From contig CM026397.1 in the NCBI GenBank assembly GCA_014843695.1, positions 35,933,586 to 35,997,585 of the forward strand: DNA of 64,000 nt, read 5' to 3'. Made by a program: the position numbers and the translations under genes. The notes below the pieces were generated by a model. It was given only the letters and a program-made list of their open reading frames with translations, was not told where the DNA came from and searched no databases. Below, piece after piece: positions 1 to 64,000 of this stretch (position 1 is its first letter; every line of letters begins with the position of its first letter). This DNA comes from Archivesica marissinica (taxonomy: Eukaryota > Mollusca > Bivalvia > Venerida > Vesicomyidae).

Positions 1-15
1 CATTCAACTGTAGGT

Positions 16-164
<149 letters not shown>

Positions 165-170
<6 letters not shown>

Positions 171-760
171 TTTATTTATAGAGGGTGACCTAATTAGTTT
201 TGAACTAATCCTCCTTAGGGCCCTCTTCAATTTGTTAACACTATAGAATAAATGTACATACACAATAATTATAACATAGTTATGCCGTACAATATACATG
301 CATAATGTTGTACAATGTAACTTAAACAACAGCCTAAGTAAATCAGGTACTTTGATAGAAATACAAAACGACATAAGCATATTGATTTACAATCATTATA
401 TATATATAACTGTCTAGTGTCTACCAATTAAAACGTTGTATCCATACTTTACATTTTGTCTTGAATATATTTAAAGATCTGGATGTCTTAATTTCAAATG
501 GTAGACAGTTCCATATCTTTGGACCAGAGTATTCTAATGATTTCTTATACATTTCACATCTAGGTCTTGGAATATAGAGATCCATATTTGAAACATTTCT
601 CAATGTCATATCTGAAGTAACTGAATTGCAATGTCTTAATTGAAAATGTTCATTCAAATAATTCGGTACAAGATTGTTCATAATTTTGTATATTGTTACT
701 GCTTTTTGAAAAATAATCCGTTGGTCAAAAGTTTAAAATAATAGTGTTGGCATAATTATA
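165..760 (-). mobile_element. Non-LTR retrotransposon (LINE) 3' end
   Basis: The minus-strand frame at 681-421 encodes the C-terminus of a LINE ORF2: LYIPRPRCEMYKKSLEYSGP, then KIWNCLPFEIKTSRSLNIFK. It is followed by a 3' UTR ending in the GATA array. A related copy lies at 44090-44930. 5' truncated. Confidence 0.8.
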
Positions 761-819
761 ACGTTAAATCTGCTTACTGTACATATGTTTCTTAAACATT
801 AGCTATAAGATTTCGATTT

Positions 820-1085
820 AACCCATTCATGCCCAAGTAATTGACATGGATTGGTGAATGATAATTTTAGACCAATAAATTAATAAGAAAATTACCTTTG
901 GACCAGTTCATTTATCAAAATGGGTAATTTTATCTAAAAATAGCAATAATTATTACTGGCAAAAAGTGCAGATCCTGATGAGACGGCTCGTCACGAGCCG
1001 GCTCATCTGGATCTACACTTTTTATACGTCTATTTAGAGGCATGTAGTGTTGAAAGGGCTACGGCAATATGCTGAAAGGGTCAAT
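820..1085. mobile_element. TTAA-type MITE, family E (copy 1, degraded)
   Basis: Shares the E-family interior, with a central hairpin around ACGGCTCGTCACGAGCCGGC, and ends related to AACCCATTCA / TGAAAGGG. The right end is rearranged. Confidence 0.7.
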
Positions 1086-1593
1086 CCATTTTCGTAAAAT
1101 AAATACCAAGTCACAAACATTAATGATTTTACAGAATTTCAAAGCTACACATGCAAATAAATATCTATAACGGTACATGATTTTGGAAAGATAAGAATAA
1201 AGTTAGATAAATAAACACCTGTATACAGTATAAAAGGCAATAGAACCAAGCTTCCAGAACAAAATAAAAGCAATGGCTGTCCTGTCATGTCTCGTGCATT
1301 TAGATGATGTCAGGATGTAACAGAAATTCAAAAGTCAGTATGCAGAGCGCAATAACCATAACTCTACCATCATCAGTTTTTTCCATTAACTCCCCTTACA
1401 ATAATTTGATATTTTCTTTTCAGCAGCAGAACTGCTTTATTTATTTTGCAAACTGTAATTATGATAGCGAGGCAGAATACAAGAACCATAACTCTTGTCT
1501 CTTCTAGTTACTGTATTATCTCCCTTTTGTAATACTTCTGTAACCTTTCAAGTTATATATATGAAAGTGTATATATCTACAGGGAGAATAACT

Positions 1594-1745
1594 GACCAGT
1601 CGGTAGTCCAGTGGCCAAAACGTTGGACTGCGAATCCATGGATCACAGTTTCTATCCCCCATCTGTACCTAATTATATTAACACTCTTTCAGATAGGACT
1701 TTAATAGAACCAGATGAGACTTTGAAATGGGTCTATATTTCTTAG
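1594..1745 (+). mobile_element. tRNA-derived SINE, family A (degraded)
   Basis: The head resembles a tRNA (GGTAGTCCAGTGG A box; ATCACAGTTTCTATCCCCC B box), followed by the A-family body. Intact relatives are at 27204 and 45731. Confidence 0.6.
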
Positions 1746-2215
1746 AATACATCAACTTATATTAACTATAGCAGGGTCTATATCACATTCCAGTGAAAGT
1801 CGTGATAGCGCAGTGCATTATCCTCCAAAATCTAAAATGACTAATCTCTTCAGGAGGCGCTCTGATATGGACAACCGGTAGCGACGATAAATAAATGCAA
1901 AAACACACAATAAGATAAAGAATGTGATATAGTTTATACAAATTTATTTTAGCTCGATTGTGAAACAAGTTCGTACAACTTATATTAATCATGCTCGATA
2001 CCACATTCCTGAGGGTATCCATCGCCACGAGGGAGAGAGGAGGCAGTGTGGAATTTAAATGCCTTGCCTAAGGGCACAATAGTAACGGCTCCAGCAGGTC
2101 TCAAACATCGCGATTTGCGAACGTGCTACCACTGCGCTATCACGACTTTCACCGGAATGTGATATAGACCCTGCTATAGTTAATACAAGTTGATGTATTC
2201 TAAGAAATATAACAT
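1734..2215. mobile_element. Inverted-repeat SINE mosaic
   Basis: An arm of about 80 bases at 1734-1813 reappears inverted at 2130-2215. Between them a SINE B head is joined to a SINE A 3' tail (about 1815-1905), next to a minus-strand SINE B copy (about 1930-2140). Confidence 0.75.
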
Positions 2216-2629
2216 TCTGACATCATCAAACTCCGAGAAACAAATCCGGTAGGAAAAGTAACACAATATCTAGAAACAGCTCGACTATATCTATGAGGTA
2301 TTCCGTGGGTATAACCCTGCTACACAGGGCTACAAGCTTATATGATCACCTTCCGCTGCATGGGTGCACTGCTGGCTCGTTTACATTGTTTAGGGCGGAG
2401 CAATGGAGTCGAACGAATGATCAAGAGGTCTATGGAACAGAACAGAACAGAGGTAATTGTACTATATTGTAAACAAAATGGATTATTCGCATTCATACTA
2501 CATACAGTAGAGGCAGTGTTAGGTGCATAGTAAATATCTGTGCAATCTTACGGTAATATAAATATTTACCGGTAATTATCTAACGGTCAAATACGTCATC
2601 GAATTTCATTAGTTATGTTATATTTCGGG

Positions 2630-2872
2630 TTTTAATTTATACAAATTTATATTAGCTCGATTGCGAAACAAGTTATTACAACTTATATTAATCACTCTCG
2701 AGACCTCATTCCTGATGGAATCCATCGCCACGAGGGAGAGAGAAGAGGCAACGTGGAATTTAAATGCCTTGCCTAAGGGCATAATCGTAACGGCTCCAGC
2801 GGGGCTCGAACTCCAGACCTTTCGCACCTGAAGCGAACGCGCATCCACTGCACTATCACGACTTCCACCACT
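2630..2872 (-). mobile_element. tRNA-derived SINE, family B
   Basis: Minus-strand copy with tRNA-like head (GTGATAGTGCAGTGGATGCG A box, GGAGTTCGAGCCCC B box) and the family tail (CGCAATCGAGCTAATATAAA). Confidence 0.85.
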
Positions 2873-2889
2873 TTCGGGTTTTACGCCTG

Positions 2890-3122
2890 CATCAGCACCA
2901 TTTTGGGCTATATAGCCGGCGGGCAGTTTACATAACAACACCTTTCCTGGGCAGGCTCCAGCGGTTAACCAGTACTTGGGTGCACCAACCTCTGTAAGAA
3001 ACTGCCAACTTTTTCATATAAATGAGACACGGCCTGAGCGGGGCTCGAACCCGTGACCATCAGTGATGATAGGTTACAGTGGTATACAAGTCAGCAACCT
3101 TAACCACTCGACCACAGAGGTG
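2890..3122 (-). mobile_element. tRNA-derived SINE, family D
   Basis: The minus-strand head CTCTGTGGTCGAGTGGTTAA and B box ACGGGTTCGAGCCCCG look like a degenerate Ser/Leu-type tRNA. A close copy is at 18125-18365. Confidence 0.8.
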
Positions 3123-3139
3123 GACTCGAATTTCATTAG

Positions 3140-3305
3140 AAATTGTGTCATAAGGACACAATTGTAATGAAATTCCATGACTTAATTTCTAGAGTTTTCA
3201 GCTACAAAATTAATAAGAAAAACACATTGTTGAATTGTCATCTGCTGCAGTTATTTGAACTATCTATAGCCTTTATTTTACCCAGCATGCAAAGAGTTAA
3301 ATTGA
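3140..3305. repeat. Dispersed repeat, family L (MITE-like, right end)
   Basis: About 160 bases match 62048-62215, ending in CCAGCATGCAAAGAGTTA. The left terminal repeat seen at 62018 is missing. Confidence 0.65.
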
Positions 3306-3629
3306 TTAATAAATTCATACACCTGTAACATTGTGATACATTAAAACAATTATTCCTTCTGTTAATGATATTATAACCCTGCATAAACATGTGAATTCAA
3401 CAAGCTACATGCAAAGAGTCTTTGATCTCAACATCAAAGGAAGAGACAACAGTTTGAAAGCAGCCTCTGTTCAGCCAACAGATAAGGATGTGATGCCCTA
3501 TAGACCTATTTCAATGACACAAATGATATAAATAACCATGGTAACTTTTGACTTGGCACAGGAGCAACATGCTGGCAGTTTTAGCAGCCCTGCTGGGTAC
3601 ATTTCAACTGCCAATAAATCAACCATTTG

Positions 3630-3920
3630 TGTGCGTTTTACGTTTATTTATCGTCGCTACCGGTTGCCCATATGAGCGACGCCTCCTGAAGAGATTAGTC
3701 ATTTTAGATTTTTGGAGGATAGTGCAATGATACAGACAGCGACCCATTCCAAAGTCTCCTCTGGTTCTTTTATATGCATGATGTACAACACCGACACGAG
3801 ACCTCGGTTTAAAGGCCTATCTGAAAGACTGTTAATTTTATTAGGGTCAAATGGGGGATCGAACCTGCGATCCCTGGATTATGAGTCCATCGTGTTACCA
3901 CTGGACTACAGATCCGCCTG
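3630..3920 (-). mobile_element. tRNA-derived SINE, family A
   Basis: Near full-length minus-strand copy from the GTTTATTTATCGTCGCTACC tail to the tRNA-like head ending at 3920. Confidence 0.88.
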
Positions 3921-3924
3921 TAAA

Positions 3925-4797
3925 TCAACCATTACTGCATCACATCAATGAATAATTACAACTTCTTGCAATATCGCAATTCTGATTGGCTGATTCAACC
4001 CATATGATCGCCATTCATAATCCAATGAATTGCAAAATGATTCTATTCTCAACATTCTAGTAGAAAATGTCAGTTCTTTACAACTAATTTGCATATAAAA
4101 ATTATTATAAAATGATACATAAAACAATTACGTTACGATATTTTGCATGGATTACAAAGTCAAACATATGATCCATGGTCCAATTCCTTATTTCAATTGT
4201 TGTAAATAACCATGTTAATGATAGAAAATAAATATGTTTAAACCAACCATATGATCGTGTCTAGACACAAGGTGGATTACAATACGAGAGATGGCTACTT
4301 TGTACATGTAACACATAAAACTTCCACGACTCGAACAAATATACGTGGGTTCAACAGGTTTGACGCACCAACGTTTCACTGTATTTATTCAGTGTTGTTC
4401 TTTTTTTTTAAATATCGGAAAATAATGTAAAGTGTCGTTAAACGCAGATTAATTTAAGTTGGCCTAAAATCCCCGTTATTACAGAATGGGACAAAATGGC
4501 TTCCCAAACACTGCCTCTACATGTCCTTGTAGCTACTTAAAGCAACTCAGTTAGAAGTTCTATCTCTACAATGCACTGTTCTTACCGCAGCTATAAACCG
4601 TGCTTTTAACAAACTCACGCATCAATTTAACTAGAAATTATCTAGACTAATATTGCATACAATACTGAATAAACACATTAAGTGATAAATAAGCAATCAT
4701 GTTATGTACGAAGTAACATAAACAATAAAGCAGCATGCAGTTTAATTTCACGTTTACATTTCAAAATTAAGTTTCACAAATGTCCTGTTTTAGTGAT
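3925..4797. other. Intergenic, no gene seen
   Basis: AT-rich DNA without a convincing exon. 4180-4245 is a short dispersed repeat (3' tail AAATAAATATGTTTAAACCA) found again at 63205-63278 and partly at 60335. Confidence 0.6.
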
Positions 4798-5038
4798 TAA
4801 CCCTTTCAACACCACAGGCCTCTAAATAGGCTTACAAAAAGTGTAGATCCAGATGAGCCGGCTCGTGACGAGCCGTCTCATCAGGATCTGCACTTTTTGC
4901 CAGTGATATGACTATTTTTAGACATAATTACCCATTTTGATAAATGAACTTGTCCAAATGTGATTTTCTGATTCATTTATTGGTTTATGAATATCATGGA
5001 CCAGTCCATGTGAGTTACTTGGTGTTGAATGGGTTAAT
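4798..5038. mobile_element. TTAA-type MITE, family E (copy 2)
   Basis: TTAACCCTTTCAACACC at one end and GTGTTGAATGGGTTAA at the other, central GC-rich hairpin, no coding capacity. TTAA flanks plus CCC/GGG ends resemble piggyBac-type termini. Confidence 0.85.
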
Positions 5039-5169
5039 CAGATTATTCCAAGCTGATTAACAGGGTATATATATTATAAGGTCGTTTACCTCTAAATGAT
5101 CCTGGTAAGTAAAGAAACACTACTGATATCATTGGCCTGTAATCAAACATTCTCCGCTACAGTACGCAT

Positions 5170-5300
5170 ATCTATCACATGACATATTACTTGTATTCAG
5201 TGTAATACAGCCATCACATATTTTTTTATATGTACACACGTGTAATACAACAGGGAAGGATCCGATTGGTTGAGAGAATAATCCTTATAATTGGTAACTT
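5170..5300 (+). repeat. Dispersed repeat, family M (copy 1)
   Basis: Contains TTGTATTCAGTGTAATACAG, CACACGTGTAATAC and a motif ATCCGATTGGTTGAGAGAAT. Related copies are at 27040-27165 (same strand) and 26250-26360 (inverted). Confidence 0.55.
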
Positions 5301-6330
5301 TAAATTATGTATATTTATAGTTGAATTGTTACATAACATTAATGGTAAAACAAACTACGATTTAAATGAAGTCTCGTCGTAATTATGATGCTGTTTAAAA
5401 CATAAATATAACGCTGCTTTGAGTAGTGACGTCATGACAATTTAGTGACGTCAATAAGTGACATCATGACAATTTAGCTACATCATGACAATTTGCACTG
5501 ATACTTGACACCAAAATGAAAGTAGCAATGTTATTTTGTGCAACAATATGATTAAAACGAGCGCTATATGATGTGATAAAAAAGATCTTGCACTCCTGGT
5601 CATTTTTTCCCATATTTTATGAAACTCATATTGGAATTGTGCTATTGAACTCACAAAGGACTCGCTTAATAGTAAAATTCCATGAAATCACCACTCATGT
5701 AAAATCCTATATGTATGACTAATTGTTTGTAAATATGTTAAATGCATCTTAGAACTAGATAATTTGGTGTTTTTCACTTGTTTTCATATGAAATTATTCG
5801 AGCAGATAACATATTATAAAGTCAATGAGAAACTATGTGGAGGAGGTGTGGTTCTGCTCTATTATATTTACCATGATGCACCATTACCCGTTCAAAGATC
5901 AAATTCTGCAGATTCTACACCGCCTACTTTAGACTTTCATAAATACCATACTAATCATGAATTTATACAAATTATAGATACCGTAATAATCATAAATATT
6001 GAACAAATTATAAATACCGTACTAATCATAAATACCAAACAAATTATAAATACCGTACTAATTGCCGTCTGGAAAACGGACCACAGGAACTTGAGGTTTT
6101 ATCCATATTTTCTTATAATAGAGGGGGGTCCCAGTATAGAGATACAGGGTTATTGGTGCCATATGCATGGTTTTTAGTGCCTTATGAATAAAGTTCCTGT
6201 GAACAGTCATTAATCTAGGTCCTGTGTCAGTGCTTTACACTGTGGAACCAGGGAGCATTACAGTCAATGCACTTTTACTATCCCAGATAATAAAAATAAA
6301 CATAGACAACCACACACGGCCAGTCTTGAG
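5300..6330. other. Intergenic, no gene seen
   Basis: Contains short direct repeats (GTGACGTCA / CATCATGACAATTTAG around 5420-5500, and ATAAATACCGTACTAATC around 5940-6065). No exon is supported. Confidence 0.5.
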
Positions 6331-6337
6331 TTTATAG

Positions 6338-6535
6338 TGTGTGTGTTTTACGTTTATTTATCGTCGCTACTGGTTGCCCATATCATTTTGGAGGATAGTG
6401 CAATGATACAGACAGAGACACATTCTCCTCTGGTTCTTTTACGTGTACGATGTAAAGTACCGACACGAGACCTCGGTTTATAGTCCCATCTGAAAGATGG
6501 TTACTTTTATTAGAGTCAGATGGGGGTACACACAC
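6338..6535 (-). mobile_element. tRNA-derived SINE, family A (tRNA head missing)
   Basis: Minus-strand copy with the tail and body of family A but lacking the tRNA-like head and a short internal segment. Confidence 0.8.
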
Positions 6536-6692
6536 ATTGGTTTATAATGGTCTGTCCGAGCGACAGTAAGCTCATCTATGGAGTTCAAATGGAGTAAATT
6601 TGCATGAAAGCAGCTTTTTATTTTAATGTCTATGATGAATATTCAAAAACAGGGAGACAACTCTTTTAGGCACACCGGTCAATGGTCCCATA

Positions 6693-6938
6693 TTAACCCT
6701 TTCAACCCCACAGGCCTCTAAATAGGCTTATGAAAAGTGTAGATCCAGATGAGCCGGCTCGTAACGAGCCGTCTCATCAGGATCTGCACTTTTTTGCCAG
6801 TAATAATTATTACTATTTTTAGATAAAATTACCCATTTTGATAAATGAACTGATCCAAATGTAATTTTGTTATTAATTTATTGGTCTAAAAATATCATGG
6901 ACCAGTCCATGTCAGATACTTGGTGTTGAAAGGGTTAA
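6693..6938. mobile_element. TTAA-type MITE, family E (copy 3)
   Basis: Same ends (TTAACCCTTTCAACCCC / GTTGAAAGGGTTAA) and central hairpin as the copies at 4798 and 8106. Confidence 0.85.
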
Positions 6939-7071
6939 CTGACATGTCACTCCAATATCATAACCAATGCATGGGAGTAAAACACCATTCAAAGTTTATA
7001 TTACAACTGTGACCAACAATTGTTAGGACCTTATTTTAAATAATAGATACATTATGTAGATATATATATAC

Positions 7072-7255
7072 AGTCAAACCTGTCTTAAGCAGCCAGCCAA
7101 GGGAGTCAGAGAAAGTGGCTGCTTAGCACAGGTGGCTGCTTAATAGATGTTAAATATATAATAAAACGACCAAATGGGAATCTGGACACTGGCTGCTTAA
7201 TACAGGTTGGCTGCTTAATGGAGGTGACCACTAACGCAGGTTTGACTGTATATAC
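7072..7255. mobile_element. TA-flanked MITE, family H (copy 1)
   Basis: Terminal inverted repeats TACAGTCAAACCTG / CAGGTTTGACTGTA with flanking TA. The interior carries repeated TGGCTGCTTAA motifs. TA target and termini suggest a Tc1/mariner-type non-autonomous element. Confidence 0.8.
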
Positions 7256-7797
7256 ATGCTTGTATAAACATTCGCAAAGCAAAATAAGCCACATTCACTT
7301 ACTGTAAAAGCTCAGGAATGTGTTTATATGGCAAAGAGTTACCGGTATGTCTAAACCAGGCTACAAACATCTTTGCAACAATTTTAAACCATTGAAAATC
7401 TTTCATTTCTGACTGTGGATTATGGTTTTGATTTTGCAACAATAAACAAAGAATGCAGAATGAAACGTACAAGATTGTATATTAGAAATTAAGTTATACA
7501 TAACTAATGTTACTACTTGTCTCCAACTTACAAAATTAAATGCTTTATTTCGTTTTAACAACTTCCCTCACATATGGCAAAGAAAAATTGACTTCGCAAA
7601 TATCCGCAATTATCTGGATAACTGTAGCTTAGAAGACTGAAAAACTAGAATTGATAAGAAGCAATGAAGTGATGCTTGTACTGGAGCAGTAAGCAAAGTG
7701 AGGTATATGCATAATATGTAAAACGATTGATGTTACGAAGAAATCCGATCCTGGCAGTCAGTAGGGTTGTACGATATCAACATACACAATGTTTGTA
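7256..7797. other. Intergenic, no gene seen
   Basis: AT-rich DNA between two MITEs. No open frame with protein-like composition and no recognisable repeat. Confidence 0.5.
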
Positions 7798-8010
7798 TTA
7801 ACCCTTTGAACACTAGTGGCAAATAAAATCATTTTTGTAAACAGCATAGAGTCAGATCAGATGGCACAGGTCAGGCTCTATGCTGTTTGCTATTCAGAGA
7901 GTGGAGCTAAAACATTTGGCTGAATAGCAAACAACTTTTTGCCGCGGCAGATCTGGATCTATGTTGTTTGCAAATGTGATTTTATTTACTCAACAGCAGG
8001 CGAAGGGTTA
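7798..8010. mobile_element. TTAA-type MITE, family F (copy 1)
   Basis: TTAACCCTTTGAACACTAG at one end, GCGAAGGGTTAA at the other. The interior has the AACAGCATAGAGTCAGATCA hairpin arms also seen at 8861 and 13828. Confidence 0.8.
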
Positions 8011-8105
8011 ATTTGACAAAGTAAGTGACCTATTTACAGACTTAAATCGTGTCAGCAAATAGCAGTTTCATTGGAAAAAGTGTAACATCAAAAACAATGG
8101 TCTGT

Positions 8106-8347
8106 TAACCCATTCAACACCAAGTAACTGACATGGACTGGTCCATGATATTTTTAGACCAATAAATTAATAACAAAATTACATTTGGATCAGTTAATTT
8201 ATCAAAATGGGTAATTTGTTTTTTAAAAATAGTTATATTACTTGAAAAAAGTGCAGATCCTGATGAGACGGCTCGTCACGAGCCGGCTCATCTGGATCTA
8301 CACTTTTTTGTAAGCCAATGTAGTGGTCTGTGGTGTTGAAAGGGTTA
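8106..8347. mobile_element. TTAA-type MITE, family E (copy 4)
   Basis: TTAACCCATTCAACACC / GGTGTTGAAAGGGTTAA ends and central hairpin; opposite orientation to the copies at 4798 and 6693. Confidence 0.85.
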
Positions 8348-8858
8348 AAGACACAGACATATTTAGACTTTTATATGAACAATTTACTGGCTATAAACAT
8401 GTGCCCAGTAACTGCCAGGTGAAGTTTCTCTCCTAATTTACATCTTGTTATGCGGGTGTTGTTATTGAGCATAATATATGTGAACTCTGCATCTGTCAGT
8501 GACTTCCCAATACAGTTCAGTGAATGCCCTCACATTAGCTCTATGAATACACATGCTGTGATGTACTATCTGTGATAGCAAGCTTCAAACAGTACTTGAC
8601 CAAACAAAAACACGGACAGACAGACATAGAATGAACGGCTATATTATGTGTGTTAGACAGAGAATCCATAGGAAGGTGCAGTGGACCTTGTCTATGCTAG
8701 ATTTTCAGTAACGTTTTGCCCTTGGAGCCCCTTGTTATGAAGTGAGAACATGTGATGAGTGACCATCTCAACCATTAATACATGTCTGAACAGTTCCACA
8801 TCACATCAGAGATGTGACTCGGATATTATGATGTACGAGTACAAAGTGTCCGCCTGAT
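8348..8858. other. Intergenic, no gene seen
   Basis: No repeat family or exon recognised. Confidence 0.45.
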
Positions 8859-8860
8859 TA

Positions 8861-9347
8861 ACCCATTTCATTCTGGATACCGTTTAACCCATTTCATTCT
8901 GGATATATTTAAAGGCTTTTGCAAACAACATAGATCCAGATCAGCCGCAGCGTGATGCTGCGTGCTGATCAGGATCTATGTTGTTTGATGCATAGCCAAG
9001 TGTCTTAGCAAGATCATCTGAATAGCAAACAGCATAGATCCTGATCAGATGGCACGTTCCGTGGCGGTTGATCTGGCTCTATGTTCTTTGCAGATACCGT
9101 TTGAACGGTATCCAGAATGAAATGGGTTAAACAGTATTTGCAAAGAACATAGAGCCAGATCAACCGCCATGGAACGTGCCGTCTGATCAGGCTCTATACT
9201 GTTTGCTATTCAGATGATCTTGCTAAGACACTTGGCTATGTAGCAAACAACATAGATCCTGATCAGCAAGCAGCGTCATGCTGCAGCTGATCTGGATCTA
9301 TGTTGTTTGCAAAAGCCTTTAAATGTATCCAGAATGAAATGGGTTAA
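8861..9347. mobile_element. Head-to-head TTAA-type MITE palindrome, family F
   Basis: The left half (about 8878-9095) and right half (about 9098-9347) are near-perfect inverted copies meeting at CCGTTTGAACGG. Outer ends are TTAACCCATTTCATTCTGG / CAGAATGAAATGGGTTAA. Smaller hairpins lie within each half. Confidence 0.9.
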
Positions 9348-9516
9348 GTAGACATTATGCGGGAAGAGTAAGAGATACAGGTGGCAAAATGTTTTTTATA
9401 ACTATTACTGATACCGATATTTAAATCTTTCCCAATGCCTCTAGTAGAGATACTTGCGTATGGCTCCAGTTAAGCTAGACCAAATAGGGAGATCATGGTA
9501 GAAAAGGGAGAAACTT

Positions 9517-9662
9517 ATGGTATACATGAGAGAAGTTCATGGGGTATACAAGGGAGAAGTCCATGGCATACAAGGGAGATGCCGAGAAGTTTATGGTATA
9601 CAAGGGAGAAGATCATGGCTACAGGGGAGAAGTTCTTTGTATACAAGGGAGAAGTTTATTGA
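9517..9662. repeat. Imperfect minisatellite (about 22-27 bp)
   Basis: Repeats of variants of GTATACAAGGGAGAAGTTCA with irregular lengths. The open frame across it reflects the periodicity. Confidence 0.8.
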
Positions 9663-10139
9663 CTCATCAAAGGGTCCGCTATATATTATATATGAAAAAC
9701 GTCTTTTAACGCTTCTAGTTATAAACCAAAACGTTCAAATATTTAGAAAGATTAGTTACTGTAACTGTGTAAATACACAACAGTACGATCTATTAGATAT
9801 ATAACTTTTGCAAGGAGATTAATACTTCATATCAATTTTAAAAAGAATTTACAAGATGAACAGTTTTGTCTGAAATGTTTTTGAATTAATAAATAACAAT
9901 ATTTAAATTGAACTCTAAATTGAATTAAATTCTGAATTGCCCACGATTCCAGCTCTAGTAAATCTTGTGATCTCAAAAGGGCAAACAAATAGTCAGGTAT
10001 CCTCATACACTGCGCATTTGCTAATAATTATAATGAATGGAATGAAATTGATTTTAAAATTCTGCTTTTATTACGATTAATGGTATGTGAAAGAAAATCC
10101 ACTAGGCATAACATTGAATGTATCACTTTTGTGCTTCAT
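9663..10139. other. Intergenic, no gene seen
   Basis: AT-rich DNA with no exon or repeat family recognised. Confidence 0.45.
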
Positions 10140-10475
10140 AGAAATATGGTGGTGGTGGTTTTACATTTATTTATCGTCGCTACCGGTTGCCCATATATGA
10201 GCGACCCTACGTTTATTTATCGTCACTACCGGTTGCCCATATGAGCGACGCCTCCTGAAGAGATTAGTCATTTTAGATTTTTGGAGGATAGTGCAATGAT
10301 ACAGACAGAGACCCATTCTAGAGTTTCCTCTGATTCTTTTACGTGCACGGTGTAAAGCACCGACACAAGACTTCTGTTTAACGTCCCATCTGAAAGACTG
10401 TAAATTTTATTATGGTCAGACGGGGGATCGAACCTGCGATCTCTGGATAACCAGTCCAGCATGTTACCACTGAAA
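10140..10475 (-). mobile_element. tRNA-derived SINE, family A (duplicated tail)
   Basis: Minus-strand copy with a second partial tail at 10160-10205 (TTTATTTATCGTCGCTACCG), then a complete tail and body. The head ends near 10475. Confidence 0.85.
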
Positions 10476-10654
10476 TGTATGCCTATGTTTATGAAGATTT
10501 ATACAATCTATGCTCCAGCTGGTAATGTACAGTGAAACAAATGAACAAAAATCAACAACAGACTTTACTCAGTGTTTACATTTAAATAATACTATAATCA
10601 TTAATCATTGGCCCATAAGTTAATCAATTTAAAGCCCATGATGCGCTTACTTAA

Positions 10655-10897
10655 TTTATACTTCATTTATTTTACAACGATTGGAAAACAAGTTTTAACA
10701 ACTTATATTAACCACTCTCGTTGGCACGGATGAAATGTAAATGTGGTCATTCGTGTGGGAGGAAACCGGAGTACCCGGAGAAATCCACCTGTCCAATCTG
10801 GCGAGCACCGCACCATCTCACATACTTCCCGGTCCGAGGATCGAACCCGGGTTGCATTGGTGAGAAGCGAGCGCACTAACCACTGTGCTAGTGGGAC
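10655..10897 (-). mobile_element. tRNA-derived SINE, family C
   Basis: The minus-strand head contains GTTAGTGCGCTCGCTTCTCA and B box GGGTTCGATCC. The body includes GGGTACTCCGGTTTCCTCCC. The tail is shared with family B. Confidence 0.85.
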
Positions 10898-11106
10898 TTA
10901 GAATGTGCTGCACACAGAGATATTGTTTGGAGCGGATGAATTGTGATTATTCTCTTATATCACTTTTACAATAATAAATTTATCTCGCCATTTACGAAAC
11001 ATAACTGGTAGCATTAGTGTGGTTATGCTTTCATAACGGCAACGTTCACAAAACCTTTTCCATAGTTTGTCTGATTCTTAAAATGCACTTAAAAATTTAA
11101 TTTGAT

Positions 11107-11258
11107 TTTATCAGACACAAGGACTTTTTATTTTGTCAGACACAAGGACTTTTTATTTTGTCAGACACAAGGACTTTTTATTTTGTCAGACACAAGGACT
11201 TTTTATTTTATCAGACACAAGGACTTTTTATTTTATCAGACACAAGGACTTTTTGTCT
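11107..11258. repeat. 25-bp minisatellite, 6 units
   Basis: Near-identical tandem units beginning TCAGACACAAGGACTTTTTA. Confidence 0.95.
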
Positions 11259-11649
11259 GACATGTCAGGCGGTCCTACTGATTTCGGGAAGACTGTAATG
11301 GGAAACTGTTGAGACATGTATAAGCTACAAAAGTAACAGAACCTCTACAAGGAATGGTTTCTAGCTTGCAACGTATGAAATAGGCAAATTCACTTTGGAT
11401 TGAGGAATCTGAGACAGACACAGAATCACTGTCAGGTGATGTTTAGATACAGCATGGAAGATCCCAAATTATCCATACCCTGGCCGAACGCCCGTAAACC
11501 CGCGGCAAACCACCCGAACCTTCTTCAGTCCCGGGCCCTTAGAAATAATGGTAGATTGTTAGCATTGAGTTTTATTAATTGAATGTTAGTAAATAGTTTA
11601 CAAGACATTTGTATTATATTTTATCCACATTATACAACAGGCATAAATT

Positions 11650-12055
11650 TGAAAGCTGACAGTAGATACATTACATTGACAGGGCATTTAAGCTGACAGT
11701 AGATACATTACATTGACAGGGCATTTAAGCTGACAGTAGATACATTACATTGACAGGGCATTTAAGCTGACAGATGAATACGCTAACAGATAGCATTTAC
11801 ACTGAAAAGCTGACGTTTGAATAAACTAACAGACAGCATCTACACCGACAACCTGATGTACAAATATGCCAACAGACAGACTGATGTGTGAATACGCCGA
11901 CAGACAGATTTTACACTGGCAGGCTGATCTTAATACGCCGGCAAACTGCATTTACACTGACAGTCTGACATATGAATAAACTAACAGACAGCATTTACAT
12001 TGACAGGCTGACGTAAGACTAATTCGACAGTCAGCATTTACACTGACAGTGAACT
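11650..12055. repeat. 37-bp minisatellite (3 exact units) with a degenerate continuation
   Basis: Three identical 37-base units (GCTGACAGTAGATACATTAC and following) pass into 40-48-base degenerate units sharing CATTTACACTGACAG and CTAACAGACAG. Confidence 0.9.
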
Positions 12056-12290
12056 AAACAAGAATATTAAAACATTTAATCGTTACATTTGCAAAAGTGA
12101 TATCACATGACTGACATAGAATGTGCGTGGGAATACAAACACCACCAACTTAACTAGTATGAACACAAACAGACAGACAAACCTAAAATAACGTTATCTG
12201 CACGATCAGTTAATTCCTTATTTATATAATTGCCATCACCAACTCGTGTATAAATGAAACAGGTATATTACATCTGACTAGGCACACTGG

Positions 12291-24562
<12,272 letters not shown>

Positions 24563-24658
24563 CTGTAAGAAAGAGATACAGTCTAATAATTAAAACATAC
24601 AAAAATGCAATTATCAGTTTAATATATATAAAATTTATTAGAAATCCTCATCTTGTGT

Positions 24659-24835
24659 GGCATCCGTAGTCCAGTGGTAGAGCGTCGGATTTGGAATTGA
24701 TCGGTCCCGGGTTCGATACTCGGTCAGGCCACGTATGTGCAAGGCACCTCACACACAAGATTGCCCAGGAGAACATGTCTACGTCCCTGCAAGGGGTTTG
24801 ACATTAATGGAACATACATACATACATCTCGGTTT
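24659..24835 (+). mobile_element. tRNA-derived SINE, family G
   Basis: tRNA-like head (TAGTCCAGTGGTAGAGCGTC A box, CCCGGGTTCGATACTC B box), a short body and a 3' end TGTCTACGTCCCTGCAAGGG followed by (CATA)n. The 3' end matches the LINE tail at 26955. Confidence 0.8.
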
Positions 24836-24967
24836 TAGTATGTAAGATCTCTGTATCTGTAGACAGGACCACTGCTGGTATAACGTCAATGGGTAAGATA
24901 GCACTTCTTGGAATTGAATCGCATATATCAAAGTCCAATTATCGATCTTGTTGAAAAATGAATAATT

Positions 24968-25200
24968 ATCATAGCCGAGTGGTCTAACATGCTGTCATTA
25001 GATCTCACCTTTCACAGCTATCATCAGGGTTGCAGGTCTGTCTGTTGTGGCGGAGAGTAGCCCACCCGCATTTCCTGGGTAAGAACCAGTACTCAACTCT
25101 CCAACCTCCATAAGCGACTAACAACTTTCTCACATATCGGCATTTATCACATGTCCCTGATTGGCAGTGAACCTGCAGCACTGATGATAGCGGTAGTTCT
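24968..25200. mobile_element. SINE D-like mosaic
   Basis: Begins with a plus-strand tRNA-like head (TAGCCGAGTGGTCTAACATG, CTTTCACAGCTATCATCAGG) and continues into minus-strand D-family body (CCTCCATAAGCGACTAACAA). Confidence 0.55.
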
Positions 25201-25489
25201 AATCTAACGACAGTGTGATACTGATAGACAACTCGGTCATCTTACCAAAATTGCTAAGCATGACAATCCGGCAGGAACACACATCTAGGTCGTTTTTTCA
25301 TTAATGATCAGATTTTGCAATGCTGATCAGTTAAAGTGCAGAGTATTATAGTAGAGTGAAGAACATATTGATAAATACTAAAATAGGTCGAATTTGTTTG
25401 TGGACGAATCGATAGCAGAAACAAGTTTTCTCGACAAAAATTAAGATATAAATACCGTATTGACACATGCAAAACTCTACCGTCAAGGC

Positions 25490-25530
25490 TTACCATTAGC
25501 TAAAATGACGGATGTATTCGGAGTCATCAT
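25490..25530 (-). promoter_or_regulatory. Possible 5' noncoding exon donor / promoter-proximal region of PPP1R42
   Basis: On the minus strand a good donor (ATG|GTAAGC) lies at about 25495. It could join to the acceptor at 24563. If so, the leader ATG opens a short upstream reading frame that ends across the true start codon. No TATA box or other core promoter signal is convincing, so this is a weak candidate. Confidence 0.25.
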
Positions 25531-25697
25531 ATGACGAGGACGAAGGAAAAACTTGTGTTCACTATAATTTTTATGAAGCACCGGAGCCTAATAACACAAC
25601 AAATATAGTTTCCAGTTATCTTGTCAATAACTTTTACAAAGCCATGATTCTGAATATAATCAGACAGATTATCGCGTCTTCAATTACTGCTCTTTAG

Positions 25698-26245
25698 TAT
25701 ATTTAGGAGATAATACATTATGATTAGCGAACAAAATATTTTGTCAAAAGCCGAAACATATCCGCGGATAAATATATGGAAATACGCATAGTCACGTGAT
25801 TAGTTGCTACCCATATCGACAGGTGCGGTGTAAAACTCTGTACAGTATACGTATCTGACTGTTACATTATAAGCCATTCTAATAACTTTTATCAATATAG
25901 GACCTTACATGAGTGATGATTTCATACCGTATTTTATGAAACGAGTTTCAGAAAATATAGTATGCAATCACCACCAGCGTAAGATCCTTTTTATCACATT
26001 ACCACAGTAACGGCAAACCATACATGAAGGAAAAACTACGTTTCTGTTTGCCTGTATATTCTTGAACCTTATTACATTACGCTGCATCCGTGCGCCCTGA
26101 TAATCAAACAACTTCACGCAAATCATCAACACAATATTTTTAATCACTGTATTCTACAAGTTCATATTTAGCATTGTTGATTCTATATTGATTAAGCAGT
26201 TGATTTTCACAAATAAAGCTTGAATACAAGTAACATGTAATGTGT
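25698..26245. other. Intergenic, no gene seen
   Basis: 25915-25995 (ATACCGTATTTTATGAAACG and following) resembles 5575-5720, a weak dispersed repeat. No exon is supported. Confidence 0.45.
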
Positions 26246-26249
26246 ATTG

Positions 26250-26362
26250 CAAGCTGTCAATGTCATGCCGAGACCAATCAGAACCCTTCCAGGTGTTATT
26301 AAGCGTGTGGTCATACAAGAATGTATTAGATGACTGTATTACACTGCACACAAGCAAAGTTA
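26250..26362 (-). repeat. Dispersed repeat, family M (inverted copy)
   Basis: Inverted relative of 5170-5300 and 27040-27165, at the left border of a LINE fragment. Confidence 0.55.
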
Positions 26363-26374
26363 TGTGATGCAATC

Positions 26375-27010
26375 AGTTAATACTAGTGAGACCCCAGCTT
26401 GAATATGGCTCCGATATCTGGTCGCCCCATACCCAAACATTGATATACCAAATTGAAGGTGTCCAGCTAAGAGCAGCCCGTTGGATAAAGGCTGACTTCT
26501 ATCGTACCTCTTGTGTTACAGACATGCTACATTCCCTAAATCTACGCAGACTAGATCAACGGCGTATTGACAATAGGTTATCCCTTATAGTGTAGGCCTA
26601 TACAATTCATAATGATCTTGTTGCTATTCCCATTGAAAATTACCTAGTTCCTCTCTCCTGTCCTGCTCGCCATTGCCATTCCTTATAGGTTAATTACAGC
26701 AACTACAGACTACTACAAGTTTTCCTTTTTTCCAAGAACAATCTACCATTGGAACCATCTCCCTCCTGACAGTGTCCATCTACCTACCATAGAGCAATTT
26801 AATACGACAGTTTGCCATATTGATCCTGCAAGTCCCTAGTTGTTCTGCGCAGCTGCTTTTAAACTTTTACCACAACTTATTTTCATTACTTTCTTAAATT
26901 ATACTTTTAACTACAATGTACTCAAACTTTTAACTTCTTTGCGGTTTTTGACGCGCAATATGTCTACGTCCCCGCGAGGGGTTCGACATTAACGGAAGAT
27001 AGATAGATAG
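26375..27010 (+). mobile_element. LINE ORF2 C-terminal fragment with 3' tail
   Basis: The frame reads RPQLEYGSDIWSPHTQTLIY, then IEGVQLRAARWIKADF, the segment just after the reverse transcriptase domain, then decays with stops. Ends TGTCTACGTCCCCGCGAGGG GTTCGACATTAACG plus (GATA)n. Confidence 0.85.
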
Positions 27011-27039
27011 AATACTCTGAACATCTAAAATATTAACTT

Positions 27040-27165
27040 TTATTACATAACTTTGCTTGTATTCAGTTGCATGCAGCCATCACCTATTTTCTTGTATGAT
27101 CACACGTGTAACACATCCTGGAAGGAATCCTATTGGTCGACATAATACTCTACGATGTCTATAAT
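27040..27165 (+). repeat. Dispersed repeat, family M (copy 3)
   Basis: Shares TTGTATTCAGTTGCATGCAG and CACACGTGTAACAC with 5180-5300. Confidence 0.55.
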
Positions 27166-27203
27166 ACATCATTATAAAATGCGTGGGCGCTTGGTGCCAA
27201 AAT

Positions 27204-27478
27204 GGACGGATCTGTAATACAGTGGTAACACGCTGGACTGGTAATCCAGGGATCGCAGGTTCGATCCCCCGTCTGACCCTAATAAAACAGTTTTTCGGAT
27301 GGAACGTTAAACCGAGGTCTCGTGTCGGTGCTTTACACCGTGCACATAAAAGAACCAGAGGAGATTCTGGAATGGGTCTCTGTCTGTATCATGCACTATC
27401 TTCCAAAATCTAAAATAACTAATCTCTTCAGGAGGCAATATGGGCAATCGGTAGCGACGATAAATAAACGTAAAAAAA
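27204..27478 (+). mobile_element. tRNA-derived SINE, family A (near full length)
   Basis: Plus-strand reference copy: head ACGGATCTGTAATACAGTGG, CTGGTAATCCAGGGATCGCA, B box GGTTCGATCCCCC, body CATGCACTATCTTCCAAAAT, tail AGCGACGATAAATAAACGTA. Confidence 0.92.
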
Positions 27479-27484
27479 ACATTA

Positions 27485-28010
27485 GTTCCAAAGTCCGTAT
27501 CTTTGCAGATGATTCTGCAGTCTATCTATCACTGACATCTGCAAATGAGTCGGTCACATTCCAAAACTCGAGTTATCCACGTCACCAGAAGGAAGCATCC
27601 TATTCCCAATCAATATAAGCTCCATGGAGGCCTACTTGAGTCGGTCACTTCGCCCAAATATCTTGGCGTGGATATCTCAAATATATCTGTCGTGGGACGC
27701 TCACATAAATAGGTCATCAAAGAGAGCTAACCAAACATTAGGGTTTCTATGTAGAAACATCCAGGTCAAATCCGAACCCCTTAAGTTCATGGCTTACCAG
27801 ACTCTAGTGAGACACTAGCTGAAATCCGAATATGGCTCCGATAAACCAAATTGAGGTGTCCAGCGAAGAGCAGCATGTTGAATAAAGGCTGACTTATATC
27901 GTACCTCTAGTGTTACAGTCTGTAACTTACAGACATGCTCAACTCCCTAAATCTACGCTGACTAGATCTACATCCCCGAGGGTGGTTTGACATTAGGGGA
28001 TGACAGATAA
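27485..28010 (+). mobile_element. LINE reverse-transcriptase remnant
   Basis: The frame VRIFADDSAVYLSL carries the catalytic FADD box of reverse transcriptase. Sequence then shifts frame through HGGLLESVTSPKYLGVDIS-like text and ends with a tail GGGTGGTTTGACATTAGGGG related to 26955. Multiple stops and frameshifts. Confidence 0.83.
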
Positions 28011-28639
28011 AACTAATATTAAATACAAGTAATTCCTCATTGTACAAACCAGTTAAATGATAGCTAATATTTGTTAATTATACAAAGTAATCAATGTTCA
28101 TACAATGTGTAATATTGCTGATGCTTTGGCTTAAATGTGATTTACTTTTTTTAATAAAGTACTGAATATCTGTGTCGCAAGAAATTAGTAGATGCACCAT
28201 GTAAGAAAAAATATATGACAGCGGAGATATTGGGTACTGTTGGGACTGAGAAAATGGGAGATAGGTATCATGAAATATGACAAGATGCACTGCATTGGTG
28301 ATTGCTGATGTAAAGGGTATATTTGTAGGACAGGCATTGGAATGGGGAGGGGGGGGGTAGACAGAACTTGAACCTATGGTAAGGTAGGAAACATGAAAGA
28401 TGGAAATGGGTTACCAGGATTACTTGCTAGCGACAACGTTAGTAAGAGGATAATGGAATGGAATTGTGGACTTATGCGATTTAATTGTAAGGCTATGTAA
28501 TATTGTTAAAAGAACTAGTATGTGGTCATATCAGAACACTCTTCCAAGGATTAGGAATGGAATCATACGAGCATACTACACACAGCGAATCATTTTCTTC
28601 TTAATGCCACTCTTGGCACCTGCTCTATAGTTTCTCCTT

Positions 28640-28910
28640 AACATCTGCAGGATAACAAAGCAGTATCACTATTTATCATCTGCAGGATAACAAAGCAGTA
28701 TCACTATTTATCATCTGCAGGATAACAAAGCAGTATCACTATTTAACATCTGCAGGATAACAAAGCAGTATCACTATTTAACATCTGCAGGATAACAAAG
28801 CAGTATCACTATTTATCATCTGCACGACAACAAAGCAGTATCACTATTTAACATCTGCAGGATAACAAAGCAGTATCACTATTTATCATCTGTACGATAA
28901 CAACGTATTT
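28640..28910. repeat. 35-bp minisatellite, about 8 units
   Basis: The unit is CATCTGCAGGATAACAAAGC plus AGTATCACTATTTAT, with few substitutions. Confidence 0.95.
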
Positions 28911-28932
28911 TATATATACATGTACATGTACT

Positions 28933-29171
28933 TTGCATACTAGTATATCGTGGACCTTTGCAACATATGACCCCGGAAGCCGCTGTACTAATGACCATCC
29001 ATCCAATCTGTCTGGGTGTTGTGTCTCCCCTAGCAGCCCAAATGAATCAAATAACGCATATGTGATCAATTGTTCCTGTTCTTCGTTTTCTACTAGTCCA
29101 TTTTCATCCAGCCTTGCCCATTTTTCTAACTTCCTTGTCCATACAAATGCATTATATAGTATTTTCTCCAC
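28933..29171 (-). CDS. Orphan coding-like exon, gene unknown
   Basis: A pyrimidine-rich acceptor (TTTCTTTTACAG) is followed by an open frame with amphipathic, protein-like composition: EKILYNAFVWTRKLEKWARL, then LITYALFDSFGLLGE and LDGWSLVQRLPGSYVAK. The donor is uncertain (CTA|GTATGC near 28939 or AAA|GTACAT near 28932). No family is recognised. Flanking DNA is minisatellite, so partner exons would have to lie beyond the arrays on either side. Confidence 0.4.
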
Positions 29172-29394
29172 TGTAAAAGAAACAAACTTTATTATAGACA
29201 GGTTATGTTAACACACTGTATTTGACTCAAATTAGTTCATGTATTGAAGCTTGTAGAAGGTCGTTGGTTCTACCTGGGTACGAGTCTGTGAATGATATAC
29301 TGCTCGGAGACCCAGGATCCATATTGCCCTAAGCGGTCAATGAGACTTTAAACCATATTTAGTTGGAGAGCTATAATGAGACCCTGCTATATTG

Positions 29395-30487
29395 TGAGTC
29401 CGTTTAGCCGGAGGAGTGCTATGAAGTGAGTGCGTTTAGTGGAAGGAGAGTGCAATAACGTGAGTATGTATAGCCGGATGAGAGTGCTATGACGTTGAGT
29501 GCGCATAGCCGGATTAAAGTGCTATGACGTTGAGTCCGTATAGCCGGATGAGAGTGCTATGACGTTGAGTCCGTATAGCCGGATGAGTGTGATATGATGT
29601 TGATTCTGCATAGCCGGATGAGAGTGCTATGATGTGAGTACGTATAGCCGGATGTGAGTGCTATGACGTTGAGTCCGTATAGCCAGATGAGTGTGCTATG
29701 ACGTTGAGTCTGCATAGCCGGATGAGAGTGCTATGACGTTGAGTCCGTATAGCCAGATGAGTGTGCTATGACGTTGAGTCTGCATAGCCGGATGAGAGTG
29801 CTATGACGTGAGTACGTATATCCGGATGTGAGTGCTATTATGTTGAGTCCATATAGCCGGACGACAGTACTATGACGTTGAGTCCATATAGCCGGATGAT
29901 AGTACTATGACGTGAGTCCGTATAGCCGGATGAGAGTGCTATTACGTTGAGTCCGTATAGCCGGATGAGAGTGCTATTACGTTGAGTCCGTATAGCCAGG
30001 TGAGAGTGCTATGACGTTGAGTCCGTATAGCCGGATGAGTGTGATATGACGTTGAGTCCGTATAGCCAGGTGAGAGTGCTATGACGTTGAGTCCATATAG
30101 CCGGATGAGTGTGCTATGACGTGAGTCCGTATAGCCGGATGAGAGTGTTATGACGTTGAGTCTGTATAGCCGGATGAGAGGCTATGACATTGAGTCCGTA
30201 TAGCCGGATGAGTGTGATATGACATTGAGTCCGTATAGCCAGGTGAGAGTGCTATGACATTGAGTCCGTATAGCCGGATGAGTGTGCTATGACGTGAGTT
30301 CGTATAGCCGGATGAGAGTGTTATGACGTTGAGTCCGTATAGCCGAATGAGAGTGCTATGACGTTGAGTCCGTAGAGCCGGATGAGAGTATTATGACGTT
30401 GAGTCAGTATAGTCGAATAAGATGCTATAACGTTGAGTCCGTATAGCCGGATGAGAGTGCTATGACGTTGAGTCCGTATAGCCGGAG
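29395..30487. repeat. 35-bp minisatellite, about 31 units
   Basis: The unit is GTTGAGTCCGTATAGCCGGA plus TGAGAGTGCTATGAC, with mixed variants (GTGTGATATGAC, TGACGTGAG). Same unit length as the array at 28640 but unrelated in sequence. Confidence 0.96.
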
Positions 30488-30489
30488 TT

Positions 30490-30925
30490 TCAACGCGAAT
30501 TGCGCCGCTTTAGAAATTTTCAAAACAAATTGAAAATGCTACGAAATCTCTTTTTGACGTACATTTTTGCCGAATAAACCTACACGTTAGTGGAAACACA
30601 TTTTATTGATAATGTTATTCACAGTTAAAACTCTCCCGTCGAAGATTTTTTTGTTGCTGACAGAACCCGTGTCCTAGTATGGAAATGTGACCTGCTATGG
30701 CCAATGTATGTGGCAATTGTTTGCAAAGTATACATGCATGCAGCTTAAAGTTGTGTTTTATTTGAAGAACAATATAAAGACTCGGGATAGGCGTTATATT
30801 TGGACAGCTTTGTACAAAATTGTTTCAGATAGGGCCATTTTACTGATCGATGCGAAATCTGACATCCCACAGAGTAGAATCCCTGTACTTAAATATATAT
30901 ACTAGTACCCCCAAACGTGCCGAAT
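30490..30925. other. Intergenic, no gene supported
   Basis: Non-repetitive DNA between two arrays. A 72-codon frame at 30687-30905 has no recognised domain. Confidence 0.4.
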
Positions 30926-30929
30926 CCCT

Positions 30930-31244
30930 GTGCGCGTGCATACCCCTGATACAGATACGGACGACTTTGCAAAAGAGGGCAATGTGCCGGAAATGCCCAC
31001 ATTAAAGATGGACAATGCGCCGGAAATGCCCACATTAAAGATGGACAATGCTCCGGAAATGCCCACATTAAAGATGGACAATGCGCTGGAAATGCCCACA
31101 TTAAAGGTGGACAATGCGCCGGAAATTGGTGACATTAACGAGGGCCAATGTGCTGGAAATGCTGACATTAAGACGAAGAAAAAAAGCATGGGCAGACAAT
31201 TAGAGAGGATTTTTCAGAAAGTTATTCAGCTGCAAGTGGCGTAA
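30930..31244 (+). repeat. 33-bp tandem repeat, about 5-6 units, open in one frame
   Basis: Units of 33 bases start with variants of GCGCCGGAAATGCCCACATT. Because 33 is a multiple of three, the array reads as 11-residue repeats (PEMPTLKMDNA), followed by a basic tail KKKSMGRQLERIFQKVIQL. It may be a coding minisatellite in an unrecognised gene, but no splice context or homology supports this. Confidence 0.55.
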
Positions 31245-31249
31245 TTCGA

Positions 31250-32340
31250 CAGTTGATTAAACGCTCAATTTTAACATTAAATTTATTGTTTCATTAGATT
31301 TGACTGTGTATTATATTTAGCTACTGTGCTCCTACCATTCGCCCATACCGATGTTCCATGCAAGGTTTCATCAACATTGACCAAACAGTTTGTGAGTAAA
31401 TTTCGAAACACAACAAAGATTGACTCACAATAATTGAATGTTTTAGGTTATGGAATAATAATGTCTCCATTATTGATATATCAGTCAGTCAGTTAGTTAG
31501 TTAGTTAGTTAATTAGATAGTTATGTATTTATATTGTATTCCAATAGTTAGTTATGTATTTATATTGTATTCCAATCAGTTATTGTTATAAAACATGAAT
31601 CAAGGGAAGTATGTCAACATAGAATTAACCCACCGGTTATCAAAATATGAACAAATATCACAACAAACGAAAACGAAAGATGATATTATACTAGTACATG
31701 ATAAAACATCTATGTAATACGATAAGACTTTCCTAAACAATTGTGAAATACTAGATGTGCCTGTTTTTATTCTTGTTAACTATAAAGTCACATTGACATC
31801 TTTTCAAATACAAATACAAGTTATGATTTGTTCAAGGATGATCAAATATCGGTTAACCATTAACGATTGTTCGATATGCTGTAGACTTTTAAAGCATATA
31901 GTTTTTTGTTTGTTTTCCACTTCCTTTAGGCTCTTAAGCGCATGCGCACATTGTATTTGTAACACATATATACAGACGGTAACGATTGATTTAGACAACG
32001 TTTAGGTATGCCAGACATTGTCAAGAAATCGTAACATAATTATGTTAATTTTAAGATAGTGTTTATGGACGTTATGTAGGCTACCACAGAAGAGACAGGC
32101 AAGTGTTCATTATATATATATATATATATATTCTTGTAAGATATGTTATTACAATAGTATATTTAACTACAACTTGGTACACCATACAAAGTTAACGAAG
32201 CATAACAAATGTTCTGTCTATTGATATTACCTTGTCGCAACCAGTGGAAATATAACAACCACATCCACCCGGTAGTAATATATGCATTACTTTTGATGTA
32301 GATTATTGTATGTATTTGGTAAACAATTTTTGTATTTTGG
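31250..32340. other. Intergenic, short simple repeats only
   Basis: (AGTT)n around 31488-31515, a duplicated 40-base block (TATGTATTTATATTGTATTC) at 31520-31575, and (TA)n at 32112-32132. No exon recognised. Confidence 0.5.
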
Positions 32341-32344
32341 ATTA

Positions 32345-32444
32345 AATACATGTGTTTTACGTTTGTTTATCGTCGCTACCGGTTGCCCATATGAGCGAAG
32401 CCTCCTGAAGAGATTAGTCATTTTATATTTTTGGAGGATAATGC

Positions 32445-32481
<37 letters not shown>

Positions 32482-32665
32482 CATTCCAGAGTCTCTTCTG
32501 GTTCTTTTACGTGCACGGTGTACAGCGCACAGACACGAGACCTCGGTTTAAAGTCCCAGCTGAAAGACTGTTAATTTTATTAGGGTCAGACGGGGGGATC
32601 CAACCTGCGATCCATGGATTACCAGTCCAGCGTGTTTCCCCTGGATTACAGATCCGTCTGTATTA
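32345..32665 (-). mobile_element. tRNA-derived SINE, family A with (GA)n expansion
   Basis: Minus-strand copy. An internal AGAGAC motif has expanded to an (AG)n tract at 32449-32479. Confidence 0.9.
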
Positions 32666-32741
32666 AAATACGTTACATGTATACAAAGTCATGAAGACGT
32701 GTTCAGTCTAATTATATCCCAATTGTTTTCTTTTCTTTAGG

Positions 32742-32985
32742 TTCGTGATAGCGTGATAGCGCAATGGATGCGCGTTCGCTTCAGGTGCGAAAGGTCCGGA
32801 GTTCGAGCCCCGCTGGAGCCGTTACGACTGTACCCTTAGGCAAGGCATTTGAATTCCACATTGCTTCTTCTCTCTCCCTCGTGGATATGGATTCCATCAG
32901 GAATGAGGTATCGAGAGTGATTAATATAAGTTGAAAGAACTTGTTTTGCAATTGAGCTCAAATAAATTTGTATAAACTAACTAAC
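32742..32985 (+). mobile_element. tRNA-derived SINE, family B, just upstream of the cGAS-like gene
   Basis: Full-length copy: GTGATAGCGCAATGGATGCG, B box GGAGTTCGAGCCCCGC, tail GAGCTCAAATAAATTTGTAT. Its 3' end is about 50 bases before the start codon, so it probably supplies part of the 5' UTR or promoter region. Confidence 0.92.
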
Positions 32986-33037
32986 CAAATTGGCGACAAT
33001 AAGAGAAACATCAGAAAGATAAAATTTCTGTAGTATA

Positions 33038-35026
33038 ATGGAAAATAAAGATCTAAATCAGAAGCTTTACGAGAGACTTTTAGACGTAGTAGGCACCGAA
33101 GACGATATTCGATCAAGGCAAGATATGTTCAAGTATATGGACATAGTTAATGGTTTTGGTGATAGTGATTCGATTTCGATTTCTGCCGGAAGTCTGTCTG
33201 AAGGTATTGACCTGAAAGGGAGTGATGAAGATATTATGCTTGTGCTAAAAAATATAGACGTTGTTCCTGTAGAAGACAATCAACATAAAGAAGGAATTGT
33301 GAATGTCAACATGCAACTTGATACAGTTCGACATGGATACGCAAGTCTTTTCTTGTCAGAGGAAGAAGAACAGTTCGTTAATAATAGTCAAAACACAGAA
33401 CGTTCTGAAGTACGGAACATAAAGTGCTCCATTCAGACAGCGAGTGGTCGGTGTATTGTTGCAAGTTCTAGATTCAGGGGTCAATTTATAAGACCAGGTA
33501 ATGAAAGTCATGGTCCGTGCATAAGCGACGGTGATTTTGATTTTGCGATAAGTTTACACGGATCTGTATGGCCACACAGTGCAAAACAACGGATAACTGC
33601 TTGTAAGAGCAAACGTTGGATTTCGAATGAGTTAGCAGACGTTCTTATGTCAGAAGGTTGTATTTATGTACCAGTAGGACCACGGCACTACTACCATGGT
33701 ACACTATGGAGAATTTCATTTGCTAAATCAGAGAAACGTTTGATCATGTCAATGAATCACAGCCAGGTATTATGCTACGGCTTGCTGAAAATAGTTTTGA
33801 AAGAAGGCATCGCAAAACAGCTCCCAAAGAATGATATCATTTGTTCCTATTTCTTAAAGACATGCTTGTTCTGGCTTATTGAAGAGACCGATAATGACGA
33901 AGATATATGGAACATTAATTGTCTGTATCGTTGCTACATTATGTGTCTCGATAAGCTGATGGAATGGGTACAAACGTGTAACTGTCCAAACTATATTATC
34001 CCCGAGAATAATATGTTTTTTGGAAAGATAGACAAAGATAACAAATCGAATATTCTAAAAGTTCTGTCTACATTCAAAGATAGCGGTTATGACGCTCTGT
34101 CACAATGTGAAACTTTAGGTTCATTCATGACCTCAACGAGAAAGCTCTCGGCCGCTGAGCGGGAAGCGAAATTGGATGTCCTGTGTTTTAGAGTATTGCA
34201 CATTTATCCATTCGACGATACAGGTCTCCTATTGTCGGCTTTGACCGTTATGGAGACCGAGTATAAAGCACAAACGAACCACTTCACAAAAGGAGTTATA
34301 TCCGGATTGATGTCTTCACTCCATCAAGAGTATGCTCAAATGGTTAGACCTTCTGAAAACGATGAAAACGTACAGCGAATACAACAAGTGCAAAAGGAAC
34401 ATTTACTGAAAGGATGTAGATCAGACAAACTATGTGGACTGATTCTTCTTGCATCATTTCATCACACACATGGATTTCATTACACAGCAATCGAAATACT
34501 GAACACTGTAACTGAAACACTATTAACGTCTGATTCGGGACTATTGCTTCGACGAAAGACGGAATACACAGAAGAAGAAATATATATGTATACATCTAAG
34601 TTTTGTGGGCGAGATCACACCTTAGAAAAGAAACTCGAAGATGCAACGGTCAGGGCTATTGTCTTTCTCGATAACTCTCCGATAGTTCCGAAAGAGTTTC
34701 AACCAGAAGTACACAACTACCGGCCACTGATTCTCGTTTCACCAGTCGTGTATGCATATGCATTGAAGTATTTATGTCATTACCATGTCAATGACAAGCA
34801 GAAATCACAAGACGCCCTGGAAATGCTCGATCATATCATTGATACACGGTTCCAAATCATAAATAGACATTATTCAAGTGCGTATACATTTGTGGGAGCA
34901 TGTTATGAGACTGATGGAAATTACGAAAAGGCTACGAAATACTACGAGATGGCTTTGACATGCAAAGAAATTTGCCAAAGTGCTAGTTATCGCCTTCAAC
35001 GCATTGAAACATATCATAAATGCTAG
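33038..35026 (+). CDS. Mab-21/cGAS-like nucleotidyltransferase (cGLR-type), intronless, with C-terminal TPR-like motif
   Basis: Single-exon frame of 662 residues. The nucleotidyltransferase signature is GSLSEGIDLKGSDEDIM at residues 51-67: a GS loop followed by acidic metal ligands (D63 and D65). A third acidic position is likely D168 in DFAISLHGSVWP, which resembles the stretch of cGAS carrying its third catalytic aspartate before a WP pair. WRISFAKSE at 224-232 matches the conserved WRxSF...E of the Mab-21 fold, followed by helical C-lobe sequence (HSQVLCYGLLKIVLKE). The cGAS zinc-thumb His-Cys cluster is not visible. Residues about 612-645 (FVGACYETDGNYEKATKYYE) form a TPR-like helix pair. 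Family enzymes make cyclic dinucleotides on sensing nucleic acid, or act as non-catalytic Mab-21 proteins; activity here is inferred from retained acids. A SINE ends about 50 bases upstream and a LINE 3' end starts just after the stop. Confidence 0.9.
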   Translation: MENKDLNQKLYERLLDVVGTEDDIRSRQDMFKYMDIVNGFGDSDSISISAGSLSEGIDLKGSDEDIMLVLKNIDVVPVEDNQHKEGIVNVNMQLDTVRHGYASLFLSEEEEQFVNNSQNTERSEVRNIKCSIQTASGRCIVASSRFRGQFIRPGNESHGPCISDGDFDFAISLHGSVWPHSAKQRITACKSKRWISNELADVLMSEGCIYVPVGPRHYYHGTLWRISFAKSEKRLIMSMNHSQVLCYGLLKIVLKEGIAKQLPKNDIICSYFLKTCLFWLIEETDNDEDIWNINCLYRCYIMCLDKLMEWVQTCNCPNYIIPENNMFFGKIDKDNKSNILKVLSTFKDSGYDALSQCETLGSFMTSTRKLSAAEREAKLDVLCFRVLHIYPFDDTGLLLSALTVMETEYKAQTNHFTKGVISGLMSSLHQEYAQMVRPSENDENVQRIQQVQKEHLLKGCRSDKLCGLILLASFHHTHGFHYTAIEILNTVTETLLTSDSGLLLRRKTEYTEEEIYMYTSKFCGRDHTLEKKLEDATVRAIVFLDNSPIVPKEFQPEVHNYRPLILVSPVVYAYALKYLCHYHVNDKQKSQDALEMLDHIIDTRFQIINRHYSSAYTFVGACYETDGNYEKATKYYEMALTCKEICQSASYRLQRIETYHKC

Positions 35027-35130
35027 AACCCCTAGTATCACCACCGACATTCTGCAAGCCAGCTTGTGGAATTCCCTCCCGTATCACATCAAAACAGCAC
35101 TTTCTGTTCCACATTTCAAAGCGTTAACCT

Positions 35131-35136
35131 AATAAA
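35131..35136 (+). terminator. Candidate poly(A) signal AATAAA for the cGAS-like gene
   Basis: Canonical AATAAA about 105 bases after the stop codon, inside LINE-derived sequence. Confidence 0.5.
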
Positions 35137-35195
35137 CCGATACATTATAAGTTTACATGTATATAAGTATTAGTTCTTGAAGCTTATATTTGATC

Positions 35196-35365
35196 AGGGA
35201 TCGCAGGTTCGATCCCCCGTCTGACCCTAATAAAATTAACAGTCTGGAATGGGTCTCTGTCTGTATCATGCACTATCCTCCAACATCTAAAATAACTCTT
35301 TTCAGGAGGCGTCGCTCATATGAGCAACCGATAGCGACGATAAATAAACGTAAAACACACACAAT
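35196..35365 (+). mobile_element. tRNA-derived SINE, family A (5' truncated)
   Basis: Starts at the B box region (GATCGCAGGTTCGATCCCCC), lacks about 80 internal bases and ends with the usual tail. Confidence 0.85.
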
Positions 35366-35496
35366 TATATTTGATTTCTGATGTTTTTGAATTTGAACGT
35401 TTTAGTGGTCAGTGTTTACATGTTTATTATTATGTTAATGTGCTATTTGTTTGATTGGTTTACTTGTTCAAATGAGATATCTCGTTAAGTAAATGC

Positions 35497-35529
<33 letters not shown>

Positions 35530-35594
35530 GCTTTCCCACATGAAATAATCGGGTGTCGAATGATTTCATGTGAGAAAGCTATCAAACTATCTTG

Positions 35595-36240
35595 CCGAAT
35601 GTTGGTGCCCCAACCCAGGTGCCAGTGCCTGCCTGAAATACAACCCAGGTGCCAGTGCCTGCCTGAAATACAACCCAGGTGCCAGTGCCTGTCTGAAATA
35701 CAACCCAGTGCCAGTGCATGTCTGAAATACAACCCAGGTGCCAGTGCCTGCCTGAAATACAACCCAGGTGCCAGTGCATGCCTGAAATACAACCCAAGTG
35801 CCGTGCATGCCTGAATACAACCCAGGTGCCAGTGCCGTGCTGTCTGAAATACAACCAGGTGCCAGTGCCTGCCTGAAATACAACCCAGGTGCCAGTGCCT
35901 GCCTGAAATACAACCCAGGTGCCAGTGCCTGCCTGAAATACAACCCATGTGCCAGTGCCTGCCTGAAATACAACCCAGGTGCCAGTGCCTGCCTGAAATA
36001 CAACCCAGGTGCAGTGTCTGCCTGCAATACAACCCAGGTGCCGGTGCCTGCCTGCAATACAACCCAGGTGCCAGTACCTGCCTGCAATACAACCCAGGTG
36101 CCGGTGCCTGCCTGAAATACAACCCAGGTGCCAGTACCTGCCTGCAATACAACCCAGGTGCCGGTGCCTGCCTGAAATACAACTCAGGTGCCAGTGCCTG
36201 CCTGAAATACAACCCAGGTGCCAGTGCCTGCCTGGAATAC
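35595..36240. repeat. 30-bp minisatellite, about 21 units, derived from SINE I
   Basis: The unit is CCAGGTGCCAGTGCCTGCCT plus GAAATACAAC. The right edge continues into a family I SINE tail, whose internal GTGCCTGAAATAC segment resembles the unit. Open frames across it are periodicity artefacts. Confidence 0.95.
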
Positions 36241-36350
36241 TTCTCATTGGAAGGGGATACACGGGGGTCTCTCTCCGCCAATAATAGCTAGATAGTCGAC
36301 ATATGACATAAGCTGTTGGTGTGACTATAAACAACAAAACCAAACAAACG
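36240..36350 (+). mobile_element. SINE family I 3' fragment
   Basis: CTAGATAGTCGACATATGAC, then ATAAGCTGTTGGTGTGACTA, matches the 3' part at 53960-54035. Confidence 0.75.
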
Positions 36351-36509
36351 ATACAGCTGACTTTCTATGATTACATATGTTTGTGCTACTCATACATTTA
36401 CATATAAATGTATCCATCTCGTTTACAAAATGCTTAACTCGGCGTTGTCTGAACTGTGCACCGCTAAGTCCATGCATACTCAATTAATGTATTATATTTA
36501 TATAATATA

Positions 36510-36838
36510 ACACACATTATAATTCATATTTCTTGTAATGCAGAACTTGTATTTGTCAGAACACGCAGCACCAAATTATAATTCATGTTTCTTGTAATGC
36601 AGAACTTGTATTGTCAGAACACGCAGCACCAAATTATAATTCATGTTTCTTGTAATGCAGAACTTGTATTTGTCAGAACACGCAGCACCACATTATAATT
36701 CATGTTTCTTGTAATGCAGAACTTGTATTGTCAGAACACGCAGCACCAAATTATAATTCATGTTTCTTGTAATGCAGAACTTGTATTTGTCAGAACACGC
36801 AGCACCACATTATAATTCATGTTTCTTGTAGCAGTGGC
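36510..36838. repeat. About 59-bp minisatellite, 5 units, in the CARD gene 3' UTR
   Basis: The unit contains TTATAATTCATGTTTCTTGT and TCAGAACACGCAGCACCA. Alternating TATTTG/TATTG variants give a dimeric pattern. The gene-proximal copy overlaps the last codons and stop of the CARD gene. Confidence 0.93.
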
Positions 36839-37249
36839 AGGATATGTTGTGGTGTACATGTGGTGTTGTCTGCTAGTTCATCATGAACGTTCTCATATAT
36901 AGTAATAAGTTCCGCGAGAGAGGGTCGTCTTTCCGCCCGCAAGTGTTCGGCCTCAGTTTGGGATTCCTTTCGACGCTTCATCTCCAGTTTCAACTTTTCG
37001 TTCATAGTTGATAATGGTTTTGATATACCTGTTTTATCGCTTATGCTCGTAGGCATATTTAAACCGGAAGAACGAGTGTCTGTTGGGCTCCGTATGTATT
37101 GCGAAGCTGGTCCGAAAAGGTCGAGATTAACTGCATCAAGTTTTGTATGACGTCTACGTCTGTGTGGTGGGGTCAGCGAACGTTCCAAGTTAACATCTGC
37201 TAATGAACCTCTTCTTATAGGCGGAGGTGAGTCGGTCTCTGGATAGAAT
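36817..37249 (-). CDS. CARD gene exon 7 (C-terminal region, stop)
   Basis: 433 bases from a TTTTAAAG acceptor to TGA at 36819-36817. Encodes SPPPIRRGSLADVNLERS, TPPHRRRRHTK, a long charged helix (NEKLKLEMKRRKESQTEAE) and the terminal ILPLLQET. Proline and basic rich, probably disordered apart from two helices. The stop codon lies inside the first unit of a 3' tandem array. Confidence 0.85.
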
Positions 37250-40200
37250 CTTTAAAAGAAGAATAAAGTATGATATGACTGTATCATCCCAACTGAAATG
37301 CAACCAATGTGCATTATTATATTTTGAGAAATACCATATAGTATGTACATACACGTAACAGACTACATTGTCGTAATATTGTGATCAAACTTCAACTATT
37401 ACCAGGTCCACAGTGGTAGCGCGTTCGCTTCAGGTGCAAAAGGTCTGGAGTTCGAGCCAGGATTCCATCAGGAATGATGTCTCGATAGTTATTAATATAC
37501 AGTGTAAGTTGTAAGAAATTGTTTCGCAATCGAGCTAAAATAAATTTGTATAAACTAAGTTGGCGCGACGTTAATCACCACAAACAACAACAACAACAAC
37601 AACAACATGTTCCGTCATAACTGATGCTACTAACCTGTCGAATTGTTCATATACTCTTTCTATCTCCCTAATCGAGTCGGGTGAATCACGTGTTAGTGAT
37701 GACATTGAAAGTCTAGGGAAAGTAGTATGTCGACGAGAAGGGCTTGTACAGCCCCGATTCTGATCCAATATATGAGTGTTCTCCATAATTAGATCGGAAA
37801 TCTGGCTGTCTTTCCATTCAATTTTCTTTTTCATGTGTACAACTTCTTCTCTGAAAAACAAACAATTATAAAACTCCATGATGTATCATAATGGTTCAAT
37901 CTTCTTATACAGTCCATACTGATCAATATACCACATCCAGATTAGCCAGACCACCCATTCAAATTACTGTTTCAAACGACCACCATTCTGGTCTCTCATC
38001 AAATCGTTATCAATGTAGTTCAACCTGTCACGAGAGAGCATCATATGCTGTCAGCATTTCTTTAGCAATCTCCTTAGCTATTCTTTGCAGATAGGTTTGA
38101 TTATACATTTATTCAGATTTATACAAATTTATTTAGCTCGATTGCGTAACAAGTTCTTACAACTTATATTAATCACTCTCGAGACCTCATTTCTGATGGA
38201 ATCCATCGGCACGAAAGATAGAGAGAAGAGGCAACGTGGAATTTAAATGCCTTGGCACAAGCGTAACGGCTCCAGCGGGGCACGAACTCCGGGCCTTTCG
38301 CACCTGAAGCGAACGCGCTACCACTGCGCTATCATGACTTGCACCTATTGATTATTGACAACTATTTAAATAACTACAAAGTGATAAACAGTTATACTAC
38401 AAGTATGTACAGAAGTATGATGAAAGCAAACCATGTATTGTCGATATGTTATTAAACATATATATATATATATAGTCTACATCCATTATGTCGAATAATC
38501 CGGTTATCTCGTAGTCGGACCAAAGTCCCGTTTCAGACACTATCATGTTACATATAACTGGATCTGTTTATACCGAATTTCGAAAGTATTTTGTTCGGTC
38601 CGACGGAATTCGACATAAACGGATGTAGACTGTAGATATATAAGAGTACTATAATAAGGTAGTATGCATAGCTGATAACGTAAAATAAATAGTACCGCAA
38701 CAGAGCCATCTGTGAGTTTAAATGTTTTAAGTCTGTATGTGCAGGGCTACTGGTCATCTTCGATCTCAACTTTGGACCTCTCACTGAATCCAGTAAATGT
38801 GTCAGTTCATTTGCAATGGACATTGTTCCACGCTCTTGCTTTGCCACGTACTGCTGTACAATCTCGGATAATGTATGTTGCTTATGGCGAGAGGATGTTC
38901 GAAGCAGGTTCAGCACTGTTTCCTTTTCACTTATACTGCTGGAGGTGCTTTCTATATTTATTCTGGCAATTTTAATAAGTTTCCTGACATTTCTCTCCAA
39001 AACAGATATCTTAATATTGTCTGAATCGTCTTCCATATCTTTCTGTTCTGGATCGAGGAACTGGCGCATTGCAATATTAACAGTTTTTACTCGCTCATTG
39101 AACTTATCAAAGCGGTCTCTAAGTTGTATGACAGAACTGTTGTTTGCGGCATTGAAGCGTGTTTGCTTAGCCAACTCGTGTTTGAAACTTATCTGCATCT
39201 CTCCTATGTCATTCTGCAAATTAGTTATTTCATCGTCACGTGATTTAAGCTCCCCCTTCTGTCGCAAACATGCTTCTCTCAGTTGGATCATCTGCAAAAA
39301 TGTTTAACTTTAGAATAGGCACACCGCATGGAAGCAGCATGTACACATCTATAGCTGTCCGATTAGCGCAGTGGTTAGCTCGCTCGCTTCTCAGATGGTA
39401 CGGTGGTTGCCATATCGGACAGGTGGGTTTTCTCCGGGTACTCCGGTTTCCTCCCACACGAATGACCACATTTACGCTTTCATCCGCGCCAACGAGAGTG
39501 ATTAATATAAGTTGTTTGAACTTGCTTCGCAATCGTTGTAAAATAAATAAAGTTTAAACTTAAACATCTATAGTGTAAACATGTATTACCATGGTAGTAG
39601 AATCAGCAGCAATACTAGGGTATTGGGGTTGACGATATTTACAAAACATTTGTGGAAGTCGTGATAGCGCAGTGGATGCGCGTTCGCTTCAGGTGCGAAA
39701 GGTCCGGAGTTCGAACCCCACTGGAGCCGTTACGATTGTGCCCTTAGGCAAGGCATTTAAATTCCACTTTGCCTCTTCTCTCTCCCTCGTGGCGATGGAT
39801 TCCATCAGGAATGAGGTCTCGAGAGTGATTTATATAAGTTGAAATAACTTGTTTCGCAATCGAGCTAAAATAAATTTGTATAAACTAAAACATTCTGGAT
39901 AAAAACAGAACTTGACACATTTATATATGCTTTGTGCATGCTTTCGTGAAAGAACTTAAGCTATGGCTTATACTGAAGAAAGAACTTAAGCTATGGCTTA
40001 TACTGAAGAAAGACACTGCGACGTTGGATTGGTATTTAAATATACTATCCAATAACGGTATTTGGCACAAATATAGATACGAAGTCGGCTCCGGGGATAA
40101 CAAATGGTAAATAATTATCATACCTTTTTTGTTTTTATTTCCAGTTTCACTCTATAATCTTTTTCTGCATCATAATGGATTTTCTTTGCCTCCAATAAGT

Positions 40201-43200
40201 CGGTTCTTTCTTGTCCCGAGGTGAGCCATGCATTAGTAATTGCCCGTTCCTTCACCTGTTTCATGACAATTAATACAAAGATACTTATTATACCTATATA
40301 ATCACAATAAATAGTACCACGCAAAGCTAGTCTGGACGCCATTCAGACTTTAAGATTCTTTATGTCGAATGTTTATTATGAAAATAAGGAAATAAGCAAA
40401 TAAATAAAAACAAGTAAATGTCACAGGAAGAGAACAATATGTAACCAACCCAGGGTTAGAACCCGTCACTTTACGCTGATCTCACAGTCCTTTGGTTTGT
40501 GAGCAATTTGGATGCGTGCATGTAGCGACTTAAATCTATACGATTTGAATTAATATATTCCCAGAGAAGATCGAACATGTTTGCAATGTAATATGAATGT
40601 AATCGAAAATGAATTTCACTTCCTACTGATCTGTCCAAAATACTATAATTTATGTAGAACATTTTTAAGCCATATTTTTGTCATTGTCCGACACTACAAA
40701 CATTCGATCATCTAATGAGCTCTAGAAACCCAAAATTAATTAATAATTTATAAAAATATTTGCATTTCGCTTTTAAAGAAAGAGAACGAACAATTAATAA
40801 ATTCTATGAAATATTAATAGTTTTTGCTTTAAAGATCACCCTGTACTTTTATTTAATAATAGAAAATAAGGTAGAACACAATAGTATTTAAACTTCTCTG
40901 TAAATTGTCTTTGCACTTTACATATATTGTTAATTGTGCTATGCTATGTTATACTATTCTATGCTATGCTATATACTATGCTCTGCTATGCTATGATATG
41001 CTATGTTATTATATGATATGATATGATATGATATGCTATGCTATGATATTATATGCTATGCTCTGTTATTCTGCTATGCTATGCTATGCTATGATATGTC
41101 AATACATGTACTAATAGTATTATGATCCATTTGATTGACACCTGTACCTAGATACAAACAATACTAAGCAGAACATTAAAAATGTAATTTACAAAACTGA
41201 GGCTATCACCACACAACCTAAGGATTGAAACTGGTCGATACTGTAACATCGTATTGATCAAATCGAAATATTATGATTATTATGTAATACAAACAAGGTG
41301 GAAGATGAGTTTCACTTCATGTTTAAGTGGGGGGTGCATAGTACATTATGGAAAATCTATATCAAACGGTTTTATTCTAATCGACCAAGTATGTTCAAAT
41401 TATTGCAATTAGTTCAATGTTACAATATCGTAGAGCTGGTTAACCTTAGCAAATGTATCCAGGAAGCTTTATCCCTTGGTAACTCACTTGTTTAGAATGA
41501 ATGAGATGCCAGTTGGATGCATCCGATATTCTTATACAGTCATGATCATGTTTTACAGTTTCTATCATTCATGACGACATTGTCATTATGTTTCCAAGTA
41601 TGTTCATAATCGTTACATCATTTGTCCATCCTCATCAAGTGATAAATAAGTAATAAAGAATTCTTCTTCCTCTATAGTCCTGATATTATTAAACACACTG
41701 TGGGTGACATGATTTGTGGGGATTTTACCTTGGTTTCTAGATATCTTAGTAGCCTGGTCTTTGTATCATCACTAACATGATTGAATACTTTCGGGAACTT
41801 TCCAAACACTTCTTCTGCGCGCAGTAGTTTTGTCTCCATGTCTGAAATCAAATACGTTACGCTTTGTACAACCGTGTACGGCCGTTGACTTCAAATCACT
41901 TACCTCTCACCGCTGTAAGTTTGAATCCTACTGGTGGTGGTGGGGTGAATTATTCAAGTGTGGAAGCCATCCCGCTGGCTTGTCAGACGGTAGAAGGTTC
42001 TGGGTACCCGTCCGTGCCTGAAATACTTCTTGAAGGGCACCCGGGTGGAGAGGTGTCATGTGACTTAAACTGTTGGTGCGAATTTTAAACCTCTAAAACA
42101 AACAAATAAACAAACACACGCTGTGTTCAAGCAGAATATAACCTTCTCGCCGATGCTTATTTACCATTGACAAACGTTTATTTTAGTATAGCTAACATGG
42201 ACAGTGGCTATGCTGGGTATGCTTACAAACAGTCATACTCTGTGCTGTCCGATTAGCGCAGTGGTTAGCGCGTTCGCTTCTCACCAATGCAACCCGGGTT
42301 CGATTCTCGGACCGGGAAGTATGTGAGATGGTACGGTAGTCGCCGGATCGGACAGGTGGGTTTTCTCCGGGTACTCCGGTTTTCTCCCACACGAATGACC
42401 ACATATACGCTTCCATCTGCGCCAACGAGAGTGATTGGTATAAGTTGTTGGAACTTGCTTCGCAATCGTTGTAGAAGTTTAAACTTTCTGTGCTAATGCA
42501 ATGAAACGTGTATTCCACGGGGCGGTACATACATGTAGTTTTAATGCATACATATTTAGGCTTCAATGGCGGTGGTATAATGAATTTGCTTAGTTTGGAG
42601 TTCCGGCTCACCAATATCTGAGAGCTTACGGACTGATATCTGACCAACAAATGTTCTATCAAGTATTAATTGACACTGACCGCCATTATTAAGCATATAT
42701 ATACACATGTACGTTTTAAATCGAGAATATGTAACTAGTATTATTGGGGTGTTGTTTAAATGTGCTACTAACCCTCCCCATGCAGGTGATCAGCCAACAA
42801 AAGATGACCAGTCATGTATAAAACATGGCGGAACTTCCGGTACGAGTCACCACCACGCAGGCGCAGTGTCTCTAGCAACTTTGTATTCCTTTCAAATTGC
42901 GATTTTCTTGTCTGAAAGCAATGAAAAAAATAAACTCGATATAATTTATATATAGGATCATCTTTCATTTGAAGAAACAGTCCAGCGCCATGAATTCATG
43001 AAACAGTCCAGCGCCATGAATTCATGAAACAGTCCAGCGCCATGAATTCATGAAACAGTCCGGCACCATGAATTCATGAAACAGTCCAGCGCCATGAATT
43101 CATGAAACAGTCCAGCGCCATGAATTCATGAAACAGTCCTGCGCCATGCATTCATGAAACAGTCCGGCGCCATGAATTCATGAAACAGTCCAGCGCCATG

Positions 43201-46200
43201 AATTCCTGAAACAGTCCAGCGTCATGAATTCATGAAACAGTCCAGCGCCATGAATTCATGAAACAGTCCAGCGCCATGAATTCATGAAACAGTCCAGCGC
43301 CATGAATTCATGAAACAGTCAGCGCCATGAATTCATGAAACAGTCCAGCGCCATGAATTCATGAAACAGTCCAGCGCCATGAACTCATGAAACAGTCCAG
43401 CGCCATGAATTCATGAAACAGTCCAGCGCCATGAATTCATGAAACAGTCCAGCGCCATGAATTCATGAAACAGTCCAGCGCCATGAATTCATGAAACAGT
43501 CCAGCGCCATGAATTCCTTCACAACATTGTGGAAGTCGTAATAGCGCAGTGGTAGTGCGCTCGCTTCAAGTGTGAAAGATCCATCCGGAATTCGCACCCA
43601 GCTGTAAACGTTACCATTGTGTCCTTAGACTAGGCACTTAAAATCCACATTGCCTCTTCTCTCTCCCTCATGACAATGGATTCCACCAATGAAAGAGGTA
43701 TCCACAGCGATATATATAGCATAATGGTGTAAAAAAAACAAGAACATTGTATCATGTATTGGCAGATATTATACCAAACCTGAAAACAGACAATACACCG
43801 TTTAAGCTATTTATTTGGGAAGATAGCACTGTGCGCGGCGCTATAGTCACATTAAATATCAACTCTGCTGCAAATTTAAAACTAAACCTTGATATAATAT
43901 AGTATACACTCAACAAAATTCCTAATCGGTCACCTGGTATTTTATAATATGTGGAGCTAATTAATAATCATACAATATAAATATTTTCTTATTGTTATTT
44001 AATGCATTTTATCCGAAATGATTATACAGCAATCATGTGTAACCATCTGTAATAATATCTAACCAATACCATGATATGAATTGATATTATTGGTAACTCA
44101 TCTTTAGAAGATAAAATAGTTCGGTTACAAAAGAGAGCAGCTAGACTAATTCTAGATCAGGACTTTGACACTCCATCGCAATTATTATTCTCCCAACTAA
44201 AATGGATGACCTTTCCAGAACGAGTCATATATCAGAAGACTATACAAATGTATAAAACATTACATGGAGCTGCTCCAGACTATTTAAAATCGTCCTTCTC
44301 TTTTACTTCAGATATACATCCTAGAATTCTTAGATCAACCTCAGAATATCAATTATACACACCAAGACCAAATTGTGAATTATTTCGTAATACATTTGAA
44401 TTTTGAGGATCATCTATTTGGAATTCATTGCATCACCCAGTTCAAAATGCTCCAACTATCCAACAGTTCAAAATTCTCTACTTAAGGTGGAACTATAACA
44501 ATTCAAACTAATCGCGTACTTCTACTGTTATTATAAACGTGTATTGCCATTGCTATATTTATTAGAATCGGAAAATTGCTGTCTTTAAGTTGATTTCATA
44601 CATATTTTGAAGATACCACTACAAGTCAAATATGCACATTGTTAGATAGATCTAGTATCATTAATTGTCTCATTCCCATTTTCTACTCTGCTAGCCAATT
44701 CCATATATCATCATATTCCATTACATATTAAATATAGTTTCTCTATTTTTCAGCTTTTACATTACTATATTATTCCAATGTGCAGTTCTCACTTATAGTG
44801 CTATCTTTTGATTGCATTTGATTGTATATATGTTGAGGGCCTCATGGTAGATTAACTTTTGTTAAATGAGTACTCTCGTTAAATAAGGTCTTTATTATTA
44901 TTATTATTATTATTGTTTATTAGTTTGTTCCAAATACTGTAAAACACCAGGTGACCGATTAGGAATTTTGTTGATTGTATATAATAATTATATATTTCAC
45001 GAAAACAATGTTTCTTTCTCTATTACTATATCATCTACAACTCCAGCTTCTGTACAAGTGTAATATTGCTTAGCCCCTTTCTCTATTACTATATCATCTA
45101 CAACTCCAGCTTCTGTACAAGTGTAATATTGCTTAGCCCCTTTCTCTATTACTATATCATCTACAACTCCAGCTTCTGTACAAGTGTAATATTGCTTAGC
45201 CCCTTTCTCTATTACTATATCATCTACAACTCCAGCTTCTGTACAAGTGTAATATTGCTTAGCCCCTTTCTCTATTACTATATCATCTACAACTCCAGCT
45301 TCTGTACAAGTGTAATATTGCTTAGCCCCTTTCTCTATTACTATATCATCTACAACTCCAGCTTCTGTACAAGTGTAATATTGCTTAGCCCCTTTCTCTA
45401 TTACTATATCATCTACAACTCCAGCTTCTGTACAAGTGTAATATTGCTTAGCCCCTTTCTCTATTACTATATCATCTACAACTCCAGCTTCTGTACAAGT
45501 GTAATATTGCTTAGCCCCTTTCTCTATTACTATATCATCTACAACTCCAGCTTCTGTACACGTGTAATATTGCTTAGCCCCTTTCTCTATTACTATATCA
45601 TCTACAACTCCAGCTTCTGTACAAGTGTAATATTGCTTAGCCCCTTTCTCTATTACTATATCATCTACAACTCCAGCTGTTGTACAAGTGTAATATTGCT
45701 TAGCCCCTTTATAGAATATGTAAGTACAAACAGACGGGTGTGTAGTCCGGTGGTTAACACGTTGGGCTGGTAATCCAGGGATCGCAGGTTCAATCCCCCG
45801 ATTGATCCTAATAAAATTAACAGTCTTTCAGATGGGACATTAAACCGAGGTCTCGCGTCGGTGCTGTATACCGTGCACGTAAAAAAACAGAGGAGACTTT
45901 CTGTATTATTGCACTATCCTCCAAAAATCTAAAATGACTAATCTTTTCAGGAGGCGTCACTCATATGGGCAACCGGCAGCGACGATAAATAAACGTAAAA
46001 CACATACATATCAAACAATGTCCGCCAAGCTTTCTTATTTTAAAAATGTTACTCACATGTGACTTCCGTGGAGATGGATTTATATGAAGGTTTTCGAAAG
46101 CATGTTTCCACGCCCATTGCAACTATTATATGTGTTTGTATTTTATTTTATTAATATATACTACATGTACTTACACTATATTCAACATATTGTAATACTA

Positions 46201-46351
46201 TTGAAGCTAAATGTACCTGTATATCTCGAACCATTGTATCAGGAAGAACGTTTTCGCTTCGTAAAACATGGAAGAATTCCTCACTCATCACCATGTTCCC
46301 AACCAGTAAACCATTGTTCCTCTCTAGTATCCATTTCTGTTTCTCGTCCAT
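36817..46351 (-). CDS. CARD-coiled-coil protein, seven-exon gene
   Basis: Coding exons 46217-46351, 42773-42911, 41729-41841, 40124-40255, 38696-39291, 37635-37850 and 36817-37249 join in phase into a 587-residue protein. Residues 1-91 form a CARD: MDEKQKWILERNNGLLV, then LRSENVLPDTMVRDIQ, and across the first intron LRLRGGDSYRKF...YMTGHLLLADHL, the classical helix-5/6 signature. Residues about 95-400 are charged and heptad-like, with RDRFDKFNERV and VLERNVRKLIKIARINIE, consistent with coiled coil. The C-terminal 200 residues are rich in Ser, Pro and Arg (SPSRRHTTFPRLSM, TPPHRRRRH) with a short terminal helix. CARD-coiled-coil proteins such as CARD9/CARD11 are filament-forming signalling adaptors. 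Orthology is not claimed: the CARD differs from the CARD9 type and no MAGUK module follows. Convergent with the cGAS-like gene. Confidence 0.87.
37405..37560 (+). mobile_element. SINE B with internal deletion
   Basis: Head GTGGTAGCGCGTTCGCTTCA and B box GGAGTTCGAGCC, then direct joining to GATTCCATCAGGAATGATGT and the tail. In the CARD gene's last intron, antisense to the gene. Confidence 0.83.
37635..37850 (-). CDS. CARD gene exon 6 (coiled-coil end and Ser/Arg-rich stretch)
   Basis: 216 bases between TTTTTCAG and AG|GTTAGT, phase 2 to 2. Encodes EEVVHMKKKIEWKDSQISDL, then SPSRRHTTFPRLSMSSLTRD, with possible basophilic phosphorylation sites (RLSMSS, SRRHT), then a helix IREIERVYEQFDR. Confidence 0.84.
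38108..38345 (-). mobile_element. tRNA-derived SINE, family B
   Basis: Minus-strand copy from the tail (TTTATTTAGCTCGATTGCGT) to the head (CACTGCGCTATCATGACTT), in a CARD gene intron. Confidence 0.88.
38696..39291 (-). CDS. CARD gene exon 5 (long coiled coil)
   Basis: 596 bases between TTTGCAG and GCG|GTACTA, phase 0 to 2. Strongly charged with leucine or isoleucine heptads (MIQLREACLRQKGELK, EITNLQNDIGEMQ, IQLRDRFDKFNERV, SVLERNVRKLIKI). This is the core of the predicted coiled coil, residues about 174-372. Confidence 0.87.
39350..39562 (+). mobile_element. SINE family C (B-box deleted)
   Basis: GATTAGCGCAGTGGTTAGCT, then a jump over the B-box segment to GATGGTACGGTGGTTGCCAT; otherwise complete. 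In a CARD gene intron. Confidence 0.87.
39656..39893 (+). mobile_element. tRNA-derived SINE, family B (full length)
   Basis: Clean copy from GTCGTGATAGCGCAGTGGAT to the TAAATTTGTATAAACTAAA tail, about 90 bases after the family C copy. Confidence 0.92.
40124..40255 (-). CDS. CARD gene exon 4 (charged helix)
   Basis: 132 bases (44 codons, phase 0 to 0) between AAACAG and AAG|GTATGA. Encodes VKERAITNAWLTSGQERTDL, then a Lys/Glu/Asp-rich helix ending in EIKTKK. Confidence 0.82.
40540..40900 (+). mobile_element. LINE ORF2 C-terminal fragment
   Basis: The plus frame REDRTCLQCNMNVIENEFHF continuing LLICPKYYNLCRTF is the Cys/His-containing ORF2 C-terminal motif; later sequence is decayed. Confidence 0.8.
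40930..41100. repeat. (TATGC/TATGA)n pentanucleotide microsatellite
   Basis: About 30 imperfect pentamers CTATG/ATATG, in a CARD gene intron. Confidence 0.93.
41290..41500 (+). mobile_element. LINE ORF2 C-terminal fragment
   Basis: KVEDEFHFMF, then KLLQLVQCYNIVELVNLSKC, resembles the ENEFHF...motif and the terminal helix of the fragment at 40540. Probably a second decayed copy. Confidence 0.6.
41729..41841 (-). CDS. CARD gene exon 3 (linker helix)
   Basis: 113 bases from a TTTCAG acceptor to AAG|GTAAAA. Continues the frame as DMETKLLRAEEVFGKFPKVF, then VSDDTKTRLLRYLETK: charged, helical, no recognised domain. Restores phase 0. Confidence 0.82.
41855..42105 (+). mobile_element. SINE family I
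   Basis: tRNA-like head remnants (CTTACCTCTCACCGCTGTAA, GTTTGAATCCTACTGG B-box-like) and body GCCATCCCGCTGGCTTGTCA and CCGTCCGTGCCTGAAATAC. Related to 53570-54040. Confidence 0.7.
42245..42487 (+). mobile_element. tRNA-derived SINE, family C (full length)
   Basis: GTCCGATTAGCGCAGTGGTT, B box GGGTTCGATTCTCGG, body GGGTACTCCGGTTTTCTCCC, and the tail shared with family B. In CARD gene intron 2. Confidence 0.9.
42773..42911 (-). CDS. CARD gene exon 2 (CARD helices 4-6)
   Basis: 139 bases from a TTTCAG acceptor to a GTTAGT donor, leaving phase 1. Encodes TRKSQFERNTKLLETLRLRG, then GDSYRKFRHVLYMTGHLLLA. The GDxxYxxFxxxLxxTG pattern identifies the second half of a CARD. Confidence 0.88.
42975..43518. 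repeat. 26-bp minisatellite, about 21 units
   Basis: The unit is ATGAAACAGTCCAGCGCCAT plus GAATTC, very homogeneous; contains EcoRI-type palindromes. Lies about 60 bases from CARD exon 2, inside the intron that splits the CARD. Confidence 0.96.
43530..43728 (+). mobile_element. SINE B (diverged)
   Basis: GTCGTAATAGCGCAGTGGTA head, body and degraded tail; directly follows the 26-bp array. Confidence 0.8.
44080..44930 (+). mobile_element. LINE 3' end with (ATT)n tail
   Basis: The plus frame contains LQKRAARLILDQDFDTPSQL, then YKTLHGAAPDYLKSSF and YTPRPNCELFRNTFEF followed by a stop and WNSLPH. Same family as 165-760. The tail contains GAGTACTCTCGTTAAATAAG and (ATT)n at 44888-44915. Confidence 0.83.
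45005..45712. repeat. 63-bp minisatellite, about 11 units
   Basis: The unit contains CTCTATTACTATATCATCTA and CAACTCCAGCTTCTGTACAA; almost no divergence. 63 is a multiple of three, hence a 235-codon open frame that is not a gene. Confidence 0.96.
45731..46012 (+). mobile_element. tRNA-derived SINE, family A
   Basis: Plus-strand copy with head GTGTAGTCCGGTGGTTAACA, B box GGTTCAATCCCCC and family tail; follows the 63-bp array and precedes CARD exon 1. Confidence 0.9.
46217..46351 (-). CDS. CARD gene exon 1 (CARD helices 1-3)
   Basis: ATG at 46351-46349, 45 codons, ends CAG|GTACAT in phase 0. Encodes the first half of the CARD (MDEKQKWILERNN...VLPDTMVRDIQ). The start is chosen because CARDs commonly begin MDEK-like at this spacing; no further upstream in-frame domain sequence is seen. 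Confidence 0.85.
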
Positions 46352-46359
46352 TGTGTAGC

Positions 46360-47610
46360 AGGTGCTATACTTCCCCTGTTCGTTGTTATAGAAGTGTGTT
46401 CAGTCGCGTCCTTCTATATCAGTAGGTATCAGGCTCTGAATAATTCGGCTTAAATATGCCTTTAAAATAACTCTTTCTATAAACGTTCAACCAATTTATG
46501 TTGAATTTTATATTCATTTCATTTTCACAATTTTATTAATTTCAACCTGTTTTTATTATAATGTACAACTTAGTGACAGCGGGTCAATGCCGAATAAAGT
46601 GCGTTTCATGTTAAATAAACAAACACTTTTATTTAAAGTCTAAGTTTAATCATATGCATCATCGAATAATAATTCACCCTTGTTGACTTTAGAGTGCATT
46701 GGCGCGCCATTGTGATAACTTAATGGGGACATGCACGAACTACAAGTGTTTTAAACTTGCGAGTACCAGTATCCAGGTAAATACATTTAATGAGTGGAGG
46801 GGAAAGCCACATATGTCCATAAACTACAAAATAAACTTCACGATGAACGCAAAAAAAATATTAAAAGTATTTATTTAATAATTTAGTGGTATTACATTTC
46901 AAAAATATGTACATCGGTTTTCTAACCTGAATAACTATGTGAGTCTGTGTTCGCAGCACTAACATACTGCACGAACTTCCCTGTAACACTTAGGACATAT
47001 TCATAATCTTTCAGCCGTTCTATCGAATTTCTTTTCTTTTATTACCTTCCTGCATAATAGTGAAGCTCTCTCCGAACAAGAAATAATGGAAATTGATATC
47101 TCGAACATGCAATATTTTATCGCCGATGCCCATTTATGAGAATGTGTTTATTACATGTTCTAATAGCCCCGTCATTGTAGTCTCTCTCTCAAATGACAAT
47201 GTTGACGAATTTATTGGCGATATATCATTAGCATTGCTTTTAGCAGTAAACCCCTGCAATGCTCAGTAAAAGCGTATCTCATTTCTGAATGATTTAATAT
47301 AAATGAGTTTAAATATGCACTGTTTACCTAAGCTTGTTGAAACTAATTTTAAACGTAATGCTCAAGTGGTATAAACAACGGGCCTGTGCCATAAACGGAT
47401 ACTTTCTTTAAAAGGATGGACACATTAGCAAACAAACACCGCATGTAATGGCATAAACAGTTAAGATGGTTATTGGAGAGTGGAGTCAAGAGCGGTGCCG
47501 GTTTGATCCTTCAATCCAGATAGGGATTTTACGATATAGCTATTAAAATATTTTTGCCAACAATGTCAATAGTACGGAAGCATACATTGGACATGGGTGA
47601 ACATTTTTCT
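46360..47610. other. Region upstream of the CARD gene, no further exon recognised
   Basis: Probable 5' UTR and promoter region of the minus-strand CARD gene. AT-rich, no convincing core promoter motif, no repeat family identified. Confidence 0.4.
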
Positions 47611-47619
47611 AATATTTTA

Positions 47620-49655
47620 CTTGCTATTTTACATTACATTACATACATCACATTACATTATATTACATTACATTACATGCATTACATTACATTACATACA
47701 TTACATTACATTACATACATTACATTACATACATTACATTACATACATTACATTACATACATTACATTACATTACATACATTACATACATTACATACATT
47801 ACATTACATACATTACATTACATACATTACATTACATTATATTACATTACATTACATTATATTACATACATTACATTACATTACATACATTACATTCATA
47901 CATTACATTCATACATTACATTACATTACATACATTACATTACATTACATTACATTACATTACATACATTACATTACATTACATACATTACATACATTAC
48001 ATTACATTACATACATTACATTACATTACATACATTACATACGTACATACATTACATTACATTACATACATTACATTACTTACATTACATTACATACATT
48101 ACATACATTACATTACATTACATTACATACATTACATTACATTACATACATTACATACATACATTACATACATTACATTACATTACTTACATTACATTAC
48201 ATACATTACATACATTACATTACATTACATTACATACATTACATTACATTACATTACATTACATTACATTACATACATTACATTACATACATTACATACA
48301 TTACATACATTACATACATTACATTACATACATTACATACATTACATTACATACATTACATTACATTACATACATTACATTACATACATTACATACACTA
48401 CATACATTACATTACATTACATACATTACATTACATACATTACATACATTACATACATTACATACATACATACATTACATACATTACATACATTACATAC
48501 ATTACATACATCTTACATTACATACATTACATACATTACATTACATACATTACATTACATACATTACATTACATTACATTACATTACATACATTACATAC
48601 ATTACATACATTACATACATTACATTACATTACATACATTACATTACATTCATTACATACATTACATTCATTACATACATTACATTACATACATTAATTA
48701 CATACATTACATTACATACATTACATACATTACATACATTACATACATTACATACATCACATTACATACATTACATTACATACATTACATACATTACATA
48801 CATTACATACATTACATACATTACATACATTACATACGTACATACATTACATACATTACATTACATTACATACATTACATACATACTACATTACATACAT
48901 TACATACATACATACATTACTACATTACATACATTACATACATTACATACATTACATACATTACATACATTACATTACATACATTACATTACATACATTA
49001 CATACATTACAACATTACATACATTACATACATTACATACATTACATACGTACATACATTACATACATACATTACATTACATACATTACATACATTACAT
49101 ACATTACATTACATACATTACATTACATTACATACATTACATTACATACATTACATACATTACATACATTACATACATTACATACATTACATACATTACA
49201 TTACATACATCACATTACATTACAGTACATACATCACATTACATTACATACATTACATTACATTACAGTACATTACATACATTACATACATTACATTACA
49301 TACATTACATTACATTACATACATTACATACATTACATACATTACATTACATACATTACATTACATACATTACATTACATTACATACATTACATTACATA
49401 CATTACAGTACATTACATACATTACATTACATACATTACATTACATTACATACATTACATTACATTACATACATTACATTACATTACATTACATTACATT
49501 ACAGTACATTACATACATTACATTACATACATTACATTACATTACATTACATTACATTACATACATACATCACATTACATTACATTACATTACATTACAT
49601 TACATACATTACATTACATTACATACATTACATACATTACATTACATTACATAAT
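47620..49655. repeat. TTACA/TACA satellite-like array, about 2.0 kb
   Basis: Interspersed 5-base (TTACA) and 4-base (TACA) units, mainly as ATTACATACATTACATAC-type text. No stop codon is generated in one frame, giving a spurious 710-codon frame. Confidence 0.97.
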
Positions 49656-49689
49656 CTTGCCAAAGAAAAGACAAAAAGCAACATAGTTG

Positions 49690-50180
49690 GAAAACCGTCA
49701 GTACCGTAGCCAGAGACAAGTTTCAACCGAGGAAATCTAGGGGGGGGGGTCCGGGGTCATGTTCCCCCTTATAATTGTTGGGGTACAGAAGCGAGTTCCT
49801 GCGTTTTCTTATTTAATGAGTTTAGACGTATAATTATGTACTGACCTTCCAGCTCTCTAGCAGTCAATATTTTATACAGCAAAGGGATATTATTTGCATT
49901 TTATCTATTTAATTATGTTTTGGCTTTTGGAAATTATAACTGAGGCAGCTGCCTCGGTGTGGCTACGGGCCTGGTAGTAAACTGCCATCCATCACAAAGA
50001 TACATATTTGAATAGTTGGCAAACAGGTTTTGATAAATAAACAATCAAAATGCTTGAAGAAGGAAACGAAATCACGAGAACATCCAAATAATTAGCATAG
50101 ATAAACCGAGCACTGCACTAAACAGTAAATAAAGAGGATATATTCTGATATATCCATACACCTGTGCCATAACGTAATTG
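49690..50180. other. Intergenic, no gene seen
   Basis: No exon recognised. A short G-tract lies near 49740-49750. Confidence 0.45.
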
Positions 50181-50182
50181 AA

Positions 50183-50420
50183 GCAACAGCTTATACACAT
50201 TTTATTTTAGCTCGATTGCGAAACAAATTCTTACAACTTATAGTAATCACTCTCGAGACCTCATAACTGATATAATCCATCGCCACGAGGGAGAGAGCAG
50301 AGGCAACGTGGAATTAAATAGCTTGCCTAAGGGCACACTCGTAACGGCTACAGCTGGGCTCGAACTCCACGCCTTTCGCACCTGAAGCGAACGCGCTACC
50401 ACTGCGCTATCACGACTTTC
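50183..50420 (-). mobile_element. tRNA-derived SINE, family B
   Basis: Minus-strand copy, tail (ATTTTAGCTCGATTGCGAAA) to head (ACCACTGCGCTATCACGACT). Confidence 0.9.
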
Positions 50421-50441
50421 AAAAATGGAAATAATATTAAA

Positions 50442-50690
50442 AGTTTAAACTTTATTTATTTTACAACGATTGCGAAGCAAGTTTTAACAACTTATATTAA
50501 TCACTCTCGTTGGCGCGGATGGAAGCGTAAATGTCATTCGTGTGTGAGGAAACCGGAGTACCCGGAGAAAACCCACCTGTCCGATCTGGCGATCACCATA
50601 CCATCTCACATACTTCCCGGTCCGAGGATCGAACCCGGGTTGCATTGGTGAGAAGAGAGCGCGCTAACTACTGCGCTAATCGGACAGCCA
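50442..50690 (-). mobile_element. tRNA-derived SINE, family C
   Basis: Minus-strand copy adjacent to and in the same orientation as the family B copy; B box GGATCGAACCCGGG on the plus strand. Confidence 0.9.
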
Positions 50691-50694
50691 AATA

Positions 50695-51135
50695 ATAGTA
50701 AAAACTATGCTCTCAGACTGTATTTGTTCTTTGAGTCCAGGCCCATCAACAACTTATTGAGTTATCTTGTCCACATACATACACACGTGTTGGGGTTTGC
50801 ATCTCTCCGAGTGCTGTTCTCAATTTTGAAATTGGATATACCATTGGGTTTGGTACCAACAGTTAACTGGTTCACTGGCCATGCGTGTTCGTGCCAATTG
50901 TGTTGGTTTTCCCACGGCATGACCGATTTCATGTTCGTGTCTCATGAAAACATTATATTAATCAATGTCCACAGTTTGTTTTGATGTTCAGTGATTATTT
51001 ATTACCCTCTTAAAAGACATCTAACTATTCTTCAGCAATAAATATAATGTGAAGCGTATGACGTTTCAGTCCGTCCGAACAAGAACATCGATGCTATATA
51101 CAATGCAGGTTGACAATGGCAACACGAACACATCA
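50695..51135. other. Intergenic, unclassified
   Basis: An 86-codon plus-strand frame (50724-50984) has no recognised domain; no repeat family recognised. Confidence 0.4.
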
Positions 51136-51138
51136 ATT

Positions 51139-51378
51139 GGAAGTCGTGATAGCGCAGTGGATGCGCGTTCGCTTCAGGTGCGAATGGTCCGGAGTTCGAG
51201 CTTCGCTGGAGCCGTTACGATCGTGCCCTTAGGCAAGGCATTTAAATTCCACGTTGCCTCTTCTCTCTCCCTCGTGGCGATGGATTCCATCAGGAATGAG
51301 ATATCGAGAGTGATTAATATAAGTTGTAAGAACTTGTTTCGCAATCGAGCTAAAATATATTTGTATAAATTAACACAT
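51139..51378 (+). mobile_element. tRNA-derived SINE, family B
   Basis: Plus-strand full-length copy; AAGTCGTGATAGCGCAGTGG to the TTTGTATAAATTAAC tail. Confidence 0.9.
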
Positions 51379-51779
51379 CAATTTTATTCTTTATTTCAGT
51401 CTCATCAATGTACAGCATATAACAAACACAAAATATAGTTTACATATTAAAAAGTCCATTGCCACTCAATTCAGAGTTACAAGAGACTATGTATATATAC
51501 ATCATTCATCTATAACATATTGCACTACTGTAGTATATACATGTACATGTGCGAGATAAAGCTGAAAAGCAGTCGCTAATTGAAATTTAAAATCGTATTA
51601 AGATGAAATGGAATGAAAAATACTGAAAGCGAAATAAGTACTACTGCGCAAACTAAAAAATGTTTTTAAAAGATCAAATACCAATTCCAATCAGATTGGG
51701 ATTAGCCTAATTAGCAAATGCTTTTCAGGTGTAATAAAATATGAAGACGACATATAAAACACTCAATAGGCATTATTTA

Positions 51780-52020
51780 CAAAGATAAAGAGGTAGGTCG
51801 TTGTAAAATACTAAAACAGGTTTTGGTAGCTAATCTAATAACGGGTGCATTTGTGAATATGAACTTAAGTTGTTCTTGACTAGACATATTAACAAAACCA
51901 GGTTGTATAAGTTGAGCTTTATCAAATAATATATGCCTTAAATCATCATAAAGGTTACATTCAAGGATAACATGTGACAGCTGTGTTACAGAACCTATGT
52001 ATGTCCAATCCAACAGCAGA
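51780..52020 (-). mobile_element. LINE ORF2 C-terminal fragment
   Basis: The minus frame TQLSHVILECNLYDDLRHIL fits the H(x)I/LxxCxxYxxxR terminal motif of ORF2 and a following helix. Confidence 0.7.
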
Positions 52021-52204
52021 GTATACCACTGATCGAATGTTTCAATTCAAGACATATAAATCGGGGACACGAGAAACTATCCACTATAATGTATTATTAG
52101 ATTGTATATTGTGTGTCCAAATATACGCCAGTCTTAAATATACGCCAGTCTTAAACGAACTCATTTAACTAATTAACGTCATATAATGTAAACACTCTCA
52201 AAAT

Positions 52205-52412
52205 CCATGCGTAATAAAAAACTGGTGTTTCTTGAAAAAGAACTGGTGTTTCTTGAATAAGAACTGGTGTTTCTTGAATAAGAACTGGTGTTTCTTGAAA
52301 AAGAACTGGTGTTTCTTGAATAAGAAACTGGTGTTTCTTGAATAAGAACTGGTGTTTCTTGAATAAGAACTGGTGTTTCTTGAAAAAGAACTGGTGTTTC
52401 TTGAAAAAGGAA
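52205..52412. repeat. 21-bp minisatellite, about 10 units
   Basis: The unit is GAACTGGTGTTTCTTGAATA plus A, with AAA/TAA variants. Confidence 0.95.
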
Positions 52413-52569
52413 TGTTTTTCAACATTTGCGCTTGTGGATATTTATGTTTTGCGATAGTTGCATTTGATTTGTATTTTATGGAATAAACTGCGTTCGCCGT
52501 GTATTATGACGATGATTGTGGTGATCCTTGGTACTCCCGTGATATAGCTGGTTCCCTACATTAGGTAGT

Positions 52570-52828
52570 GATCTACAGCCAAGCCTGTCTTAAGCAGCCA
52601 GTCAAGGGAATTGCAGAAAGTGGCTGCTTAGCACAGGTGGTTGCTTAATAGAGGCCAAATGTATAACAAAACAACATTTTGGGAATCTGGAAACTGGCTG
52701 CTTAATACAGGTTGGCTGCTTAATAGAGGCCAAATGTATAACAAAACAACATTTTGGGAATCTGGCTGCTTAATACAGGTTGGCTGCTTAATGGAGGTGA
52801 CTACTAACACAGGGTTGATTGTACTCCT
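52570..52828. mobile_element. TA-flanked MITE, family H (internal duplication)
   Basis: Ends ACAGCCAAGCCTGTCTTAAG / CTAACACAGGGTTGATTGTA. The internal segment from GGTTGCTTAATAGAGGCCAA to the GGGAATCTGG motif is tandemly duplicated. Confidence 0.8.
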
Positions 52829-52889
52829 AAGCACTTGGTCACGGATCTATCAGAGTATCTGCTGTTGATATTGCACACCAAACTAAAAT

Positions 52890-53415
52890 CTACTTCCAAG
52901 AAGTGTATCACAGAGTGTAGCCGGTCCAGTGATTGGGTCGATCCCTACCTACGAGGCTCCCGCTACACCTGTGATACTCTCCTCGGAATAGACCATTTGA
53001 CTGAGACACCAATACTATTCTCACATGTTTCGTGTAATTTACACTCCATAGTGTTTCTTGAACAAGTGTGTTTTAACTTGGGTTTGAATGCTACGGGTGT
53101 ATCACGGTGTTTTATAACATCGGAGAGTGCATTCCACAATGATATCGCGGTATTTTGGAAACTTCTGCCACCATATTTTACAAAACCTGATTTTGGAACA
53201 AGTTTTCCGATCTCAGCTTTCGCGCTTGTCTGTATATTTCAACCATGTCTTTGGTGTATTTCGGGCCTTGGTCATGAAGGTGTGGATGGGAATCTTAAAC
53301 TCCACCCGATTTTTGTGATGATTCGTGCTGCATTGTTCTGGACATTTTGAAGTTTGTTTAAACTGTACTTTGGAACACCGTGCAGAAGGGCATTAGAGTA
53401 GTCCAAGCGGCGTAA
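52890..53415 (-). mobile_element. LINE reverse-transcriptase fragment (CR1/L2-like)
   Basis: The minus frame LDYSNALLHGVPKYSLNKLQ, then NVQNNAARIITK, is the conserved segment after the RT domain in CR1/L2-type ORF2. Frameshifted downstream (KYGGRSFQNTAISLWNALS). Confidence 0.83.
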
Positions 53416-53569
53416 CTAGGGAATTCACGAGTGAGACAGGTTGTTGCATCTGGATGCAATGGTTGAATATTTGACCTGTTACCTGACAAGCATCAGTTAG
53501 TACTAACTAAATACATACTCTGAAAATAAGTACGTGCCTATAAAGCACACGAGAGCTCGATCCCGGGGC

Positions 53570-54040
53570 AGATTTGTCAAGTTCGTTTACTTCAAATGAC
53601 TTGCCACTCATTGGTGTAGGTTCGAATCCCATTTGGGTGTCGACTTATTTCATGTAAGGGTGCTATCCAGCTGGCTTGTGGAACGTCGGCGGTCGTGATA
53701 GCGCAGTGGATGCGCGTTCGCTTCAGGTCCTGAGTTCGAGCCCCACTGGAGCCGTTACGATTGTGCCCTTAGGCAAGGCATTTAAATGCCACGTTGCCTC
53801 TTCTCTCTCCCTCGTGGCGATGGATTCCATAAGGAATGAGGTCTCGAGAGTGATTTATATAAGTTGAAATAACTTGTTTCGCAATCAAGCTAAAATAAAT
53901 TTGTATAAACTAAGGTCGGCGGTTCTACTCGAGTGCCCGTCCGCGTATGCAATACTGATCGGAGGTCTTCCTCCACCAGTAACAGCTGGATAGTCGCCGT
54001 ATGACCTAAGCTGTTGGCGCGACTTATAATGGTGTAGGAG
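53570..54040 (+). mobile_element. SINE family I, interrupted by SINE B
   Basis: Left part 53570-53690 (CAAATGACTTGCCACTCATT, GGTTCGAATCCCATTTGG B-box-like); right part 53915-54040 (CCGTATGACCTAAGCTGTTG). The two are separated by a complete SINE B. Confidence 0.82.
53692..53916 (+). mobile_element. tRNA-derived SINE, family B, with target-site duplication
   Basis: Near full-length copy lacking a few bases before the B box, inserted into SINE I. GTCGGCGG occurs on both sides, consistent with an 8-base target-site duplication. Confidence 0.88.
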
Positions 54041-54044
54041 CTTA

Positions 54045-54725
54045 GTGCTTACAGACCACGTTTCAGTTCCTTGTATTTACAAGTCCTCCAAACAACAGAC
54101 CTGGTATTTATATCACTCAAATGAAAACAACTAGTCGGATTGTAGAAAATATCAACGTCAAATAAAATAAATACATTTTATTTTTGTCCTTTAAATTAAA
54201 AACTTCAAAACATCTGTAACAGAGATCAGTCAATACTTTGACAAGATAATAATATATAACGACATATAAAATATAATGAAACTCACACAAATGTAAACAG
54301 CATAACATTGTGGGAATACGCTGTACTTGTTTGGAAGAGCCTGACTAACTGAGGTCTGAATCAAACACGTGTGCAACAGGCTGCATAACGATACCTTGCC
54401 GGTTTCTCTATTACCTCCCTTTGGCAGTTATAATGTGATTTATTAATTTGTACAGGGCGACTCTGGAGAATTGTTGCCCTAAAGCGTTCGCGTTGACAAC
54501 ATTTCAACATGCAGAGGCTAGATACCACATTAGCAAAGCAGTGAGAAATAAGCTGTGTCATTCCACTGCTTTCAACAAGTGTATTATAACACATTTTATT
54601 TCACTGATAAATTTCTATATTTCATTAGAAAGCTTAAAATAAACAATATGAATACAATGTACATATAGAACACTATTCATAACAACATGATACAGACAAT
54701 CTGCTTAAACGTTGCTCAGTTCCAT
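54045..54725. other. Intergenic, no gene seen
   Basis: AT-rich, no recognised repeat or exon. Confidence 0.45.
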
Positions 54726-54727
54726 TA

Positions 54728-54972
54728 GTGGAAGTCGTAATAGCGTAATGGTAGAGCGTTCGCTTCGGGTGCGAAAGGCCCGGAGTTCGAGCTTCCGCTG
54801 GAGCGGAGCCGTTACGGGTGTGCCCTTAGGCAAGGCATTTAAATTCCACGTTGCCTCTTCTCTCTCCCTTGTGGCGATGGATTTCATCAGGAATGAAATC
54901 TCGAGAGTGATTAATATAAGTCGTAAGAACTTGTTTCGCAATCGAGCTAAATTAAATTTGTATAAACATTAG
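54728..54972 (+). mobile_element. tRNA-derived SINE, family B
   Basis: Plus-strand copy with head GTCGTAATAGCGTAATGGTA and a small insertion (GGAGCGGAGCC) after the B box. Confidence 0.9.
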
Positions 54973-55199
54973 TGTACAGATTACAGTTGGTTCCACCTAC
55001 CATTGGAATCTCATGTTTGAAAATCGTACTGCAACATGACGTCGCCATGTCATATTGTATAAGGAATATAGGAAAATCAAAATCTCAAATTTTAACTTCT
55101 AAATGAGATCATTCGAAAAACTACCGATAACAGCCTATCTAACAGTTATCAAATTAAGAAATTATACGAAGACTAGTTGCACAGATACTCCTTATCAGG

Positions 55200-55575
55200 C
55201 TACATTTAAATCGACCAACTTCCAAATAGGAGGGGTACGGCTAGTTGCCCCCGACACTCGGTCACACTGCACCAAGTCGCATTTAAATTGACCAAGAGGT
55301 TTGGCAGGAGAAGCGAAAATAGAATTTCAATTTCCGTGGCAGCCATTTTGGATATCGGATCAGAACGATTTTAGCAAGTTTACTATTTGGCTGCCATGAT
55401 CCACACCCAGTTTTATAAAAATTGATCAAGCAGTTCGAGATGGGAAGCTGAATATCGATTTATCAGTAGGGAAAATTGGAATAATTTGAGCTCTTTTTGA
55501 TTCATTAGCGTGTTGCCATGATGCTCCGGACCAAGTTTCATCATAATTGGCATAGTGGTTTCATAGGAGAGTGTG
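55200..55575. repeat. Dispersed repeat adjoining the 50-bp array
   Basis: Contains GGTTTGGCAGGAGAAGCGAA and GACCAAGTTTCATCATAATT, text that from memory recurs in mollusc genomes. It leads directly into the first 50-bp unit. Confidence 0.5.
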
Positions 55576-58378
55576 GATGTACAGATGTACGTATAGCTGC
55601 ATGGCTGGTCATAGGAGAAAGTGTGGATGTACAGATGTACGTATAGCTGGACGGCTGGTCATAGGAGAAAGTGTGGATGTACAGATGTACGTATAGCTGG
55701 ACGGCTGGTCATAAGAGAAAGTGTGGATGTACAGATGTACGTATAGCTGGACGGCTGGTCATAGGAGAAAGTGTGGATGTACAGATGTATGTATAGCTGG
55801 ACGGCTGGTCATAGGAGAAAGTGTGGATGTACAGATGTACGCATAGCTGGACGGCTGGTCATAGGAGAAAGTGTGGATGTACGTATAGCTGGACGGCTGG
55901 TCATAGGAGAAAGTGTGGGTGTACAGATGTACGTATAGCTGGATGGTTGGTCATAGGAGAATGTGTGGATGTACAGATGTACGTATAGCTGGACGGCTGG
56001 TCATAGGAGAAAGTGTGGATGTACAGATGTACGTATAGCTGGACGGCTGGTCATAGGAGAAAGTGGGTGTACAGATGTACGTATAGCTGGACGGCTGATC
56101 ATATGAGAGTGTGGATGTATGCATAGCTGGACGGCTGGTCATAGGAGAAAGTGTGGATGTACAGATGTACGTATAGCTGGACGGCTGGTCACAGGAGAGT
56201 GTGGATGTACAGATGTATGTATAGCTGGACGGCTGGTCATAGGAGAAAGTGTGGATGTACAGATGTACGTATAGCTGGACGGCTGGTCATAGGAGAAAGT
56301 GTGGATGTACAGATGTACGTATAGCTGGACGGCTGGTCATAGGAGAAAGTGTGGATGTACAGATGTACGTATAGCTGGATGACTGGTCATAGGAGAAAGT
56401 GTGGATGTACAGATGTACGTATAGCTGGACGGCTGGTCATAGGAGAAAGTGTGGATGTACAGATGTACGTATAGCTGGACGGCTGGTCATAGGAGAGTGT
56501 GGATGTACAGATGTACGTATAGCTGGACGGCTGGTCATAGGAGAGTGTGGATGTACAGATGTACGTATAGCTGGACGGCTGGTCATATGAGAAAGTGTGG
56601 ATGTACAGATGTACGTATAGCTGGACGGCTGGTCATAGGAGAGTGTGGATGTACAGATGTACGTATAGCTGGACGGCTGGTCATATGAGAAAGTGTGGAT
56701 GTACAGATGTACGTATAGCTGGACGGCTGGTCATAGGAGAAAGTGTGGATGTACAGATGTACGTATAGCTGGATGGCTGGTCATAGGAGAAAGTGTGGAT
56801 GTACAGATGTACGTATAGCTGGATGGCTGGTCATAGGAGAAAGTGTGGATGTACAGATGTACGTATAGCTGGACGGCTGGTCATAGGAGAAAGTGTGGAT
56901 GTACAGATGTACGTATAGCTGGACGGCTGGTCATAGGAGAGTGTGGGTGTACAGATGTACGTATAGCTGGACGGCTGGTCATAGGAGAATGTGTGGATGT
57001 ACAGATGTACGTATAGCTGGACGGCTGGTCATATGAGAAAGTGTGGATGTACAGATGTACGTATAGCTGGACGGCTGGTCATAGGAGAAAGTGTGGATGT
57101 ACAGATGTATGTATAGCTGGACGGCTGGTCATGGAAAAGTGTGGATGTACAGATGTACGTATAGCTGGACGGCTGGTCATGGGAGAAAGTGTGGATGTAC
57201 GTATAGCTGGACGGCTGGTCATAGGAGAGTGTGGATGTACAGATGTACATATAGCTGGACGGCTGGTCATAGGAGAAATTGTGGATGTACGGATGTACGT
57301 ATAGCTAGACGGCTGGTCATAGGAGAAATTGTGGATGTACAGATGTATGTATAGCTGGACGGCTGGTCATAGGAGAAATTGTGGATGTACAGATGTACGT
57401 ATAGCTGGACGGCTGGTCACAGGAGAGTGTGGATGTACAGATGTACGTATAGCTGGACGGCTGGTCACAGGAGAGTGTGGATGTACGTATAGCTGGACGG
57501 CTGGTCACAGGAGAGTGTGGATGTACAGATGTACGTATAGCTGGACGGCTGGTCATAGGAGAAAGTGTGGATGTACAGATGTATGTATAGCTGGATGGCT
57601 GGTCATAGGAGAGTGTGGATGTACAGATGTATTTATAGCTGGACGGCTGGTCATAGGAGAAAGTGTGGATGTACAGATGTACGTATAGCTGGACGGCTGG
57701 TCATAGGAGAAAGTGTGGATGTACAGATGTACGTATAGCTGGACGGCTGGTCATAGGAGAAAGTGTGGATGTACAGATGTACGTATAGCTGGACGACTGG
57801 TCATAGGAGAAAGTGTGGATGTACAGATGTACGTATAGCTGGACGGCTGGTCATAGGAGAAAGTGTGGATGTACAGATGTACGTATAGCTGGACGGCTGG
57901 TCATAGGAGAGTGTGGATGTACAGATGTACGTATAGCTGGACGGCTGGTCATAGGAGAGTGTGGATGTACAGATGTACTGGACGGCTGGTCATATGAGAA
58001 AGTGTGGATGTACAGATGTACGTATAGCTGGACGGCTGGTCATAGGAAAAGTGTGGATGTACAGATGTATGTATAGCTGGACGGCTGGTCATAGGAGAAG
58101 TGTGGATGTACAGATGTACGTATAGCTGGATGGCTGGTCATAGGAGAAAGTGTGGATGTACAGATGTATGTATAGCTGGATTGCTGGTCATAGGAGAAAG
58201 TGTGGATGTACAGATGTACGTATAGCTGGATGGCTGGTCATAGGAGAAAGTGTGGATGTACAGATGTATGTATAGTTGGATGGCTGGTCATAGGAGAAAG
58301 TGTGGATGTACAGATGTACGTATAGCTGGACGGCTGGTCATAGGAGTGTGGATGTACAGATGTACGTATAGCTGGACC
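55568..58378. repeat. 50-bp minisatellite, about 56 units (2.8 kb)
   Basis: The unit is GTGTGGATGTACAGATGTAC plus GTATAGCTGGACGGCTGGTC plus ATAGGAGAAA. Length variants lack AAA or the ACAGATGTAC decamer. Several 60-119-codon frames across it are artefacts. Confidence 0.97.
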
Positions 58379-58384
58379 ACTGGT

Positions 58385-58535
58385 CTCCTTTAATAGCTCG
58401 CTTCCAGCTACAGCTTAGATAGAAAACTCACTTTGAGTGTTATGGCTTAGATGAGTTATTAATCTCCCTTCGAGCTATAGCTTAGATGAGTTAGAAAACT
58501 CACTTCGAGCTATAGCTTAGTTAGAAAATTAATCT
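58385..58535. repeat. Imperfect 35-40-bp repeat, about 4 units
   Basis: Units share TTCGAGCTATAGCTTAGATG and GAAAACTCACTT; directly follows the 50-bp array. Confidence 0.8.
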
Positions 58536-58699
58536 CTATATTTACGACTCTAATCATGCCTATAACTGTTGTTCCTCAATATTTTATTTTTTTAAACCAA
58601 TTAAAATTTAAGCACAGTAGTAAATTTCACTACTGGTTTTTTTTTAAAATATAGGTTTTGATAAAATATTACGGAGAATTCCCCTTTTCTTTCTCTATG

Positions 58700-58910
58700 T
58701 CAGCCTGTGTATTCACTCGTGATTAGACCGACGGCATGGAATGGTGTGTGTCCGTCCGTGTGAACTCTGACATTACTGATGTTATTGATTTCATTCTGTC
58801 CGGAATGCTTCCTCCTTGGAAATGACAGGCGGGATAGAACCCTCTGCTGTGACGCGCAAGCATGTCGCTTCACCATATTGTACTGGAAATAAAGATACAA
58901 AGATAAACTT
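58700..58910 (-). mobile_element. Possible tRNA-derived SINE (other family)
   Basis: The minus strand has ATGCTTGCGCGTCACAGCAG followed by a B-box-like GGGTTCTATCCCGCC, then a body with no second copy in this window. Confidence 0.4.
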
Positions 58911-59109
58911 AATATATTGTCAAACAAGCAAGATATATTGTACAAATGAGCTCTTTGATGTTGTAATGTCTCGATACGGTATATTTATAATAACACCTCT
59001 ATGAAACCTTATAATATATATTGCTATAATAATTAAAGACTGGGATATGCATATACGTATATGTTCCCTTACGCAATGCATAGATGGACATAAACTGTGG
59101 ACTGGTGTT

Positions 59110-59388
59110 TTTATACGTTTATTTATCGTCGCTACCAGTTGCCCATATGAGCCTCCTGAAGATATTAGTAATTTTAGATTTTGGAGGATAGTGCAATGAT
59201 GCAGACAGATACGCATTCCAGTCTCATCTGGTTCTTTTACGTGCACGGTGTAAAGCACCGACATGAGACCTCGGTTTAACGTCCCATCTGAAAGACTGTT
59301 AATTTTATTAGGGTCAGACGGGAGATCGAACCTGCGATCCCTGGATTACCAGTCCAGTGTTTTACCACTGGGCTACAGATCCGTCTGT
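59110..59388 (-). mobile_element. tRNA-derived SINE, family A
   Basis: Minus-strand near full-length copy ending at the head GGCTACAGATCCGTCTGTA. Confidence 0.9.
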
Positions 59389-60115
59389 ATGTGGACTGGT
59401 TTTAAACACAAGTACATTTATTGTAGACTGGACTTTTACAAAGGCATTATAGATTAGCCCTATGAAGACTATAGACTGGTCCTACACATAAACAGGGATG
59501 TAGACTGGACTTTTACAAAGGCATTATAGATTAGCCCTATGCAGACTATAGACTGGTCCTACACATACACAGGGATGTAGACTGGACTTTTACATATGCA
59601 ATGTAGACTAGCCCTATGCAGACTATAGACTGGTCCTACACATAAACAGGGATGTAGACTGGACTTTTACAAAGGCATTTTGTTGGTGTGTGGTGTAGAC
59701 TGGACTTTTACAAAGGCATTATAGATTAGCCCTATGAGACTATAGACTGGTCCTACACATAACAGGGATGTAGACTGGACTTTTACAAAGGCATTATAGA
59801 TTAGCCCTATGCAGACTATAGACTGGTCCTACACATACACAGGGATGTAGACTGGACTTTTACATATGCAATGTAGACTAGCCCTATGCAGACTATAGAC
59901 TGGTCCTACACATAAACAGGGATGTAGACTGGACTTTTACAAAGGCATTATAGATTAGCCCTATGCAGACTATAGACTGGCCCTACACATACACAGGGAT
60001 GTAGACTGGACTTTTACAAAGGCATTATAGATTAGCCCTATGCAGACTATAGACTGGCCCTACACATAAACAGGGATGTAGACTGGACTTTTACACATGC
60101 AATGTAGACTAGCTC
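59388..60115. repeat. Long-unit minisatellite (about 100 bp), about 7 units
   Basis: Units contain GTAGACTGGACTTTTACAAA, GATTAGCCCTATGCAGACTA and TAGACTGGTCCTACACATAA. A higher-order block is repeated (59490-59690 and 59760-59960). Decays to about 60300. Confidence 0.92.
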
Positions 60116-60119
60116 TATG

Positions 60120-60455
60120 TTGCAGCCATGGCCTATGCATATACTACAGACTACGCCCTACATATAAACAGGGACTGCATACTGGACCTTTGCACAGGAA
60201 CTGTAGACAGAACATATACGCAAACACTGAAAACTGGACCTTTACGAAGGCAATGTAGACTGGTCCTATAGACAGGACCTGAAGACTAGTCTAAACACAG
60301 GACTTCATGAAATAGCTCTAACTTGTGTATTGACAGAAAATAAATATGTTTAAACTAAGTTATTTACTAATTTCACACCTGATTCATGCTCGTATGTAAT
60401 ATTGTATTGTCGAATGTATTACATATGCAATAAAATATGGTTAAATCAAGCCCAT
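60120..60455. other. Decayed repeat and SINE-like tail
   Basis: Degraded relatives of the array unit to about 60300, then a short AAATAAATATGTTTAAACTA tail as at 4230 and 63260. Confidence 0.5.
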
Positions 60456-60459
60456 AGGT

Positions 60460-60585
60460 TATAACACTTTTCTCCGATTTCAATCTCGAGCTGTAATATA
60501 ATTAGTTGAGTGCGAAATTTCCAATAGTCTTAACCAGTCAGAAAGCGCGAGACCGAGATAACAGATTTATAACCTCCAGACCAGG
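60460..60585. mobile_element. Short inverted-repeat element, family K (copy 1)
   Basis: Ends AGGTTATAACACTTTTCTCC / GATAACAGATTTATAACCTC; related to 62226-62372. Confidence 0.6.
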
Positions 60586-60879
60586 TCGTATATATACACA
60601 ATACTTAGATCGATGCTATACTTAGAGGTTATTATGGCTAGCTTCTTATCAGCCTAGGTATCGACCGTCGGTAACTTGATATCAGCCCCAGACTGAAAGC
60701 TTTATTACTTTGATATGAATTAGCTACAATTGAAATATTACCACACAACTACAAACATCTGTTATATGCCTAATTTGACACGCTGAGACACTACAGGAAG
60801 TAAACAAACTAGCACCGAGTGGGCATGCGTTATTTTCTCAGGAAACTGGTTAAATACGAGCACGTGGTCATATCAAACC

Positions 60880-60968
60880 AGAAAACGTGATATCATACTG
60901 GAAAATGTGATATCATACTGGAAAACGTGATATCATACTGGAAAACGTTATATCATACTGGAAAACAC
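60880..60968. repeat. 19-bp minisatellite, about 4-5 units
   Basis: The unit is GAAAACGTGATATCATACT. Confidence 0.93.
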
Positions 60969-60969
60969 A

Positions 60970-61400
60970 GCTTATCAACCTGGGTGGTAGACAGTAATAT
61001 GGTAGGCAAATAACAGAAACAATAGGCTAAAATCCATATCTAAGTAATAAAGACATACTATAGACTGAACTGCTAACTTTATGTATCACTACACATTTAT
61101 GTTGGAAGGACTACAATACAGTCTGTTAAAGAATTAAAGATAATTTTCATACTTACCAGATGTACACTTTCATAAGAAATACCAATCCCAAAATAGCATG
61201 CATGTGGAACCATATCCAAAGCTTGGGGTGTATATCAAAGCTGATCATCTCTATGATTTCTTTCTTTATGCACATGTAGTAGCATTAATGAGTCGCTTAG
61301 GTGGACCCCACTTGCTAACCAATATAACAAGTATATAGTGGTTAAACATAACACTACTACAGTTTCTTTCGCTACACGCGAACATTCAGAAAATTCTTCA
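60970..61400. other. Intergenic, no gene seen
   Basis: No exon or repeat family recognised. Confidence 0.45.
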
Positions 61401-61402
61401 TT

Positions 61403-61562
61403 ATACAGTCAAACCTGTGTTTGTGGTCACCTGTATTAACCAGCCAACCTGTATTAAGCAGCCAGTTTCCAGAATCCCAATATGATATTTTATTATATAT
61501 AAACATTCACCCTCACATTCTTTGATTGGCTGGCTGTTTAGGACAGGATTGACTGTACATGT
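61403..61562. mobile_element. TA-flanked MITE, family H (copy 3)
   Basis: Ends TACAGTCAAACCTGTG / GGATTGACTGTACA. Interior has TGTATTAAGCAGCCAGTTTC. Confidence 0.78.
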
Positions 61563-61626
61563 ACAACAACCAATCAGTGGATTTACTGTGGAACTGATGG
61601 ATTGACAGTAATGTGTACCGTTACGA

Positions 61627-61990
61627 TTTAACCCTTTCCCTCATAGAAGCACCTCTTGACGCCATTACCAATACCACATACAGTGACAATGTAGTAGCCA
61701 AACCAATGGTCATAATTAAAGCCAGAATCGCATGTAGTCCCAGTAATATTTATGGAGGTGTGATAGATATGGCGACTACTTATACACTGCATGATAGCTA
61801 AATGGCTGTCGTTTGTATGGAGATATAATAGTATATTAACCTAAATCTCTATGAAGTCCCAGTAATATCTATGGAGGTGTGATAGATATGGCAACTACTT
61901 ATCCACTGCATGATAACTAAATGGCTGTCGTTTGTATGGAGATATAATAGTATATTAACCTAAATCTCTATGAAGGAAAGGGTTAAGCTA
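61627..61990. mobile_element. TTAA-type MITE, family J, with internal duplication
   Basis: Ends TTTAACCCTTTCCCTCATAG / GGAAAGGGTTAAG. Contains CATTACCAATACCACATACA once and a 120-base segment (AGTCCCAGTAATATCTATGG and following) in two tandem copies. Confidence 0.85.
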
Positions 61991-62017
61991 GATCTTCAAC
62001 ACAGGGAGAAGCTAAAC

Positions 62018-62218
62018 TCTTTGCACGCTAGCGGTGAAAATAAGTGAAATATGTCTTGGAATTTCGTAACGGCACAATTCTCATGAAATTCCAGGATATA
62101 CAGGGTGTTTGCAGAGTTTTCAGTAGCAAATAAGTAAACCACATTACTGAATTGTCGTCTTCTACAATTATTTGAACTTTTTATACCATTAATTTACCCA
62201 GCATGCAAAGAGTTACGG
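62018..62218. mobile_element. Inverted-repeat element, family L
   Basis: Short inverted ends AACTCTTTGCACGCT / AGCATGCAAAGAGTT and about 200 bases; partial relative at 3140-3305. Confidence 0.65.
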
Positions 62219-62225
62219 TATACAG

Positions 62226-62374
62226 GTCCCCCGAGGTTATAAAACGTTTTCCCAATCTCAAGCTCAGTGTGAAGCTTCTGATTGGTTCAGCTGAGTTTAA
62301 ATCTCAGAACCAACCAATCAAATTACTTCAAGTTGAGTTCGAGATCTGAGAAGTTTTATAACCGCGGGGCCCAG
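62226..62374. mobile_element. Short inverted-repeat element, family K (copy 2)
   Basis: About 60-base arms: CCCCGAGGTTATAAAACGTT on the left, AGTTTTATAACCGCGGGGCC on the right. Confidence 0.75.
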
Positions 62375-62524
62375 GAGAGAACTCAGTTGACTTACACGAA
62401 TGTCTTCTATATATTCAATACAAAATATTTTCTCCCCGACTTCAAAATATGGAGAAATGAAATATGTCATGGACAATATTTCCCCCAAATCTCCATCTAG
62501 CTAAAGGCCCTGACCTTAATTTAT

Positions 62525-62702
62525 ACAATAAATCTTAGCTCGATTGCAAAACAAGTTCTTAGAACTTATTAATCACTCTCGCTACAAGGGAGAGAGAAGA
62601 GGCACGTGGAATTTAAATGCCTATGGGCACAATCGTAATGGCTCCAGAGGGGCGCGAATTCCGGGCCTTTTGCTACCACTGCGCTATCACGACTTCCACA
62701 AT
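62525..62702 (-). mobile_element. SINE B (internally deleted)
   Basis: Minus-strand copy lacking part of the body and the B-box region; head CCACTGCGCTATCACGACTT. Confidence 0.82.
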
Positions 62703-62954
62703 ATGAAACATTTTCATGGCCTTGTATTTGAGTCAGGTCTGGTATGAGGATACTTGCTATTTAACCAGTGCAGATTCATTAAAATTCTATTCATTTTGTT
62801 TCCAAATTATAACATTTCCTTCTGTAAAATAAAATATGTTTATATAATTATTGCTCTGTCGGAGATGGAAAATACATGCATATTAAAAATTAGGAAATAA
62901 AATAATCGCAAGACCATCAGTGATCTGCAGAAGTGATACAGACAGAAAGTTTGA

Positions 62955-63125
62955 TGTTAATCGATTAGCGCGCTTGCTTCTCACCAATGCAACCCGGATT
63001 CGATCCTTGGACCGGGAAGTATGTGAGATGGTACGGTGGTCACCAGATCGGACAGGTGGGTTTTCTCCGGGTACTCCGGTTTCCTCCCACATGAATGACC
63101 ACATTTAATAAATAAAGTTTAAATT
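62955..63125 (+). mobile_element. SINE C (5' and tail truncated)
   Basis: GATTAGCGCGCTTGCTTCTC, B box GGATTCGATCCTTGG, body; ends AATAAATAAAGTTTAAA after a deletion of the shared tail. Confidence 0.85.
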
Positions 63126-63382
63126 AAAATAATAATTTGATAAGCTGTCTCCAGTCATTCAAAGGCCAACAAATTGCAAGATTTTACCTATAAGCTGTAT
63201 AGCTTTCTGTCCAATTCCTTATTTCAGTTGTTGTAAATAACCATGTACATGATAGAAAATAAATATGTTTAAACCAAGATTTTACCCAAAATTACTCCAA
63301 TGTTCGAAAAATCCGACAGGAAATCAATGCATAATGCCCATGATATCAGGAGAGCCAGAAGGCATATAGTGTCCGTGTGTGT

Positions 63383-63668
63383 GTTTTACGTTTATTTATC
63401 GTTGCTACCGGTTGGCCATATGAGCGACGCCTCCTTAAGAGATTAGTCATTTTAGATTTTTGGAGGATAGTGCATGATACAAACAGAGACCCATTCCAGA
63501 GTCTCCTCTGGTTCTTTTACGTGCACTGTGTACAACACCGACACAAGACCTCGGTTTAACGTCCCATCTGAAAGACTGTTCATTTTATTAGTCAGACGGG
63601 GGATCGAACCAGCGATCCCTGGATTACCAGTCCAGCGTGTTACCACTGAACTACAGATCCATTTGTAT
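63383..63668 (-). mobile_element. tRNA-derived SINE, family A
   Basis: Minus-strand near full-length copy from the GTTTATTTATCGTTGCTACC tail to the head at 63668. Confidence 0.9.
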
Positions 63669-64000
63669 AGTGTCCGTGATATATCCTTAGGGTATCACTC
63701 CTGCAGTTCTCATTCAAGTGAAATTCAAACTTGGTATACATTAACAACACGCACATACCGTCAGGACTTTCATATCTGATTACTTATTCTCAAGCTATGC
63801 CCCATTTGTTTTACTCGACTATATTATAATATAGCACATATGAACCTTGAGGCCTCAACTTCCTAGTTTCATCCAGTTGGTTTAAACATATTTATTCATT
63901 CATAATGTACAGTACATATCTATTGTATACAGAATGAAAATGGATTTAATCGAAAGCTTAAAGCGACATTACATCGATGAAAAAGCAAATTTCTACAGAA
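63669..64000. other. Window end, nothing recognised
   Basis: AT-rich DNA without a supported exon. Confidence 0.4.

Follow-up and report, generated by a model that had tools for sequence, protein, structure and literature searches.

We found that the window, that is, the whole 64-kb stretch of DNA analyzed here, holds a real seven-exon bivalve gene. Comparison to relatives at the level of sequence confirmed that its exons are joined as the original prediction had proposed. In the predicted protein, an N-terminal CARD is followed by a conserved linker and by stretches of coiled coil; the tail carries RRxSL sites and is predicted to be mostly disordered. Judged by its closest matches, the CARD is of the initiator-caspase (caspase-9/CED-3/caspase-2) and RAIDD type. 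We suggest that the gene product is a CARD adaptor or regulator, an activating or restraining partner of CARD caspases, and we give this reading a probability of about 45%.

The gene is on the minus strand (36817..46351; Table 1). Its seven exons join in phase into a stop-free frame of 587 amino acids, and all six introns have GT-AG borders. The GT donor of exon 1 comes directly after the residues DIQ, and the start is common to relatives. We searched the window by tblastn with the relative from Mercenaria mercenaria (P0001). All seven exons were found separately (E 1.8e-16 to 3.9e-68), and outside the exons there was a single chance match (E 0.80). In addition, gaps in two public models coincide with exon borders in the window. 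In the Mya model (P0007), 11 residues are missing directly ahead of the exon 1/2 border, and another 25 directly behind the codon that the exon 5/6 border splits. The scallop isoform X2 (P0011) is missing 44 residues, as many as exon 4 (132 nt) encodes, with the gap placed by the aligner four residues past the border. We conclude that the gene is real because relatives match it exon by exon and gaps in models fall at its exon borders, an argument that replaces any based on the chance of in-phase joins.

An alternative exon 3 (41811-41699; 113 nt, also open) would give a protein that is missing a stretch found in relatives and that adds one they lack. We chose 41841-41729 instead because of its fit to relatives. 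A second copy of the gene within the window was not evident: when the window protein and its 11 relatives served as tblastn queries, no match outside the seven exons was convincing, and the best of these (E 0.39) was inside a minisatellite. A scan for sigma-70 promoters upstream of the ATG, which uses a bacterial model, gave matches at chance level.

Table 1. Coordinates of the gene, of repeats in and next to it, and of its downstream neighbor. The last column gives E values from tblastn with the Mercenaria protein.
Feature	Position	Strand	Description	tblastn E
Exon 1	46217..46351	-	135 nt; residues 1-45; start codon; CARD helices 1-3	1.8e-16
Intron 1	42912..46216	-	3305 bp; interrupts the CARD	
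Exon 2	42773..42911	-	139 nt; residues 46-91; CARD helices 4-6 (helices from models of relatives)	4.0e-20
Exon 3	41729..41841	-	113 nt; residues 92-129; conserved linker	8.3e-17
Exon 4	40124..40255	-	132 nt; residues 130-173; scallop isoform X2 lacks a stretch of equal size	1.7e-19
Exon 5	38696..39291	-	596 nt; residues 174-371; bulk of the long helix (first coiled coil); also a block in which FNAAN is invariant	3.9e-68
Exon 6	37635..37850	-	216 nt; residues 372-443; bulk of the second coiled coil	1.1e-24
Exon 7	36817..37249	-	433 nt with stop; residues 444-587; mostly disordered tail	1.7e-30
Minisatellite in intron 1	42974-43516		26 bp x 20.9	
Minisatellite in intron 1	45014-45710		63 bp x 11.1	
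59-bp minisatellite	36516..36830		overlaps the 3' end of the CARD coding sequence (final codons and stop)	
cGAS/Mab-21-like open frame	33038-35026	+	single exon; 662 residues from the first ATG	

When the joined protein was searched against a database, eight relatives were found at E up to 1 (7997 candidates scored). They range from Mercenaria mercenaria (E 7e-236, 66% identity over 100% of the query) to Mytilus californianus (E 2e-95, 41% identity over 79%). Residues 1-176 of the Mytilus protein, used as query against 600 candidates, matched four proteins: itself and those of Mytilus trossulus, Pinctada imbricata and Mizuhopecten yessoensis. The relatives thus total 11 proteins (8 + 3 more) from nine named species and one further source. 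Two of the 11 appear to model one Mya arenaria gene, and the Dreissena protein is incomplete, covering 79% of the query and lacking the tail. A profile of nine sequences found the same eight proteins at E up to 10, and nothing further, among the 7997 candidates scored. Candidates in these searches were chosen by shared five-residue words, a choice that reaches only near relatives; bivalve-only matches therefore do not show absence elsewhere, for example from Crassostrea or gastropods. The suggestion that the architecture is lineage specific holds in that all named matches are from bivalves (Imparidentia and Pteriomorphia), but it goes further than searches that stop short of distant relatives allow. 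The gene is also not new as sequence: public entries exist, unnamed or misnamed. Because public databases already contain predictions of its relatives, under different names, the gene had been undescribed at most with respect to function. We found no functional study of it, or of the CARD/coiled-coil combination, in the accessible text of the open-licence literature, including under the gene ids of six relatives.

The CARD has a six-helix death fold with a kinked first helix in the models. The Pfam CARD profile (PF00619) matched all nine proteins scanned at E up to 1 (best 1.1e-6). In the window protein, the match covers positions 4-83 of the 85 in the profile with E 0.0017, and this protein alone was below the cut-off (18.8 bits vs a gathering score of 23.9). 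The profile match and the fold together bear out an N-terminal CARD. Among the first 96 residues, 29 are invariant in 11 sequences, including R11, K71, R73, H74 and H81.

We compared a profile made from 10 bivalve CARDs to all sequences in the PDB. It matched caspase-9 (E 2e-6), CED-3 (7e-4), RAIDD (0.003; profile positions 1-73), BCL10 (0.005; positions 3-62) and APAF-1 (0.7). No CARD9 or CARD11 chain was matched at E up to 10. Such chains are present in the set that was searched; a CARD9 fragment used as query found seven distinct CARD9/CARD11 sequences there. We also determined local bit scores against 14 comparator CARDs, all of them sequences entered by hand and none from bivalve caspases. 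The scores were 30.3 for caspase-9, 27.4 for CED-3, 25.2 for caspase-2, 21.0 for RAIDD, 17.8 for BCL10, 12.9 for APAF-1, 11.6 for NOD1, 6.4 for ASC, 5.5 for RIPK2, 5.2 for CARD11, 3.1 for CED-4, 2.7 for caspase-1, 0.7 for CARD9 and -1.2 for MAVS. Because initiator caspases and RAIDD rank at the top in both the profile search and the local scores, we assign the CARD to their type. The same results agree with the original prediction that the CARD is not of the CARD9/11 type; its caspase-type nature (caspase-9/CED-3/caspase-2) was absent from that reading. CARD9 and CARD11 do occur in the lists of structural matches, at lower Z, so setting this CARD apart from the CARD9/11 branch rests on sequence.

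The protein resembles initiator caspases in the sequence type and fold of its CARD, which starts at residue 1 as in caspase-9. The CARD is also encoded by two exons, as reported for caspase-2/9 in the text available from PMC7836458. We found no treatment of CARD intron positions among open-licence papers, and exons and introns are not mentioned in the accessible part of a paper on Mytilus caspases (PMC3037946). Unlike the initiator caspases, the bivalve protein has no detected protease domain and has coiled coils instead. At E up to 10, only CARD and DUF2730 came up in Pfam for the window protein. A peptidase C14 catalytic domain, an NB-ARC ATPase, a WD40 region and a C-terminal death domain were absent from these results. 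The C14 domain was not among the 25 families listed for nine members, and neither were NB-ARC and the death domain. The protein therefore differs from APAF-1, CED-4 and Dark, whose nucleotide-binding and WD40 regions were not found in it and to which the sequence match is weak (E 0.7). RAIDD/CRADD is similar in being a CARD adaptor with no enzyme, the role that we propose for the bivalve protein, and ranked fourth of the 14 CARDs by local score. In contrast, RAIDD consists of a CARD and a death domain, and the bivalve protein of a CARD, coiled coils and a long tail.

The residues that APAF-1 and caspase-9 use to contact each other do not appear to be retained. According to the available portion of PMC11755718, these include R10, R13, R52 and R56 of caspase-9 and D27 and E40 of APAF-1. 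In an alignment that includes sequences entered by hand and is uncertain by about one residue, the caspase-9 residues were kept in 1, 1, 0 and 2 of 10 CARDs, respectively; with the same uncertainty, those of APAF-1 were kept in 1 and 0 of 10. The charged type I contacts of this pair are thus not conserved, and because neither surface is kept, the choice of partner is not readable from these residues.

The region after the CARD contains long predicted helices. In the model of the Mercenaria protein, one helix spans residues 143-252 (pLDDT 90-95 over 161-230) and a further one residues 358-398. Confidence in the models as a whole is low (pTM 0.24 in both), and they do not fix the arrangement of the CARD and the coils. 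A Foldseek search with the full model gave no match at E up to 0.001 (best 2.6e-3). We measured a/d heptad periodicity against 300 shuffles per segment, using identical residue numbers in the window, Mercenaria, Mytilus and Pinctada sequences. For segment 355-400, the observed periodicity was reached by 0, 0, 0 and 2 of the 300 shuffles, respectively, and is clear in all four. For segment 143-252, it was reached by 24, 0, 0 and 32 shuffles; that is, it is clear in two of the four sequences and borderline in the window protein and Pinctada. A coiled coil after the CARD, as had been predicted, is supported by the helices and by this test, most clearly for 355-400. Two other candidates, residues 100-175 and 268-345, are not supported as coiled coils because shuffles often reached their periodicity (108-224 and 14-65 of 300, respectively).

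The tail was expected to be basic and is not: residues 401-587 contain 29 K+R vs 27 D+E. These 187 residues include 20 S and 16 P. Exon 7 encodes two related motifs, RRGSLADV at residue 456 and RRPSLAEL at residue 551. Of the 11 sequences, nine have a site of the first type and six have RRPSLA(E/D)L; Pinctada and scallop have neither. In the Mercenaria model, the RRPSLA(E/D)L site opens a predicted helix (566-579). The RRxSL sites appear to resemble those of basophilic kinases, and RRPSLAEL is similar to the RRPS kinase site of CREB.

For the activation of CARD-bearing initiator caspases in bivalves, this gene offers a concrete candidate, accessible to experiment, that may act as a partner or a brake. 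The accessible text of PMC5550854 describes an oyster APAF-1 homologue without a CARD, and no CARD-bearing APAF-1 identified in Mollusca. In the available part of PMC7836458, the Pacific oyster genome yielded no direct APAF-1 homologue by BLAST, and the bivalves studied had no direct caspase-9 homologue. A later Mytilus study, as far as its text is available (PMC10967218), has six bivalve caspase-2/9 genes clustering with vertebrate caspase-9. It also reports 12 CARD-bearing caspases, with an expanded caspase-2/9 group, in Mytilus coruscus.

We propose that the coiled coils of the protein could self-associate and so cluster its CARDs. Clustered CARDs may then pair with CARDs of similar type, and those of bivalve caspase-2/9-like initiator caspases would be the likeliest partners. 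Such pairing would either promote dimerization of the caspases, an effect that RAIDD has on caspase-2 through a different route, or restrain them, and the RRxSL sites could gate assembly. The filament-forming adaptor suggested in the original prediction is hypothetical. Besides the contact residues that are not kept, the Pfam score below the cut-off, the missing Foldseek match, the low model confidence and the borderline periodicity of 143-252, two points weigh against our reading. The score of the NF-kappaB adaptor BCL10 is only a little below that of RAIDD. In addition, homologues of RAIDD and PIDD have been reported in bivalves (PMC7836458, in the part available), so a further adaptor is not needed to explain activation of caspase-2. 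It is rather improbable that the protein goes as far as a CARD platform, clustered by coiled coils, that activates the expanded CARD initiator caspases as a substitute for the apoptosome without the ATPase wheel.

A different possibility, which we regard as unlikely, is that the protein is a drifted CARD-coiled-coil adaptor of the CARD9/BCL10/MALT1 (CBM) kind, with a CARD that nucleates BCL10 filaments and signals to NF-kappaB. The match to the BCL10 CARD (E 0.005 over profile positions 3-62; 17.8 bits) is consistent with this. So is the order of parts, CARD then coiled coil and no MAGUK, which is that of CARD9 and that inferred for the ancestral CARD-CC protein in the available text of PMC5978004. 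Unlike CARD9/10/11/14 and invertebrate CARD-CC proteins, the bivalve protein has a CARD that is not of the CARD9/11 type. The original prediction was right that no MAGUK follows, but this is not distinctive, because the MAGUK fusion of CARD-CC is placed in jawed vertebrates (Staal 2018, PMC5978004, text available in part) and an invertebrate CARD-CC would lack it too. A caspase-type CARD joined to coiled coils is a variant of CARD adaptors already known, and its sequence sets it apart from the CARD9/11 branch. The combination of CARD plus coiled coil thus need not imply the CARD9/BCL10 branch, and this matters for architecture-based counts of invertebrate immune genes.

About as unlikely is a dominant-negative regulator, in which a CARD without a protease would cap or sequester CARD caspases in the manner of ARC or ICEBERG and be anti-apoptotic. 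The initiator-caspase typing of the CARD and the failure to find a catalytic domain both fit such a protein. ARC and ICEBERG are short proteins. In contrast, a length of about 600 residues with conserved coiled coils suggests scaffolding more than simple capping. This alternative overlaps the restraining form of the caspase-partner reading, and activation and inhibition are equally compatible with the data. Less likely still is a structural coiled-coil scaffold (for example, of cytoskeleton or centrosome) that uses its CARD for self-assembly only and has no death or immune role: two relatives carry the database names ERC protein 2-like and myosin-8-like, and exons 3 and 4, outside the CARD, are about as conserved as the CARD, but the names may reflect only generic coiled-coil similarity, and the CARD was matched in all nine proteins and has the invariant positions (29/96) described above. 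In an NCBIfam scan, the window protein had no match; the matches that arose were weak, and many were to proteins with coiled coils.

The introns are rich in repeats. The original prediction placed two minisatellites, a LINE and SINEs in the intron that splits the CARD. The size of about 3.3 kb, the two minisatellites and dispersed repeats were found there; the LINE is present only as a LINE-like open frame (44080-44403), recognized by inspection and with no Pfam match. Five of the six introns (all except intron 3) hold stretches that recur elsewhere in the window (blastn E up to 1e-8), consistent with SINEs. An element of about 230 bp recurs many times across the window, with copies about 70-89% identical (38117-38352, 39642-39896, 51132-51370, 54728-54966 and others). 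It has a tRNA-like part, with an Rfam tRNA match at 38276-38331 in intron 5, and is probably a tRNA-derived SINE.

The 59-bp unit of the minisatellite at the 3' end of the gene carries a copy of the gene's last codons and stop. The sequence TACAAGAAACATGA has four further exact copies downstream of the gene end, at 36772, 36714, 36655 and 36597. The array seems to have grown out of the end of the CARD gene. Large tandem arrays are also found at 47629-49653 (TTACA-type, ~2 kb) and 55561-58385 (50-bp unit, ~2.8 kb).

The downstream neighbor of the CARD gene is the cGAS/Mab-21-like open frame, which is convergent with it, tail to tail. Residues 2-661 of this frame match the Mab-21 C-terminal domain (E 1.1e-12), with matches to the Mab-21 nucleotidyltransferase and TPR that are both below cut-offs. 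Its best solved relatives are cGAS (3.3e-10) and cGAS-like receptor 1 (7.9e-10). Farther away on the minus strand are two open frames with leucine-rich repeats (17521-18129 and 20696-20956; Pfam LRR below cut-offs) and one with no LRR match (14184-14429). Together, these minus-strand frames from 14184 to 20956 appear to resemble PPP1R42.
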